This document shows positions 1-64,000 of a DNA stretch of 64,000 nucleotides, one piece after another. This stretch comes from an uncultured SAR116 cluster alpha proteobacterium. Lineage in GTDB: Bacteria; Pseudomonadota; Alphaproteobacteria; Puniceispirillales; Marisalimonadaceae. The translations under genes were made by a program, and so were the position numbers. The stretch lies in assembly GCA_902615025.1 (NCBI GenBank), contig CACMNV010000002.1:106868-170867 (forward strand). Reading direction: 5' to 3'. Position 1 is the stretch's first letter; each line of letters starts with the position of its first letter. The notes below the pieces were generated by a model. That model did not search any database. It worked only from the letters and a program-made list of their open reading frames with translations, and had not been told where the DNA came from.

Positions 1-144
1 AATAATGAAATTTATGATCAAAGGATACATGTTGAATTATTAGATTTTTTAAGAGATGAGAAAAAATTTAATTCTTTTGAAGAGTTAAAAAATCAAATAT
101 TAAAGGACGTAAAAAAAGCAAAACTTTTTCATGAAAATAAATAA
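1..144 (+). CDS. ribF: Riboflavin kinase/FAD synthetase, C-terminal end (partial)
   Basis: This is the last 47 codons of a gene cut by the window edge. It is open from base 1 and ends in TAA. The peptide carries the RibF tail pattern (RIHVELLDFLRDEKKF, then a FEELKNQILKDVKKAK helix), which closes the C-terminal riboflavin kinase domain. RibF turns riboflavin into FMN and FAD. Its position directly upstream of ileS and lspA is the familiar ribF-ileS-lspA order, which supports the call. Only the tail is visible, so the catalytic residues cannot be checked. Confidence 0.75.
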   Translation, partial: NNEIYDQRIHVELLDFLRDEKKFNSFEELKNQILKDVKKAKLFHENK

Positions 145-198
145 TGAAATTAATCTCAAAAATGTTATTTAGTTAATAAAAAACTAAAGGTTATTAAA

Positions 199-2973
199 AT
201 GTCTGAATATAAAGATACTGTATTTTTACCTAAAACCACTTTTTCTATGAGGGCAGGACTTCCAAAGAAAGAGCCAGAAATTTTAAAGTTTTGGCAAGAT
301 TTAGATATCTATTCGAAATTAAGAAGTGCAAGAAAAGGAAGAGAATTGTTCGTCCTGCATGACGGTCCACCATATGCAAATGGTAATCTTCATATTGGTC
401 ATGCATTAAACAAAATACTAAAAGACATAATTAATAGATCTCAGTCTATGCTAGGTAAAGATGCCAATTATGTTCCAGGATGGGATTGTCATGGTTTACC
501 TATTGAGTGGAAAATCGAAGAAAATTATAGAAAGAAAAAAAAGAATAAAGATGAAATTCCTATTATAGATTTTAGAAAAGAGTGTAGAGAATTTGCTGAT
601 AAATGGATGAATATTCAAAGTGATGAATTTGAACGACTAGGTGTTTGTGGTGATTGGAAGTATCCCTACTCAACAATGAAATTTGAATCTGAAGCAAAGA
701 TAATGTCAGAAATTGGTAAATTTTTAATGAATGGAGGCCTTTATAGAGGTGTTAAGCCAGTCATGTGGTCTACAGTAGAAAAAACTGCATTAGCTGAAGC
801 TGAAATTGAGTATCATGAACATAGAAGTACTACAATTTATGTTAGGTTTCCTGTAAATAAAACTGAAATTGAAGATTTTAAAAATTCAAACATCATAATT
901 TGGACAACTACACCTTGGACCATTCCAGGTAATAGAGCTGTTGCCTATAAAGCTGATCTTAAATATTTACTTATTGAAGTTTCATCAATTAAAGAAGGTT
1001 CTATTGCTAAAATATCTGATAAAATAATTGTTGCAGAAGAATTACTGGATAGTTTCATCGAAGACACTTTAATTGAAAATTTTAACATTAAATTAAAATT
1101 AGAAGGAAAAGAACTAGAAGGAATAATTTTAAAACACCCTTTATGTAACGAAGGTTATGATTTTGATGTACCTTTATTAGAAGCTGATTTTGTTACTACT
1201 GAACAAGGGACAGGTTTTGTCCATATCGCACCTGGTCACGGTGCAGATGATTTTGAGTTAGGTAGAAAACATTCTCTTCCAACACTAGAGACTGTAGAGG
1301 ATGATGGTTTTTTAAAAGAAACTTTGCCATTATTTGGTGGATTGCACGTTCTTCGTGATAATGAAAAAATGGCAGATATTTTAACTGAAAATGAATGTCT
1401 TATTGGAAGAGGAACTATTAATCACTCTTATCCACATAGTTGGCGGTCAAAAGCACCTTTAATTTTTCGAACCACACCACAGTGGTTTATATCAATGGAT
1501 GAAAATGATTTAAGAAAAAAATCATTAAAAAGTATTTCAGAAACAAATTTTTTTCCATCACAAGGCGCAAACCGTCTATCAAGTATGATTAAGAGTAGAC
1601 CTGATTGGTGTATTTCTAGGCAAAGAGCTTGGGGCGTTCCAATCGGAATCTTTTATAACAAAACGACACTTGAACCTTTAAGAGATCAAGAAGTTTTAGA
1701 TAGAGTTATAAAATCTTTTAAAGAACACGGAGCTGATGCATGGTATAAATTTGATGAATCTTTTTTTCTTGGTGAAAAGTATAATCCAGAAGATTATATA
1801 AAAGTTACAGATATTGCCGATGTCTGGTTTGATTCTGGTTCTACACACACATATGTCTTGGAAGACAGAAATGATCTCAAATGGCCTGCTTCTTTATATT
1901 TAGAAGGTACAGATCAACATAGAGGTTGGTTTCATTCTTCATTACTGGAATCTTGTGGCACCCGAGGTGTTGCTCCTTTTGAATCAGTTTTAACTCATGG
2001 ATTTGTGTTAGATGAAAATGGACGAAAAATGTCTAAGTCATTAGGGAACGTAACCTCACCGCAAGATGTTTTGAAAGAGTATGGTGCTGATATTCTAAGA
2101 TTATGGGTTATAGGTTCAGATTACTATGACGATTTAAGAATTGGTAAAGAAATTTTAGTAAGACATGCTGATCATTACAGAAGACTTAGAAACACTCTAA
2201 GATATCTGTTAGGTGCTTTAAGTGATTTTGATAAGAAAGAAACTATAGATTACTCAGATATGCCTGAGATTGAAAAATGGGTTTTAAATGAAGTTTATAA
2301 ATTAGCAAAAAAAATAATTCAATTTACTCAAAATTATCAACTTGGTGATATTTATAGAGAAGTTTATGATTTTTGTAATGATGACTTATCCTCATTTTAT
2401 TTTGATATAAGAAAGGACACCTTATATTGTTCTAGCTATGATAGTGTTGAGAGAAGATCATGCAGAACAGTTTTAGATATTTTATTTAATTGTATTTGTA
2501 CATGGTTGGCACCAATTCTTTGTTTCACAACTGAAGAAGCCTGGAAAACTCATAATATCGATGAGAATGAATCTGTTCATTTAAAAGAATACTTCAAACC
2601 TAATGATGTTTGGAATAATGATACTTTGTCAAAAAAATGGGAAACCATTAGAAATTTAAGATTAAAAGTAACAAATAAAATTGAAGAGAAAAGAAGAGAA
2701 GGTTTAATAGGTTCAAGTTTAGAAGCAGTAATTACTTTGGAGGTTCCAACTAATTATTTCAAAATACTAAGTAATTTAAATTTATCAGAAATATTTATAT
2801 GTTCTAAGGTAGAGTTTAATGTCTCTGATGATCTTGAAAATGACGAAATCAAAGTTAATTGTAAAAAAGTTTCTGGTTCAAAATGCGAAAGATGTTGGAA
2901 AATTTCAGATGATGTAAATATTGATACTTCATTATGTCCAAGATGTACAAATGTGATTGATACTTTAAGATAA
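199..2973 (+). CDS. ileS: Isoleucyl-tRNA synthetase
   Basis: Class I synthetase that charges tRNA-Ile in the cytoplasm. At 924 residues it is the usual bacterial length. The HIGH signature appears as NGNLHIGHALNK near residue 65, and the KMSKS loop as GRKMSKSLGN near residue 610. The editing (CP1) domain lies between them and includes the WTTTPWTIPGN segment. The C-terminus has the zinc-knuckle pattern CERCW...CPRC found in bacterial-type IleRS. The start has an AAAGG stretch about ten bases upstream. The stop abuts the lspA ATG with no gap, so the two genes are co-transcribed and probably translationally coupled. Confidence 0.97.
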   Translation: MSEYKDTVFLPKTTFSMRAGLPKKEPEILKFWQDLDIYSKLRSARKGRELFVLHDGPPYANGNLHIGHALNKILKDIINRSQSMLGKDANYVPGWDCHGLPIEWKIEENYRKKKKNKDEIPIIDFRKECREFADKWMNIQSDEFERLGVCGDWKYPYSTMKFESEAKIMSEIGKFLMNGGLYRGVKPVMWSTVEKTALAEAEIEYHEHRSTTIYVRFPVNKTEIEDFKNSNIIIWTTTPWTIPGNRAVAYKADLKYLLIEVSSIKEGSIAKISDKIIVAEELLDSFIEDTLIENFNIKLKLEGKELEGIILKHPLCNEGYDFDVPLLEADFVTTEQGTGFVHIAPGHGADDFELGRKHSLPTLETVEDDGFLKETLPLFGGLHVLRDNEKMADILTENECLIGRGTINHSYPHSWRSKAPLIFRTTPQWFISMDENDLRKKSLKSISETNFFPSQGANRLSSMIKSRPDWCISRQRAWGVPIGIFYNKTTLEPLRDQEVLDRVIKSFKEHGADAWYKFDESFFLGEKYNPEDYIKVTDIADVWFDSGSTHTYVLEDRNDLKWPASLYLEGTDQHRGWFHSSLLESCGTRGVAPFESVLTHGFVLDENGRKMSKSLGNVTSPQDVLKEYGADILRLWVIGSDYYDDLRIGKEILVRHADHYRRLRNTLRYLLGALSDFDKKETIDYSDMPEIEKWVLNEVYKLAKKIIQFTQNYQLGDIYREVYDFCNDDLSSFYFDIRKDTLYCSSYDSVERRSCRTVLDILFNCICTWLAPILCFTTEEAWKTHNIDENESVHLKEYFKPNDVWNNDTLSKKWETIRNLRLKVTNKIEEKRREGLIGSSLEAVITLEVPTNYFKILSNLNLSEIFICSKVEFNVSDDLENDEIKVNCKKVSGSKCERCWKISDDVNIDTSLCPRCTNVIDTLR

Positions 2974-3459
2974 ATGAGCATTAAAAAATTTATCATAGGT
3001 GTTATTTTAGTTTTATCTTTAACTATATTTATAGACCAACTGACAAAATATATTGCCTTTATCGTTTTATTTGAAGACCAACAAGTTTTAATTATAAATC
3101 ATTATTTAAATTTTAGACCAGTTTGGAATGATGGTATTTCTTTTGGTATGTTACAGGGATATGGTAATCTTGGAAGAGTTATATTTATTATAATAGCTTT
3201 AATTATAAGTTTGTGGATTATAATATACTCAAAAAAGCTAAATATTATCGGTTTTGTTGGTTATAATATGATTGCAGGTGGAGCTATTGGAAATGTTATA
3301 GATAGAATTGTTCATGGTAAAGTCATAGATTTTATTGATGTTCATTACAAAGCATATCATTGGCCAGCATTTAACATGGCAGATAGTTTTATTTTCATAG
3401 GTGTGTTATTATTTTTGTATAACGAATTTATAGTTATAAGAGGTAAAAAAAATGTTTGA
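2974..3459 (+). CDS. lspA: Lipoprotein signal peptidase (signal peptidase II)
   Basis: Inner-membrane aspartyl protease that removes signal peptides from diacylated prolipoproteins. The 161 residues form about four hydrophobic segments. Both catalytic aspartate blocks are present: GNVIDRIVHGKVIDFIDVHY near residue 110 and FNMADSFIFIGV near residue 135. The NDGISFGML motif typical of LspA is near residue 52. Translation starts on the base after the ileS stop, and the 3' end overlaps the next lipoprotein gene by 8 bp. A natural client therefore lies immediately downstream. Confidence 0.96.
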   Translation: MSIKKFIIGVILVLSLTIFIDQLTKYIAFIVLFEDQQVLIINHYLNFRPVWNDGISFGMLQGYGNLGRVIFIIIALIISLWIIIYSKKLNIIGFVGYNMIAGGAIGNVIDRIVHGKVIDFIDVHYKAYHWPAFNMADSFIFIGVLLFLYNEFIVIRGKKNV

Positions 3460-3964
3460 TTATATTTTTGATTTAAGAAAATTAAGTGCATTTGCATTAA
3501 TAATATTTTCTAGCTTTCTTAATTCAGGATGTTCAGATTTTAGGCAGGCTATTGGAAAGGAAAAGTTTATTCCTAATGAATATTCATTTTTAAGTACTCC
3601 CAAACTTATTATGCCACCAGAATTTGGTAATAAAGATAATATTATTGAAAAAAGAAATACTAGAAAAGAAACACCTGAATTTAGTTTAAAAAATAAAGTT
3701 AACAAATCAGGATTTGACAATTTATTTAATTTTAACTCAGTACCACAAGATATTAGAAAAATTGTTGATGATGAAACGTTGGGTATTAGTAGGAGTGAAA
3801 GAACTGGTTTGGATATTCTTTTAGGTAATGAACCAGCGGTAGGGGTTTATTTGGATTCTGAAAAAGAAGCCTTAAGAATTAAAAAAGCTAAAGATAAATC
3901 TCTACTTTCTAAGCCTTCACCCTCTATTAACATTACTGATGACAAGAAGTTAAAAATTAAATAA
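3452..3964 (+). CDS. DUF3035-type lipoprotein (BamF-like)
   Basis: A 170-residue protein with a hydrophobic N-terminus ending in a lipobox-like FLNSGC near residue 27, so it is probably lipidated and exported. The mature part is polar, with a P-rich segment (FLSTPKLIMPPEF) near residue 45. Alphaproteobacterial lipoproteins of the DUF3035 family sit beside lspA in this position and have been linked to the BAM outer-membrane assembly complex as BamF. That family assignment is from memory of context and the P-x-L-x-x-PPEF pattern, not from a search. It overlaps lspA by 8 bp and ends 7 bp before mutL. Confidence 0.6.
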   Translation: MFDYIFDLRKLSAFALIIFSSFLNSGCSDFRQAIGKEKFIPNEYSFLSTPKLIMPPEFGNKDNIIEKRNTRKETPEFSLKNKVNKSGFDNLFNFNSVPQDIRKIVDDETLGISRSERTGLDILLGNEPAVGVYLDSEKEALRIKKAKDKSLLSKPSPSINITDDKKLKIK

Positions 3965-3971
3965 AAAAACC

Positions 3972-5726
3972 ATGGAAATTAGAACGCTTCCTGATTTTTT
4001 AATTAACCAAATTGCAGCTGGAGAAGTAATAGAAAGACCTGCGTTTGTAATTAAAGAACTCATAGAAAACGCGATTGATGCTAAAGCTAATGAAATAAAC
4101 ATAATTGTTAAAGATGGTGGAAAAAAAGAAATAATTGTTTCTGATAATGGAATGGGCATGACTTCTGACCAATTAAAGCTTTGTATAAAAAGACATGCAA
4201 CTTCTAAGCTTCCTAGAAATAGTTTAAATGACATTAAATTTCTAGGTTTCAGAGGTGAAGCTTTACCTTCAATTGCATCGATAAGTGAATTAAAAATAGA
4301 AAGCTGTAGAAAAGAGCTAAATGACGGTTGGTGCATTAAATTGAAAAATAATCAAGTTATCCAATTCTGCCCTTCGTCTATAAAATTTGGTACAAAAATA
4401 ACAGTAAACAAAATTTTTGAAAACGTTCCTGCAAGGCTAAAATTTTTAAAATCTAATCAAGTAGAAAATAAAAATTCATTACAAATTATAAAAAAAATAG
4501 CCTTAGGTCATCCTGAGATAAAGTTTTTATATAAGTTTGAAGAAAATTTAACTCATGTTTATAAAAAAGAGAACTTTAATAATGAAGGTTTTAAAAATAG
4601 AACTTTAGAAGTATTGCAAGATGATTTTTTTTCAAATTCATTGCTAGTTGAAAATAAAATTCAATCTGATCTAGGTGATATAAAGTTGAGAGGATTTATT
4701 AGTATTCCAAGTTATAATAAAGTGAATCAAAGTTATCAATTTTTATTTGTGAATGGTAGACCAGTTCAAGATAGAGGCTTGTCTGCAGTTATTAGACTAT
4801 CATATAGAGACAATTTGCCTAGAGGAAGACATCCTTTATATTGTTTAATGCTAGATCTTTCTAATGATCAAATTGATGTAAATGTTCATCCTACAAAATT
4901 AGAAGTCAAGTTTCAAAATTATGAATTTTTAAAGAGTTTTGTTATAAACTCAATTACAAAAGCATTACAAATTAAAAATAATAATAAGATAAGTAAGACT
5001 TTTAACATTTCAGAAATAAGTAACAATATTCCATCACATAAAAGTGAGTTAGAAGAACAAACCTTTCTAGATACTTTAAACGCAAATCCTAAAATTAAGA
5101 CTTTATATGATCAAGAAAAGGATGATTTTTTAAAAAAAATTACAGAACACCCATTAGGATCTGCTTTATATCAATTTAAGAAAAATTTCATTATTTCTAT
5201 TACCTCTGATGACATTTTGTTAATTGATCAACATGCTGCGCATGAAAGAATATTATTTGAAAAAATGAAAAAAAATATTTCCACACAAAATGTGACTAAG
5301 CAAATTTTATTAATTCCTATAAATATAAATATGGATCAAACGAAAATTAAAACATTATTTGAATATAATACGTTATTAAAAAAAATTGGATTAGAAATTG
5401 AAAAATTTGGTGAAAAGTCCATTCTTATCCGAGAAGTACCATCTCTATTAATAAATTATGACGTTAAACAAATTATAATTGATTTATGTGACGATTTAAT
5501 GGAAATAGGAATGCCAAAAAGTCTTGATGAAAAAATTAATTTAATTCTAGGAAACATATGTTGTCATAAATCAATAAGGTCAGGAAGAATATTAAACCTT
5601 GATGAAATGAACGCTTTGCTAAGAGAAATGGAAGTTACTCCAAACTCTGGTCAGTGTAATCATGGAAGGCCTACTTCTATAGCTTTGTCTGTAAAACAAA
5701 TTGAAAAGTTATTTGAGAGAAACTAG
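3972..5726 (+). CDS. mutL: DNA mismatch repair protein MutL (endonuclease type)
   Basis: Couples MutS mismatch recognition to strand processing. The N-terminal GHKL ATPase motifs are clear: QIAAGEVIERP near residue 12, ENAIDA near 32, DNGMGM near 58 and GFRGEALPSIASIS near 92. The C-terminal domain has the metal-binding endonuclease motif DQHAAHERILFE near residue 420 and the accessory blocks CCHKSIRSG and CNHGRP. It should therefore nick DNA itself, as expected in a lineage without MutH. The 584-residue length is normal. The 3' end overlaps the convergent rsmD by 18 bp. Confidence 0.96.
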   Translation: MEIRTLPDFLINQIAAGEVIERPAFVIKELIENAIDAKANEINIIVKDGGKKEIIVSDNGMGMTSDQLKLCIKRHATSKLPRNSLNDIKFLGFRGEALPSIASISELKIESCRKELNDGWCIKLKNNQVIQFCPSSIKFGTKITVNKIFENVPARLKFLKSNQVENKNSLQIIKKIALGHPEIKFLYKFEENLTHVYKKENFNNEGFKNRTLEVLQDDFFSNSLLVENKIQSDLGDIKLRGFISIPSYNKVNQSYQFLFVNGRPVQDRGLSAVIRLSYRDNLPRGRHPLYCLMLDLSNDQIDVNVHPTKLEVKFQNYEFLKSFVINSITKALQIKNNNKISKTFNISEISNNIPSHKSELEEQTFLDTLNANPKIKTLYDQEKDDFLKKITEHPLGSALYQFKKNFIISITSDDILLIDQHAAHERILFEKMKKNISTQNVTKQILLIPININMDQTKIKTLFEYNTLLKKIGLEIEKFGEKSILIREVPSLLINYDVKQIIIDLCDDLMEIGMPKSLDEKINLILGNICCHKSIRSGRILNLDEMNALLREMEVTPNSGQCNHGRPTSIALSVKQIEKLFERN

Positions 5727-5735
5727 TAACTTTTT
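5704..5735 (+). terminator. Possible hairpin terminator within mutL/rsmD overlap
   Basis: A perfect 8-bp inverted repeat, AAAAGTTA and TAACTTTT, is separated by 15 bases and runs into TTTTT. It spans the last codons of mutL and the convergent rsmD. The stem is AT-rich and the loop is long, so any terminator activity would be weak. Confidence 0.3.
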
Positions 5736-6287
5736 AAAACACTGTAAGTAAGATGAACCAATTTTTTTTGAAAATATTGTTTCTAAATTAAGCTTGTCTA
5801 TATTTAATATTTTATCTGTTTCAACTAATATAAGACCCTTATTATTTAAAATTTTGTTATCTGAAATAATTTTTAAAACAGTTGAATAAATATTTGAACT
5901 ATATGGGGGATCAAAATAAATGAAATCAAATTGAGGTAATACTAATTTTTCTATTTTGGTAATATCTTGCTTTAACACAAATAAGTTTTTACCAAGTTCA
6001 ATATTTAATTCTATTTTAGATAAATTTTTATTGATTAAATTTATTGCATTTTGATTTTTATCAATCATGTATACTTTTTTTGCCCCCCTGGAAAAAGCTT
6101 CAATTCCAATTCCACCTGATCCAGAGCATAAATCTAGAAAATATTTTCCATCAATATTACTTGAATACTTTTCCGAATTGATGATTGAGAATAAAGACTC
6201 TTTAAACCTATCAGTAGTAGGTCTTATTAAAAAGTTTTTAGGAATATTTAACTTATGCCCCTTAAATTTGCCTGAAATAATTCTCAT
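5709..6287 (-). CDS. rsmD: 16S rRNA (guanine966-N2)-methyltransferase
   Basis: SAM-dependent methyltransferase that modifies G966 of 16S rRNA. The N-terminus RIISGKFKGHKL and the following RPTTDRFKESLFSII are hallmark RsmD sequences. The SAM site is FLDLCSGSGGIGIEAFSRGA near residue 50, and the catalytic DPPY motif is near residue 125. The length of 192 residues is typical. It lies 7 bp downstream of rluB on the same strand, so two rRNA-modifying enzymes form a small operon. It converges on and overlaps mutL. Confidence 0.94.
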   Translation of the reverse strand: MRIISGKFKGHKLNIPKNFLIRPTTDRFKESLFSIINSEKYSSNIDGKYFLDLCSGSGGIGIEAFSRGAKKVYMIDKNQNAINLINKNLSKIELNIELGKNLFVLKQDITKIEKLVLPQFDFIYFDPPYSSNIYSTVLKIISDNKILNNKGLILVETDKILNIDKLNLETIFSKKIGSSYLQCFKKLLVSLK

Positions 6288-6294
6288 AAAATAT

Positions 6295-7023
6295 TTAAGA
6301 TTTTAGTAATTTATTAAAATTTTTATATTTAAGTTCAGTTAACTGCCCAGGTTTAAGATCTTTTAAATTGAATGGACCGTAAGATATTCTTATAAGTCTA
6401 TTTACTGTGCAACCAAAATGATCCATTATTTTCCTTATTTCTCGATTTTTTCCTTCGTATAGTCTCATAGTTAGCCATCTATTTTTCCCTTTTTCATCTT
6501 CTAGTTCTAATTCAATAGGTTTATATTTGATGCTATTCACTTTAATTCCATATTTAAGTTGATCTTTGATTTTGTTATTAATTGTTCCAAAAATTCTTAC
6601 TTTATAAGTTCTCTGAAATTTATTTTGAGGTAATTCAAGTTTTCGAGCAAAGTCACCATTATTTGTTAATAACAATAATCCTTCAGAATTGAAATCAAGT
6701 CTTCCAATAGATATTAGTCTTTTATTAACTTTTAATTTTATTTCATCAAAAATATTTGGTCTTCCTTGTGTATCTTTTGTTGTTACTAGAAAGCCTTTTT
6801 TTTTATAATATAACCAAAGTCTAACTTTTTCTTTTTCTTTTAATTTTTGGTTATTAACTTCAATGATATCTTTTGTTGTTACATTTGTATTACAATTTTT
6901 AATAACATTACCATTTAACTTAACATATCCATTGTTAATTAAACGCTCAGCTTCTCGTCTTGAGCATAAGCCTGAATTGGCAATTTTTTTTGCTATTCTT
7001 TCATTAATTAAATTATCGACCAT
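6295..7023 (-). CDS. rluB: Ribosomal large-subunit pseudouridine synthase B family
   Basis: RsuA/RluB-family pseudouridine synthase, 242 residues. An N-terminal S4 RNA-binding domain is seen in ANSGLCSRREAERLINNGYVKLNG (residues ~15-38). The catalytic aspartate lies in GRLDFNSEGLLLLTNNGD near residue 105, and the C-terminal NREIRKIMDHFGC block is also present. RluB modifies 23S rRNA; RsuA and RluE/F are close relatives. RluB is the best fit from the S4 domain and motif pattern, but the exact target is inferred. It is first in a two-gene unit with rsmD and divergent from tadA. Confidence 0.88.
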   Translation of the reverse strand: MVDNLINERIAKKIANSGLCSRREAERLINNGYVKLNGNVIKNCNTNVTTKDIIEVNNQKLKEKEKVRLWLYYKKKGFLVTTKDTQGRPNIFDEIKLKVNKRLISIGRLDFNSEGLLLLTNNGDFARKLELPQNKFQRTYKVRIFGTINNKIKDQLKYGIKVNSIKYKPIELELEDEKGKNRWLTMRLYEGKNREIRKIMDHFGCTVNRLIRISYGPFNLKDLKPGQLTELKYKNFNKLLKS

Positions 7024-7089
7024 TATTAAGTTTATTATTAACTAATTCACTTTTACAATATTAATTAATTTAAATTAGAGGGACTTTCA

Positions 7090-7527
7090 ATGTTAAAGTA
7101 TGATGATTTTATGAAGCTAGCTTTAAATGAAGCAAAAAAATGTTCACGAAAAAAAGAAATTCCAGTTGGAGCAATTATCGTAGACGAATTTCAAAATATT
7201 ATTTCAAAAGGATATAATAAAGTTGAAGAAAAAAATAATCCATTATACCACGCTGAGAAAATAGCAATTGATAAAGCACTTTTAAAAACTAATAAAAGAT
7301 ACTTAGATAATTGTGATATTTGGGTAACATTACAGCCCTGCGAAATGTGTATGGGAATGATAAAACAAGTAAGAATTAAAAGGTTGTATTATGGTGCAAG
7401 TATTCCTCATTGTGGTTTTAAAAATAAAATTAATAATAGAGTATGTAGTGAAATATATTCAGGGATACGAGAAGATGAATGTTCAAAATTAATAAAAGAT
7501 TTCTTTAAAAAAATTAGGTCAGATTGA
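7090..7527 (+). CDS. tadA: tRNA-specific adenosine deaminase
   Basis: Converts the wobble adenosine of tRNA-Arg(ACG) to inosine. The 145-residue cytidine-deaminase fold has both zinc motifs: HAEK near residue 55 (zinc His plus the proton-shuttle Glu) and PCEMCMGMIKQVRI near residue 85 (two zinc Cys). The start has a GAGGGA Shine-Dalgarno sequence about 8 bp upstream. It is divergent from rluB, and its last 9 bp overlap the convergent purD. A general nucleotide deaminase is unlikely given the close match to TadA motifs. Confidence 0.93.
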   Translation: MLKYDDFMKLALNEAKKCSRKKEIPVGAIIVDEFQNIISKGYNKVEEKNNPLYHAEKIAIDKALLKTNKRYLDNCDIWVTLQPCEMCMGMIKQVRIKRLYYGASIPHCGFKNKINNRVCSEIYSGIREDECSKLIKDFFKKIRSD

Positions 7528-8787
7528 TAGTTTACCTATATCTTTTCTGTAAAAACCTTCAGGCCAATTTATTTTATCTATAGTGGAATAGGCTTTTCTT
7601 CTACAACTTTCGATTGTATCTGAAATTGACGTTATGCATAGAACTCTACCACCAGTAGCGATTAATTCATTTTTACTGTTAAGAGCAGTCCCTGCATGAA
7701 AAATAATGATATCATCATCATTTTCGAATGAAGAAATATTTGGTATAATTTTATTTTTTTCAAATTCATTTGGGTACCCTCTATTAGCAAGCACAACTGT
7801 TATTGATTTTTTATTTTTAAGTCTAATTAAACAGTTTTTTAAATTTTTATCTAATGATCTCAGCATAATTTCTAATATGTCTGTATTAAGTAATGGTAGA
7901 ATGACTTGTGCTTCGGGGTCTCCAAAACGACAATTATATTCAATAAGTTTTGGTCCATCATCAGTGATCATAACTCCAATATATAAAATCCCTTCATAAT
8001 TTTTATTTTCTAAATGCATACCTTTAATTGTTGGCTCAACAATTTCTTTAATTATTTTTTGAAGTATTTTTTGATTTAGAGTTGGTGCTGGCGAAACTGC
8101 TCCCATTCCTCCAGTATTTGGCCCGCGGTCATTATCAAAAGCTCGCTTATGATCTTGTGCTGTTCCTAAAAGCTTAAAATCATGTCCATCCGATACAACA
8201 AAAATACTTGCTTCTCTTCCAGATATTCTTTCTTCAATAAGAATTTTCGAACTAGATTGCCCAAACTTTTTGTTATTCAACATTTCTTCGCATGCTAGTT
8301 GTGCTTGTTCTTTATTATCACAAACAACAACACCTTTACCTGCTGCCAACCCATCTGCTTTTACCACGCAGTAACCATTTAGTTTTTCTACTTCAGCTAA
8401 TGCCAGTTCAATATCAGTAAAATAATTAAATGTTGGTTGAGGTATGTTATATTTTTTGCAAAAATTTCTAGAAAATGTTTTTGAACCCTCAAGCATAGCT
8501 GCTTCAGCAGTAGGTCCAAATGCTTTGATGCCAATATTATTAAGTTTATTTTTAAGCCCTTTTACAAGTGGCACTTCTGGTCCAATAATAACTAGATTAG
8601 CTTCAATTAATTTTGCTAAATTACAAAGTCCTTCTATATCATCAACAGGAATATTTTTGCATTCACCAAGTTTTTGCATTCCTGGATTTCCAGGAGTAAT
8701 AAATAATTTACTTGTAAGAGGTGAATTTTTTATGGCTCTAGCAATTGCATGTTCTCTTCCACCACTTCCAACTAACAAAATAATCAT
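7519..8787 (-). CDS. purD: Phosphoribosylamine--glycine ligase
   Basis: ATP-grasp enzyme for the second step of purine synthesis, joining glycine to phosphoribosylamine. The N-terminus has the IILLVGSGGREHAIA signature. The ATP-grasp core has VVKADGLAAGKGVVVC near residue 145. The diagnostic GPNTGGMGAVSPAP is near residue 230, followed by EYNCRFGDPEAQ. The length of 422 residues is usual for a single-domain PurD. It is divergent from xseA across 54 bp. Confidence 0.97.
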   Translation of the reverse strand: MIILLVGSGGREHAIARAIKNSPLTSKLFITPGNPGMQKLGECKNIPVDDIEGLCNLAKLIEANLVIIGPEVPLVKGLKNKLNNIGIKAFGPTAEAAMLEGSKTFSRNFCKKYNIPQPTFNYFTDIELALAEVEKLNGYCVVKADGLAAGKGVVVCDNKEQAQLACEEMLNNKKFGQSSSKILIEERISGREASIFVVSDGHDFKLLGTAQDHKRAFDNDRGPNTGGMGAVSPAPTLNQKILQKIIKEIVEPTIKGMHLENKNYEGILYIGVMITDDGPKLIEYNCRFGDPEAQVILPLLNTDILEIMLRSLDKNLKNCLIRLKNKKSITVVLANRGYPNEFEKNKIIPNISSFENDDDIIIFHAGTALNSKNELIATGGRVLCITSISDTIESCRRKAYSTIDKINWPEGFYRKDIGKLSI

Positions 8788-8841
8788 ATTTTAATTTCCA
8801 AAATTGTTTTTATTTCTAAAAATATGACATAGAATTTATAA

Positions 8842-10179
8842 ATGCCAACAAATTTTAATTTAAATAATTCTATTTTTTCTGTGTCCGACATTTCTAATTC
8901 AATCAAGAAATTGGTAGAACAAAATTTTTCATCAATCAAAATAAAAGGGGAAATCTCTAAGCCATCCTTTCCTGCATCAGGTCATATTTATTTCAATTTA
9001 AAAGATGAAAATTCAATTATTTCCGCAGTTATTTGGAGATATAATTCCTCTAAAATAAATATAAACCTCGAAGATGGTTTAGAGATAATATGTACAGGGA
9101 AAATTACAACTTTTTCTGGTCAGTCTAAATATCAAATTATTGTTGAATCAATAGAAATTTCAGGAGAAGGAGCTTTATTAAAGCTTTTTGAGGAGAGAAA
9201 AAGAAAATTTCTTAAATTGGGTTACTTTGAAAACAATCAAAAAAAGACATTACCTTTTTTGCCTAGATCTTTAGCTATTATCACAAGTAAATCAGGCGCT
9301 GTAATTCAAGACATAATAAATAGAGTATTAGATAGATTTCCATTAAAGATTTATTTGTTTTCTGTAAGTGTACAGGGCATAAATTCATCTTATGAAATTT
9401 CAAATGCAATAAAAAAGATAAATAAACTTAAGTCTGACAAAATTCTTCACGATGTTGATATTATAATTATAGCTCGAGGAGGTGGAAGTGTTGAGGATCT
9501 TTGGGGTTTTAATGAAGAGAATGTTATAATATCGACATTTGAAAGTAAAATTCCTATAATCTCTGCTATTGGGCATGAAACTGATGTAACATTGATAGAC
9601 TATGTTGCTGATTTGAGAGCACCAACACCTTCTGCAGCAATTGAACTATGTCTTCCGGTTGCAAAAGAATTAAAAAGAAAAATATTTGAATTAAATTCAA
9701 GGAGATATGTTGCTTATCAAAATAATTTAGAAAATTTAAAAAATTTGTTATCTAAAATGAAATTAAGTAGGCCAAAAGATTTGTTAAATCATAAAATACA
9801 AAGTTATGATTTTACTCTAATGAACATGTCTAATTTAATGAATAAAAAAATTAAAGATATTGAGAATATACTTTATACTAACTCTAAATTGCTAAAGCCA
9901 CCCATTATTTTAATTAATAATTTAGAGAATAAATTCAATTTGTTAATATTAAAGTTTTTCAATTCATTTAATAACATAATTGATAGTAAAAAAATAAAAT
10001 TAATTACAACATTAAAATTAATGGAAGCAAATAGTTTTCAAAAAACTTTACAAAAGGGATTTGCTATAGTGCTTGATAATGAAAATAATATAATAAAAAA
10101 ATATGATGATGCAAAAGGATATCAAGAAGGTAAAGTACAGTTTATTGATGGAATAAGAAAAATAACATTTAAAAATTAA
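8842..10179 (+). CDS. xseA: Exodeoxyribonuclease VII large subunit
   Basis: Large subunit of the ATP-independent single-strand exonuclease VII. The N-terminal OB-fold is seen in IKIKGEISKPSFPASGHIYFNLKD (residues ~33-56). The catalytic core has AIITSKSGAVIQDI near residue 148, then IIIARGGGSVEDLWGFNEE and SAIGHETDVTLIDYVADLRAPTPSAA (about 210-265). A long helical C-terminal region follows. The length of 445 residues is normal. No Shine-Dalgarno is visible; a TAGAAT box lies just 6 bp before the ATG. The small subunit xseB is not in the window. Confidence 0.96.
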   Translation: MPTNFNLNNSIFSVSDISNSIKKLVEQNFSSIKIKGEISKPSFPASGHIYFNLKDENSIISAVIWRYNSSKININLEDGLEIICTGKITTFSGQSKYQIIVESIEISGEGALLKLFEERKRKFLKLGYFENNQKKTLPFLPRSLAIITSKSGAVIQDIINRVLDRFPLKIYLFSVSVQGINSSYEISNAIKKINKLKSDKILHDVDIIIIARGGGSVEDLWGFNEENVIISTFESKIPIISAIGHETDVTLIDYVADLRAPTPSAAIELCLPVAKELKRKIFELNSRRYVAYQNNLENLKNLLSKMKLSRPKDLLNHKIQSYDFTLMNMSNLMNKKIKDIENILYTNSKLLKPPIILINNLENKFNLLILKFFNSFNNIIDSKKIKLITTLKLMEANSFQKTLQKGFAIVLDNENNIIKKYDDAKGYQEGKVQFIDGIRKITFKN

Positions 10180-10183
10180 ATAA

Positions 10184-11071
10184 TTATTTCCCCCATCTTC
10201 TGTGTGCCCAAAGCCATTGCTCAGGCTTTTCAATTATCCATTGCTCTGTTCTTTTAGAAATTAATTCAGTTAATTTGTAGACAGCATTATCATTTTTAAT
10301 ACTTTTTGGTAATTTGATTTCATCTTCGATAGTTAATTGAAAATTAAGTAAGTTTAACCTTTCAACTCTTACCATAAAAATGGGAACATTCCATTTAAGC
10401 GACATTATCGCAGCAGCTTGTGGAGTTGGTGTTTTTTTTCCAAAAAAAGGAACCATAATTCCTTCTCTTAAAATTTGATCATTTGTCAATCCAATTACTT
10501 CACCTTTCTTTAATTTATTTGCCATTCCAATAGCAGCTGCACGTCCTTTTTTAAAAAAATCAGCATTAATTTTACTATTCCTTGAAAATTGTAATTTATT
10601 TAGTATCCAATTATTGATTGGTCTATACACAAAACTTACTCGTCTTCCAGACATCTCTCCAACTCGTAATAAAAACTCCCAATTTGCTAAATGAGCTCCA
10701 ATTAAAATAGCTGGACCTTTTTCAATTTTCTTATGACCTGTAATTAAAACTTTTTTTGATGCAATAATCTTGTCTATATGAGGAAGTTCTCCAATTATTT
10801 GACCAAAATTGAACCAGAACCTCTTTGAAATTTTAATTTTTTCTACATCTTTTTTTTTAGGGAAAGCAATATTTAAATTTTTCATAACTCTTTTTTGATA
10901 TTTTGAAAATGGTGCGATTAAAAAGAGTATAGATCCGCACATTAGTGAAGAAATTTTATACGGAATAATTTTTAATATTATAAAAAAAGGCAATATTATT
11001 AGTGCAACTATAGGGTCATGAATATATCTATCAATTTTTTTTTTAAATCTATAAGAAAATGAATCAGTCAT
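10184..11071 (-). CDS. lpxL: Lipid A biosynthesis acyltransferase (LpxL/HtrB family)
   Basis: Inner-membrane acyltransferase that adds a secondary acyl chain to the Kdo-lipid A precursor. The 295 residues include an N-terminal hydrophobic anchor (about residues 17-50) and the catalytic H-x4-E motif in GAHLANWEF near residue 125. The downstream blocks FVYRPINN and VPFFGKKTPTPQAAA are characteristic of this family. It overlaps lpxK by 8 bp in an lpx/waa operon. LpxL versus LpxM cannot be settled from sequence alone; as the only copy here it is called LpxL-like. Confidence 0.88.
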   Translation of the reverse strand: MTDSFSYRFKKKIDRYIHDPIVALIILPFFIILKIIPYKISSLMCGSILFLIAPFSKYQKRVMKNLNIAFPKKKDVEKIKISKRFWFNFGQIIGELPHIDKIIASKKVLITGHKKIEKGPAILIGAHLANWEFLLRVGEMSGRRVSFVYRPINNWILNKLQFSRNSKINADFFKKGRAAAIGMANKLKKGEVIGLTNDQILREGIMVPFFGKKTPTPQAAAIMSLKWNVPIFMVRVERLNLLNFQLTIEDEIKLPKSIKNDNAVYKLTELISKRTEQWIIEKPEQWLWAHRRWGK

Positions 11072-12050
11072 TTAATTTCTGTTTTAATAATAACCTTAAT
11101 CTAATTAAATCATTTTTATCAAATTCTATTTTCATTTTTAAGTACTTTATTTTTAAATGATATTTTTTTGGTATTTTAACAATGTCTTTTTCAGTGGTTA
11201 TTAATGTAAGGTTATTATCATCTGCAAGTTTTATAAGATCAATTATTTCATTTTCTTCATAATTATGATGGTCTTCAAATTCCTTTGTTAAAGCTATATT
11301 ATAATTAGCGCTTTTAAGAGTATCTAAAAATTTTAGGTTATTACCTAAGCCAGAAAAAGCTAAATATTTTGTCTTTACAGAAACTTTTTCAACTTTTATA
11401 TAACTATTTAAAATATCTTTTTTAAAAATATTATAACTTTTATATAAATTTTGATTTCCAGTTAAAATAATTTTATCTATGTTTTTTTTGCATGAATTAA
11501 ATGATTGCCTCAAAGGACCTGAAGGTAAACAAAACTCATTTCCAAATAATGATTTTCTATCAACGGTCAAAAAACATAAATCTTTTCCGATAGAATAATT
11601 TTGTAAGCCATCATCCATGACTATAATATCATAAATTTTCTTTTTTGAGTTTAAGTTTTCAATATATTTAACTCCCTTTAACTTATTTTTTGATACAACT
11701 GTTGGTCCTACATTTTTTAAAATTATAGCTTCATCTCCAAAAAGCATAACATCATTACTAGCTATACAAGGTTTAGAAATTTTACCTTTATAGCCGGAAG
11801 TCAAGAATATGGGATTATGTCCCATTTTTTTTAAAATTTTAAATATAAATATTGATATCGGTGTTTTCCCAGTTCCACCTACATTTATATTACCTACACA
11901 TATTATTTTGAGATGAGAAGTGTAAGGTTTTATTGTAAGAAATTTTATTTTGTCAATAATGATCCATAATAAGGAAAAAGGGTAAAGCATTAAGGAAATT
12001 AATTTGTATTGTAATGAGTTTGAGTACCACAAATTATAAAAAAAAGTCAT
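11064..12050 (-). CDS. lpxK: Tetraacyldisaccharide 4'-kinase
   Basis: Phosphorylates the 4' position of the lipid A disaccharide at the inner membrane. The N-terminus has the LpxK pattern, a membrane-associated helix followed by the Walker A site VGNINVGGTGKTPISIFI near residue 52. The substrate block VMDDGLQNYSIGKDL is near residue 145. TTEKDIVKIP near the end is also conserved. The length of 328 residues is typical. It overlaps both waaA and lpxL by a few bases, so the three are translated from one message. Confidence 0.95.
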   Translation of the reverse strand: MTFFYNLWYSNSLQYKLISLMLYPFSLLWIIIDKIKFLTIKPYTSHLKIICVGNINVGGTGKTPISIFIFKILKKMGHNPIFLTSGYKGKISKPCIASNDVMLFGDEAIILKNVGPTVVSKNKLKGVKYIENLNSKKKIYDIIVMDDGLQNYSIGKDLCFLTVDRKSLFGNEFCLPSGPLRQSFNSCKKNIDKIILTGNQNLYKSYNIFKKDILNSYIKVEKVSVKTKYLAFSGLGNNLKFLDTLKSANYNIALTKEFEDHHNYEENEIIDLIKLADDNNLTLITTEKDIVKIPKKYHLKIKYLKMKIEFDKNDLIRLRLLLKQKLND

Positions 12051-13360
12051 TTAATTATGCTTCTACTCTTGAAGATCTCTAAAAGATATTCACTAGCTTC
12101 ATCTGCTCTTAATTGAGCATAACTACAAGCATCTAGAGCATTTTTGCCCATATCCTCTAATATTAATGGTTGACTTAGTAATGAAATGACTTTTTCAACA
12201 AAAACATTTTTAAATTCAGGTGAGTATTGAATTTTAATTGCACCTCCTGACCAAACAAGATCATTGATTTGTGCATCACATTTTTCTGTGAAAGGCCCCA
12301 TAATTACAGCTTTTCCTAAACTAGCAGCCTCTGTCGGATTATGACCTCCAATTTTTTTAACTAAAGAACCAGCTACAAAAACAAGATTAGAAATTTCAAT
12401 TAATGATCCCATTTCTCCCATAGTATCTGCTAAATAAAAATAATCGCTTTGAGAAGGCAATTCATTATTGCTTCTACATTTAATATCATATCCAGCACTT
12501 AATATCAGTTTTTTTATATCTTTACTCCTTTCAATATGCCGAGGAGTAATAATAATAAGCGTATTGTCAATTCCTTTACTTCTTAAATTATTTGCAAGTT
12601 TTATTAGAATTTCTTCTTCACCAGAATGTGTCGATGCAGCTAAAAAAATATTTTTATTTTTTAAACAACTTTTTAATTTCAATATGTATTCAGTATTAAC
12701 TTGTGGTTTTTCAGCAATAGATTTTAAACTTGTTAAACTTTTTACTTTTTTTGAGCCTAAAGACTTAAATAATTCAGCATGAAATGGATCAACAGCCAAA
12801 ACAAGATCAATTTTTTTAAAAACTTTTTTAGCTAACCCTCTTCCAAACCCTCGCCAAAATCTTGACGATTTTCTGGACATTTGAGATGATGCTAAAATTA
12901 AGGGAATTTTTTTAACTGATGACCTATAAATTAAATTTGGCCAAAAATCTGATTCTACAAATATGGCCATTTCTGGCGTCCAAAAGTCCAAAAATTTGTT
13001 TACAAACTTTGGGTTATCTAAAGGATTAAATTGATGTGTTCCTGGAAACCCATTTTTAATTTTATTATTAACAAAGTTTGATGAAGTTACAGTATTTGTT
13101 GTAATTAAGAAATGGAAATTCATTTTATCAAATCCGTTTTTTAACATTGAGTTTGCCAAGGCAAGAGCAGCAACTGATTCTCCAACACTTGAGCCATGTA
13201 TCCAAATGATTTTTTTATTTTCTTTTCTTATATAACATTTACCAAATCTTTCATTAAGCCTTGATTTGATTTCTTTTCCTTTTTCAACTCTGAAATTAAG
13301 ATAATTAATTAAAAAATAATCAATTAATTTCCATAAAAAATTATAAAACGCGTAGGTCAT
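12047..13360 (-). CDS. waaA: 3-deoxy-D-manno-octulosonic acid (Kdo) transferase
   Basis: Glycosyltransferase that attaches Kdo to lipid IVA at the cytoplasmic face of the inner membrane. The 437 residues include the IWIHGSSVGESVAALALANSM block near residue 50 with its catalytic-site glutamate. The second Rossmann domain has FLAASTHSGEEE near residue 240 and SNLVFVAGSLVKKIGGHNPTEAASLGKAVIMGP near residues 325-355. Four-base overlaps with both neighbours indicate a tight operon: DUF374-waaA-lpxK-lpxL. Confidence 0.95.
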   Translation of the reverse strand: MTYAFYNFLWKLIDYFLINYLNFRVEKGKEIKSRLNERFGKCYIRKENKKIIWIHGSSVGESVAALALANSMLKNGFDKMNFHFLITTNTVTSSNFVNNKIKNGFPGTHQFNPLDNPKFVNKFLDFWTPEMAIFVESDFWPNLIYRSSVKKIPLILASSQMSRKSSRFWRGFGRGLAKKVFKKIDLVLAVDPFHAELFKSLGSKKVKSLTSLKSIAEKPQVNTEYILKLKSCLKNKNIFLAASTHSGEEEILIKLANNLRSKGIDNTLIIITPRHIERSKDIKKLILSAGYDIKCRSNNELPSQSDYFYLADTMGEMGSLIEISNLVFVAGSLVKKIGGHNPTEAASLGKAVIMGPFTEKCDAQINDLVWSGGAIKIQYSPEFKNVFVEKVISLLSQPLILEDMGKNALDACSYAQLRADEASEYLLEIFKSRSIIK

Positions 13361-14046
13361 TTATTTAACTTTTTATTAAAATTAAAATTTTCTACTTCTT
13401 TTGTAAGTTTATCAAATTCATTTTGAATCGAAAGCTTAATTTGAAAGAGTTTTTTTTCTGTAACTTTCCTTTTAACATGAATGGGCTCACCAAAAATGTA
13501 AACACCTTTTGAAAAAGGAAATGGTATTATAAAGTTATCCCATGAATTTAAAAGTTTATGATTTTTAACTTTCCAAAATAAAGGTACAATTGGAGCTCCA
13601 GTTGTTTGTGCAAGTTTGATTATTCCATCTTTTACGATTTCTTTTGGACCTTTTGGTCCATCTGGTGTTATTGCTATACTTTCTCCATTTTCAATAGCTT
13701 TAATCATTTTTATAAATGCGCTAACACCTTTTTTTTTGGAGGAACCATAAATTATTTTCATATTTATTAATTTAAATAAAATATCAGTCATCATTCCATC
13801 AGAATGAGATGATTGAAGAGCATTTATTTCTAATTTTTTTGTTGGTAATAAATATGGTCCACAATAAAGTCTATTATGCCAAGTGCAAAAAATAATGGGT
13901 TCTTTATTTTTATAATTATAACTATTTGGTTTTTTTAGCTCTTTCCAAGAGATTGATTTATAGGTAAAATTGGTAACAATAAATACTAAAAAACCCAGGA
14001 ATTTTTGTCCAAATTTATTTTTGCTGATTCTTTTTATAAATTTCAT
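13357..14046 (-). CDS. DUF374 lysophospholipid acyltransferase-family protein
   Basis: A 229-residue protein of the PlsC-like acyltransferase superfamily. It shows the HNRL motif near residue 57 and PDGPKGPKEIVKDGIIKLA near residue 130, both diagnostic for the DUF374 family. A hydrophobic segment near the N-terminus suggests membrane association. These proteins commonly lie beside waaA in alphaproteobacteria. Its substrate is unknown; its place at the head of a lipid A operon points to an envelope lipid role. It is divergent from the MsbA-like transporter. Confidence 0.85.
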   Translation of the reverse strand: MKFIKRISKNKFGQKFLGFLVFIVTNFTYKSISWKELKKPNSYNYKNKEPIIFCTWHNRLYCGPYLLPTKKLEINALQSSHSDGMMTDILFKLINMKIIYGSSKKKGVSAFIKMIKAIENGESIAITPDGPKGPKEIVKDGIIKLAQTTGAPIVPLFWKVKNHKLLNSWDNFIIPFPFSKGVYIFGEPIHVKRKVTEKKLFQIKLSIQNEFDKLTKEVENFNFNKKLNK

Positions 14047-14086
14047 TTTATAATATTTACATTTTTATTAATTAATTAATATATTG

Positions 14087-14092
14087 TATACA
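14087..14092 (+). promoter_or_regulatory. Possible -10 box, leaderless start of MsbA-like gene
   Basis: TATACA lies 8 bases before the ATG at 14101, and no Shine-Dalgarno sequence is present. The spacing would place the transcription start at about the A of ATG. The -35 region is poor (TTTATT at a 17-bp spacer). Confidence 0.25.
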
Positions 14093-14100
14093 TATATCAA

Positions 14101-15771
14101 ATGAATAAAAAAAATTTAAAAAACTTTGAATTAATAAAAAAAATAAACAAAGATTTTTTTATTAATCAAAAGTCCGATATTTTAATTTGTTTAATTTTAC
14201 TCTTAATTGTAAGTCTAACTACTGCAATTTATCCATTTTTAATACAAAAAGTTTTTGATAATTTCACTGAAAATAAATATTCATGGTTTTTTCTTCCAAT
14301 TATAATTGCTCTCGTTGCATCTATACGAGGTATAGCAATGTTTTTTCAAATAAAACAAGTATCAAAAGTAACATTAAAAGTTAGTATTGATATTCAAAAA
14401 AAATTATCAAATCATTTGTTATTCTCTGATTTAGATGTGATTAAAAAAATCTCTTCTGGAAATCATATTTCTAGAATAATGAATGATGTTAATCTAATAA
14501 GAGATAGTGTGGAAAGATCTTTAAATAATTTAATTAGAGATCTAATAACAATTATATGTTTGATAGTTTATTTGATTTGGTTAGATTGGGTTTTGGCTGT
14601 AGTTGTCTTATCAATTTATCCACTTGCATTAAAACCGATTATATCCATTGGAAAAAAACAAAGATTTTATGCATTATCATTACAAGAAAAAATGGAGAGC
14701 TTAACCTCTTTTTTATCTGAAATTTTTAGAAATATTTCAATGATAAAGTCATATTCATTAGAAAAACTAGAGAAGAATAGAATAAATAAATCTCTAGATA
14801 GCTTATTTCTAAGTTTATTTGATATTGTAAAGGGAAGAGCAAAAGTTTTGCCACTTTTAGAGGTGTTGGGAGGAATTGCAGCTGCCTTTGTAATTTTAAT
14901 TGCTAGTTATAGAATTAATTCAGGTTTTATGACAATTGGAAGCGTCATTGGGTTTGTTACTGCATTACTAATGTTAGCTCAACCTGCTAGAGCTTTGGGA
15001 ACTTTTAACACTATTTTGCAAGAAGGTCTAAGCTCATTGCAAAGAATATATAAACAATTAAACGAAATGCCAAAAATTGAAAGAATTAGTAATGTTAAAA
15101 AAGAACTTAAAATTCCAAATAATCCAACTATTGAATTTAAAGATGTAAGTTTTTTTTTCGAAAAAAATAAAATTATTCTTGATAAAATCTCCTTTAAAAC
15201 AAAAAAATCAAAAATGCATATTATTGGTGAAAGTGGTAGTGGGAAGTCAACAATATTTAATTTAATCAGTAGATTTATAGATCCTAAAAAAGGGAATATT
15301 TTCATCAATGATGTGAATATAAAAGATGTATCACTTTTTTCTTTGAGACAAAATATAAGTTTAGTTAGTCAAGAAACGGTGATATACAACGATACTTTTA
15401 ATAATAACATATCTTTAGGTAAATTAAACGCCACAAAACGTGAAATAATAAAAGCTGCTAAATTAGCCAATATTCATGATTTTATTATAAGTCAAGAAAA
15501 TGGTTATGATACTGTTATTAATGAAGCAGGTAGTAATTTATCTGGAGGTCAAAAACAAAGAATATCAATAGCAAGAGCGTTTTTAAAAAACTCAAAAATC
15601 TTATTGTTAGATGAAGTTACTAGTGCTTTAGATTCTAAAACCTCAAAAAATATCTTAAAATCAATTAATCAATTAAGTAAAAATAAAACATGTATATATA
15701 TTTCTCATGATGACTATGAAATAATTAAAAATTCTCAAAAATTAATAATTTCTAATACTAAAATTAAATAA
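14101..15771 (+). CDS. MsbA-like ABC exporter (fused membrane and ATPase domains)
   Basis: Half-size ABC exporter of 556 residues. The N-terminal half has about six membrane helices. The ATPase has Walker A IIGESGSGKSTIFNL near residue 375, signature LSGGQKQRISIARAF near residue 480 and Walker B ILLLDEVTSALD near 500. Placed divergently from a lipid A operon, it is most likely the MsbA flippase that moves lipid A-core across the inner membrane. Substrate cannot be read from the sequence, and other lipid or peptide exporters look similar. No Shine-Dalgarno is visible. Confidence 0.85.
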   Translation: MNKKNLKNFELIKKINKDFFINQKSDILICLILLLIVSLTTAIYPFLIQKVFDNFTENKYSWFFLPIIIALVASIRGIAMFFQIKQVSKVTLKVSIDIQKKLSNHLLFSDLDVIKKISSGNHISRIMNDVNLIRDSVERSLNNLIRDLITIICLIVYLIWLDWVLAVVVLSIYPLALKPIISIGKKQRFYALSLQEKMESLTSFLSEIFRNISMIKSYSLEKLEKNRINKSLDSLFLSLFDIVKGRAKVLPLLEVLGGIAAAFVILIASYRINSGFMTIGSVIGFVTALLMLAQPARALGTFNTILQEGLSSLQRIYKQLNEMPKIERISNVKKELKIPNNPTIEFKDVSFFFEKNKIILDKISFKTKKSKMHIIGESGSGKSTIFNLISRFIDPKKGNIFINDVNIKDVSLFSLRQNISLVSQETVIYNDTFNNNISLGKLNATKREIIKAAKLANIHDFIISQENGYDTVINEAGSNLSGGQKQRISIARAFLKNSKILLLDEVTSALDSKTSKNILKSINQLSKNKTCIYISHDDYEIIKNSQKLIISNTKIK

Positions 15772-15773
15772 AA

Positions 15774-16442
15774 TTATTCTCTTCTCAAAACTTTTGTAAT
15801 TATTTTTTCAAAAAATTTATTTTCAGAAAAAATTGCTTCTAATTCTTGAGGTTTGTATATATTTCTTGTCCAATAGATAAAATCTGCATTTTTAGTTTTT
15901 TTATAATATTTGATGTAAAGATCACAAAAAGCATCAAGTATACCAGTCTTTGCGTGTTTTATATGAAGATATTTTAATGAAAGTTGTTTTTTTGCCACTT
16001 CTGGATTTTCTTTAGATTTTAAAACTTTAAAAAGAAATGCTATAATGCCAGCTCTATCAGCTCCAGATTTGCAATGAATTAAGGCTGGGTATTTTATTGA
16101 GTTAAAAACTGCGTTAGCTTTAAAAATCATATTTTTATCTGGTGCTGCACGTGATCGAGCTACTAAGTTTACAAGTTCTATTCCATTTTGCTCACATGCT
16201 TGTTTTTCAAGAAACCAGCCACCATCTTTTTTCCCACCTCGAAGGTTGATAATAGTTTTGATTCCAAGTTTTTTATATTTTTTAATTCTTTGAGGAGTCG
16301 GCATATTAGATCTATACATATTATCATCAATTTTATGAAAATTATTATATAATAGTCTTAAAAAACCATGATCAACTATCATCATTTCATACCAATATCT
16401 TAAAATTTTAAGTTTACTTTTAGGTATTAGATCCCCCTGCAA
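15774..16442 (-). CDS. Tyrosine/dual-specificity phosphatase family protein
   Basis: A 222-residue protein with the cysteine-phosphatase signature HCKSGADRAG (C-x5-R) near residue 122. An upstream conserved acidic/loop region reads LGIKTIINLRGGKKDGGW. This fold covers protein, phosphoinositide and lipid phosphatases. The ATG lies 23 bp inside the upstream pmbA gene, so translation is coupled. Its place next to lipid A genes raises the possibility of a lipid or envelope phosphatase role. That is inference; substrate is unknown. Confidence 0.8.
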   Translation of the reverse strand: MQGDLIPKSKLKILRYWYEMMIVDHGFLRLLYNNFHKIDDNMYRSNMPTPQRIKKYKKLGIKTIINLRGGKKDGGWFLEKQACEQNGIELVNLVARSRAAPDKNMIFKANAVFNSIKYPALIHCKSGADRAGIIAFLFKVLKSKENPEVAKKQLSLKYLHIKHAKTGILDAFCDLYIKYYKKTKNADFIYWTRNIYKPQELEAIFSENKFFEKIITKVLRRE

Positions 16443-17781
16443 TTGTCATTTCATTAATTAATATGCTAGGTGTAGAAATGGTTGAATTTAAATCTAAGTT
16501 ATTTGCAGGCACCATTTGTAAAAACATTTCTTTTAAATTTCCTGCAATAGTAGCTTCAGATATCGGGTTCGAGAGTTTGCCATTTTTAATCCAAAATCCA
16601 CTGGCTCCTCTACTATAATCACCAGTAATTAAAGAAACGCTTGATCCGAGTAATTCTGTAATATAAAACCCATTTGAAATATTTTTTATCATATCTTTTT
16701 CATCAATATTGCCCGGCATAATCATAGCATTACTTACGCCTATCCCTGGAGGTGAAGTCAAGCTTCTTATAGCATTACAGTTAGTATTCAAACCTAACTG
16801 TCTTGCTGATGAAAGGTTAAGCAGATAATTTTTTAATATCCCATTAGAAACAAGCTCCATTTTTTTTGTTCCTAAACCCTCTGCATCAAATAATTTTGAC
16901 CCTAATCCTTTGCTTAAATGTGGGTCATCAACGACATTTATTTTACTATTGAATATATGTTCATTTAGTTTTCCTTTTAAAAAACTTGTTCCACTTATAA
17001 TTGAAGTTCCATTAATTCCAGAAATTATATGGCTTAGAATTGATTTAGCTACCCTTGGTTCAAAAATTACTGGGAATTTACCTGTCGGTGCTTTAGTAGA
17101 TCCAATCTTATCTAAAACCTTTTTAGCAACTCTCCTAGCTATTAATTTTGGTTCTTCAATATCATTATAAAATACCTTTGAAGAATAATCATAATCTCTT
17201 ACCATTTTATCTGATTTAGATGCTATGAGGGTCAAAGAACTTAAATTGTTTGATTTAAAATGTTTGTTATGAAAATTATTGCTATTAGAATAATAAATTT
17301 CGCTCTTAGTCCACGCTACTTGAACTCCATCACTAACTAATTGATTAGAAAAATTTAGAGCATGATTTTCTATTTCATTAGCCCTAGTCTCTAATTGATC
17401 AATTGAGGGTTCAAAACAATCATTTGTAAGAATTTTAACTTTTTTATTAATAGGATTCTGATCCATATCATTTTTTGTGGCAATGCCACTAAAATTATCT
17501 TCAGGTGAAACTTCAGCAATTTTTGCAGCTTTATCAGCTAATTTTATTAATGATTTTTCATCAATTTTATTTGTTGAAAGTATAGAAAACTTTTTCCCTT
17601 TAAATACTCTAATTCCAATATTGTATGTATCAAATTCTTCTATTTTTTCTTTTACATTATTTCTAACTTCTAATGATTTTCCATAGCTTTTTGATATAAT
17701 AACTTCAGTATCAGTAGCACTATTTTTTTTTGATTTATCAAGCAATATAGAGATTATTTCATTTGTTTTGTACGTTTTCAT
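16420..17781 (-). CDS. pmbA: TldE/PmbA metalloprotease-family subunit
   Basis: A 453-residue member of the TldD/PmbA family. TldE (PmbA) forms a heterodimer with TldD that degrades or matures small peptides; the catalytic zinc site lies in TldD, whose gene is in this window at 28.0-29.5 kb. Family blocks seen here include VIFEPRVAKSILSHIISGINGTSI near residue 240 and LTGDYSRGASGFWI near residue 385. It lacks the HExxxH zinc motif, as TldE should. It overlaps the phosphatase gene by 23 bp and is divergent from argC. Confidence 0.93.
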   Translation of the reverse strand: MKTYKTNEIISILLDKSKKNSATDTEVIISKSYGKSLEVRNNVKEKIEEFDTYNIGIRVFKGKKFSILSTNKIDEKSLIKLADKAAKIAEVSPEDNFSGIATKNDMDQNPINKKVKILTNDCFEPSIDQLETRANEIENHALNFSNQLVSDGVQVAWTKSEIYYSNSNNFHNKHFKSNNLSSLTLIASKSDKMVRDYDYSSKVFYNDIEEPKLIARRVAKKVLDKIGSTKAPTGKFPVIFEPRVAKSILSHIISGINGTSIISGTSFLKGKLNEHIFNSKINVVDDPHLSKGLGSKLFDAEGLGTKKMELVSNGILKNYLLNLSSARQLGLNTNCNAIRSLTSPPGIGVSNAMIMPGNIDEKDMIKNISNGFYITELLGSSVSLITGDYSRGASGFWIKNGKLSNPISEATIAGNLKEMFLQMVPANNLDLNSTISTPSILINEMTIAGGSNT

Positions 17782-17854
17782 TTAGTTATTTTGATTAATT
17801 GATTATAAGTAATTTAAATGTTTTTTAATTTCTTTCAATAATTAGAGGATTTGT

Positions 17855-18796
17855 ATGATAAAAAAAGTTTTTATTGATGGTGAAGAAGGAACTACAGGAC
17901 TTCAAATTTATGAAAGATTAGAAAAACATCCAAATATAAAAGTCATTAAAATTGATCCTAATAAAAGAAAGAATTTATTAGTGAAAAAGGAAATGATGAA
18001 AAAGGCTGATCTAGTATTTTTGTGTTTACCTGATACAGCCTCACGAGAAGCTGTTGCTTTAGGAAAAGAACTTGAAGAACATTGTCCTATTTTTATAGAT
18101 GCTTCCACAGCACACAGAACTTCTGCAATGTGGAGCTATGGATTGCCTGAATTATCAGATCAATACAGAAATAATATAAATAAATCTAATTTAATTGCAG
18201 TTCCTGGATGTTATGCAACAGGATCAAATCTAATTATATTTCCATTGATAAAGATGGGATTAATTTCTAATTCTCATCAGTTTATAATTCAAGCAGTCAG
18301 TGGGTTTAGTGGAGGTGGCAAAAATTTAATTGAATACCAGAATAATAATGATTCCCCCTTTTTTTACTATGGGTTAAATTTAAGTCATAAACATCTCCCA
18401 GAAATTAAATTTCATTGTGGTTTAGAAAATAATCCAATTTTTTTACCATCGGTCGCAAATTTTTATCAAGGTATGATTGTAAATTTATTTTTGACCATAA
18501 AAGATTTTGAAAAAGAGACCTCTTTTTTTGAAATTGAAAGTTTTTTCAGCGACTATTATCAAAATCAACAATTTATTAAAGTTAAATCTAATGATGACAT
18601 TCAATTGCCTGATGGTTTTTATAAACCAAACTTAATAGTAAATTCTAACGATGTTGAAATTAATTTTTTTAAAAACACAAATAGTTGTCAATTAATAATT
18701 TCTGCAAATTTTGATAATCTTGGAAAAGGAGCTTCTGCTGCAGCAATTCAATGTATGAATTTAAGATTTGGTTTTGATGAAATATTAGGTTTGTAG
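17855..18796 (+). CDS. argC: N-acetyl-gamma-glutamyl-phosphate reductase (short type)
   Basis: NADPH-dependent third step of arginine synthesis. At 313 residues it matches the shorter ArgC class common in proteobacteria. The N-terminus reads KKVFIDGEEGTTGLQIYERL (a Rossmann start). The catalytic cysteine is in PGCYATGSNL near residue 120, and the substrate region SGFSGGGKNLIEY is near 150. HKHLPEIKFH carries the conserved histidine. GAGGA lies 6-7 bp upstream of the ATG. The next gene starts 5 bp after its stop, so they share a transcript. Confidence 0.94.
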   Translation: MIKKVFIDGEEGTTGLQIYERLEKHPNIKVIKIDPNKRKNLLVKKEMMKKADLVFLCLPDTASREAVALGKELEEHCPIFIDASTAHRTSAMWSYGLPELSDQYRNNINKSNLIAVPGCYATGSNLIIFPLIKMGLISNSHQFIIQAVSGFSGGGKNLIEYQNNNDSPFFYYGLNLSHKHLPEIKFHCGLENNPIFLPSVANFYQGMIVNLFLTIKDFEKETSFFEIESFFSDYYQNQQFIKVKSNDDIQLPDGFYKPNLIVNSNDVEINFFKNTNSCQLIISANFDNLGKGASAAAIQCMNLRFGFDEILGL

Positions 18797-18801
18797 TTGT
18801 A

Positions 18802-19575
18802 ATGGAATGTTTTGTTCATGCAGATAAAAAATATTTCCCAGAATATAACTGGTTTGAAAAAGCAATAAGTTACCCTTATAAAGCACCTACAACCTCTTTT
18901 ACATTCAAGAATGGACAATTTTATCAAGGGATACACATATCACTTAAAGATAGAGTTCCAATTATATCTATTGGATCTAATAGATCTCCATATCAATTAA
19001 AAAATAAATTTGGTTTAAAAGAGAATCTATGCGTAACTCCAGCAAAATTATATAATTCTGTGATTGTTTATGCGGCCTCAATGTCAGCATACGGTTCTAT
19101 TCCTGCAACTCAGTGGCCTTGCGAAGGATCAGTGTCTAATTTGAATTTACTTTGGTTAAATCAAGATCAATTGCAAATCATGCACCTTTCAGAGGGTTTG
19201 GGAATAGCTTATCATTACGTAGAATTAGATAAAAATACAGTTACTATTCAAGAAAATGATTATTCTGGCCCTATTTTTGGGTACATTTCAACTAGAGGAG
19301 GGTATTTGTTTGATGGAAATGAACCATTAAGATTAAAAAATATAAAATCAAACACAAATAAACATTCATCTATTAATGAGTTTCAAGCATTAAATAAATT
19401 ATTTTTAGAAAATCCAGATGGTCAAACTTCTTTAGAAATTTGGTTAAAAAACTTGATTTCTAATAAGAGTAAAAGACTCTCATTAATCGACAAAATGTCA
19501 AAAAAATGCTTTTTGCCTAAGCATGTTCCTTGGAAAATTTTGGATTTAAAAGTTAATGGTAACAATATTTATTAA
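18802..19575 (+). CDS. Uncharacterised protein, possible gamma-glutamylcyclotransferase-like fold
   Basis: A 257-residue protein, not securely recognised. One stretch, IISIGSNRSPYQLKNKFG (about residues 53-70), looks like the YGSN...PxxL substrate-loop motif of gamma-glutamylcyclotransferase folds. A matching YAASMSAYGSIPATQWP segment follows, then LNQDQLQIMHLSEG (about 115-135), which resembles the part of such folds carrying the conserved acidic residue. No signal peptide or membrane segment is seen. It starts 5 bp after argC, so it is co-transcribed, and it lies upstream of proteorhodopsin. A role in glutamyl or peptide metabolism is a guess from fold and context. Confidence 0.5.
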   Translation: MECFVHADKKYFPEYNWFEKAISYPYKAPTTSFTFKNGQFYQGIHISLKDRVPIISIGSNRSPYQLKNKFGLKENLCVTPAKLYNSVIVYAASMSAYGSIPATQWPCEGSVSNLNLLWLNQDQLQIMHLSEGLGIAYHYVELDKNTVTIQENDYSGPIFGYISTRGGYLFDGNEPLRLKNIKSNTNKHSSINEFQALNKLFLENPDGQTSLEIWLKNLISNKSKRLSLIDKMSKKCFLPKHVPWKILDLKVNGNNIY

Positions 19576-19739
19576 AATAATAATCATATACCACAACATG
19601 TAGTTATTTGTTTTTAAAAAATGAATAATTTTAAAAATCAAGAAAATTAATTAGTTTTTTTTGAAACTAAAATTGTTAATAAATTCAATGATATAGTTAA
19701 ATATTTGGACTATTTCTGTTATCAGGACTGTTTTAAATG

Positions 19740-19768
19740 TTGATTCGTCGTCATTTAGAACATATTCT
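19740..19768 (+). promoter_or_regulatory. Candidate sigma70-type promoter of proteorhodopsin
   Basis: TTGATT (-35) and TATTCT (-10) are separated by exactly 17 bp. The predicted start would fall near 19775, giving a leader of about 57 bases. It is the best promoter match in the 256-bp gap before the opsin gene; the rest of that gap holds no ORF that I can support. Confidence 0.5.
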
Positions 19769-19778
19769 CATCGGAAAT

Positions 19779-19808
19779 AATTAGATATTTCTCTAATTCG
19801 AGCGAATT
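19779..19808 (+). promoter_or_regulatory. Two overlapping dyads in the proteorhodopsin leader
   Basis: AATTAGA-tatttc-TCTAATT is a perfect 7-bp inverted repeat (19779-19798). AATTCG-ag-CGAATT is a second perfect dyad (19795-19808). They share the four bases AATT at 19795-19798, so as RNA hairpins they cannot form together. The second could equally be a DNA operator. Both lie between the predicted transcription start and the ribosome binding site. Confidence 0.4.
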
Positions 19809-19817
19809 TTAACTTAT

Positions 19818-19825
19818 AGGGGAGG
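19818..19825 (+). promoter_or_regulatory. Strong Shine-Dalgarno of proteorhodopsin
   Basis: AGGGGAGG ends 6 bases before the ATG at 19832. It is one of the strongest Shine-Dalgarno sequences in the window, where many genes show none, and it fixes the opsin start. Confidence 0.75.
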
Positions 19826-19831
19826 TCCTTA

Positions 19832-20593
19832 ATGTCGTTCAAATTTTTAAAATATATATTACCAGCAATTTTATTTGCTGGACTACCAACTTTAAGTTTT
19901 GCTTCTGGCAACTTAGAGCCTACAGATCCAGTAGGTATTACATTTTGGATCATCTCAATTGCTATGGTAGCAGCAGCCACATTCTTTTTCTTAGAATCAT
20001 TAAGATTTGAAGGGAAATGGAGAACTTCTTTAGTTGTTGGCGGCTTAGTATGTATGGTTGCAGCAGTCCACTATTTTTACATGAGAGATGTTTGGGTTTC
20101 CACTGGAGCATCACCTACTGTATTCAGATATGTAGACTGGATTATTACTGTTCCATTACAAATGATTGAGTTCTACATTATACTAGCAGCTTGTACAACC
20201 ATTGCAATGGGTGTGTTTTGGAGACTATTTATAGGTTCCGTAATAATGCTTGTTGGTGGATATTTAGGTGAAGCTGGTTTCATTAATGCAACACTAGGTT
20301 TCGTAATCGGAATGGCTGGTTGGATATACATTCTTTATGAGATTTTTGCTGGTGAAGCTGGTAAAGTAAGTGCATCAGATGCACCTGAAGCTGTTCAATC
20401 TGGATTTGCAACAATGAGATGGATTGTTACAATTGGATGGGCTATTTATCCAATAGGCTATTTCGTAGGTTATATGGCTGGAGGCGCTGACGCTAACAGT
20501 CTAAATATGATCTATAACATTGCTGATGTTTTAAATAAAATTGGATTTTGTTTAGCAATTTGGGCAGCTGCGGACTCTACTGCAAAAGCTTAA
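19832..20593 (+). CDS. Proteorhodopsin, light-driven proton pump (predicted blue-absorbing)
   Basis: Seven-helix retinal protein of the inner membrane, 253 residues, with a cleavable signal peptide ending near SFASG (residue 26). Comparison with green proteorhodopsin gives an offset of five. The Schiff-base lysine is K236 in LNKIGFCLAIW. The counterion/proton acceptor is D102 and the proton donor E113, both in VDWIITVPLQMIEFY. The conserved counterion-partner histidine is H80. The carboxylate pair marks an outward proton pump. Position 110 (canonical 105) is Gln, the residue of blue-tuned forms. It is followed by a terminator and then the retinal genes. Confidence 0.97.
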   Translation: MSFKFLKYILPAILFAGLPTLSFASGNLEPTDPVGITFWIISIAMVAAATFFFLESLRFEGKWRTSLVVGGLVCMVAAVHYFYMRDVWVSTGASPTVFRYVDWIITVPLQMIEFYIILAACTTIAMGVFWRLFIGSVIMLVGGYLGEAGFINATLGFVIGMAGWIYILYEIFAGEAGKVSASDAPEAVQSGFATMRWIVTIGWAIYPIGYFVGYMAGGADANSLNMIYNIADVLNKIGFCLAIWAAADSTAKA

Positions 20594-20615
20594 ACCTAAC
20601 ATAATTTTTATAAAG

Positions 20616-20644
20616 GCCAGTCCATTTGGGCTGGCTTTTTTTTT
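20616..20644 (+). terminator. Rho-independent terminator after proteorhodopsin
   Basis: GCCAGTCC-attt-GGGCTGGC forms an 8-bp stem with one G-U pair and a 4-base loop, followed by nine T. It starts 22 bases after the opsin stop and is the most GC-rich hairpin I found in the window. crtI begins 24 bases further on. Confidence 0.85.
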
Positions 20645-20654
20645 AATCTAAATT

Positions 20655-20660
20655 TAAAAT
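20655..20660 (+). promoter_or_regulatory. Possible -10 box of crtI
   Basis: TAAAAT (5 of 6 consensus bases) ends 8 bases before the crtI ATG, and no Shine-Dalgarno is present. It could start a leaderless crt message independent of the opsin terminator. No good -35 is visible. Confidence 0.25.
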
Positions 20661-20668
20661 ATCTATAT

Positions 20669-22147
20669 ATGAGAAAGCAAAAGAAAATAAATTCAATTGT
20701 TGTCGGATCAGGTTTTGGTGGTATTGCAAGTGCTCTCAGACTAAGAGCTTTAGGACATAATGTAACTTTGGTTGATAGATTACCAGAAATTGGTGGTAGA
20801 GCTCAAGTTTTTAATTTAAGAGGATTTAAGCATGATGCTGGTCCTACCGTTATTACTGCTCCATTTATGTTTGACGAGTTATTTAGTTTATTTGGAGAGG
20901 ACAGAGAAAAATATCTAAAATTTGTCCCTTTAGATCCATGGTACAGATTTTATTTTCATGATAAATCATCTTTTGATTATCGTAAAACTGTTAAAGATAC
21001 GAAACGTGAAATTAAAAAATTTTCAAAAGATGACGCGGAAGGTTATGAAAAGTTGTTAAATATATCAAAAAATATATTTGATATTGGTTTTACTCAATTA
21101 TCAGATAAGCCATTTAATTCCTTTTGGTTCATGTGCAAACAAATACCAGCATTAATAAAATTAAAAGCTCATTTAACAGTTTCACAATTAGTTGGAAGAT
21201 ACTTAAAAAATGAGAAAATACGTTCAGCATTTTCTATCCATCCTTTACTTGTTGGAGGAAATCCTTTTAATACAACTTCTATTTATGCGTTAATTCACTA
21301 TCTAGAGAGAAATTGGGGAGTATATTTTTGTATGGGTGGAACAGGAAAAATTATAACAGAATTAAAAAAATTAATGTTAAGGCAAAAAATTGAAATAAAA
21401 TTAAATATAGATATAAAAAATGTTAACATAGAAAGCGGAAAGATTATTTCTATATCAGATAATAATAATAATCTTTATAAATGTGATAAATTAATTTTCA
21501 ATGGTGATCCTCCGACCTTTTATAAAGAAATTTTAAAAACAAAGAAAAGAAAAAAATTTTTACCTGAATTATTTACAAAGTATTCGATGGGAATGTTTGT
21601 TCTTTTTTTTGGAACGACTAAAATTTATCCAAAAGTTGCACATCATACTATATGGATGGGCAAAAGATTTGAGGGCTTGTTAAAAGATATATTTGACAAA
21701 AAAATTCTTGCCAAAGATTTTTCTCTTTATATTCATAGACCTACAGCTACAGATAAAAGTTTTGCTCCTAAAGGGTGTGATAGTTTTTATGTTTTGTGTC
21801 CAGTCCCAAATTTACAAGGTAAAGTTGATTGGAAGGTTGAAGGTGATAAGTTGAGAGAAAGAATAATTGAAAGTTTAGATAAAACTATATTACCCAAATT
21901 AAAGCAAAGTATTTGTAATGATTTTTATATGACGCCTAATGAATTTAAAAATCAATATAGGTCAATGCATGGCGCTGGTTTTTCAATTGCTCCTATATTC
22001 TTGCAATCAGCTTGGTTTAGATATCATAATAAAGACAAGCATATTGAGAACTTATATTTTGCTTCCTCTGGCGCTCATCCTGGAGCAGGCATACCAGGAG
22101 TATTATCATCAGCAAAAGTGGTTGAAAATATTATTTTAAATGAGTAA
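20669..22147 (+). CDS. crtI: Phytoene desaturase
   Basis: FAD-dependent enzyme that desaturates phytoene to lycopene. The 492-residue protein begins with the dinucleotide-binding motif VVGSGFGGIASALRLRALGH, followed by GGRAQVFNLRGFKHDAGPTVI. The C-terminus has the carotenoid-desaturase block ASSGAHPGAGIPGVLSSAKV near residue 470. It leads the retinal cassette crtI-crtB-crtY-blh and overlaps crtB by 8 bp. The start has no Shine-Dalgarno sequence, in contrast to the opsin gene just upstream. Confidence 0.96.
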   Translation: MRKQKKINSIVVGSGFGGIASALRLRALGHNVTLVDRLPEIGGRAQVFNLRGFKHDAGPTVITAPFMFDELFSLFGEDREKYLKFVPLDPWYRFYFHDKSSFDYRKTVKDTKREIKKFSKDDAEGYEKLLNISKNIFDIGFTQLSDKPFNSFWFMCKQIPALIKLKAHLTVSQLVGRYLKNEKIRSAFSIHPLLVGGNPFNTTSIYALIHYLERNWGVYFCMGGTGKIITELKKLMLRQKIEIKLNIDIKNVNIESGKIISISDNNNNLYKCDKLIFNGDPPTFYKEILKTKKRKKFLPELFTKYSMGMFVLFFGTTKIYPKVAHHTIWMGKRFEGLLKDIFDKKILAKDFSLYIHRPTATDKSFAPKGCDSFYVLCPVPNLQGKVDWKVEGDKLRERIIESLDKTILPKLKQSICNDFYMTPNEFKNQYRSMHGAGFSIAPIFLQSAWFRYHNKDKHIENLYFASSGAHPGAGIPGVLSSAKVVENIILNE

Positions 22148-23039
22148 TCATCTAGAAATTCTGAAACAAAATGGAAAAAGTTTTTATTGGGCTGGTAAAT
22201 TATTGCCAAAAAAATATCTCATTAGATGTGCTAAATTATACTCATTTTGTAGACTGTTGGATGATATAGCTGATACTAAAACAAAAGATGAAAATTTAAT
22301 GAAGTTAAACTATATCTTAGATTTAATTAAAAAAAATGATTATCAAAAATTAGAAAATAATAATATTTATATCCCTAGTTACTTGAAAAATTGTGAGTTA
22401 GCCAAAAGTAAAATTATAGATCTTATTCATGGTTTAATCTTTGATCAAAAATTAGTTAGAATAAAAAATGAAAAACAATTAATTTTATATTGTTATAGAG
22501 TTGCAGGCACTGTAGGCGTGTTAATGTGTATTGCTCTTGAATGCAAAGATAAAAATTCTTTAAATTTTGCTACTGATTTAGGTATAGCTATGCAGTTGAC
22601 TAATATATTAAGAGATATAGAAGAAGATGCAAAACTTAATAGACGTTACTTGCCAGGCAAATTTATTAATGATTTAACTCCAAAGGAAATTTTAATTTTA
22701 ACTGAAGATTATAATCATTCGAATCACTCAATTTTAAAAGATGCTATAAAAAAAATTTTACTGATTTCTGAATTATATTACAGAAGTGGAAATAAAGGAT
22801 TAGTTTTTTTAAAATTTAAATTTAGAATTGCTATTGGTATTGCTTCAAATATTTATAGAGAAATTGGAGTTAAATTAAAAAAAAATAATCTTGTTTGGTA
22901 TAGAGGAAGAATATATACAACAAATTTTGAAAAACTTAGACTTTCATTAAAAACTTTTATAAATGTATTTGTTTTTTTCACACTGAAATCTCCAAAACAT
23001 GATCAAAGTTTGCATAGACATTTAAAAGAGATTTTATGA
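22140..23039 (+). CDS. crtB: Phytoene synthase
   Basis: Condenses two geranylgeranyl diphosphates to phytoene. The 299-residue protein has the first aspartate-rich motif as LLDDIADT near residue 40 and the second as LTNILRDIEEDAKLNRRYLP near residue 155, both required for Mg-diphosphate binding. It overlaps crtI by 8 bp and crtY by 4 bp, so translation is coupled. Squalene/hopanoid synthases share the fold, but the setting in a crt operon settles the function. Confidence 0.95.
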   Translation: MSNHLEILKQNGKSFYWAGKLLPKKYLIRCAKLYSFCRLLDDIADTKTKDENLMKLNYILDLIKKNDYQKLENNNIYIPSYLKNCELAKSKIIDLIHGLIFDQKLVRIKNEKQLILYCYRVAGTVGVLMCIALECKDKNSLNFATDLGIAMQLTNILRDIEEDAKLNRRYLPGKFINDLTPKEILILTEDYNHSNHSILKDAIKKILLISELYYRSGNKGLVFLKFKFRIAIGIASNIYREIGVKLKKNNLVWYRGRIYTTNFEKLRLSLKTFINVFVFFTLKSPKHDQSLHRHLKEIL

Positions 23040-24136
23040 AAAAAAAAAAAATAAACATCTTTGGTGGTGGTTGTGCAGGGTTTTCTTTCATAAGGAGATC
23101 ACAAGAAGTTAAAGATGCGACATTTAAATTTTATTTAGGGACTGAAAATGGTGAAAAAGACCATTATTGGGGTTTTTGGAGCAATAAATATTCTTATGAT
23201 TTTGATGAAATTTGTCTTAAATGGAACAAATGGAAAATTATAAATTACAGGAATGAAAAAACATTTTATTCGAACCAGCATCCTTATTGTTTAATTAACA
23301 AAAAAAAATGGATAAATTTTTGTAAGGGAAAAACACATAATTCAAATGTAAAAATAATAAAGAAAAAGGTTGAAGATATAAATTCAAAATTTTTTGTCGA
23401 TAAAAAACTTATTGAAGGAGATTATTTTTTTGATTGTAGGAATATAACCTTTAATAAAAATATTTTATTACAGCATTTTATAGGCTTAACTATTGAGACT
23501 AATGAAAATAAATTTGACCCATCTACTGTCATCCTTATGGATTTTAGATGCAATCAATCGCGTGGGTTACATTTTATATATGTTATACCTTTTTCAAAGA
23601 AAAAAGCATTAGTAGAGTCTACTTTATTTTCAAAAAATGTTGAAGATAGAAAATTTTATTTAAGTGCTATTAATTCTTATTTAAAAGAAAATTTTAATAT
23701 TAATTTTTTTAAAGTGCTTAAAGAAGAAAAAGGTATAATACCAATGCAATATATGAATTTTTCACTAGAAAATTCTGTTAGTATTGGAACGAGAGGTGGG
23801 GCAACAAAACCTTCTTCGGGTTATACTTTTATTTACATTCAAAAGCAAATTAGTAATATTATTTATCAATTAAATAATAACTTAAAAATTAATAATTTTA
23901 TCCATACTAAATTTAGTCTATTCATGGATAAAATTTTTATAAAAGCTCTGGAAAAAAATCCAAAGATTTTTCCAGATTTATTTTATAAAATGAATAGTAG
24001 ATTATCTGGAGATGAAATGGCCTTATTTATGAATGGCAATCAAAGTTTGAAGACTTGGTTAAAAATTATATATTCTTTACCAAAACTATTATTTTTGCAT
24101 GCAATATGGCAGTGTATAAAAGAAATTGAAAATTAA
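23036..24136 (+). CDS. crtY: Lycopene beta-cyclase, CrtY type
   Basis: Cyclises lycopene to beta-carotene. The 366-residue protein starts with a flavin/dinucleotide site, INIFGGGCAGFSFIRRSQE. Later family blocks include HFIGLTIETNENKFDPSTVILMDFR (about residues 145-170) and RGGATKPSSGYTF near residue 260. It is slightly shorter than many CrtY proteins and diverged. The gene order between crtB and blh supports the call strongly. It overlaps crtB by 4 bp and ends 3 bp before blh. Confidence 0.88.
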   Translation: MKKKKINIFGGGCAGFSFIRRSQEVKDATFKFYLGTENGEKDHYWGFWSNKYSYDFDEICLKWNKWKIINYRNEKTFYSNQHPYCLINKKKWINFCKGKTHNSNVKIIKKKVEDINSKFFVDKKLIEGDYFFDCRNITFNKNILLQHFIGLTIETNENKFDPSTVILMDFRCNQSRGLHFIYVIPFSKKKALVESTLFSKNVEDRKFYLSAINSYLKENFNINFFKVLKEEKGIIPMQYMNFSLENSVSIGTRGGATKPSSGYTFIYIQKQISNIIYQLNNNLKINNFIHTKFSLFMDKIFIKALEKNPKIFPDLFYKMNSRLSGDEMALFMNGNQSLKTWLKIIYSLPKLLFLHAIWQCIKEIEN

Positions 24137-24139
24137 TTA

Positions 24140-24949
24140 ATGTTTGATTTATTGGATTATTTATCTTTGATTTTAATTTTTATTTTTGGAGTTCCTCATG
24201 GTGCTTTTGATGCTTCAATAGCATTAACATTAGGTTATTATAAGAATTTAAAATCAAAATTTTTTTTTATATTGTGTTATTTATTCCTAGCCTTAGTTAT
24301 TGTATTAATGTGGTATTTAATCCCTAATATTACTCTGATTATTTTCCTGTTTGTAAGTATTATTCATTTTGGACTGGGTGATATAAGTTGGTCTAAAAGC
24401 TATAAATGTTATTTATCAGCTTACATAAATGGAGGAATTGTAATTTTTGGAATCAGTTTTTTTCATTTCAATGAAGTTAATTCAATTTACCAAATTCTTT
24501 TAAATAATCACAACACTGGTAATCTTTGGCTAATTTTAAAATATGGCTTATACCTATGGTTAATATTATTGCCATTTCACTTTTATATAAATTTTGATGA
24601 AATAAAAAAAAATTACATTATTCGTATTTCTTTAATATCAATGATAATTTATACAACAAATGCAATTTTCGCTTTTTCTTTTTACTTTTGTTTCATCCAT
24701 AGTTTTAACCACATCAAAAGAATATTGCCATCATTAAGAAATAATTTGTCTGATAAAAATATTAGAAATATGTTTTTATTTTTTACGTTTTTAACTTGGG
24801 TTTTAGGTTTTTTGATTTTAACACACTTGAATTATAATAGTTCTTTAGATCACTCTATAATCAAAGTAACTTTTATTGGTCTTGCTGCATTAACCTTTCC
24901 TCATATGATATTAGTAGATCTATATTTTAGACCATCTCTAAAAATTTAG
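24140..24949 (+). CDS. blh: Brp/Blh-family beta-carotene 15,15'-dioxygenase
   Basis: Membrane enzyme that cleaves beta-carotene into two retinals, the proteorhodopsin chromophore. The 269 residues form several hydrophobic helices with conserved histidines. GVPHGAFDASIAL is near residue 19, IIHFGLGDISWSK near 74, CFIHSFNHIKRILP near 182 and LTFPHMILVDLYF at the end. This pattern matches Brp/Blh proteins. It closes the retinal operon, and its last 23 bp overlap the convergent ubiA gene. Confidence 0.93.
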   Translation: MFDLLDYLSLILIFIFGVPHGAFDASIALTLGYYKNLKSKFFFILCYLFLALVIVLMWYLIPNITLIIFLFVSIIHFGLGDISWSKSYKCYLSAYINGGIVIFGISFFHFNEVNSIYQILLNNHNTGNLWLILKYGLYLWLILLPFHFYINFDEIKKNYIIRISLISMIIYTTNAIFAFSFYFCFIHSFNHIKRILPSLRNNLSDKNIRNMFLFFTFLTWVLGFLILTHLNYNSSLDHSIIKVTFIGLAALTFPHMILVDLYFRPSLKI

Positions 24950-25835
24950 ATATTGATCCTAAAGTTAAAAATAACCCTGCAATCTTATTAGATTTAAATA
25001 GTTTTAATGCCTCTTTTCTATCAATGGTTTTTGCCTTTTTAATTTGATATGTAAAGTGAATAAGCATAAAAAATAGACCTATATACCAACCAAAATGTAT
25101 TTTTAAAATAATTCCTGCTATAAGAAAATTTAAGATAGAAATTATGTAGAAGAACATTATAAATTTAACATAATAATCTTCAGTTGTTATTGCTGTATTG
25201 TTTATTTTATAGACTTTATCTTCAGATTTATCTTGATAACCATATATAGTGTCATAACCTATGATCCAAAAAACAGTTCCTAAATAAAGAAAAAAAATTC
25301 CAATATTAAATTCTGTATCAGTAGCAGCCCACGCTGTGGGAACTCCCCAACTAAATGTTATTCCTAATACAAATTGAGGCCATTTTGTTACTCTTTTTGC
25401 GAGTGGATATAATATAATTAATGGGAGAGAAGATAAAGCGATTAACCAAGTAAATTTGTTTAAGTTTAATAAGCACAATAAAGAAACTGTCAAAAGAATT
25501 AATAAAAATCCAAAAGCCTCTTTTGGAGATATTTCTCCACTTGCAATTGGCCTTAAACGAGTTCTAGAAATTTTTCTGTCAATATCCCTATCCCATAGAT
25601 CATTAATTATACAGCCAGCTGCTCTCATTGAAAAAGCACCGATTATGAATATTAAGTATATTTCAAATAATTTAGTTATTGAATCTAAAAAAATTGGAAT
25701 TGTCCAAAGGCATGGAAGTAATAATAGCCAACTTCCTATTGGCCTGTCGAACCTACCTAACCTAATCCATTTATGAGTTGTTTTTGGTAATTTATCCCAC
25801 CAACCATTTTCAGGCATGTCTGTTTTTATTTTCAT
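24927..25835 (-). CDS. ubiA: 4-hydroxybenzoate polyprenyltransferase
   Basis: Integral membrane prenyltransferase of ubiquinone synthesis. The first Asp-rich motif is NDLWDRDIDRKISRTRLRP near residue 75 and the second YGYQDKSEDKVYKI near residue 195. The N-terminal block RLGRFDRPIGSWLLLLPCLW is typical. The ORF track extends 40 residues further upstream to 25955. I choose the internal ATG at 25835 (MKIKTDMPENGWW), because the extension has no family similarity and overlaps divergent rsmE. That gives about 302 residues, the usual length. Confidence 0.93.
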   Translation of the reverse strand: MKIKTDMPENGWWDKLPKTTHKWIRLGRFDRPIGSWLLLLPCLWTIPIFLDSITKLFEIYLIFIIGAFSMRAAGCIINDLWDRDIDRKISRTRLRPIASGEISPKEAFGFLLILLTVSLLCLLNLNKFTWLIALSSLPLIILYPLAKRVTKWPQFVLGITFSWGVPTAWAATDTEFNIGIFFLYLGTVFWIIGYDTIYGYQDKSEDKVYKINNTAITTEDYYVKFIMFFYIISILNFLIAGIILKIHFGWYIGLFFMLIHFTYQIKKAKTIDRKEALKLFKSNKIAGLFLTLGSISKFLEMV

Positions 25836-25888
25836 ATTTAAAAGTAAATATATGTATAAATTATTGTTATTGTATATGATAAATAAAA

Positions 25889-26635
25889 ATGAAAACAAAA
25901 TTAAATAAAATGATAAGAATATATTGTAGTCAAAAACTCTCTTTAAATAAGGCAATTGTATTAACGCAAAATGACACTCACTACCTGAAGAATGTGATGC
26001 GATGCAAAGAAAATGATCAAATTAATTTATTTAATGAGAACGATAAGGAGTTTTTTTCTAAAATAGTAAAAATACAAAAAGATGAAACAACCTTAAAAAT
26101 TTTTGAACCCTCAAAAAATACTGAAATTCTTAATGATATTTTTCTTATCTTTTCATTAGTAAAAAAAAATAAAATTGATTTTATTGTACAAAAAGCAACG
26201 GAGTTAGGTGTAAAGAAGATTTTTCCAATTTTAACTGAAAGATCATCTATCAGAGATATAAATATGAATAGAATGTATGCTATTGCTAGGGAAGCTAGCG
26301 AACAGTCAAATAGAATTTCAATTCCAGAAATTAGTGATTTACAGACAATACAGGCGTTATTGAAAAAATGGGATAAAAATAGAAGTATTTTATATGCAGA
26401 TGAAATTTTAAAAACTAATAAAAATTTAACTATCCTAAATAAAAAAAATTTTGTTAAATCATCTTTATTAATTGGACCAGAAGGTGGGTTTTCTATGGAA
26501 GAGAATGAGATGTTAAAAACTTTTAAATTCGTTTTTCCTATAAGTTTCGGTAAGACCATTTTAAGATCTGATACTGCTGCAATAGTTGGTCTATCTTATT
26601 TAAATATAATTAACTCAAGTTATAAGATAAATTAA
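25889..26635 (+). CDS. rsmE: 16S rRNA (uracil1498-N3)-methyltransferase
   Basis: SPOUT-class methyltransferase acting on U1498 of 16S rRNA. The 248 residues include VQKATELGVKKIFPILTERSS near residue 95 and the knot motifs LLIGPEGGFSMEENEML near residue 195 and LRSDTAAIVGLSYLN near the end. An alternative ATG at 25910 (MIRIYCSQ) is nearer the usual RsmE N-terminus and may be the true start. It is divergent from ubiA and followed 21 bp later by gshA. Confidence 0.94.
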   Translation: MKTKLNKMIRIYCSQKLSLNKAIVLTQNDTHYLKNVMRCKENDQINLFNENDKEFFSKIVKIQKDETTLKIFEPSKNTEILNDIFLIFSLVKKNKIDFIVQKATELGVKKIFPILTERSSIRDINMNRMYAIAREASEQSNRISIPEISDLQTIQALLKKWDKNRSILYADEILKTNKNLTILNKKNFVKSSLLIGPEGGFSMEENEMLKTFKFVFPISFGKTILRSDTAAIVGLSYLNIINSSYKIN

Positions 26636-26656
26636 TGAATTTTAAGAGACTTAGTT

Positions 26657-28009
26657 ATGGACAATAAAAAAACATTAACTCTTGATAAAATTTTCCAGTG
26701 GTTCAAAAAAGGTGAAAAGAAAAGAGATGAGTGGCTTATTGGAACTGAACATGAAAAATTTTTATTTAAAAAAAATGACTTTAAAAGATTGGGTTATGAA
26801 GATTTAAATGGAATAAAAACTATTCTAAGCAAAATTGCAGAAGAAGAAGATTGGGAGAAAATTAATGAAGGTAACAATTTAATTGGATTGAAACATAAAT
26901 CAGGTTCTTCTATATCTCTTGAACCTGGAGGACAATTTGAATTATCTGGTGCACCTTTAAGAAACTTACACATGACATGTAATGAAGCGGGTTTGCATCT
27001 GAATTTGATGAGAAAAATTTCTAACGAGTTGGATTTTGTGATGCTTGGATTGGGATTTGATCCTATTTCGAAAAGAGATCAAATAAATTGGATGCCAAAA
27101 AACAGATATGAAATTATGAAAAATCATATGCCAAAAGTTGGAAACCTTGGAATAGACATGATGATAAGAACTTGTACCATACAGGTTAATTTAGATTATT
27201 CAGATGAAATGGATATGGTTAAAAAATTTAAAACTTCTTTGGCATTGCAACCTATTGCAACTGCTTTATTTTCAAATTCTCCATTTATTGAAGGTAAAAT
27301 CAGTAACTATTCATCTTTAAGGGCTTACACTTGGACAGATACAGATAGTAAAAGATCTGGTTTCCCTGATATTGTTTTTAGTAAAGATTTTGGATATGAA
27401 GCTTGGATAGAATATCTTTTATCTGTACCAATGTATTTTGTTTATGACAAAGGCACATATCATAATGTTGCTGGAAAATCATTTGCAAAATTTTTGAATG
27501 GAAAATTGGATGAGTTTGAAGGTAAATTTCCTACAATGTCAGATTGGGAAGATCATGTGACTGTTGCTTTCCCTGAGGTTAGATTAAAACAATACTTAGA
27601 GATGAGAGGTGCGGATGGAGGTCCATGGAATAGAATTTGTGCGTTACCTGCTTTTTGGGTAGGGCTTTTATATGATGAAAAAAGTTTAGATGAAGCGTTC
27701 CATGTTGCAAAAAAATTTATGAATGTCCCCTTGTTAGAAGAAAGTAGAATCTCTGCTGCTAAATTTGGATTAGATGGGATTATAGGTTCATCTAAAATAA
27801 TTAATGTAGCTAAAGATCTTTTGAATATCTCTTATGAAGGTCTTAAGAGAAGAAATTTTAAAGATAGAAATGGGGTGAGTGAAACACAATTTTTAGACCC
27901 ATTATTAAATATGTTAGAAAATCAAGAAACATCGGCCGATGAGTTGTTAAGAAAATTTAATGGTGTTTGGGAAAAAGATATTAGTAAAATTTTTACAATT
28001 AATAACTAA
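26657..28009 (+). CDS. gshA: Glutamate--cysteine ligase (plant/alphaproteobacterial type)
   Basis: First step of glutathione synthesis. The 450-residue protein has the GCS2-type N-terminus WLIGTEHEKFLFKK near residue 26, with the metal-binding glutamates. SLEPGGQFELSGAPL is near residue 90, and MIRTCTIQVNLDY near 170. This is the class shared by plants and alphaproteobacteria, not the enterobacterial one. gshB is not in the window. The 3' end overlaps convergent tldD by 4 bp. Confidence 0.94.
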   Translation: MDNKKTLTLDKIFQWFKKGEKKRDEWLIGTEHEKFLFKKNDFKRLGYEDLNGIKTILSKIAEEEDWEKINEGNNLIGLKHKSGSSISLEPGGQFELSGAPLRNLHMTCNEAGLHLNLMRKISNELDFVMLGLGFDPISKRDQINWMPKNRYEIMKNHMPKVGNLGIDMMIRTCTIQVNLDYSDEMDMVKKFKTSLALQPIATALFSNSPFIEGKISNYSSLRAYTWTDTDSKRSGFPDIVFSKDFGYEAWIEYLLSVPMYFVYDKGTYHNVAGKSFAKFLNGKLDEFEGKFPTMSDWEDHVTVAFPEVRLKQYLEMRGADGGPWNRICALPAFWVGLLYDEKSLDEAFHVAKKFMNVPLLEESRISAAKFGLDGIIGSSKIINVAKDLLNISYEGLKRRNFKDRNGVSETQFLDPLLNMLENQETSADELLRKFNGVWEKDISKIFTINN

Positions 28010-29451
28010 ATATTTGTTCCACCAATAGTAATGCCGTCCATCAATAATGTAGGTTGTCCAACACCCACAGGTACACCTTGACCATCTTTTCCACAAGTGC
28101 CAATACCTTCATCAAGTTTAAGATCGTTTCCGATCATTTTAATCTTGTGCATTGCATTTGCTCCATTACCAATCAAAGTAGCTCCTTTTATTGGAAACTT
28201 AATTTTACCATTTTCAATCATATAAGCTTCTGATGAAGAAAAAACAAAGTCACCGCTAGTAATGTCAACTTGACCTCCTCCAAAATTCACAGCATAGATA
28301 CCCTTATCTACACTTTCTATGATTTCTTTTGAAGAGAAAGAACCATTATCTAGGTAAGTATTTGTCATCCTTGGCATAGGGCAATGAGCAAAAGATTGTC
28401 TTCTTCCATTACCGGTGGGTTCAACATTCATTAAATAAGCGTTTTGAGTGTCTTGCATATATTTTACAAGTATTCCATCTTCAATTAGTAAGTTTTTTTG
28501 TGAAGGTACTCCTTCATCATCAATTGTTAATGAACCTCTTCTATTAATAATTGTTCCATCATCAAATACGTTTACACCTTTAGAGGCAACTCTCTCTCCA
28601 ATTTTATTTGAATACAGTGATGTACCTTTTCTATTGAAATCACCTTCTAATCCATGCCCAACTGCTTCATGTAACATAACTCCTGGCCAACCATGACCTA
28701 GAACAACAGGTAACTCGCCTGCTGGAGCAGGTTTGGCATCCAAATTTAAAACAGCTAACCTTAATGCCTCTTTAACTTTTCTTTTCCAGTTTTTTTCGTC
28801 AATCCATTCATCATATAAAGATCTCCCCCCGTAGCCAGAAGACCCAAAAGATTTTTTATCATTTGATTCAACAACTATTTGAACATTGAATCTTACTAAA
28901 GGTCTTAAATCAGCATGATTTTCATAATCTTTTTTTAATATTTGAATATGTGAATAACTTCCTGTTAGTGAGATTGACACTTGAACAACTCTATTATCTA
29001 ATTTTCTTGCAAAATTATTTATCTTTTCTAAAAGCATAATTTTTTTTGAAAATTCTAAGTTTGTCAGTGGATTTTTAGAAATATATAGTGGTTTAATGTT
29101 CTGATTTTTTTTATAAACTGTATCATCCTTATTTTTTGAGTTAATAATTGAATTAACTGTTTTTGAAGCATTAATTATATTTTCATAAGAAATATTATCT
29201 GAACTTGAGAAGGCTACGGTATCGTCTTTAATAGATCTAAAACCAAAACCTTGAGATGAACTTTGTGATATATTTTGTATTCTTGAATCTGTAAAATAAA
29301 GTGTTTCAAAATCTGTATTTTCAAAATAAAGTTCCCCACCATTACAATTATTTAATGTACTATTAACACAGTCGAACGTCTTATTTTTAGAGATGTCATT
29401 ATCTTCAAAAAATAATTTATCAGTTGATTTTATCGTATCTTGTTCAGACAT
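28006..29451 (-). CDS. tldD: TldD metalloprotease subunit
   Basis: Catalytic partner of TldE/PmbA. The 481-residue protein has the zinc motif HEAVGHGLEGDFNRKGTS near residue 262, with the HExxxH core. The C-terminus has GTCGKDGQGVPVGVGQPTLLMDG, characteristic of TldD. The partner pmbA lies about 10 kb away on the same strand, on the other side of the opsin cassette. It is divergent from coxB. Confidence 0.95.
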   Translation of the reverse strand: MSEQDTIKSTDKLFFEDNDISKNKTFDCVNSTLNNCNGGELYFENTDFETLYFTDSRIQNISQSSSQGFGFRSIKDDTVAFSSSDNISYENIINASKTVNSIINSKNKDDTVYKKNQNIKPLYISKNPLTNLEFSKKIMLLEKINNFARKLDNRVVQVSISLTGSYSHIQILKKDYENHADLRPLVRFNVQIVVESNDKKSFGSSGYGGRSLYDEWIDEKNWKRKVKEALRLAVLNLDAKPAPAGELPVVLGHGWPGVMLHEAVGHGLEGDFNRKGTSLYSNKIGERVASKGVNVFDDGTIINRRGSLTIDDEGVPSQKNLLIEDGILVKYMQDTQNAYLMNVEPTGNGRRQSFAHCPMPRMTNTYLDNGSFSSKEIIESVDKGIYAVNFGGGQVDITSGDFVFSSSEAYMIENGKIKFPIKGATLIGNGANAMHKIKMIGNDLKLDEGIGTCGKDGQGVPVGVGQPTLLMDGITIGGTNI

Positions 29452-29572
29452 AATTCCTAAATTCTTTCTATTTGTATTATATTTTAATCATTAATTAAAA
29501 AAAAAAAACATTTTTACTAGAAATTTTATTTAAAAAGTTTAAATAATTAGTATAAACATAAAGAATCCGAAT

Positions 29573-32013
<2,441 letters not shown>

Positions 32014-32033
32014 TTAAATTCAGCGGTATTCAA

Positions 32034-32954
32034 TTGACAACTATATTACAAAATGATGGAGAAATTTTAGATAATAACATTTCTTCAATAAGTGATTTCT
32101 TCCAATTGATGAAACCTAGAGTTATGTCTTTAGTAATTTTTACTGCATTAATAGGTTACTTCTGTGGAGTGTTTTCAACAGAAACTATCTTAAATCCTTA
32201 TTTATCTATGATAGGTATTTTAGCTATTGCTTTGGGTGCAGGTTCATCTGGAGTCCTTAATCAATGGTATGACAGGGACGTCGATTCAATGATGGAAAGA
32301 ACCAAAAATCGTCCTATTCCAAAAGGAAAAATTGAACCATCAGATGCGTTGGCATTTGGCTTGATTGGAAGTATTTTGTCAATTGTAATCTTAGGTCTAT
32401 GTATAAATTGGCTAGCTGGATTTTTACTTTTTTTTACAATAATTTTTTATGCGGTTTTTTACACTATATTTTTAAAAAGATATTCTTATCAAAATATTGT
32501 TATTGGTGGTGCTTCTGGTGCCTTTCCACCTGTAATTGGATATGTGTGTTCAACGGGTTCTTTTGGTATAGAGGCATTAATTTTATTTGGAATCATATTT
32601 TTATGGACACCACCACATTTTTGGGCATTAGCTCTAAAAACTAAGGTAGAATACAAATTAGTTAATATTCCAATGTTACCAAATATCAAAGGTGATAAAT
32701 CCACTAAGTGGCATATTTTTTTATATACTTTAATACTTGTTATATTTTCAACATTGCCTTATTTTTTTGATTTTAATTCAATTTTTTATCTTGCCTTTAG
32801 TTTATCTCTTGGGTTTAAATTTATATTTGAAGCATATAATTTATTGAGAATTAAAAATTATGATGAAAAAAAAGTTTTTAACTTTTCAATAATATACTTA
32901 TTTTTAATCTTTTCGTTAATACTTATAGATAAAATTCTTGTAAGGCTTATTTAA
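32034..32954 (+). CDS. ctaB: Protohaem IX farnesyltransferase (haem O synthase)
   Basis: UbiA-superfamily membrane enzyme that farnesylates haem b to haem o, the precursor of haem a. The 306 residues show LMKPRVMSLVIFTALIGYF near residue 25, the Asp motif NQWYDRDVDSMMERTKNRP near residue 75, and WTPPHFWALAL near 195. The predicted start is TTG. The next in-frame ATG (residue 26) would remove the conserved helix start, so TTG is preferred. Its stop TAA overlaps the ATG of the next small gene. Confidence 0.95.
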   Translation: MTTILQNDGEILDNNISSISDFFQLMKPRVMSLVIFTALIGYFCGVFSTETILNPYLSMIGILAIALGAGSSGVLNQWYDRDVDSMMERTKNRPIPKGKIEPSDALAFGLIGSILSIVILGLCINWLAGFLLFFTIIFYAVFYTIFLKRYSYQNIVIGGASGAFPPVIGYVCSTGSFGIEALILFGIIFLWTPPHFWALALKTKVEYKLVNIPMLPNIKGDKSTKWHIFLYTLILVIFSTLPYFFDFNSIFYLAFSLSLGFKFIFEAYNLLRIKNYDEKKVFNFSIIYLFLIFSLILIDKILVRLI

Positions 32955-33094
32955 TGAACGATTTTAAAACACCTAATTTCATTGAAAAATTTTATAAAGA
33001 CAGAAAATCAAAAAACAACGCTATTTTACTTTTAATTATTTTTTTTGTCATTCTGTTTTTTTTTATAACAATACTTAGAATGAATATTACCTAA
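32954..33094 (+). CDS. Small single-pass membrane protein in the oxidase operon
   Basis: A 46-residue ORF absent from the ORF track. It runs from an ATG that overlaps the ctaB stop (TAATG) to a TAA directly abutting the ctaG ATG. It has a charged N-terminus (FIEKFYKDRKSKNN) and one hydrophobic helix (AILLLIIFFVILFFFITIL). Alphaproteobacterial cox operons often hold a tiny gene at this spot, sometimes called coxF. The exact fit between both neighbours makes it very likely real. Function, perhaps oxidase assembly, is inferred. Confidence 0.75.
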   Translation: MNDFKTPNFIEKFYKDRKSKNNAILLLIIFFVILFFFITILRMNIT

Positions 33095-33631
33095 ATGGAA
33101 AAAACAACCAAGTTTAAAAATATTTATTTTGTGTTCTACGTTTTCCTTTTTGCTTTTGGAATGCTAGGTCTATCGTTTGCATCTGTTCCTTTATATGATT
33201 TATTTTGCAGAGTTACTGGGTATGCGGGTACAACACAAAAAGCTTCTTTAGCGCCAGGTCCAAAAGTTGATGCTAGTTTGTATAAAGTAAGATTTGATGC
33301 AAATATTTCTCCAGACCTTAATTGGGCATTTGTCGCACCTAGTGATGAAATTCAATTAAAACCTGGTGTTGAAAAAATAATTTACTATACCGCTAAAAAC
33401 TTATCAAATGAACCATCTACAGGAACAGCGTCATTTAATGTTTCACCTCCAAAAGCTGGTTCAGTTTTTATGAAAATTGAATGTTTTTGCTTTATAAATC
33501 AGAAATTGATGCCAAATGAAGAAATTAAAATGCCTGTAAGTTTTTATATTGATCCTGAAATTGACAATGATGATAATCTTAAATCTTTAAATGAAATAAC
33601 TTTATCATACACTTTTTTTAAGGTTGAATAA
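33095..33631 (+). CDS. ctaG: Cytochrome c oxidase assembly protein CtaG/Cox11
   Basis: Copper chaperone that delivers CuB to subunit I. The 178-residue protein has one N-terminal membrane helix (about residues 10-30) and a periplasmic domain. SVPLYDLFCRVTGYAGTTQ is near residue 30, and the copper-binding cysteines are in KIECFCFINQKLMPNE near residue 130. The ATG directly follows the stop of the small membrane protein. A 70-bp gap then precedes coxC. Confidence 0.95.
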   Translation: MEKTTKFKNIYFVFYVFLFAFGMLGLSFASVPLYDLFCRVTGYAGTTQKASLAPGPKVDASLYKVRFDANISPDLNWAFVAPSDEIQLKPGVEKIIYYTAKNLSNEPSTGTASFNVSPPKAGSVFMKIECFCFINQKLMPNEEIKMPVSFYIDPEIDNDDNLKSLNEITLSYTFFKVE

Positions 33632-33701
33632 TTAAGATTTTCAAACCAAATTACTTTGATTTATATGTAATTTTAATTTATAAATATTCTAAGGAGTATT
33701 T

Positions 33702-34487
33702 ATGAGCGGAGACCAAAAACATCAATATCATTTAGTTGAACCAAGTCCTTGGCCTGCAGTTGGCTCTGCAGCTGGATTTACTCTAGTATTAGGGTTAACA
33801 ATGTTTATGCATGAATATGCTTATTCCGTTTACATTTTAGGGGCTGGTGTTTTAATGGTCTTAGCTACAATGTTTTTCTGGTGGAGAGATGTTGTTAGAG
33901 AAGCTGAATTCCAAGGTCATCATACCCCTATAGTTCAAATAGGCATGCGTTATGGGATGATGTTATTTATATCATCAGAGGTGATGTTTTTTGTGGCTTT
34001 TTTCTGGGCTTTCTTTGATGCAAGTCTTTATCCTGATACAGGTGTTTGGCCACCCGCAGATATCACAACTTTTGATCCTTTTGATCTTCCACTAATAAAC
34101 ACAATGATACTTCTTCTATCTGGATGTACAGTAACTTGGTCTCACCATGCTTTACAACATGGCAATAGAAAAGATTTTATAACAGGTCTAGTTCTTACAG
34201 TTTTATTAGGTGCAGCTTTTACTGCATTGCAAGCATATGAGTATACTCATGCAGCTTTTGGCTTCACAGACGGTATATATGCATCAACTTTTTACATGGC
34301 TACGGGTTTTCATGGGTTTCATGTTCTTGTTGGAACAATTTTTTTAGCTGTGTGTTTATTTAGAGGAATTAAAGGTCATTTCACACCCGAACATCATTTT
34401 GGTTTTGAAGCAGCAGCTTGGTATTGGCATTTTGTAGATGTTGTCTGGTTATTTCTATTTGTATGTGTTTATTGGTGGGGTGGCTAA
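33702..34487 (+). CDS. coxC: Cytochrome c oxidase subunit III
   Basis: Core membrane subunit without redox cofactors that stabilises proton uptake. The 261 residues form seven hydrophobic helices. Family motifs include HHTPIVQIGMRYGMMLFISSEVMFF near residue 75, FWAFFDASLYP and, at the C-terminus, AAAWYWHFVDVVWLFLFVCVYWWGG. A clear AAGGAG lies upstream of the ATG. The preceding 70-bp gap, the largest in this cluster, may hold a separate promoter, but I see no convincing boxes. Confidence 0.97.
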   Translation: MSGDQKHQYHLVEPSPWPAVGSAAGFTLVLGLTMFMHEYAYSVYILGAGVLMVLATMFFWWRDVVREAEFQGHHTPIVQIGMRYGMMLFISSEVMFFVAFFWAFFDASLYPDTGVWPPADITTFDPFDLPLINTMILLLSGCTVTWSHHALQHGNRKDFITGLVLTVLLGAAFTALQAYEYTHAAFGFTDGIYASTFYMATGFHGFHVLVGTIFLAVCLFRGIKGHFTPEHHFGFEAAAWYWHFVDVVWLFLFVCVYWWGG

Positions 34488-34501
34488 AGTCTTTTAGTCT
34501 A

Positions 34502-35239
34502 ATGAAATCAATTCAATTTCGTCCATTATTATGGCCAACACTATTTAGCATAGTTTCTTTTTTAGTTTTAATTTCACTTGGTACTTGGCAAGTTAAAAGA
34601 CTATTTTGGAAAAATAATATAATTTCAAATTATACAGAAAAATTTGAAAAGAATAAGATTTTATATGAAAAATCATTTAAATATGATAGCACACAGGAAT
34701 TTAGAAGAGTCTTAATTAAAGGAAAGTTTCTAAACAATAAAGAAACTTTAATTATAGGAAAAACATATGAAGGAAATGCCGGATTTCATATAGTTACACC
34801 AATTCTAACAAATGAAAATAAGGTTGTACTAATAAATCGTGGTTGGATTAGTCAAAAACTTAAACTACAAAAATCAAGATCATTTACTATCATTGAAGAA
34901 GAAGTTACTGTTGATGGAATAATTAGAAAGCCACAATTAAAAGGATATTTTGTTCCTAAAAATGATAAGGAAGGCGATTTTTGGTTTACAATAAAACCAA
35001 ATGAAATAAAAAAAGCTCGTGAATTAGAGAAATATAGTTTTGAAGAAGACTTTTTCATAGATGCAATTAGAAATAAAAACAATCGAAAATTACCTATTGC
35101 TGCCCTTGGAAATCCAAATTTTAGGAATCAACATTTGTCTTATGCAATTACTTGGTATAGTTTAGCTTTAACTCTAGTTATAATTTATTTTATATTTCAT
35201 ATTAAAGAGAAAAGATTAACATTTAAGAAAAGAAGATGA
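34502..35239 (+). CDS. SURF1-family oxidase assembly protein
   Basis: Assembly factor involved in haem a insertion into cytochrome oxidase. The protein has N- and C-terminal membrane helices. Family motifs are LGTWQVKRLFWKN near residue 25, VVLINRGWI near residue 110 and NQHLSYAITWYSLALTLVI at the end. The track starts at 34418 within coxC; I choose the ATG at 34502 (MKSIQFRPLLWP, 245 residues), which matches the family and avoids a 70-bp overlap. The stop overlaps the thrC start. Confidence 0.9.
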   Translation: MKSIQFRPLLWPTLFSIVSFLVLISLGTWQVKRLFWKNNIISNYTEKFEKNKILYEKSFKYDSTQEFRRVLIKGKFLNNKETLIIGKTYEGNAGFHIVTPILTNENKVVLINRGWISQKLKLQKSRSFTIIEEEVTVDGIIRKPQLKGYFVPKNDKEGDFWFTIKPNEIKKARELEKYSFEEDFFIDAIRNKNNRKLPIAALGNPNFRNQHLSYAITWYSLALTLVIIYFIFHIKEKRLTFKKRR

Positions 35240-36648
35240 TGACCGAAATTAAATATTTAAGCACAAGAGGTCAAGAATCTAATTTGAATTTTGAAGATGT
35301 TCTTTTGTCCGGATTGGCAAGAGATGGCGGGTTGTATTTACCAAATAGTTGGCCAAGATTTTCTAATTTAGAATTAAATGAGATGAAAAATTTAGATTAT
35401 ATTTCTCTTGCCGAGAAAATAATTTCGCCTTTTGTTAGTAAAGAAATTAGATTTAAATTGTATGAAATGTGTAGACAAGTGTATAGTAATTTTAATCATG
35501 AAGAGGTTGTACCAATTAAAAAGTTAGATACTAATTTATATATCATGGAACTTTTTTACGGACCCACTTTTGCATTTAAAGATTATGCAATGCAATTTTT
35601 AGCTCATGTATTTGATTATGTTCTGAAAGAGAAGAAAAAAAAGATTTTAATTGTAGGTGCAACTAGTGGTGATACAGGATCTGCCGCACTAGAAGCTTTT
35701 AAAAATAATACAAATGTTGATTTATTTATTTTATTTCCAAATAACAAAATTTCCTTAATTCAACAAAAACAAATGACAACAATTTTTAAAAAAGGTTGTC
35801 AATCTGTAGCTATTGAAACTGACTTTGATGGTTGTCAATCAATTGTAAAAAGTTTATTCAGCGATTTGAATTTTAAAGATGAAGTAAAGTTGTCAGCGAT
35901 TAATTCTATTAATTGGGTACGATTAATACCTCAAGTTGTGTATTATTTTTATGGAGCATTTAAGTTAGGCGCACCAAATAAAAAAGTTAATTTTTCAGTT
36001 CCAACTGGGAATTTTGGAAATATCTTTGCTGGCTGGGTTGCTAAAAAAATGGGATTACCAATTAATACTCTTATTTGCGCTTCTAACCAAAATGACATTT
36101 TAACAAGATTTTTTGATTCAGGAACTATGGAAAGAAAGTGTGTAGAAGAGTCTTATAGCCCTAGTATGGATATTCAGGTTTCAAGTAATTTTGAAAGACT
36201 TTTATTTGAAATACTGGGAAGAGATAGCGATGCTCTTAATTTTTATATGGAACAATTTGAAAAAAATAAAAAATTTAATATTGATAAACCAATGTTGGAA
36301 AGATTTAATGATGATTTTGCAAGTTTTAGGGTTTCTGATGATGGAATCATAGATGAAATTAAAAATACTTATAACAAATCTCAATACTTGTTAGATCCTC
36401 ACTCAGCTGTAGGTCTAAGAGCTGCGAAAACTGCAATTTCTGAAGGAAGAGTAGATGATAAAATTCCACTAATTTCTCTAGCTTGTGCACATCCAGCAAA
36501 ATTTCCAAAAGTGATAGAAAAAAGTTTAAATTTTTCTCCAGAAAATCCTCATTCTTTAGAACTAATTTTAGAAAAAGAAGAAAATTTTAAAATTTTAAAT
36601 AATCAGATCCATGAAATTAAATCTTACATCAAGAACAATATGAGATAA
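35236..36648 (+). CDS. thrC: Threonine synthase
   Basis: PLP enzyme converting O-phosphohomoserine to threonine. The 470 residues start with the family pattern YLSTRGQESNLNFEDVLLSGLARDGGLYLP. The PLP lysine is in YGPTFAFKDYAMQFLAHV near residue 113, and GATSGDTGSAALEAF is near 143. Two adjacent ATGs (35236, 35239) are possible starts. It is located in the SURF1-thrC-M16 order typical of alphaproteobacteria. The matching homoserine kinase is 5 kb away. Confidence 0.96.
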   Translation: MMTEIKYLSTRGQESNLNFEDVLLSGLARDGGLYLPNSWPRFSNLELNEMKNLDYISLAEKIISPFVSKEIRFKLYEMCRQVYSNFNHEEVVPIKKLDTNLYIMELFYGPTFAFKDYAMQFLAHVFDYVLKEKKKKILIVGATSGDTGSAALEAFKNNTNVDLFILFPNNKISLIQQKQMTTIFKKGCQSVAIETDFDGCQSIVKSLFSDLNFKDEVKLSAINSINWVRLIPQVVYYFYGAFKLGAPNKKVNFSVPTGNFGNIFAGWVAKKMGLPINTLICASNQNDILTRFFDSGTMERKCVEESYSPSMDIQVSSNFERLLFEILGRDSDALNFYMEQFEKNKKFNIDKPMLERFNDDFASFRVSDDGIIDEIKNTYNKSQYLLDPHSAVGLRAAKTAISEGRVDDKIPLISLACAHPAKFPKVIEKSLNFSPENPHSLELILEKEENFKILNNQIHEIKSYIKNNMR

Positions 36649-36650
36649 AT

Positions 36651-37892
36651 ATGACAGCAAAAACAATTACCTTAAGTAATGGACTTACCATCCTTTTAGA
36701 TCATTTTAATTCTAATACATTATCTATTGGTTTGTGGTTGAATGTTGGAAGTGTAAATGAAAATAATAAACAATTAGGGATTGCACATATGCTTGAACAT
36801 ATGGCATTTAAGGGAACTAAAAATAGAAACGCTTTTGATATTTCTAAGGAAATAGAAGATGTGGGTGGAGACATTAATGCATACACAAGTAAAGAGAATA
36901 CGGCTTATTATGTAAAGTTACTTCCTAGTAATTATGAATTAGGCATTGAAATTTTATCTGATATTTTCTTAAACTCTACTTTCCCCAAAGAAGAAATTGA
37001 GAGAGAAAGAGGAGTTATAATTTCAGAAATCGGTCAGTCTAATGATATGCCGGATGACAAGGTATTTGATAAGTTTTACTCTTTAGCTTATAAAAATCAA
37101 TCAATTGGAAAACCAATATTAGGAACAAAAGTTTCAGTTGGTGGGTTTAATAAAGATGATTTAAAAGAATTTTGTAATCAAAATTATAATCCGTCGAATT
37201 TGATAATTGGTATTAGTGGTAAATTTGATGAAAGGAAAATTATTAATCAAATTACAAAGAACTTTGAATTTTTAAAATCTGGTAATAAAAGTACAAAACC
37301 CAAATATAAATGGAATTCAGGATTTCATTCTGAAAAAAAAGATTTACAGCAAGCACATATAGTTTTTGGAGTGGAAGGATTGAGTAATGTAGATAAACAA
37401 AGATTAGACCTTTCTGCATTATCTATAATTTTAGGTGGTGGGATGTCTTCAAAATTATTTCAAGAAATCAGAGAAAAAAAAGGTTTATGTTACAGTATTT
37501 TTGCCTTTCAAAGTCAATTTTTATCTTCTGGTATTTTTGGTTTTTATTCTGCATGTAATGCAAATGATCTTGAAAATTTATTAGATACTTCTTTAAATGA
37601 AATTAAAAATTTGAGTAAAAACATTACTAATAATGATTTAAATAGAGCAAAAGCTCAATTAAGCTCAGGCTTTATAAGAGCACAAGATTTTACATTTAGT
37701 CGTTTAGAAAGAAATGTTAAAAGTCTTTTTACTCACTCTAAAATGTTTTCAGAAGATTATATTCTAAAAAAAATTAGCGAGCTGAAAATTTCAAATCTTT
37801 TAGATTTATATGATAGATTATTTTATGAACCTAAAGCTGTGTTATCTATAATTGGACCAGATCAAAAAGATTTTTCAAACTTAAATTTATAA
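36651..37892 (+). CDS. M16-family zinc peptidase (mitochondrial processing peptidase-like)
   Basis: Pitrilysin-family metallopeptidase of 413 residues. The inverted zinc motif HxxEH is in AHMLEHMAFKGT near residue 45, and the downstream glutamate lies about 75 residues later in ERERGVIISEIGQSND. The C-terminal lobe has the conserved GGGMSSKLFQEIREKKGLCYSI. It is the bacterial relative of the mitochondrial processing peptidase beta subunit. The substrate is unknown. It starts 2 bp after thrC. Confidence 0.93.
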   Translation: MTAKTITLSNGLTILLDHFNSNTLSIGLWLNVGSVNENNKQLGIAHMLEHMAFKGTKNRNAFDISKEIEDVGGDINAYTSKENTAYYVKLLPSNYELGIEILSDIFLNSTFPKEEIERERGVIISEIGQSNDMPDDKVFDKFYSLAYKNQSIGKPILGTKVSVGGFNKDDLKEFCNQNYNPSNLIIGISGKFDERKIINQITKNFEFLKSGNKSTKPKYKWNSGFHSEKKDLQQAHIVFGVEGLSNVDKQRLDLSALSIILGGGMSSKLFQEIREKKGLCYSIFAFQSQFLSSGIFGFYSACNANDLENLLDTSLNEIKNLSKNITNNDLNRAKAQLSSGFIRAQDFTFSRLERNVKSLFTHSKMFSEDYILKKISELKISNLLDLYDRLFYEPKAVLSIIGPDQKDFSNLNL

Positions 37893-37899
37893 TTTTAAA

Positions 37900-38460
37900 T
37901 TAAGCATTCCCATGATATGGGTTTAACTTTTCTTTGACGATACCTGATTTTTCTACACAAGTTTCCCATATTTGGTTGGTATCATTATTTTGAAAAATAA
38001 TTTTATTTGAAGTATCCATCAAATGCCATGAATTTTCTAACATCTCATTGTTAAATTGATTATATCCCCAAACTGAACATCCAAGAAAAACTTTATAAAA
38101 TTTAGGAGGTTTATTTTTTGATATATCTTCTAAAATTTTTAAAGAGGTTGTTAATCTTAGGTTTTTATTTATTGTTTCACTACCTTCATATTTGCATTCA
38201 CTGGAATGTAATATAAATCCTTGACCGGTATGAACAGGCCCACCTATAAACACATCTTGATTAACTAATTTATCATTTACATCAAGCTTTATATTTTTTA
38301 AAATATTACTAACTTTAATGTTTTTCACTGGCTTGTTAATTATAAGCCCCATGATAGCTTTTTCTGAAAACTCACAAATTAAGATTACTGTTTTTTGAAA
38401 AAATGGGTCAATTAAATTAGGCATAGAGATTAAAAGTTGACCAAAATAAGTATCATTCAT
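37900..38460 (-). CDS. YqgE/AlgH family protein
   Basis: A 186-residue protein of the UPF0301 family. It shows GQLLISMPNLIDPFFQKTVILICE at the N-terminus, GLIINKP near residue 37 and FIGGPVHTGQGFILHS near residue 72. FLGCSVWGYNQFNNEM is near residue 123. The family's molecular role is not established; AlgH has been linked to alginate regulation in Pseudomonas. It is convergent with the M16 gene, 7 bp apart, and divergent from the DsbD-like gene. Confidence 0.9.
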   Translation of the reverse strand: MNDTYFGQLLISMPNLIDPFFQKTVILICEFSEKAIMGLIINKPVKNIKVSNILKNIKLDVNDKLVNQDVFIGGPVHTGQGFILHSSECKYEGSETINKNLRLTTSLKILEDISKNKPPKFYKVFLGCSVWGYNQFNNEMLENSWHLMDTSNKIIFQNNDTNQIWETCVEKSGIVKEKLNPYHGNA

Positions 38461-38509
38461 ATATATATTCTACACATAACATGAAATGAAAAAATAAAAA
38501 TATATAAAT

Positions 38510-40402
38510 ATGAACATTTTCATAAAATTATTAAGTCTAATAAAACTATGGTTAATTTTAATTTTAATTTTAACATCTTCATCACAAGCAAATTTATTAA
38601 ATGAAAATAAACTTAATTATAAAGCTGATCTTCTGTTTGGTAACTTTGACTACAAAAAAAATTATTTACTTGCTGGTGTTAAAGTTAAATTAGATAATAA
38701 TTGGAAAATTTATTGGAAAAACCCAGGTGAAGCAGGTTTGCCTCCTAAAATTATATTTGATAAAGTCAGTAATGTATCAAATGTTAATCTGTTATTTCCT
38801 GAACCTAAAAGTTTTAAATTTTTTAATATAGATACATTTGGTTATGATAAAGAAATAATTTTTCCATTAAAAATTTATGTTAAAAATCCTAAAAAAATAA
38901 TTTTTGGAAATTTAAAATTTAATGCACAAATTTGTAATCAAATTTGTGTTCCCATTGAAGAAAATTTTAAATTAAATAATTTGCCTATTAATTCACAAAT
39001 TTCAAATAGTTCTCTAAAAATAAATGAATCACTAAATAAAGTGCCTAAATTATATAATTCACAAAGTAATTTTTTTCAAAAAATTGAAATTAATGATAGT
39101 TTTGCCACATTGTATTTTTCAAAGCCCACAGCAAGTTTTCGAATTATAATACAAAATAAAGATAATTTTATCTTTCCACAAAGCTATCAAACTTATGAAA
39201 ATATTAGAAATAATTTCATAAAATTTAAAATACCTTCAGAATTAAAAAATGAAATTAAAAATGATCAATTAAAAATAAATTTTTTTTCAAATGAAATGAA
39301 TTTTTTCTATGATTTTCAAGTAAAAGATTTTTGGTCAACTCAAAAAACTTACTTATATTTTATCTCTATAGCTTTATTGGCAGGATTTATTCTAAATTTT
39401 ATGCCTTGTGTTTTGCCTGTATTATCATTAAAAATTGCTAATTTTATATCAACTACAAATAGCAATAGTTTAAAGCTTAAACAGAAAATTTTTAATCAAA
39501 TTTTGGGAATTATTACGTCATTTTTTATATTATTTTTAACTATTAGTTTTTTTAGAAAATTAGGAAATTCAATTACTTGGGGTTTTCAATTTCAAAATGA
39601 TTATTTTTTACTTATTATTTCATTAATTATTTTTTTACTAAGTTTTAACCTTTTTGGTTTTTATGAATTAAGGTTGCCTTTTAAACTTAATCAAACCATG
39701 TCTAGGCTTAATTACAAAAAGTACGAAGATTTTTTGTCAGGCTGTTTATTAACAATTCTTGCAACACCTTGTACTGCTCCGTTCGTTGGAACTGCTGTAA
39801 TTTTTGCTTTGTCAGGCAGTTATTTTGAGTCTTTTTTAATTTTCTTTTTTATGTCAATAGGGATGTCTATTCCACTTTTTCTAGTCCTTTTAAATCCTTA
39901 TATGTTTAATTTTTTTCCTAAAAGTGGCAAGTGGTTACTTTATTTTAAAAAATTAATGGCTGTAATATTTATGTTATCTGGTTTATGGTTTTTTTCTATT
40001 TTTCTTAATAATAATTTTAATAATATATTTACTTTTAATTATGATAGTCAAATTAATTGGAAAACTTGGGATTTAGAAAAAGACCCAAATTTGATTAAAA
40101 ACTTAGTTTCAGAAAATAAAACGGTTTTTCTAGACATTACTGCTGACTGGTGTATTACTTGCCAATATAACAAATTAAATGTTTTAAATGATAAAGATAT
40201 TAAAGAAGTTATTAAAAAAAATGATGTTGTTCTGTTACAACTAGATTGGACAAAAAAAGATTTAAATATAAAAAATTTCTTAATTTCAAAAGATAGATAT
40301 GGTATTCCATTCAATGAAATTTATAATTATAAGTTTAAAAAAGGGCTCTTATTGCCGGAGCTTTTAAATAAAAAACAGTTAATTAATATATTAAATCAAT
40401 AA
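38510..40402 (+). CDS. DsbD/ScsB-like thiol:disulfide interchange protein
   Basis: A 630-residue protein that should carry electrons from cytoplasmic thioredoxin to the periplasm. It begins with a signal peptide (to about SSSQA). An N-terminal domain follows with the pair CNQICVPIEENFKL near residue 145. The central region is hydrophobic, with PCVLPVLSLKIANF near residue 300 and ATPCTAPFVGTA near residue 420. A C-terminal thioredoxin domain has WCITCQ near residue 548. The layout matches the ScsB-like branch of DsbD proteins. Reducing power could serve the ccm apo-cytochrome thiols encoded 13 kb away. Confidence 0.88.
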   Translation: MNIFIKLLSLIKLWLILILILTSSSQANLLNENKLNYKADLLFGNFDYKKNYLLAGVKVKLDNNWKIYWKNPGEAGLPPKIIFDKVSNVSNVNLLFPEPKSFKFFNIDTFGYDKEIIFPLKIYVKNPKKIIFGNLKFNAQICNQICVPIEENFKLNNLPINSQISNSSLKINESLNKVPKLYNSQSNFFQKIEINDSFATLYFSKPTASFRIIIQNKDNFIFPQSYQTYENIRNNFIKFKIPSELKNEIKNDQLKINFFSNEMNFFYDFQVKDFWSTQKTYLYFISIALLAGFILNFMPCVLPVLSLKIANFISTTNSNSLKLKQKIFNQILGIITSFFILFLTISFFRKLGNSITWGFQFQNDYFLLIISLIIFLLSFNLFGFYELRLPFKLNQTMSRLNYKKYEDFLSGCLLTILATPCTAPFVGTAVIFALSGSYFESFLIFFFMSIGMSIPLFLVLLNPYMFNFFPKSGKWLLYFKKLMAVIFMLSGLWFFSIFLNNNFNNIFTFNYDSQINWKTWDLEKDPNLIKNLVSENKTVFLDITADWCITCQYNKLNVLNDKDIKEVIKKNDVVLLQLDWTKKDLNIKNFLISKDRYGIPFNEIYNYKFKKGLLLPELLNKKQLINILNQ

Positions 40403-40423
40403 TTTATAAATCAGGAGATGAAA

Positions 40424-40894
40424 ATGATTAAGGTTGGAGATGAATTACCTCAAGGTATTTTAAGAACTAAAACAGCAACTATACATGAATTGAAAACAGA
40501 TGATATGTTTTCTGGTAAAAAAGTTGTTCTATTTTCACTTCCAGGTGCTTTTACACCAACTTGTTCAGCCAAGCATTTACCTGGTTTTAAAAATTTATAT
40601 CAAGATATTATGCATAAAGGTGTAGACAAAATAATGTGTTTTGCTGTTAATGATCCACATGTCATGAAGGCTTGGGCAGAACAAAATGATGTATTTGGTA
40701 AAATTGAAATGATTTCTGATCCTGATGCTTCTTATACAAAGGAGATAGGTTTAGATTTTTATACTCCTCATATGGGTATTAGATCAGTTAGATTTGCTAT
40801 GATTATTGATAATAAAGTGATTACTCATTTGTTTGTAGAAGAGCCTGGTGTTTTTGATATATCAAGTGCAGAAAATATTATCAAGCATTTGTAG
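40424..40894 (+). CDS. Peroxiredoxin (Prx5-like)
   Basis: Thiol peroxidase of about 156 residues. The peroxidatic cysteine is in LPGAFTPTCSAKHLPGF near residue 48, the characteristic Prx5/type II motif. Downstream VNDPHVMKAWAEQNDV and SDPDASYTKEIGL are also family features. The track starts at the ATG at 40418, but AGGAG ends directly on that ATG. The second ATG at 40424 has correct spacing and is preferred. It reduces hydroperoxides, probably with glutathione or thioredoxin. Its 3' end overlaps convergent rnhA by 14 bp. Confidence 0.93.
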   Translation: MIKVGDELPQGILRTKTATIHELKTDDMFSGKKVVLFSLPGAFTPTCSAKHLPGFKNLYQDIMHKGVDKIMCFAVNDPHVMKAWAEQNDVFGKIEMISDPDASYTKEIGLDFYTPHMGIRSVRFAMIIDNKVITHLFVEEPGVFDISSAENIIKHL

Positions 40895-41369
40895 TAGAAT
40901 AATTTTCTATATTATAACTTTTTTGATTTTTCATTGATAAAACTGCATATTCATCAGCTAGATTATTATATGTATTATTTTCGTGAGCTTTTACCCAGTT
41001 CCAGCTAATTTTATACGTGTTATTCAAATCATAAAGCTTTAACCACAAATCTTTATTAGCAACTTCTTTTTTTTGTGAGTTTTTCCAATTATTTTTTATC
41101 CAATTATGAATCCAAACCGTAATACCATTTTTTACATAATTGGAATCTGTATATAAGTTAATATTTATCCTAGGGTCGATTAATTTAATAACATTGATTG
41201 TTGCCATCAGTTCCATTCTATTATTAGTAGTATTAGTCTCATAACCTGTTAATATTGAGATTAAATCATGAATAACAACGCCTGCCCAACCACCAGGGCC
41301 AGGATTTCCAGAACATGACCCGTCGGTAAAAACATCAATTTCTTCTTTTGAAATATTTAATTTAATCAT
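40881..41369 (-). CDS. rnhA: Ribonuclease HI
   Basis: Cleaves RNA in RNA-DNA hybrids. The 162-residue protein has the catalytic acidic residues in IDVFTDGSCSGNPGPGGW (D), TNNRMELMATI (E), LYTDSNYVKNGI (D) and, near the end, NNLADEYA (D). The length is normal. It forms the ispH-thrB-rnhA operon common in alphaproteobacteria and overlaps thrB by 8 bp. Confidence 0.95.
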   Translation of the reverse strand: MIKLNISKEEIDVFTDGSCSGNPGPGGWAGVVIHDLISILTGYETNTTNNRMELMATINVIKLIDPRININLYTDSNYVKNGITVWIHNWIKNNWKNSQKKEVANKDLWLKLYDLNNTYKISWNWVKAHENNTYNNLADEYAVLSMKNQKSYNIENYSTTNA

Positions 41370-42333
41370 ACAAAAAATCTAGTGTATTTGAATTAAAGTA
41401 TAATAATTTATCAATATACTCTTGTGGATCTTTCCTCTTTACATAACTATTTTCTGGTGTGTTGTACCAATCAAATAACCTAGTAATAAGAAATCTCAAA
41501 GATGCACCTTTTGCAAGTACATTTAGGGAAAAAATTTCATCTTTTGTTAAATTATTATGTAGTGTAAAACCTTTTATTAAATTTTTAACTTTCTCAATAT
41601 TTAAATTGTTATGTTGGTCAAAGCACCATGCATTTATGACAATAGCTAGTTCATAAATCTTTATATCTACGCAAGAAAAATAAAAATCAATTACACCAGA
41701 AACTTTATTATTCAAAAAAAATACATTATCTGGAAATAAGTCACCATGTATAATTCCTTTTGGCAAGTGAGTTGGCCATTTTTCTAAACAATCTTTTAAA
41801 CTATCTTCAATCAAATCGTATAATCCATCTCTTAAAATATTAATTTCTCTTTCTGATATAGAATTCTTAAAGTCTTGGAAGATTTTTTTACAGTCTTCAA
41901 GAGATAAACTATTTTTTCGAATTAGATCACAATATCTACTTTTATTTTGAAGATTACCTATTAAATCTCCAATTAAATAACAATCATTAGGAGTAATGTT
42001 AACTTTTGGTTTGCCTTCTAAAAAATTAACTAAAATAAATTTTTTTGTATTAAATTTATTTAAAACTTTTCCTTTTATATTTTCTATGGGTTTGGGTGAT
42101 ATGAAGTCATTTTTATTTAGAAATTTCATTAAATTTATAAAAAAAGGGATTTCTTTTGAATCTACTCTATTTTCAAAAATAGTTAATATAAATTTACCTT
42201 TTTTTGTTCTAATAAAATAATTTGTATTTTCTATACCTTCTTGAATTCCTTTAAATTGAATTAAGCTACCTATTGGATAATCATTGACTATAGATTGAAT
42301 CTCTTTTTCATTTAATTTTGTATAAACAGCCAA
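41362..42333 (-). CDS. thrB: Homoserine kinase (aminoglycoside phosphotransferase fold)
   Basis: Phosphorylates homoserine for threonine synthesis. The 323-residue protein belongs to the APH-like ThrB class rather than the GHMP class. The catalytic loop is GIIHGDLFPDNVFFLNN near residue 190, and the metal site GVIDFYFSCVDIKIYEL near residue 213. The N-lobe has IQFKGIQEGIENTNYFI near residue 25. It works with thrC at 35.2-36.6 kb. It lies 8 bp after ispH and overlaps rnhA. Confidence 0.93.
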   Translation of the reverse strand: MAVYTKLNEKEIQSIVNDYPIGSLIQFKGIQEGIENTNYFIRTKKGKFILTIFENRVDSKEIPFFINLMKFLNKNDFISPKPIENIKGKVLNKFNTKKFILVNFLEGKPKVNITPNDCYLIGDLIGNLQNKSRYCDLIRKNSLSLEDCKKIFQDFKNSISEREINILRDGLYDLIEDSLKDCLEKWPTHLPKGIIHGDLFPDNVFFLNNKVSGVIDFYFSCVDIKIYELAIVINAWCFDQHNNLNIEKVKNLIKGFTLHNNLTKDEIFSLNVLAKGASLRFLITRLFDWYNTPENSYVKRKDPQEYIDKLLYFNSNTLDFLYD

Positions 42334-42341
42334 TTTAAAAA

Positions 42342-43295
42342 CTATCTTAATGATTTTGGTAAATTAAAAATAATATCTTCTTTGACAACTTCATGATTAA
42401 TTAAGTTAACTTCAAATTTTCTTTTTAATTTTGAGATAAGTATTTGAACTAATGTTTCAGGAGCTGAAGCCCCTGCAGTAAGCCCAATATTAATCGAGTC
42501 TGTAAAATTTAAATTGTTTAAGAAAATATTTAAATCATCTTCATCTGAAATTAAATACGAATTTGAAACTCCATTTTTTTTTGCTACCTCTACAAGTCTT
42601 TGGGAATTAGAGGAATTTTGTGCACCAATTACTAAAATATAATCACACATATCTGCCATGGATTTTACAGCTAATTGCCTGTTGGTGGTAGCATAACAGA
42701 TATCTTCAGTTGAAGGTCCTTTTATATCAGGAAATCTTTGTTTTAAAACTTCAATTATTTCTTTCGTATCGTCAACTGATAGAGTTGTCTGCGTAGCATA
42801 TGCAAGATTATTTGTATCCTCAATATATATATTTTTTGCTTCATTCAAACTTTCAATTAAAATTACATTTCCATCTGGAACTTGCCCCATAGTTCCAATA
42901 ACTTCAGGATGATTTTTATGACCAACTAATAAAATTTTTCTGGAACTTTTGAAATGTTTAATTGTTTCATTATGAACTTTTGTTACCAATGGACAAGTAG
43001 CATCAATTGATAACATTTTTCTTTCTTTTGCATTAACAAAAACAGATTTAGGCACTCCATGGGCCGAAAAAATTATCGTTGAATTTTCAGGAGCATCAGT
43101 TATTTCATCAACAAATATAGCGCCTAAACTTTCTAAAGACTTTACAACATCTTTATTATGAACAATTTCATGACGAACATAAATAGGAGATCCATATTTT
43201 TTTATAGCTTGTTCTACTATCTTAACAGCCCTGTCAACACCTGCACAAAACCCTCTAGGTGAAGCTAGATAAAGATTTATATTTTGTTTTACCAT
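42342..43295 (-). CDS. ispH: 4-hydroxy-3-methylbut-2-enyl diphosphate reductase
   Basis: Iron-sulfur enzyme that makes IPP and DMAPP in the last step of the MEP pathway, feeding carotenoid and ubiquinone synthesis. The 317 residues have the three cluster cysteines in PRGFCAGVDRAV near residue 15, IDATCPLVTKVHNE near 95 and DICYATTNRQLAV near 200. The HEIVHNKDVV block is near residue 42. It is first in the ispH-thrB-rnhA unit and divergent from a lipoprotein gene. Confidence 0.97.
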   Translation of the reverse strand: MVKQNINLYLASPRGFCAGVDRAVKIVEQAIKKYGSPIYVRHEIVHNKDVVKSLESLGAIFVDEITDAPENSTIIFSAHGVPKSVFVNAKERKMLSIDATCPLVTKVHNETIKHFKSSRKILLVGHKNHPEVIGTMGQVPDGNVILIESLNEAKNIYIEDTNNLAYATQTTLSVDDTKEIIEVLKQRFPDIKGPSTEDICYATTNRQLAVKSMADMCDYILVIGAQNSSNSQRLVEVAKKNGVSNSYLISDEDDLNIFLNNLNFTDSINIGLTAGASAPETLVQILISKLKRKFEVNLINHEVVKEDIIFNLPKSLR

Positions 43296-43323
43296 ACGTT
43301 AAATGTGTTATATTAAATAGATT

Positions 43324-43812
43324 ATGATATTAGGATATTTGGTTAGAAAAATAAATATATTGTTATTTGTTTTTATTATAACAGGTTGTTCAACTGTTAA
43401 AAATAACATATCGAATTTAAACGATGTTTTTTTTAAGGAAGAAGTAATTTGTCCTCTAATTATGACACCTGAGGGATCAGAAGAACTGATTGCTATTTCT
43501 CAAAAAAATAATAACACCTCTTATGTTGGGTTTAGGGGAATAAAGAAGACTTGTCTTTTAAGTGGTGATATAATTAAAATGAATATTACAGTGAACCTTA
43601 GATCAGTTAGAAAAAATTTTCAAAATGATGATTTAATAAAACTAAAAATTTCTTTAGTTTCAACAAAAAATAATAATGCAGAATTTGATAGAGATGATTT
43701 TGAATTAGGTTTTTTTCTTAAATCAGGTAGTGAAATTGTTGAAAGAGAGTCAAATATGAGTGTTAATATACCTAAAGATGGAAAAGTATATATTGGATTA
43801 TTTCAAAATTAA
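43324..43812 (+). CDS. Small predicted lipoprotein of unknown function
   Basis: A 162-residue protein with an N-terminal hydrophobic stretch ending in a good lipobox, IITGCST (Cys near residue 22), so it is likely lipidated by the LspA pathway. After that come CPLIMTPEGSEEL near residue 41 and a KKTCLLSGD segment, leaving two further cysteines that could pair. The rest is beta-rich and polar. Similar proteins exist in alphaproteobacteria as far as I recall, without a function. It is divergent from ispH; a TATATT box lies 9 bp before its ATG. Confidence 0.8.
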   Translation: MILGYLVRKINILLFVFIITGCSTVKNNISNLNDVFFKEEVICPLIMTPEGSEELIAISQKNNNTSYVGFRGIKKTCLLSGDIIKMNITVNLRSVRKNFQNDDLIKLKISLVSTKNNNAEFDRDDFELGFFLKSGSEIVERESNMSVNIPKDGKVYIGLFQN

Positions 43813-43835
43813 CTAAAGCTTTTCTTTAAGTTTTT
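43811..43835 (+). terminator. Candidate terminator after the lipoprotein gene
   Basis: AACTAAAG and CTTTAAGTT form an 8-bp stem with one bulged T around a CTTTT loop, running into five T. It begins at the lipoprotein stop and lies over the 3' end of the convergent ATP synthase b gene. Confidence 0.4.
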
Positions 43836-44292
43836 GTTTAGAATCTGAATATATGGCTTTTTGAATATTGCTATCCAACTCGTTTTGAATATATACTTTT
43901 GCAGATTTGACAGATAACTCAGCACTTATATTTTTAATGTTATTTAGTGCTTCTATTTGAGCATTGTTTATTTTTTGTCTAGCTTGTTCTTCTTTTCTTT
44001 TAATTATAATATCAGATTTTTTAAGAGCATCAGCTTCAATTTGTTTTGCAGCAGATTTTGCGTCATTAATAATATCTAAAACTTGTTGATTGATTTCTTT
44101 TTGTTTTTTTAAGCTTGCATTTAGCTCAGTTTGGGCTTCTTCTCGCAACTTTTTTGCTTCATTTAGCTCATTCTCAATCATCTTTTTTCTTTGGTCTAGA
44201 TTAGTGGTTATAGCTGACCATAATTTTTTGCCAACTAAAACAAAAAACAAAATGAAAGCTATTAAAACCCATGCTGTTTGACTTAATCCCAT
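43813..44292 (-). CDS. atpF: ATP synthase F0 subunit b
   Basis: Peripheral-stalk subunit linking F0 and F1. The 159-residue protein has one N-terminal membrane helix (TAWVLIAFILFFVLVGKKLW) followed by a long charged coiled-coil (DQRKKMIENELNEAKKLREE). It lies downstream of the b' gene, as expected for the split b/b' arrangement of alphaproteobacteria. It is last in the atpIBEGF operon and ends next to a convergent lipoprotein gene. Confidence 0.92.
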   Translation of the reverse strand: MGLSQTAWVLIAFILFFVLVGKKLWSAITTNLDQRKKMIENELNEAKKLREEAQTELNASLKKQKEINQQVLDIINDAKSAAKQIEADALKKSDIIIKRKEEQARQKINNAQIEALNNIKNISAELSVKSAKVYIQNELDSNIQKAIYSDSKQKLKEKL

Positions 44293-44300
44293 TAAAAAAC

Positions 44301-44864
44301 CTATGTTAAAATCTTTACTTCTTGTTTAAGAATATTTGTTAGTTTACTTTTATTTGATTTTATATTTGTAGTTTTAGATATAATAAGATCAGAAAGTTCA
44401 AATGCTTCATTAAAAATATCTTTTAGTATTATAGACTTTTCTTTGTCAATATCTTTTAAAGATTTTTCAATTTTTTCATTTAACTTAAAATTTAAATCCT
44501 TAATTATTTTTTCAGAACTAATCTGACTCTCAGAAACAGCTTTTTCAATAATAGATTTAGCATCAATTTTTGTTTGATCTAATTGAGCATTAACCTTTTC
44601 TAAAGTATCATCTGATTCTTTTTTAAGGGCTTTAGCTTTTATCAAATCATTTTGTAAATGCTGTTCTCTATCATTAATCACATCTGATATCTTTGGAGTT
44701 ATTACAAAAGTCATTACAAGATACAAACTTATTAAGCTAAGAATACTCCAAAAGATTAACGAAGGATAAGTTGTAAAATCTAGTTGAGGCAAACCTTTTC
44801 CTGCAGAATATGCAGGGCTTACTGATAAAAATGTTGATAGAGCTAAATTAAAATATTTAATCAT
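44301..44864 (-). CDS. atpG: ATP synthase F0 subunit b'
   Basis: Second b-type stalk subunit. The 187-residue protein has an N-terminal extension resembling a signal peptide (to about SVSPAYSAG). The block LPQLDFTTYPSLIFWSILSLISLYLVM forms the membrane helix, and a long coiled-coil follows. The TYPSLIFW pattern is typical of b'. The symbol follows alphaproteobacterial use for b'; note that atpG also names gamma elsewhere. It lies 8 bp before atpF and 19 bp after atpE. Confidence 0.92.
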   Translation of the reverse strand: MIKYFNLALSTFLSVSPAYSAGKGLPQLDFTTYPSLIFWSILSLISLYLVMTFVITPKISDVINDREQHLQNDLIKAKALKKESDDTLEKVNAQLDQTKIDAKSIIEKAVSESQISSEKIIKDLNFKLNEKIEKSLKDIDKEKSIILKDIFNEAFELSDLIISKTTNIKSNKSKLTNILKQEVKILT

Positions 44865-44883
44865 TAATATACTTAGTTATTAA

Positions 44884-45111
44884 TTAAAAAGTATAAAGTA
44901 ATAACAATGCTATAACTAATGCAAATAACGCGACAGCTTCAGTAAGTGCAAATCCTAAAATACCAATTCCAAATACTTCATTTTTAGCACTTGGATTTCT
45001 TCCAATAGCATTTACCAATGCTGCAAAGATATTACCAATACCTACGCCAACACCTGCAAGAGCTATCACGGCTAACCCAGCACCAATAAGTTTCGCGGCT
45101 TCCATTTCCAT
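44884..45111 (-). CDS. atpE: ATP synthase F0 subunit c
   Basis: Proteolipid that forms the rotating ring. The 75 residues give two membrane helices joined by the polar loop [10 protein letters not shown]. The N-terminal helix is Gly-rich ([22 protein letters not shown]). The proton-carrying glutamate is in [14 protein letters not shown] near residue 58. There is no clear sodium-binding signature, so it fits a proton-type ring. AAGGAAA lies upstream of the ATG. Confidence 0.97.
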
Positions 45112-45133
45112 TTTAATTTCCTTTCTTTAAAAG

Positions 45134-45877
45134 TTAATGTAGATGTAACGCATCATGAAGATACATACAAGTTAAAATACTAAAAACATAAGCTTGTAAT
45201 GCTGCGACCAAAAACTCTAATCCTGTTAAACCAATTACAGCCAATAATGGTAATACAGCACCTGCTTTTAAAACACCTGAGGCAGATGTCATCATTATAA
45301 TCAAACCTGCGAAAACTTTCATCATAGTATGGCCAGCCAACATATTTGCAAATAACCTGACAGATAAACTCACCGGTCTCATTAAATAGGATATTATTTC
45401 AATAGGTATTAATAAAGGTGCAAGAGCTATTGGCACACCGGATGGAAAGAAAAAAGTAAAAAATTTGAGTTTGTGTTTTATCAAAGCTATTAACGTAACA
45501 CCAATAAAAATGATTAAGGCTAAAGTTATGGTTACAATTATCTGTGATGTAAAAGTATAACTATAGGGGATCATTCCTAGTAGGTTTCCAAATAAGATGA
45601 ACATAAAAAGACTAAAAATAAACGGAAAATATCTCTTGCCACCGGTACCGACATTTTCTTTGACCATATTTGATACAAATTCATACAATAATTCAACACT
45701 ACTTTGAAAACGATTTGGAATTAAAGAGCTTTTCTTTATTCCCAGATATAAGAATAGCGAAGATACTATTACGGACAAAACCATAAATAAAGATGCATTT
45801 GTAAATGAAATATCGTACCCAAAGGCCTCAAGAGGTACAAGTGTCTTTATTGTAAATTGTTCAACTGGTGACTTCAT
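45134..45877 (-). CDS. atpB: ATP synthase F0 subunit a
   Basis: Stator subunit with the proton half-channels. The 247 residues have five to six membrane helices. The essential arginine is in RPVSLSVRLFANMLAGHTMMKVF near residue 175. The C-terminal helix has LEFLVAALQAYVFSILTCMYLHDALHLH with the conserved Gln. The length is typical. It lies 2 bp after atpI and 22 bp before atpE. Confidence 0.97.
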   Translation of the reverse strand: MKSPVEQFTIKTLVPLEAFGYDISFTNASLFMVLSVIVSSLFLYLGIKKSSLIPNRFQSSVELLYEFVSNMVKENVGTGGKRYFPFIFSLFMFILFGNLLGMIPYSYTFTSQIIVTITLALIIFIGVTLIALIKHKLKFFTFFFPSGVPIALAPLLIPIEIISYLMRPVSLSVRLFANMLAGHTMMKVFAGLIIMMTSASGVLKAGAVLPLLAVIGLTGLEFLVAALQAYVFSILTCMYLHDALHLH

Positions 45878-45879
45878 AA

Positions 45880-46182
45880 TTAATTTTTTTTACCTTTATC
45901 AAAATAACCTATTTTTAAACCATTTCCTGACAGTTGCCTCCAAAGATTATATATACCTGCAAATGCTCCTAAAAAAAAGAAAATAATTAAAAATAATGGT
46001 TTTGTTTCTAGCCAATTATCAATAAGTAATCCCAATCCTGTTCCAATTATTAACCCTGCAACAAGTTCTGTGGCAACTCTTGATAATGTACTCAAAAAAC
46101 TTTTATCAACAGATTTTTTATTTATTGAAACATTTTTTTTTGAAAGGGCTAAATCTATTTTTTTATCTAATTCTTTGTTCAT
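45880..46182 (-). CDS. atpI: ATP synthase-associated protein AtpI/AtpQ-like
   Basis: A 100-residue membrane protein at the head of the F0 operon. It has a polar, lysine-rich N-terminus and then two hydrophobic helices (LVAGLIIGTGLGLLIDNWL and FLIIFFFLGAFAGIYNLWRQL). The GxGLGxxID and GxxAGxxN patterns fit the AtpI/Mg-transport accessory family, thought to help c-ring assembly. It lies 7 bp downstream of the chimeric SMC gene. Confidence 0.87.
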   Translation of the reverse strand: MNKELDKKIDLALSKKNVSINKKSVDKSFLSTLSRVATELVAGLIIGTGLGLLIDNWLETKPLFLIIFFFLGAFAGIYNLWRQLSGNGLKIGYFDKGKKN

Positions 46183-46189
46183 TTTTAAT

Positions 46190-48304
46190 TTAACTTGCCT
46201 CTTTTATTTCGACTGCTTTTTCTAAATCTACTGATAATAATTTACTTATCCCTTTTTCTTCCATTGTTACACCGAGTAGATTATTCATTTTTGCCATTGT
46301 TAATCTGTGGTGAGTAACAATTAAAAAACTAATATCTTGTTCATCAGATAAGTTCTTAAGCATATCACAAAATCTACCAACATTAGTGTCGTCTAGTGCA
46401 GCATCAACTTCATCTAATATACATAATGGTGAGGGATTTGATAGATAAACTGCAAATATTAATGATATAGATGTTAAGGCTTGTTCTCCACCAGATAAAA
46501 GAGAAAGGGATTGCATTTTCTTTTCTGGTGGGCTAGCAAATATTTCTAATCCAGATTCTAATGGATCATCAGAACCAATGAGTTTTAATTCTGCATTGCC
46601 ACCATTAAATAATTTAGAAAATATCTTTTTAAAATTATCATTAACTTGGTCAAAACTAATTCTTAACCTATTTCTACCTTCTTTATTTAGTTCTGATATT
46701 CCGTCTCCCAATTTTTTAATTGCAAGAGACAAGTCTTCTTTTTCATTTTGCATTTCTAAAAGTTTAGATTTAAGTTCATTGATTTCAATTTCTGCTCTTA
46801 AATTTACTGCTCCTAAATTTTCTCTTTCACGAACAAGTCTCTCAACACTTGCTTCTAATGATTGAATTTCATTTTGATCAACACTTCTTAATTTTACTTT
46901 GTCTTCGTTAGCGTCGAGTAAGTCAATAAGACTCATGGATAATTTATCAACAACTTTATCATTAAGACCATCAACTTTAGATCTGATTATATTAAGTTCA
47001 CTTTCCATTTTGATATTTTCAGTCTTATAAATTTCAAGATTAAGACTTTCATCTTTTTGTTCTTTTTCTATATCTCTAATTTCTGTTTCTTTTCTAACAA
47101 CATCATCCTCACTATTTTTTTGATCTTTAATTGCTTGAATAAGTTGTTCATCAAATTTTTTTGTATTTTCTAACATTTGTTCAGGTAGTTGTACTAAATC
47201 ATTTATTTCTCTGGATAGATTTTCTTTTTTTTGAGATAAATTTTTACATCTTTCTAAAGATTGTTTTTTTCGTAATTCCCATTCTTTTTGTTCAATCAAT
47301 AATTGGTCTAGGTTTTTATTTCTATATTCTTCATCAGAATTTATTTTTTTTTCATTTGATAATGCAACTTCAAAATCTGATTTAAGATTATCATTTTCGC
47401 TTCTGACTTTTAGTTCATCTGTTTGTAATTCACTAAGATTATCAAATTTATCTAATTGAATTTCTAGTTCATTAATTCTTTTATCATTTTCTGCCGAAGA
47501 ACTTTTGAATTCTTTGATGAAATCATTAGATTGATTGATTTTGTTTTCAGAAATTGTTATTTCAAACTTTGTTTTATTTATTTCTTTTTCCAGGTAATCT
47601 ATTTTACCAATTTCATCTAATTTTTTAGATTTTGTATTCTGAAAATCTTTTTCAATCTTTATAATTTTATTATTTATTTCATTAAGTTTTATTACACTTT
47701 TATTTAAATTTTCTAATAAACATTTATATCTCTCTTTTTGAACTAATCTATTAGCAAAGCTATTTCTGCCATTAGGAAGTTCAACATATCCATCCCACCT
47801 CCAAAGACCACCTTTTGGGGTTGTCAAGACTTGCCCAAAAGTTAATTCTTTTTGAAGTTCAAAAGCTTTTTCAGAATTTTTTACTAAACCGACACCTTTA
47901 AGTGAGTTTTTTAATATTTTATGATCATTTATATCTTCAGTTAAGGGTTTACAAGAGTTTGGTAGTTTAATATTTTCGTTATTTTCAAAACCAAGTCTTG
48001 AAAGAGCAGACTTTCTAATATTAGAAATAAAAACATCAGATTTTTTTATAAGTTTAAATATAATTTCCTTTCCTTTTAGAGTTTTAAGATCAACTGATAC
48101 ACTTTTCTTATTTCTATTTAAATTTAAAAAAACAGCCCCCATAGATTTATTTTCATATGGACCAATATATCTTGTATTATCACCTACAAGAGATTCAATC
48201 TTGATAACGTCAGCCCCTAAATCAGCAAGTATCCTAGTACAATAAGGAACCATGAGAATTGAAGATAAATCTAAAATAGTTATACCTTCTAATGGTCGTA
48301 TCAT
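46190..48304 (-). CDS. Chimeric ORF: CoA-transferase N-terminus joined to SMC C-terminal half
   Basis: A 704-residue open frame made of two unrelated pieces. Residues 1 to about 108 match the start of family III CoA-transferases: MIRPLEGITILDLSSILMVP, LADLGADVIKIE, LNRNKKSVSVDLK and an SRLGF end. From about residue 110 it becomes SMC: an alphaproteobacterial hinge part (TTPKGGLWRWDGYVELP), long coiled-coils, signature LSGGEQALTSISLIF near residue 602 and Walker B LCILDEVDAALDDTN near 625. The SMC Walker A half (about 550 residues) and the CoA-transferase catalytic part are both absent. Neither activity is expected. It is a real fusion/deletion or an assembly chimera. Confidence 0.9.
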   Translation of the reverse strand: MIRPLEGITILDLSSILMVPYCTRILADLGADVIKIESLVGDNTRYIGPYENKSMGAVFLNLNRNKKSVSVDLKTLKGKEIIFKLIKKSDVFISNIRKSALSRLGFENNENIKLPNSCKPLTEDINDHKILKNSLKGVGLVKNSEKAFELQKELTFGQVLTTPKGGLWRWDGYVELPNGRNSFANRLVQKERYKCLLENLNKSVIKLNEINNKIIKIEKDFQNTKSKKLDEIGKIDYLEKEINKTKFEITISENKINQSNDFIKEFKSSSAENDKRINELEIQLDKFDNLSELQTDELKVRSENDNLKSDFEVALSNEKKINSDEEYRNKNLDQLLIEQKEWELRKKQSLERCKNLSQKKENLSREINDLVQLPEQMLENTKKFDEQLIQAIKDQKNSEDDVVRKETEIRDIEKEQKDESLNLEIYKTENIKMESELNIIRSKVDGLNDKVVDKLSMSLIDLLDANEDKVKLRSVDQNEIQSLEASVERLVRERENLGAVNLRAEIEINELKSKLLEMQNEKEDLSLAIKKLGDGISELNKEGRNRLRISFDQVNDNFKKIFSKLFNGGNAELKLIGSDDPLESGLEIFASPPEKKMQSLSLLSGGEQALTSISLIFAVYLSNPSPLCILDEVDAALDDTNVGRFCDMLKNLSDEQDISFLIVTHHRLTMAKMNNLLGVTMEEKGISKLLSVDLEKAVEIKEAS

Positions 48305-48321
48305 TGTGTATCAATCATCAA

Positions 48322-51114
48322 TTAAAAATGGACAGATAACGTGTCTTTAGGTGTCATTTTTGGAGGTGAAAATTTTGTGAGATTTATTCCCTCAACTGCA
48401 GTAGTATATTCCTCAAGTGATGGTGTTCTTCCAAGTATAGCAGATAAAACTACTACTGGTGTTGAAGCGAGCAATGACTCACCTTTCTTTTCACTTGAGT
48501 CTTCAACAACTCTACCTTTAAAAAGCCTAGTTGAAGTTGCTAAAACTGTATCTCCTTTAGATGCTTTTTCTTGATTGCCCATACAAAGATTACATCCAGG
48601 CCTCTCAAGATATAAAATGTTATCATATTCTTGACGTGCATTTTCTTTTGGTTTTTCATCATTAAACTCAAAACCTGAATATTTTTGAAGAATGTTCCAG
48701 TCACCCTCTTCTTTTAGCTCATCCACAATGTTATAGGTTGGTGCTGCTACAACTAGTGGTGCATTAAATTCAACATTACCCTTATCTTTTTCGAGATTTT
48801 TTAACATTTGGGCCACAATCTTGATATCTCCTTTATGAACCATACAGGAGCCTACAAAACCTAAATCAACCTTTTTTTCAGCCTTGTAATAAGAAATTGG
48901 CCTTATTGTATCATGAGTGTACCGTTTCGAAACATCAATATTATTAACATCTGGATCAGCTATCATTGGTTCGTTAATTTCATCTAGATTAATAATTACT
49001 TCATTAGAATATTTTGCATTATCATCAGGAGCTAATGCTGGCTTAGTACCATTTTGGATTTCGTTAATCCTTTTATCAGCAATTTTAATAAGGTTTTCTA
49101 ACATTTTGTTATCATTATCCATGCCTTTATCGATCATCACTTTAATTCTATTCTTAGCAATTTTTAATGATTCTATTAGAGTATTATCATTGGAAATACA
49201 GATTGAAGCTTTTGCTTTCATTTCAGCAGTCCAATCAGTAAAAGTAAACGCTTGGTCTGCTAATAAAGTACCAAGATGAACTTCAATTATTTTTCCTTGA
49301 AAAATATTATCTCCAAACTGTTGAAGCATTTGAGATTGTGTTGCATGTACAATATCACGAAAGTCCATGTGATCAGCCATTTTTCCGACAAAGGTGACTT
49401 TTACACTTTCAGGTATTGGCATTGACGCTTCGCCAGTTGCTAAAGCTAAAGCAACTGTTCCAGAATCTGCTCCAAAAGCAACACCTTTGGACATTCTGGT
49501 ATGAGAATCTCCTCCAATGATTATTGACCAATCATCAACTGTTATATCATTTAAAACTTTATGTATAACGTCAGTCATAGAATGATAAACTCCTTTTGGA
49601 TCTCTTCCTGTAATAAGTCCAAAATCATTCATAAATTTCATAAGCTTAGGGGTATTTTCTTGTGCTTTAAAATCCCAAACTGAAGCAGTATGACATCCTG
49701 ACTGATAGGCACCATCAACTGAAGGTGAAATTATAGTTGCAGCCATTGCTTCCAATTCTTGTGATGTCATTAATCCTGTTGTATCTTGAGACCCAACAAT
49801 ATTTACTTTTACTCTTACATCAGAGCCTGCGTGTAAAATAGAACCTTCTTTAATACCTAAAGCATTAGCATTAAATATTTTTTCTACAGCAGTTAGACCC
49901 TGATTTTTGTGAAAAATTTCTTTTGACGGTGCAAAAGCAGAATTAAGTTCTATATCCAAGACCTTACAGGCAAAATTCTGAAGCTTTTTTCCAAACACTA
50001 TTGCATAGGAACCCCCTGCTTTCATAAATTCTAATTTTTGTGGAGTAAAAGAAGATGTTAAATCAGCAAGCTCTTCATCTCCATTTGCATTAAACAGCTT
50101 TTTTTGTTTAGAATTAATTTTTAAAATTGTCCCTGTTTCTACTGAGTACTTTTCTTCTAAAACAGGATTATTATCATTATTAAGTATAGGTTTGCCATCT
50201 GAACCAATTTTCTTAACCCAATTTTTAAGGTCAACTCCAATTCCACCTGTTACCCCAACTGTTGTAAGAAATATAGGTGAAATACCATTAGTTCCTGCTA
50301 CAATTGGCGCAATATTAACAAATGGAATGTATGGGCTTGCTTGAATACCAGTCCATAATGCAACATTATTAACTCCAGACATTCTAGATGATCCAACTCC
50401 CATTGTTCCTTTTTCTGCGACAAGCATTACTCTTTTATTTGGATGCTTTTCTTGTAATTTTTTAATTTCAGCTTGAGCTTCTTCAGAAATCATACATTTG
50501 CCATGTAATTCTCTATCAGCTCTGGAATGGGCTTGGTTTCCAGGAGAAAGCAAATCAGTCGAAATATCACCTTCAGCAGCAACATAGGTAACAACTTCAA
50601 TTTCTTCTTCTATTTCAGGTAAATTTGTAAAAAATTCTGCTTTAGCATAACTTTCTAAAAGTTGCTTTGCTATATTATTCCCTTTTTTAAAAGCCTCTTC
50701 TATTCTTGAGGTATCTGCATCATATAAAAAAACTTGTGTTTTGAGAATATCTAGAGCTTTTGTAGCTAAAACAATATCTTCGCCTAATGCAAAATCTAGT
50801 AAAACTTTTACAGAAGGTCCACCTTTCATATGTGATAATAGCTCAAATGCAAAATCAATTGAAATTTCATCTACAGATATTTTATTACTGATAATTTCTT
50901 TTAAAAATATAGCCTTTTCTTCTGCCGCACTAGTTGTGCCTGGTAAGGTGTTGTATACAAAATAATTAAGACAATCTTTTCTATATTCACTCTTATTATC
51001 TTTTATATGAAAAATAATTTCTTTTAGTAATGATCCATCATCGATTGGCTTTGGTTTTAAAGATTGATTTTTTCTACTCTCAATTTCATCAAGATAATTT
51101 TTGTATAATTCCAT
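48322..51114 (-). CDS. acnB: Aconitate hydratase B (long form)
   Basis: TCA-cycle aconitase, possibly also 2-methylisocitrate dehydratase. The 930-residue protein starts with the HEAT-like AcnB domain (about residues 1-160). Cluster cysteines appear in GSCMVHKGD near residue 735 and RPGCNLCMGNQ near 832. Other blocks are SGCHTASVWDFKAQ and GGDSHTRMSKGVAFGADSG. E. coli AcnB is about 865 residues; this longer form carries extra sequence, including the NKMLENLIKIADKRINEIQNG region. It is preceded by a good promoter and followed 17 bp later by the chimeric gene. Confidence 0.94.
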   Translation of the reverse strand: MELYKNYLDEIESRKNQSLKPKPIDDGSLLKEIIFHIKDNKSEYRKDCLNYFVYNTLPGTTSAAEEKAIFLKEIISNKISVDEISIDFAFELLSHMKGGPSVKVLLDFALGEDIVLATKALDILKTQVFLYDADTSRIEEAFKKGNNIAKQLLESYAKAEFFTNLPEIEEEIEVVTYVAAEGDISTDLLSPGNQAHSRADRELHGKCMISEEAQAEIKKLQEKHPNKRVMLVAEKGTMGVGSSRMSGVNNVALWTGIQASPYIPFVNIAPIVAGTNGISPIFLTTVGVTGGIGVDLKNWVKKIGSDGKPILNNDNNPVLEEKYSVETGTILKINSKQKKLFNANGDEELADLTSSFTPQKLEFMKAGGSYAIVFGKKLQNFACKVLDIELNSAFAPSKEIFHKNQGLTAVEKIFNANALGIKEGSILHAGSDVRVKVNIVGSQDTTGLMTSQELEAMAATIISPSVDGAYQSGCHTASVWDFKAQENTPKLMKFMNDFGLITGRDPKGVYHSMTDVIHKVLNDITVDDWSIIIGGDSHTRMSKGVAFGADSGTVALALATGEASMPIPESVKVTFVGKMADHMDFRDIVHATQSQMLQQFGDNIFQGKIIEVHLGTLLADQAFTFTDWTAEMKAKASICISNDNTLIESLKIAKNRIKVMIDKGMDNDNKMLENLIKIADKRINEIQNGTKPALAPDDNAKYSNEVIINLDEINEPMIADPDVNNIDVSKRYTHDTIRPISYYKAEKKVDLGFVGSCMVHKGDIKIVAQMLKNLEKDKGNVEFNAPLVVAAPTYNIVDELKEEGDWNILQKYSGFEFNDEKPKENARQEYDNILYLERPGCNLCMGNQEKASKGDTVLATSTRLFKGRVVEDSSEKKGESLLASTPVVVLSAILGRTPSLEEYTTAVEGINLTKFSPPKMTPKDTLSVHF

Positions 51115-51173
51115 TACAATTCCGTATTTTAATTTTTTTGGTTATGAAAATATTATTAAAAAATGTTTATATC

Positions 51174-51203
51174 AATATAACTTTTTACTAACAGTAACGT
51201 CAA
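51174..51203 (-). promoter_or_regulatory. Candidate promoter of acnB
   Basis: On the minus strand, TTGACG (-35, five of six consensus bases) and TATATT (-10, five of six) are separated by 18 bp. It lies about 60 bp upstream of the acnB ATG in the 234-bp acnB-ccmA gap. An inverted repeat, AAGTT-N5-AACTT (51202-51216), overlaps the upstream edge of the -35 and could be an operator. Confidence 0.55.
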
Positions 51204-51348
51204 GTTTACTGAACTTTAAAAAGTAACTTTATCATATATCTAAAAAAGAGTTCTTAGTAAATTGAAAGATGTTTTATTTTAAATTAAAAAAATTAGTTAA
51301 AATAGTATTAAATTATTATATATGCTTTAAGAATAATTTAACTATTAC

Positions 51349-51978
51349 ATGACAAGTAGATTGAAAGACAATATGATTCTAAAAAATATTTCTTTGACTA
51401 GAGGATTAAAAACTATTTTTTCTAGTCTTGACATAGAGTTTTTGTGTCCAGGATTAAACATCATAAAAGGTGAAAACGGATCAGGGAAAACTAGTCTTTT
51501 AATGATGATCTCCACTCTATTGCAAGAAGATAGAGGAACAATTATTAGATTTGGTAAATTAAAAAAAAATGATTGGCTGAATGAACATATCTTAATAAAG
51601 CAAAATAGTTCTTTAAGTGATGAGCTTACCATTGAAGAAAATCTGAAAATTTGGTGCGGCCTCAAAGGATGGGATTTTAACACTGATAAAATTGAAAAAA
51701 GTTTAAAAAATTTTGGTATACTTAAATATAAAAACTTTCTTGTCTCCGAATGTTCTTCAGGAATTAAAAAAAAAGCTGAATTATCTAAATTAAATTTTGA
51801 CGAAAGTTTTAAATTGAAGTGTTGGTTACTTGACGAACCTTTAAATCATTTAGATGAGAATGGTAAGCTTTTTTTAAAAAAAATTATGGACAAGTTCATA
51901 AACATGAATGGAACAATTTTACAAACATCTCATGAAAAAAAAATTAATCATAAAAATTTTAAAATAATCAAACTATAA
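51349..51978 (+). CDS. ccmA: Haem exporter ATPase CcmA
   Basis: ABC ATPase of the CcmABCD complex that releases holo-CcmE during cytochrome c maturation. The 209 residues have Walker A IIKGENGSGKTSLLMMI near residue 38. The signature region is shortened and diverged (SECSSGIKKKAELSKL near 135), and Walker B is CWLLDEPLNHLDENG near residue 160. The start may instead be the ATG at 51373 (MILKNISLTRG), closer to the usual N-terminus. It opens a complete ccmABCDEFGHI operon and is divergent from acnB. Confidence 0.92.
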   Translation: MTSRLKDNMILKNISLTRGLKTIFSSLDIEFLCPGLNIIKGENGSGKTSLLMMISTLLQEDRGTIIRFGKLKKNDWLNEHILIKQNSSLSDELTIEENLKIWCGLKGWDFNTDKIEKSLKNFGILKYKNFLVSECSSGIKKKAELSKLNFDESFKLKCWLLDEPLNHLDENGKLFLKKIMDKFINMNGTILQTSHEKKINHKNFKIIKL

Positions 51979-51984
51979 TGATCT

Positions 51985-52668
51985 ATGAAAATTAATTTTA
52001 AAAATATTTTAATAGCATTAATCGAAAAAGAATTTAAATCTTATTTACGATCAATAAATAATTTTATGAATATGATCGTTTTTATGATAGCAATCATAAT
52101 TTTATTTCCATTAACAGTGGGGCCCTCAGAAGAAAAACTTACTCTTGTTTCTAATGCAATTGTTTGGATAGCCTTAATAGTATCAATTATTCCAACATTA
52201 GATAAAATTTACATTAGTGATTTTAAAAACGGTTGGTTAGAACAATATTATTACTCCCCATTACTATTAGAAATTATAATCTTAATAAAATGTTTTGTAT
52301 TTTGGTTTTTTTTAATAATTCCTTTAACAATTTTTATTCCAATCTTTTCTATTCTTTTAAACATCCCCTTTCTAATAATTTTTTGGAACATTATTATATT
52401 TGCAATTGGCGGTTTAGGATTTTGTTTAATTGGTTCAATATGTTCTTCTTTAACACTTGGTACTAAATCAAATAATCTAATATCCCCTTTGTTGATATTA
52501 CCTCTTGCAATTCCTATATTTATATTTGGAAATGGAGTTGTTGAAGCAGTGAAGTCTAATTATGACCCGTTACCAAACTTGTATTTATTAATTACAGTTT
52601 GTTTAATTTTGCTAATTATTTCGCCTTTAATTTCAGCTTATTCAATAAAAATAGCACTAACAAAGTAA
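51985..52668 (+). CDS. ccmB: Haem exporter permease CcmB
   Basis: Membrane component of CcmABCD. The 227-residue protein has six hydrophobic segments. The LIEKEFKSYLRSINNFMNMIVFMIAI start and the LFPLTVGPSEEKL block near residue 42 are typical of CcmB, as is LPLAIPIFIFGNG near residue 170. It lies 6 bp after ccmA and 6 bp before ccmC. Confidence 0.94.
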   Translation: MKINFKNILIALIEKEFKSYLRSINNFMNMIVFMIAIIILFPLTVGPSEEKLTLVSNAIVWIALIVSIIPTLDKIYISDFKNGWLEQYYYSPLLLEIIILIKCFVFWFFLIIPLTIFIPIFSILLNIPFLIIFWNIIIFAIGGLGFCLIGSICSSLTLGTKSNNLISPLLILPLAIPIFIFGNGVVEAVKSNYDPLPNLYLLITVCLILLIISPLISAYSIKIALTK

Positions 52669-52674
52669 AGATAA

Positions 52675-53391
52675 ATGATTAACTATTTAGCCAATCCAAA
52701 TCGATTTTTAAATTTTATAAAACCTATAGAATTTAGTATTGGAGTTTTTAGTTTCTTATTTATTTTTATTGGTTTATATCTTTCATTGTTTAATAGCCCA
52801 GAAGATTATCAACAAGGGGATACTGTTAGGATAATGTATATTCACGTTCCCTTTGCGTGGTTTGCATCTTTCTTATATTTTAGCATAAGTATTGCAAGTA
52901 TTTTTTTTATAATATGGAAACATCCTTTTGCTGATATAATTGCCAGATCCATCGCACCTCTAGGTCTTATTTTTTCAATTTTAACAATCTTAACTGGTTC
53001 ACTTTGGGGTAAACCAATGTGGGGCACATGGTGGGTTTGGGATGCCAGATTAACATCTATGTTAATTTTATGTTTATTCTATTTTGCTTACATTGGTATT
53101 TCAAATGCATTTCCAAGAAAAATTGATGGCTCAAAACCTGCAGCAATCCTTGCAATAGTAGGAATGGTTAATCTCCCAATTATTAAATTTTCCGTTGATT
53201 GGTGGAATACATTACATCAACCAGCAAGTATTATTAGATTTGATGGTCCTTCAATTAATCAAGAGATGTTGCTTCCACTAGTTATTATGTTGTTAGGATT
53301 TTTATTTATGTCAATTTTTATAATTTTAATAAATATTAAAACAAACTTGATATACAAAAAATATCAATCTGAAATACTTAAATTAGGATGA
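52675..53391 (+). CDS. ccmC: Haem-handling protein CcmC
   Basis: Transfers haem to the chaperone CcmE. The 238 residues have six membrane helices and the tryptophan-rich signature GKPMWGTWWVWDARLTSMLIL near residue 110. Two conserved histidines appear in YIHVPFAW near residue 58 and WWNTLHQPASI near residue 180. The length is typical. It is followed 4 bp later by ccmD. Confidence 0.96.
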   Translation: MINYLANPNRFLNFIKPIEFSIGVFSFLFIFIGLYLSLFNSPEDYQQGDTVRIMYIHVPFAWFASFLYFSISIASIFFIIWKHPFADIIARSIAPLGLIFSILTILTGSLWGKPMWGTWWVWDARLTSMLILCLFYFAYIGISNAFPRKIDGSKPAAILAIVGMVNLPIIKFSVDWWNTLHQPASIIRFDGPSINQEMLLPLVIMLLGFLFMSIFIILINIKTNLIYKKYQSEILKLG

Positions 53392-53395
53392 TTAG

Positions 53396-53554
53396 ATGTT
53401 TGATGTTTTAGATTTTGGAAAATATAATTTATATATTTGGTTGAGTTATTCTATAAGTTTTACGTCAATATTAATTTATTTTATAATTATTAATGCAAGA
53501 TACAAAAAAGCTTCAAACTTGTTAAAAAGTTTAAAAAACAAAAATTCTAAGTAA
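53396..53554 (+). CDS. ccmD: Haem exporter protein CcmD (small)
   Basis: A 52-residue ORF missing from the ORF track. It starts at ATG 53396, four bases after the ccmC stop, and ends one base before the ccmE ATG. It has one hydrophobic helix (LYIWLSYSISFTSILIYFIIIN) and a basic C-terminus (YKKASNLLKSLKNKN), exactly the CcmD architecture. CcmD stabilises the CcmABC-CcmE complex. Position and shape make the call firm although the sequence itself is poorly conserved. Confidence 0.88.
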   Translation: MFDVLDFGKYNLYIWLSYSISFTSILIYFIIINARYKKASNLLKSLKNKNSK

Positions 53555-53555
53555 A

Positions 53556-54002
53556 ATGAACCCAAAATCTCAAAGATTAATTATTTTATTTTTTTTCTTA
53601 ACTCTTCTGGGTTTATCAACATTTTTAGTTTTAAAATCTTTAGAAGATAATATTGTCTATTTTTATTCTCCAACTGATATCAATGAAAAAATTTTATCTA
53701 ATGAAATTGATTTATCAAAAAGAATTAGAATTGGTGGCTTAGTAAAAGAAAATAGTATTTTAAAAGAAGGTAAAAAAATATCTTTTAAAATACATGATGG
53801 AATAGATGAAATTTTAGTGATCTATAATGGAATATTGCCTGATTTATTTCGTGAAGAACAAGGTGTTGTTGCATTAGGCAAAATAGAAAACAAGAACTTT
53901 AGTGCGATTGAAATTTTAGCTAAACATGATGAAAATTATATGCCAAAAGAAGTTTCAGATATGTTGAAGAAAAATGGAAAGTGGAAGGGGAAATTGAATT
54001 GA
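53556..54002 (+). CDS. ccmE: Cytochrome c-type biogenesis haem chaperone CcmE
   Basis: Periplasmic haem carrier anchored by one N-terminal helix. The 148-residue protein has KSQRLIILFFFLTLLGLS as anchor, an OB-fold (RIGGLVKENSIL, YNGILPDLFREEQGVVALG), and the haem-binding motif KHDENYMPKEV near residue 130, where the histidine forms the covalent haem link. Its stop TGA overlaps the ccmF start. Confidence 0.96.
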   Translation: MNPKSQRLIILFFFLTLLGLSTFLVLKSLEDNIVYFYSPTDINEKILSNEIDLSKRIRIGGLVKENSILKEGKKISFKIHDGIDEILVIYNGILPDLFREEQGVVALGKIENKNFSAIEILAKHDENYMPKEVSDMLKKNGKWKGKLN

Positions 54003-55900
54003 TTTACGAAATCGGTCATATCAGCATCATAATAGCTAGTTTTTTATCTTTATTATCAACTGGAGTATTTGCTTTTCATTTTTTTAGAGAATATTATTTT
54101 TTTTCTACATTAATTAAAAACTTTTCTAAAATTGGTTTTTTCTTTGTTTTGATTTCATTTTTAATTCTTGAATATGCTTTTATTAATTCTGAGTTTTCAT
54201 TAGATCTGGTTGTCAATAATTCACATACTACAAAACCTTTAATTTATAAGATTTCAGGATTATGGGGTAATCACGAAGGTTCAATTTTGTTATGGATATT
54301 AATTTTATCTTTCTTCACATATTTAATTGCAAAAAGTAAATCTATAAAATCTTCTCAATTTCATATAACTGTATTAGGTATTCAAAATATTATTCTTTTT
54401 TTATTCTGTATTTTTTTATTATTCACTTCAAATCCTTTTTCAAGGAATATAGACCCACCATTAGAAGGGTTTGGCTTAAACCCTTTATTGCAAGATCCTG
54501 GATTAGCCTTTCACCCGCCTATGCTATATATTGGATATGTAGGTTTATCCGTATCATTTTCATTCGCTATTGCAATTCTTTTAAACAAAAAAGTTGAATT
54601 TGATTGGTTTAATTATCTTAAACCTTGGACACTTCTAACATGGGCTTTTTTGACTAGTGGCATTGCTTTAGGCAGTTGGTGGGCTTACTATGAATTAGGA
54701 TGGGGAGGATGGTGGTTTTGGGATCCAGTTGAAAACGCTTCCCTAATGCCGTGGTTGATATCTACTGCATTGATTCATTCAATTACTGTAACACAAAAAA
54801 ATAACCAATTTTATAATTGGACAATTTTGTTGGCAATTTTTGGCTTTTCTTTCTCTTTGTTAGGAACGTTTATTGTAAGGTCAGGACTATTAACTTCTGT
54901 TCATGCTTTTGCTTCAGATCCAACAAGAGGAGTATTTATCCTGATCATATTAGCTTTATCTACTCTAATACCATTACTAATATATGGATTTAAGAATACT
55001 CATCGAATTGATACAAAGTATTTTATCTTTTCGAAAGAAACAGGACTTCTTTTAAATAATATATTTTTAATAACTTCAACAATAACAATTCTAATTGGAA
55101 CATTATACCCTCTCATTTTAGAAACAATTACAGGTTCAAAAATCTCTGTAGGAGCAGCCTATTATAATGCAACATTCTCTCCAATAATGATCCCCTTTAT
55201 AATTATCATGGCTTTCGCTCCATTTCTTGGATGGACAAAGACCCCAAAAAAATCTTTGTTAAGAAATATGTTAATAATATTTACTTTAGCTTTTGTTTCT
55301 AGTTTCATCATTTTTAAATTTAACACTACCTCTGTTTTTGGAATAATATGTGGTTATTTATCAATTCTTTTATTTTTTTCAGTTGGATTTACATTTTTTA
55401 AAAAATTACAAAATCTTAAAACATTACCTTTAAATTATTATGGTATGTTAGTTGCTCATTTAGGCTTAGCAATTTTTCTATTTGGAGTAACAGGAGAACA
55501 ATTCTTCAAAAAAGAAAGTTCAAGCCAAATTAAAATAAATGAAGTTATTGCTATTGGAGATTATAGCGTCAAACTTGAAAATGTTAAAAATTTTAAAATA
55601 GATAATTACTTATCTGAAACTGGTTTATTTAAAATCACAAAGGCTGAAAATTTTGTTGGAAAGATAAAATCAGAACAAAGATTTTATCCTGTAGAAAAAA
55701 CTAAAACTACTGAAGCAGGCATTTTTAATTTTATATTGAGTGATATTTATATAACTATGGGGGAAGGTAATTTTAAAGATGGATGGGTGGTAAAAGCCTA
55801 CTTTAACCCTCTTGTAAAATGTCTTTGGTTTGGAGCATTTATAATGGCTATAGGTGGCATTTTATCTTTACTCTCTAAAGCTAATAGAAGGTATATATAA
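53999..55900 (+). CDS. ccmF: Cytochrome c haem lyase subunit CcmF
   Basis: Large membrane protein of the haem ligation module. It shows KISGLWGNHEGSILLWIL near residue 78 and the WWD motif GWGGWWFWDPVENASLMPWL near residue 235, with several conserved histidines around it. The track starts at ATG 53981, inside ccmE. I prefer the TTG at 53999: it overlaps the ccmE stop, has AAGGGG upstream, and gives the usual IYEIGHISII N-terminus (633 residues). Confidence 0.94.
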   Translation: MIYEIGHISIIIASFLSLLSTGVFAFHFFREYYFFSTLIKNFSKIGFFFVLISFLILEYAFINSEFSLDLVVNNSHTTKPLIYKISGLWGNHEGSILLWILILSFFTYLIAKSKSIKSSQFHITVLGIQNIILFLFCIFLLFTSNPFSRNIDPPLEGFGLNPLLQDPGLAFHPPMLYIGYVGLSVSFSFAIAILLNKKVEFDWFNYLKPWTLLTWAFLTSGIALGSWWAYYELGWGGWWFWDPVENASLMPWLISTALIHSITVTQKNNQFYNWTILLAIFGFSFSLLGTFIVRSGLLTSVHAFASDPTRGVFILIILALSTLIPLLIYGFKNTHRIDTKYFIFSKETGLLLNNIFLITSTITILIGTLYPLILETITGSKISVGAAYYNATFSPIMIPFIIIMAFAPFLGWTKTPKKSLLRNMLIIFTLAFVSSFIIFKFNTTSVFGIICGYLSILLFFSVGFTFFKKLQNLKTLPLNYYGMLVAHLGLAIFLFGVTGEQFFKKESSSQIKINEVIAIGDYSVKLENVKNFKIDNYLSETGLFKITKAENFVGKIKSEQRFYPVEKTKTTEAGIFNFILSDIYITMGEGNFKDGWVVKAYFNPLVKCLWFGAFIMAIGGILSLLSKANRRYI

Positions 55901-55901
55901 G

Positions 55902-56438
55902 TTGAAAATTAAATTTTCTAATTTTTTACCTTTGTTAATCGTAACTTTTTTCATGATAATTTTTGCAATTAACCTAGATGTAAAAAAAGAAGATAAAAAA
56001 ATAGATCAACTCAAATCACCATTAATAAATAAAAATATTCCAAAAAATCCTATTAGGCTTTTTCAAAAAAATGAAATTGTTGAACTTAAGAATGTTTACA
56101 ATGAACTTTATGCTATAAATTTTTTTGCTTCATGGTGTCTGCCATGTAAAATAGAAGCTCCAGCTATAAAATTGTTATCAGAAAAAATACCTGTTTTTGG
56201 AGTTGCATTTAAAGATGAAGAAAAAAATATTTTAGATTTCTTAAAAACTTTTGGCAATCCATATGATAATATTGGTATTGATAGAAATGGACTATTAGGA
56301 ATTGAATGGGGTGTTTACGGAATTCCAGAAACTTTTATAATTAATAAAAAAGGACAAATAATTTATAAATATACTGGGCCCTTAGAAATTGATGAATTAG
56401 AAAAAAATATCTACGATTTGATAAAAAATGAAAGATAA
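55902..56438 (+). CDS. ccmG: Thioredoxin-like CcmG/DsbE
   Basis: Periplasmic thiol reductase that keeps the apocytochrome haem-binding cysteines reduced. The protein has an N-terminal anchor helix (FLPLLIVTFFMIIFAI) and a thioredoxin domain with NFFASWCLPCKIEAPAI near residue 78. A cis-proline region YGIPETFIINKKGQI is near residue 145. The track starts at 55854 within ccmF; I choose TTG 55902, 1 bp after the ccmF stop (178 residues). ATG starts are absent nearby. Confidence 0.9.
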   Translation: MKIKFSNFLPLLIVTFFMIIFAINLDVKKEDKKIDQLKSPLINKNIPKNPIRLFQKNEIVELKNVYNELYAINFFASWCLPCKIEAPAIKLLSEKIPVFGVAFKDEEKNILDFLKTFGNPYDNIGIDRNGLLGIEWGVYGIPETFIINKKGQIIYKYTGPLEIDELEKNIYDLIKNER

Positions 56439-56832
56439 AAAAATTTTTAAATTATTGATTTTATTTTGTTTAATTTTTTCTACTAGTTTAATTTATCCCA
56501 AAATTTCTAAAGACAATGAACAAACTATAGAAAAAAGATTAAATGAAATTTCAAATAATGTAAGGTGTTTGGTTTGTAGAAATCAAAGTATTTATGATTC
56601 AAATTCTGATTTTGCAAATGACATAAAAAAAATAATCATGATACACCTCAACGATAATAAATCTGATGAATTTATTTATAAATTTTTAAAATCAAAATAT
56701 GGTGAATATATACTCTTCAAGCCACCCTTTCAGATAAATACCTTAATATTATGGATCCTTCCTTTTATTTTAATTATTTGTGGGCTAATATTTTTTACTT
56801 TTAAATTTTTAAAATTTAGAAAAAATGATTAA
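56428..56832 (+). CDS. ccmH: Cytochrome c-type biogenesis protein CcmH
   Basis: Thiol-redox partner of CcmG that binds apocytochrome c. The 134-residue protein has a signal/anchor, the motif VRCLVCRNQSIYDSNSDFA near residue 46 with the reactive cysteine pair (LRCxxCQNQ in the family), and a C-terminal membrane helix (LILWILPFILIICGLIFFTF). It overlaps ccmG by 11 bp and ccmI by 8 bp. Confidence 0.94.
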   Translation: MKDKKIFKLLILFCLIFSTSLIYPKISKDNEQTIEKRLNEISNNVRCLVCRNQSIYDSNSDFANDIKKIIMIHLNDNKSDEFIYKFLKSKYGEYILFKPPFQINTLILWILPFILIICGLIFFTFKFLKFRKND

Positions 56833-57499
56833 TTATCTTCTCATTTTAATTTTTTTAGGATTAATTTTTTTCATTATTTTACCAAAATTAATACAAGAAA
56901 ATGAAATTAAAAAATTTAAAAAAATAAATTTTCTTTCAATTTATTTATCCTTATTTGTATTTTTATATATTTCAGTTTCTATAACTTACTATTTTTTAGG
57001 CGCTCCAAATATTTCAAACTCTACGCTCTTAAAAATTAAAGAAAAAAAACAACTTGTTAAACAAGAACAATTGAAAAAGATTAAAAAAACTAAAAATGAC
57101 TTAAAGATAATAAATAAAATGTTACAAACTGATCCACAAAATTTAAATTTGTTATTAGCAAAAGCATCAATGGCAGCCATTATTCAAGACATTGAAACAG
57201 AAATAGAAACTTTAAAAAAAATTATTAAAATTAATCCTATAACAAACGTTAAATCTCTGTTAGCACAAGCATATTTAAGAAAAAATGATGGAATTGTTAA
57301 TGAATTTATAAAAAAATTAATTGATGAAGTTTTATTCGAAAAACCTAAAGATCCAGGAGCAAATTTTATTTTAGCTAAATATTTAAATCAAAATGGAAAC
57401 AAAAATAAATCTAGAAATTTACTTTTAAAAATACTTAAAAATCTTGATGATAAAGGCCCATGGCATCAAATCTATAAGGATGAATTAAATATCAAATAA
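56825..57499 (+). CDS. ccmI: CcmI/CycH-like assembly protein
   Basis: Apocytochrome c chaperone. The 224-residue protein has two N-terminal membrane helices (about 3-20 and 38-58) and a periplasmic helical domain with a TPR-like repeat (LLLAKASMAAIIQDIETEIETLKKIIKINP near residue 105, and FILAKYLNQNGNKNKSRNLLLKIL near 185). It is short for the family, so the extended C-terminal apocytochrome-binding domain is reduced or absent. Position after ccmH supports the call. Confidence 0.78.
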   Translation: MINYLLILIFLGLIFFIILPKLIQENEIKKFKKINFLSIYLSLFVFLYISVSITYYFLGAPNISNSTLLKIKEKKQLVKQEQLKKIKKTKNDLKIINKMLQTDPQNLNLLLAKASMAAIIQDIETEIETLKKIIKINPITNVKSLLAQAYLRKNDGIVNEFIKKLIDEVLFEKPKDPGANFILAKYLNQNGNKNKSRNLLLKILKNLDDKGPWHQIYKDELNIK

Positions 57500-57522
57500 C
57501 TTATTCTTGTTGATATTTTTTT
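57487..57522 (+). terminator. Terminator at the end of the ccm operon
   Basis: A perfect 9-bp inverted repeat, AAATATCAA and TTGATATTT, surrounds a 14-base loop and is followed by further T. It overlaps the last codons of ccmI and the 3' end of convergent yciB. The stem is AT-rich and the loop is long, so strength is uncertain. Confidence 0.45.
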
Positions 57523-58043
57523 ATTATTGGAATTGAAAATAATCCGAAAACTACTGATAAAACAGGTATACCAAAAGCTTTAAAAGACACCCAATCATCT
57601 GTACTTAAATTTCTCCATGCAATCTCATTTGCTATTGCCATTACAATAAACATTGCGATCCATAACCAAGTCAGTTTATTCCAACCTATCGTATCGAGTT
57701 TAATCGAAGACCTCATTACAACAGATAAAAAGTTTTTTCCTAAAAATTGTCCAAATAATAATATTAAAGCAATAATTAATGAAACTACGGTTGGTTTAAT
57801 TTTGATAAAAAAATCATTATCAAAAAATAATGTAAGACCACCAAACAAAACAACTGCTAAACAACCAAATGCTGCTAACATCGGAATATTTTTGAAAAAA
57901 TACCAAGATATAATTAATGCTATTATAGTGCTTATAACAAGAACAGCTGTTCCAGCGAAAATGCCATAAAAATAGTTAACGCCAAAAAATAAAATCAGTG
58001 GCCCCATTTCTAATAAGGATCTATATGACTCTTTTTTTTCCAT
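57501..58043 (-). CDS. yciB: Inner membrane protein YciB/IspZ (septation protein A family)
   Basis: A 180-residue protein with about five hydrophobic helices. The family pattern is clear in LLEMGPLILFFGVNYFYGIFAGTA at the N-terminus and in FVMAIANEIAWRNLSTDDWVSFKAFG near residue 135. The family affects cell-envelope synthesis and septation; the molecular role is unclear. It converges with ccmI, 1 bp apart, and lies 20 bp downstream of dusA. Confidence 0.92.
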   Translation of the reverse strand: MEKKESYRSLLEMGPLILFFGVNYFYGIFAGTAVLVISTIIALIISWYFFKNIPMLAAFGCLAVVLFGGLTLFFDNDFFIKIKPTVVSLIIALILLFGQFLGKNFLSVVMRSSIKLDTIGWNKLTWLWIAMFIVMAIANEIAWRNLSTDDWVSFKAFGIPVLSVVFGLFSIPIIKKYQQE

Positions 58044-58063
58044 TCATTTCTCCATTAATTTTA

Positions 58064-59044
58064 TTATGCAGCTTGTCTAAGAGAGATCATTTTTTCTATC
58101 TTATCCGTAGCAAACCTTAATTTGTCACCTTTTAATTTAAAAAAACTTTTATCTAAAATATTGTTTCTCCATTCACGAGAACAGTACATACTATTATATA
58201 GACCCAAAATGTGTCTTGTTATTAAATGATCATTATTATCAAACAAAAATTGATCTATATAATCAGCAACTTTAAATGCAACCGTTCGCCTAGATATATT
58301 TTCTCCATTCGAATCTCCATATATTAATTTATCAGCAAAACTTAAAATATAAGGATTTTTGTAAGCTTCTCTTCCTATCATAAAGCCATCTAAATTTAAA
58401 TCACGAGTATGTTTAATTCCAGCCTCTAAAGAAACAATTCCACCATTCAAGATAATAATTAAATCATTATTTTCTTTTTTTAATTTTTCAACTCTTTGAT
58501 AATCTAAAGGTGGTATTTCTCTATTTTGTTTTGGATTTAAGCCTCCTAATATAGCTTTCCTAGCATGTATTATAAATTTTTTTACCCCCGCAGTAGAAGT
58601 GATTGATACAAACCTATCAAGATCCAGAGATGACATGTCATCAATTCCAATTCTACACTTAATTGATACCTTTAGGTTTGAATTATTTTTTATTGATTTC
58701 ACACAATCTGATACTATTTGTGGACTTGCCATCAAACAGGCTCCAAAATTACCCGATTTCACTCTGTTTGAAGGACAACCAATATTTAAATTGATCTCAG
58801 TATATCCATATTTTTCTACAATCTTAGCAACTTTACCCAATTTTTTAGGATCATTCCCCCCAACTTGAATTACAGTTGAATTATCAAAGTAGTTTGAAGA
58901 CAATAGTTTGTGTTGAGGTCCATATAATATTGCGTCAACAGAAATCATTTCAGTGAATAGAATTGCTTTTTTAGTTAAAATTCTATGGAAATATCTACAA
59001 TGTTGATCAGTCCATTTCATCATTGGGGCAATAGAGAATGTCAT
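58064..59044 (-). CDS. dusA: tRNA-dihydrouridine synthase A
   Basis: FMN-dependent enzyme reducing uridines in the tRNA D-loop. The 326 residues begin with FSIAPMMKWTDQHCRYFHRIL. FTEMISVDAILYG is near residue 32, the catalytic cysteine is in NIGCPSNRVKSGNFGACLMA near residue 97, and IIHARKAILGGLNPKQNREIPPL is near 157. The last two blocks are specific for DusA rather than DusB or DusC. It lies 13 bp downstream of the enolase-superfamily gene. Confidence 0.95.
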   Translation of the reverse strand: MTFSIAPMMKWTDQHCRYFHRILTKKAILFTEMISVDAILYGPQHKLLSSNYFDNSTVIQVGGNDPKKLGKVAKIVEKYGYTEINLNIGCPSNRVKSGNFGACLMASPQIVSDCVKSIKNNSNLKVSIKCRIGIDDMSSLDLDRFVSITSTAGVKKFIIHARKAILGGLNPKQNREIPPLDYQRVEKLKKENNDLIIILNGGIVSLEAGIKHTRDLNLDGFMIGREAYKNPYILSFADKLIYGDSNGENISRRTVAFKVADYIDQFLFDNNDHLITRHILGLYNSMYCSREWRNNILDKSFFKLKGDKLRFATDKIEKMISLRQAA

Positions 59045-59057
59045 TTTTTTAAATAAC

Positions 59058-60197
59058 CTAATTTATTTTTTTACCAAATTTATTAACAGCATCTGAAGAT
59101 AACTTTAATCCCAGACCTGGTTCTTTATTCATATATAAAACACCATTTTCAATTTTTGGAGGATTTTCAAAAAGTTCAGCTTGAAGAGGATCTCTTTCTG
59201 GATCTGTAAAAGATTCAACTATTAAACCAGATGGACTAGCTGCCACAATATGAGCATGAATAAAACAATCATGGTGTGGTGCTATATCTACGTGATTTAA
59301 TTCACATAGGGCCGACAATTTTTTTCCTCCACTAAAGCCACCAAACATAGTACAGTCAAATTGTAAAATCTGAATTGCTTGTTCTTCCAAAATTGATCTA
59401 CATCCATAAATTGTTATTTCACTCTCACCACCTGATAGTGGGATATCTGTTTGTTGAGATAATAGTTTTAATTCACGTCTATCATCTGACCATCTGACAG
59501 GTTCTTCGAGCCATCTCGGATTTAATGATTTTAATTCCTTTGCACCTTGAATTGCTGTCTTTAGATCCCAAGCTCTATTAACATCAACCATCAGATCATT
59601 ATCTTCTCCAATGATTTCCCTAACAATCGCCATTCTTTCCATATCTTCTTTTAAAGATAAACCTCCTATTTTACCTTTGAAACCTTTATGCCCTTGTTCA
59701 ACTAGCATCTTTATTTCATCTCTTAACTCTATATTATCTTTTCCATCTCTGTAATATGCACAGGTTACGTAGCAAGGTACTTGATCTCTATATCCACCAA
59801 ACAATTTATAAAGAGGAAGATTTGAAAATTTTCCGATTATGTCCCAACATGCTATATCTATAGCAGCGGATATTCTTATTAAAGTTTCTTTACTCCATTT
59901 TTTTTCAAAAGATAATTTTCTTGCTGTCATACCAAAAATTTTATCGTAAATTTTCTCCGGTGAAGTTGCGTCCATTCCAATAATTTGTTCTAAAAACCCT
60001 GATTTTATTGTATTTATAATTGGATTTATATCAGCATAGACAGTGCATATACCAAAGCCTTCAATGCCTTCCTTTGTTTTGACTTTAACCAACAACTCAT
60101 TTGCTGTTGGAACGATAAAATGACTTACCCAATGCGGTCTTGATTCATCTGGCCCTGTTAAAACAAATGCTTCTATATTATCAATTATCTGTTTCAT
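59058..60197 (-). CDS. Enolase-superfamily enzyme (mandelate racemase/muconate lactonizing type)
   Basis: A 379-residue enzyme that should abstract a proton alpha to a carboxylate. The capping domain is residues ~1-130 (AIDIACWDIIGKFSNLPLYKLFGG near 113). The barrel has KGKIGG near residue 165 (KxK-like base) and metal ligands in MVDVNRAWD near 200, RWLEEPVRW near 225 and SGGESEI near 250. APHHDCF near residue 305 offers a second base. Likely an acid-sugar dehydratase or racemase; the substrate cannot be read. It is divergent from an oxalyl-CoA-synthetase-like gene. Confidence 0.87.
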   Translation of the reverse strand: MKQIIDNIEAFVLTGPDESRPHWVSHFIVPTANELLVKVKTKEGIEGFGICTVYADINPIINTIKSGFLEQIIGMDATSPEKIYDKIFGMTARKLSFEKKWSKETLIRISAAIDIACWDIIGKFSNLPLYKLFGGYRDQVPCYVTCAYYRDGKDNIELRDEIKMLVEQGHKGFKGKIGGLSLKEDMERMAIVREIIGEDNDLMVDVNRAWDLKTAIQGAKELKSLNPRWLEEPVRWSDDRRELKLLSQQTDIPLSGGESEITIYGCRSILEEQAIQILQFDCTMFGGFSGGKKLSALCELNHVDIAPHHDCFIHAHIVAASPSGLIVESFTDPERDPLQAELFENPPKIENGVLYMNKEPGLGLKLSSDAVNKFGKKIN

Positions 60198-60287
60198 AAA
60201 ATCACTTTCTAAATATAATAATTATTAAAAGTTTTTATTTGTAAAATGTATATAGACTTCGTCCATTTTAATTTGTAAGGAAGAATT

Positions 60288-61790
60288 ATGGAAAAAACAA
60301 TTAGAAATATAATTAATCAACAAAATGATGATCTAATTTTTCTTACATCTGAAAAAAATGAAAAACTCTCTTATGGAGAATTTAAAATTTTTAACGAAAA
60401 AATATCGCGTCAGTTAGCTGCTACAGATATAATAAATAGTGACAGGGCTGCAATTGTTTTGCCAAATGGACCTCTGATGGCAAGTTCTTTTTTGAGTATC
60501 TCAAGCTATATGTCTGTAGCACCTTTAAACCCTTCATATAAACAGGAAGAATTTGAATTTTATCTTGACGATCTCAAGCCTAAATTTCTCTTGGTTGAAC
60601 CAAATTCAAAAAGTTTAGCTATAATTGCCGCCAAAAATTTAAATATACCTGTTTTTGAAATGAAAATTTCTGTTAATCAACCCCTAGGAACGTTCGAATT
60701 ATTTAATAAAGAAACTAATTATAAAAATCCAAACGATTATGATGAGGCTTTGGTTCTACACACATCAGGAACCACCTCAAGACCTAAAATTGTTCCGTTA
60801 TCAAATTTAAATATTTTTACATCTGCAGTGAATATTTCAAAAAGTTTAAAATTAACAGCTGATGATCACTGTCTAAATATAATGCCCTTGTTTCATATAC
60901 ATGGATTAATTGCCGTCTTAAGTGCTTCGGCAAAAGTTGGTGCATCTGTTTGTGCAAGTAATGGTTTTAATGCTCTTAAATTTTTAGACTTAGCTGAAAC
61001 ACAAAATATTACTTGGTATTCCGGAGTACCCACAATGCATCAAGCAATTTTACTTAGGGCTCAAAAAAATTCAAATAAAGCAAAAAAACTTAATTTACGC
61101 TTTATTAGATCATCATCTGCATCACTACCACCTGCTATCTTTAAACAATTAAATGATATATTTCAAACACCTGTTATAGAAGCTTATGGCATGACTGAAG
61201 CAACTCATCAAATGACATCAAATCCACTGCCTCCTGCCATTCAAAAACCCGGCTTAGTTGGAATGCCAGCAGGTTTAGAAATTTGCATTATGAATGATAA
61301 AAATGAAAAATTACCCCAAGGTGAAATTGGTGAAATATGTATTAAAGGGAACAATGTTACTAATGGATATGAAAATAATCCTGAAGCTAACAAACAATCA
61401 TTTGTGAATGATTGGTTTAGGACTGGTGATGAAGGTTTTTTTGACGAAGATGGTTATCTCAAAATTTCTGGCAGATTGAAAGAGATAATCAACAAAGGTG
61501 GTGAAAAAATATCTCCTTTAGAAGTTGATAATATCTTAATGGATTTTCCACCAATTGATCAAGCGTTATGCTTTGGATATAAAGATAAAATGCTTGGAGA
61601 AGATATTGCTGTAGTAATAAAACTTAAAGAAAATAAAAGTTGTACGGAAGATGATATTAAATCCTATGCAAATGAAAAATTAGCCAAATTTAAAATTCCA
61701 AAAAAAATATTTATTGTTGAAGATATTCCAAAAGGTGCAACAGGAAAATTACAAAGAATTGGATTAGCAAAAAAATTTGGACTAGAATAA
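60288..61790 (+). CDS. Acyl-CoA synthetase, oxalyl-CoA synthetase-like
   Basis: Adenylate-forming ligase of 500 residues. ATP-binding motif LHTSGTTSRPKIVPLS is near residue 158. PLFHIHGLIAVLSA (about 203) and TWYSGVPTMHQAILLRA (about 244) closely follow the pattern of the plant/yeast Pcs60-AAE3 oxalate-CoA ligases. AYGMTEATHQMTSNPLPP (about 303) and the C-terminal GATGKLQR lysine are also present. The acid substrate is inferred as small, oxalate being the best guess. AAGGAAG precedes the ATG. The PanE-like gene starts 3 bp after its stop. Confidence 0.88.
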   Translation: MEKTIRNIINQQNDDLIFLTSEKNEKLSYGEFKIFNEKISRQLAATDIINSDRAAIVLPNGPLMASSFLSISSYMSVAPLNPSYKQEEFEFYLDDLKPKFLLVEPNSKSLAIIAAKNLNIPVFEMKISVNQPLGTFELFNKETNYKNPNDYDEALVLHTSGTTSRPKIVPLSNLNIFTSAVNISKSLKLTADDHCLNIMPLFHIHGLIAVLSASAKVGASVCASNGFNALKFLDLAETQNITWYSGVPTMHQAILLRAQKNSNKAKKLNLRFIRSSSASLPPAIFKQLNDIFQTPVIEAYGMTEATHQMTSNPLPPAIQKPGLVGMPAGLEICIMNDKNEKLPQGEIGEICIKGNNVTNGYENNPEANKQSFVNDWFRTGDEGFFDEDGYLKISGRLKEIINKGGEKISPLEVDNILMDFPPIDQALCFGYKDKMLGEDIAVVIKLKENKSCTEDDIKSYANEKLAKFKIPKKIFIVEDIPKGATGKLQRIGLAKKFGLE

Positions 61791-61793
61791 TTT

Positions 61794-62810
61794 ATGAAAA
61801 AAATATGTATATTTGGTGCTGGAGCTATCGGTGGTTATTTAGCTTGCTCATTAAAAAACACAAATAATAAAATTTCAATAGTTGCCAGAGGTCAACATAG
61901 AAAAATCATTGAAAAAAAGGGGTTAACTCTAATTAAAGATGAAATCAAAAGATCATTTCATTTTGATATATCTGAAAATGCGAGTGACTTAGGAAAACAA
62001 GATTATATTTTTATAGGTGTTAAAGCTCAATCTATACCACTAATATTAGATAATTTGTCTCCTATACTTGATGAAAATACAACTATTATATCCGCTGTCA
62101 ATGGACTTCCTTGGTGGTATTTTCACGAAGCAAAAACTCAAACTAAATTGGATAATACACATTTAGAAAGTGTAGACCCAAAAGGAAAAATTTGGAAAAC
62201 CTTGAATCCAAACAGTGCCATTGGTTGTGTAGTTTACCCAGCTTGTGAAATTTTAGAGCCTGGTATTATTAAACATACTGAAGGCGATAGATTTTCACTT
62301 GGCGAACCTAACGGAATGATTTCTGAAAGGTTAAAAGAAATATCAAGTATTTTAATTGATAGTGGATTAAAAGCACCACAAAAGAAAAACTTAAGAGATG
62401 AAATTTGGATTAAGTTATGGGGCAATTGTTCATTTAACATTTTAAGTGCATTGACAGGATCTACACTCGATGAGATTGGGGGAAATCCAGCAATATTAAA
62501 TTTAATAAAAAAAATGATGGAAGAATGTAAACTTGTTGGAGAAGAAATTGGGATAAAGTTTAGAGTTTCAATCGATGATAGAATTAAAGGTGCAACTTCA
62601 ATTCAAGGCCACAAACCTTCAACAGCACAAGATTTAGAGGCAGGAAAACCATTGGAAATTGACCCTATAATTGGCTCAATAATTGAAATTGGTAAGAAGT
62701 TAAATATAAATACTTACAATTTAGAACAAATGTATAATCTTCTTAAATTTAAAGGAGAATTATTAGGGATTTATGAAAAAAATGAAGAATTAGAAAAAAT
62801 ATTACATTAA
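61794..62810 (+). CDS. Ketopantoate reductase (PanE/ApbA)-family oxidoreductase
   Basis: NADPH-dependent 2-keto acid reductase family, 338 residues. The N-terminal Rossmann motif is KKICIFGAGAIGGYLACSL. The catalytic lysine and downstream block appear in LRDEIWIKLWGNCSFNILSALTGST near residue 200. The stretch NGLPWWYFHEA near residue 102 and an adjacent insert are typical of PanE relatives found in catabolic clusters rather than true pantothenate enzymes. Co-transcribed with the CoA ligase, it probably reduces or oxidises a product of that pathway. Confidence 0.85.
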   Translation: MKKICIFGAGAIGGYLACSLKNTNNKISIVARGQHRKIIEKKGLTLIKDEIKRSFHFDISENASDLGKQDYIFIGVKAQSIPLILDNLSPILDENTTIISAVNGLPWWYFHEAKTQTKLDNTHLESVDPKGKIWKTLNPNSAIGCVVYPACEILEPGIIKHTEGDRFSLGEPNGMISERLKEISSILIDSGLKAPQKKNLRDEIWIKLWGNCSFNILSALTGSTLDEIGGNPAILNLIKKMMEECKLVGEEIGIKFRVSIDDRIKGATSIQGHKPSTAQDLEAGKPLEIDPIIGSIIEIGKKLNINTYNLEQMYNLLKFKGELLGIYEKNEELEKILH

Positions 62811-63151
62811 ATCTTTTCAAAAAAATTTCTTCCTTGTTTATCCTCTATCTCGACTACCCAAGCATCAGTGTCAATTTTTATTTCTTTTTCAATTAATTTT
62901 TGAAGCTTTGGATATTCTAATTCTATTTCTTTATGTAACTTTATATATTCAATTATTGATTTATTTTTTTTTAGAGAATAGGAATAATTTCTTCTTATAA
63001 GTTGACCTTTGCCGTTCAACAAATCAATTTTTATTAGAATGATCCCTGAATCTGGATCACCCTTTTTTACTACAAAAACTGGAATTCCGTCCTGTTGTGC
63101 GATTTTAGTTACAGATTTAATTATTATCTCTGTTTTTAAACTATCTTCCAT
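62807..63151 (-). CDS. DUF1491 family protein
   Basis: A 114-residue cytoplasmic protein. It matches the DUF1491 pattern: an N-terminal KTEIIIKSVTKIAQQDGIPVFVVKKGDPDSGIILIKI and a C-terminal IDTDAWVVEIEDKQGRNFF, with a family-like DPDLWVVEVEDRxGR ending. DUF1491 proteins are almost restricted to alphaproteobacteria and have no assigned function. It converges with the PanE-like gene, overlapping 4 bp, and lies 5 bp downstream of a DUF1674 gene. Confidence 0.83.
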   Translation of the reverse strand: MEDSLKTEIIIKSVTKIAQQDGIPVFVVKKGDPDSGIILIKIDLLNGKGQLIRRNYSYSLKKNKSIIEYIKLHKEIELEYPKLQKLIEKEIKIDTDAWVVEIEDKQGRNFFEKI

Positions 63152-63156
63152 TCTGA

Positions 63157-63327
63157 TTAAAAATCACTGCATCTTCCATTCTTTTCCCAATCACCGTATC
63201 TAGTAGGCTCTTTACCTTTAGGCCCCCCAATTTCCTTATAAGAAGTAATTTTAATTTTTTCTGAGTTATTAATTTTTTTATTTTTATTTGAAAGTATTTT
63301 TTTTTCATTTTTTTTTTCTTGTTTCAT
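63157..63327 (-). CDS. DUF1674 small protein (SdhAF4-like)
   Basis: A 56-residue ORF missing from the ORF track. It has a lysine-rich N-terminus and the diagnostic tail [25 protein letters not shown], the core of the DUF1674 family. The family includes the mitochondrial succinate dehydrogenase assembly factor SDHAF4, which binds flavinylated SdhA. No sdh gene is in this window. The gene is read with DUF1491 and is divergent from rsmB. Confidence 0.9.
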
Positions 63328-63361
63328 AAAAACCCTTTCGGTTTTATTTTAAATAGAGCTA

Positions 63362-63367
63362 TATAAT
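63362..63367 (+). promoter_or_regulatory. Consensus -10 box, leaderless start of rsmB
   Basis: A perfect TATAAT ends 7 bases before the rsmB ATG, so transcription would begin at or next to the start codon. There is no Shine-Dalgarno sequence. The -35 region is weak. Confidence 0.4.
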
Positions 63368-63374
63368 CATATAT

Positions 63375-64000
63375 ATGAATTCTGATGTAAAAAACAAAAA
63401 AAATATAAGATTTGTTGCTTTAAAAATATGGGAATTGCTTTTTATTAAAAAAAATAAACTGAGTGACATTTTTAGAAATGATAAATCTTTTAATAGCTTA
63501 AATTCCAAAGATAGATCATTTATCTACTTTTTAATCCATTTGGCATTGAGGAATCATAATCAAATAAAATTCTTTCTTAAAAAGTTTATTAAAAAACAAG
63601 TTAGTAAAAACTTATACTTTTTAGATGGAATTCTCTTATTAGGTACAGCAGAAATTATTTGGTCAAGAACACCACACTATGCAGTTTTAAACTCGTACGT
63701 GGATTTATCAAAAATTCTTTGTGGGGTGAAATATTCAGGCTTCATTAATGCTGTTCTACAAAACATAGTTAGACAAAAAGACAACCTATCTTCAAGTAAT
63801 TGGGATATAAAAAACAATTATCCAAAATGGATGTTAAATAGTTGGGAAAAACAATATGGAAAAATAAAAACAACAAAAATGTTAAAAGTTTTAAACAAAG
63901 AACCTTACTTAGACATAATTTGCTCTAAAAAAATGAATATTGAAATGAAAAATAATTTAATAAAATTTTTAGATGGGCATGAAATTCATCTAAATGTAAT
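63375..64000 (+). CDS. rsmB: 16S rRNA (cytosine967-C5)-methyltransferase, N-terminal part (partial)
   Basis: Open from ATG 63375 to the window end (208 codons seen), so it is absent from the ORF track. The N-terminus is a NusB-like RNA-binding domain: DRSFIYFLIHLALRNHNQ near residue 50, LDGILLLGTAEIIWSRTPHYAVLNSYVDL near 85 and KYSGFINAVLQNIVRQKD near 125. The linker NNYPKWMLNSWEKQYG near residue 150 leads to the methyltransferase domain, which lies beyond the window. It is divergent from the DUF1674 gene. Confidence 0.9.
   Translation, partial: MNSDVKNKKNIRFVALKIWELLFIKKNKLSDIFRNDKSFNSLNSKDRSFIYFLIHLALRNHNQIKFFLKKFIKKQVSKNLYFLDGILLLGTAEIIWSRTPHYAVLNSYVDLSKILCGVKYSGFINAVLQNIVRQKDNLSSSNWDIKNNYPKWMLNSWEKQYGKIKTTKMLKVLNKEPYLDIICSKKMNIEMKNNLIKFLDGHEIHLNV

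Follow-up and report, generated by a model that had tools for sequence, protein, structure and literature searches.

The GGCT-like gene and its surroundings

The window analyzed in this study (the whole stretch of DNA, 64,000 nucleotides in length, part of a genome of the SAR116 group, order Puniceispirillales) carries an open reading frame at positions 18802-19575 (+ strand) that starts with an ATG codon and encodes a divergent protein of 257 amino acids with a predicted γ-glutamylcyclotransferase (GGCT)-type fold; we refer to it as the GGCT-like gene. Its position is as described in the initial annotation of this DNA region: the type 2 argC gene (17855-18796, +), which scores above the NCBIfam TIGR01851 cut-off, ends 5 bp upstream, and a proteorhodopsin gene (19832-20593, +; PF01036) follows after 256 bp as the first gene of a cassette. 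This proteorhodopsin has the motif TVPLQ at its spectral tuning position, presumably reflecting tuning to blue light. When the GGCT-like gene was compared with its congeneric orthologues, dN/dS values of 0.13-0.35 were obtained, an indication of purifying selection, and these values, together with the presence of homologues across the Alphaproteobacteria, establish that it is a real gene. From the short intergenic distance and its conservation we infer that argC and the GGCT-like gene are co-transcribed; a scan for promoters and terminators gave results no better than those for shuffled sequences.

Further conserved neighbors are found on both sides of this gene pair. A pmbA-type metalloprotease gene (16420-17781, −) lies upstream of argC, and downstream of the proteorhodopsin-carotenoid/retinal cassette (19832-24949) follow ubiA (24927-25955, −), a gene for an rsmE-type 16S rRNA methyltransferase (25889-26635, +) and gshA (26657-28009, +), which codes for glutamate-cysteine ligase (TIGR01436, 538 bits against a cut-off of 463; PF04107). 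The pmbA gene and a tldD-like gene (28006-29451), both on the minus strand, bracket the entire block.

Fold and family of the encoded protein

The initial annotation had assigned the whole protein to no known family, and our library searches agree with this: neither the GGCT-like protein nor 13 of its relatives gave a credible match in Pfam, in NCBIfam or, by sequence, in the PDB. None of these proteins reached the curated cut-offs for GGACT (PF06094) or AIG2_2 (PF13772), and none matched the ChaC profile (PF04752). A single distant family member aligned in the right region with PF06094, at a sub-threshold score (E 0.006; 17.5 bits, cut-off 22.8).

The cyclotransferase-like fold that had been suggested from a few peptide segments was borne out by structure modeling and profile comparison. 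An AlphaFold2 model of the GGCT-like protein built with 49 sequences (pLDDT 91.5, pTM 0.89) retrieved human GGCT as the first match in a Foldseek search of the PDB (E 1.3e-4, probability 1.00), followed by AIG2-like proteins, ChaC2, PH0828, YkqA and GGACT, with GGCT-fold proteins through rank 8 and beyond. A second model in which a divergent family member was placed in front (pLDDT 92.1) led to the same fold in the PDB, and the top matches in BFVD included viral AIG2-like proteins. The TM-scores were modest (0.39/0.58; query-normalized 0.36-0.39) because only about 120 residues are common to both proteins in such a comparison. Among the Foldseek matches were also allophanate hydrolase and part of a chromatophore transit peptide from Paulinella.

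The profile-profile comparison points in the same direction. With hhalign, the family matched eight AIG2_2 (AIG2-like) proteins from the same class with an E-value of 3.1e-5 and a score of 38.9, while nine unrelated neighboring families that served as decoys all yielded E-values of at least 0.19; a reversed profile gave E 0.88, and none of 20 column shuffles did better than E 0.053 (score 18.7). HHsuite itself assigned a probability of 73% to the AIG2-like match; the template alignment was small, which probably lowered this figure. We consider the GGCT fold confirmed computationally, that is, at the level of sequence profiles and predicted structures.

Homologues were present in 30 of 41 close genomes and in 61 of 288 genomes from the class Alphaproteobacteria. 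A sample of the phylum contained them in 4 of 249 genomes, all alphaproteobacterial, and a wide distribution of the family was therefore rejected at this depth of sampling. A search of viral contigs recovered no relatives, a plasmid search returned one weak actinobacterial match that carries no annotation, and a description of the family was not found in the literature. On the strength of these comparisons we file the GGCT-like protein as representing its own, so far uncatalogued, putative GGCT-fold family of Alphaproteobacteria. A conserved family that none of the libraries used here names, and that occurs in about a fifth of the sampled alphaproteobacterial genomes and in most genomes of SAR116, an abundant ocean group, thereby gains a predicted fold, a putative catalytic residue and a testable reaction.

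Conserved residues and the putative active site

Conservation within the family was counted in an alignment of 67 sequences, in which residues A21, Y24, P25, G58, N60, P63, V78, E131 and Y161 are invariant (67/67). The first three of these belong to an N-terminal motif, A..YPYxAP (residues 21-29; 18862-18888, +), which further contains Y26 (61/67) and P29 (65/67) and lies outside the GGCT-like core delimited by the AlphaFold2 model, Foldseek and hhalign (residues about 52-166; 18955-19299, +). A C-terminal helical region (residues about 193-233; 19378-19500, +) was assigned by DSSP from the model; its Arg225 is found in 65 of the 67 sequences.

The peptides IGSNRSPYQL (residues 57-66), YGSIPAT (97-103) and HLSEG (128-132), which had been read as cyclotransferase loops in the initial annotation, all occur in the protein, and for two of them the reading holds. 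The segment ISIGSNRSPYQL (residues 55-66; 18964-18999, +), with IGSNRSP in it, is paired by hhalign with the substrate-binding YGSN loop, the Tyr of which is replaced by Ile or Val, and HLSEG corresponds to the catalytic ..EG motif. YGSIPAT (19090-19110, +), despite its likeness to the YGS loop, pairs with the later ..IATI.. strand of GGCT. Within the loop, S59 (65/67) stands between the invariant G58 and N60, and the residue at the Tyr position of YGS, residue 57, is Val in 44, Ile in 11, Cys in three and Tyr in another three of the 67 sequences. As the YGS loop is reported to contact the substrate via backbone amides (PMC12756093), the loss of this Tyr is compatible with enzymatic activity.

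Glu131 (19192-19194, +), embedded in MHLSEG and conserved in every sequence, is the putative catalytic acid/base and supplies the glutamate anticipated for a protein of this type. hhalign pairs it with the Glu that AIG2-like proteins carry in their ..EG motif; when an AIG2_2 member is aligned with human GGCT, this Glu is, counting along the chain, Glu98, the acid/base of the human enzyme (PMC7022552). Catalytic roles for the Glu at this position and for the loop backbone amides are described (PMC12756093, PMC7022552). Tyr161 (19282-19284, +) appears to be the counterpart of the strand-9 Tyr, since hhalign aligns it with a conserved Tyr of AIG2-like proteins, and Tyr137 (19210-19212, +; Tyr in 66/67) may correspond, by its spacing and with an ambiguous position in hhalign, to the strand-8 Tyr (Tyr105 of human GGCT). 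A diverged tandem paralogue at L145:8423-9265, located beside a regular copy, has an LGGNASP loop and DIELG in place of HxTEG.

Among the known groups, GGCT/AIG2-like proteins (PF13772 AIG2_2; human GGCT 3cry, 2i5t) provide both the best fold match and the best profile match, and share with the GGCT-like protein a succession of motifs that runs from the GSN loop through the ..AT..p..G strand and the ..EG with its putative catalytic Glu to the apparent strand-9 Tyr. In contrast to them, the GGCT-like protein lacks the YGSN Tyr in most members, is longer (257 versus about 140-190 amino acids), adds the N-terminal YPYxAP segment and the C-terminal helices, and stays below every Pfam cut-off. GGACT (PF06094) is alike in fold, but its profile-profile match is weak (E 0.04), and the GGCT-like protein itself does not match it. 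ChaC (PF04752; human ChaC2 6ky0, 6ky1) resembles it in fold and in the position of the catalytic Glu, whereas the ChaC profile does not detect it and a separate, true ChaC is encoded in the same genome. Judged by its predicted fold and putative catalytic Glu, the GGCT-like protein is a member of the GGCT-fold superfamily, a remote relative of enzymes that cleave γ-glutamyl compounds, glutathione among them, and it falls outside the library definitions of GGACT, AIG2_2 and ChaC.

Gene neighborhood and candidate functions

The tight pairing of the GGCT-like gene with argC had led the initial annotation to suggest a new link to the arginine/glutamate pathway, a functional tie that we now regard as highly improbable. 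In its favor, 67 of 79 clustered loci have argC directly upstream in the same orientation, mostly with gaps of less than 40 bp; all of these loci are on SAR116-type contigs. Outside the SAR116 order, where about 7 kb on each side of the gene were inspected as far as the contig allowed, argC was found near the family gene in 0 of 55 loci. Moreover, the SAR116 genus g8 lacks the GGCT-like gene in all four of its genomes (4/4) and keeps argC, gshA and ChaC; at the junctions read in G031 and G037 (L239, L240), argC is followed directly by ubiA-rsmE-gshA, a clean loss of the intervening gene. The substrate of the ArgC enzyme, N-acetyl-γ-glutamyl phosphate, is not a γ-amide either. The SAR116-restricted pairing and the loss in g8 beside an intact argC mark the pair as a local arrangement, and the arginine connection, tempting as it was, is rejected on present evidence; the loss also indicates that at least one lineage can do without the GGCT-like gene.

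The adjacency to proteorhodopsin is owed to a cassette that only one family carries at this position. In the family to which the window belongs, this cassette separates the argC/GGCT-like pair from ubiA-rsmE-gshA; in other SAR116 lineages it is absent from the same place, and the GGCT-like gene abuts ubiA. What does recur when the neighbors are surveyed in other genomes is a different set of genes: among the 55 loci outside SAR116, gshA is found in 26, rsmE in 26, ubiA in 27, ubiD in 29 and pmbA/tldD in 28, counts that are not independent since related genomes inherit their gene order. A DUF4170 gene, a candidate functional partner, sits directly before the family gene or, often, overlaps it in 13 of the 55 loci.

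The linkage with gshA, which in the window is found on the far side of the proteorhodopsin cassette, about 7 kb downstream, suggests a glutathione connection, as does its occurrence in 60 of the 61 genomes with the GGCT-like gene compared with 219 of 288 overall. One could therefore envisage that the protein degrades glutathione itself, as a second glutathione cyclotransferase; we think this rather unlikely. Genome size acts as a confounder of the co-occurrence, the ubiA-rsmE-gshA block exists without the GGCT-like gene, and genus g8 retains gshA and ChaC in its absence. Furthermore, a canonical ChaC, the only PF04752 match of the genome, is encoded about 21 kb away (G000:C2:104405-104902), and ChaC occurs in 35 of the 41 genomes searched; none of the 17 searched genomes of the order that are near-complete lacks it. 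Bulk glutathione breakdown is thus probably the task of ChaC, and the GGCT-like protein probably serves another γ-glutamyl compound. We would likewise call it unlikely that the protein is non-catalytic or differently catalytic, with a role in binding, regulation, other acyl transfer or hydrolysis. The missing YGS Tyr, the extra N- and C-terminal regions and the other uses of the fold seen among the Foldseek matches speak for such a role, but the invariance of Glu131 and of the loop Gly, Asn and Pro residues would be unusual for a degenerate active site.

The explanation that we favor, and hold to be reasonably probable, is that the product of the GGCT-like gene is a cytosolic enzyme with the GGCT/BtrG fold, from its own uncatalogued alphaproteobacterial family, that acts as a cyclotransferase with Glu131. 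The fold, the loop, Glu131 at the catalytic position and the purifying selection on the gene come directly from the computation; that the protein is catalytic and forms 5-oxoproline we infer from them. The absence of the YGS Tyr in most members counts against this explanation, as do the modest TM-scores, the HHsuite probability and the occurrence of the fold in non-cyclotransferase domains. In the proposed mechanism, the IGSNRSP loop would bind the γ-glutamyl substrate through its backbone amides and Glu131 would deprotonate the substrate amine; this amine would then attack the γ-amide carbon, 5-oxoproline would leave, and Glu131 would return the proton to the departing amine. More tentatively, and with somewhat less than even confidence, the family may constitute a further γ-glutamylcyclotransferase family, distinct from GGCT, GGACT and ChaC; its substrate would be a γ-glutamyl metabolite of Alphaproteobacteria, and the YPYxAP segment and the Tyr-less YGS loop would give the substrate pocket its shape.

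In addition to ChaC and the GGCT-like gene, the genome contains, at L225:2133-3594, an AIG2-like gene situated near a gene for a glutathione-dependent disulfide-bond oxidoreductase (NF008731). Three GGCT-fold genes in one small genome raise the question of which γ-glutamyl compounds are turned over. As an outlet for 5-oxoproline, PxpA (PF03746) is absent from the family to which the window belongs; a fused hydantoinase/oxoprolinase-type gene is present in the genome, and its predicted product of 1207 amino acids could consume 5-oxoproline, or could be a hydantoinase instead of a 5-oxoprolinase.
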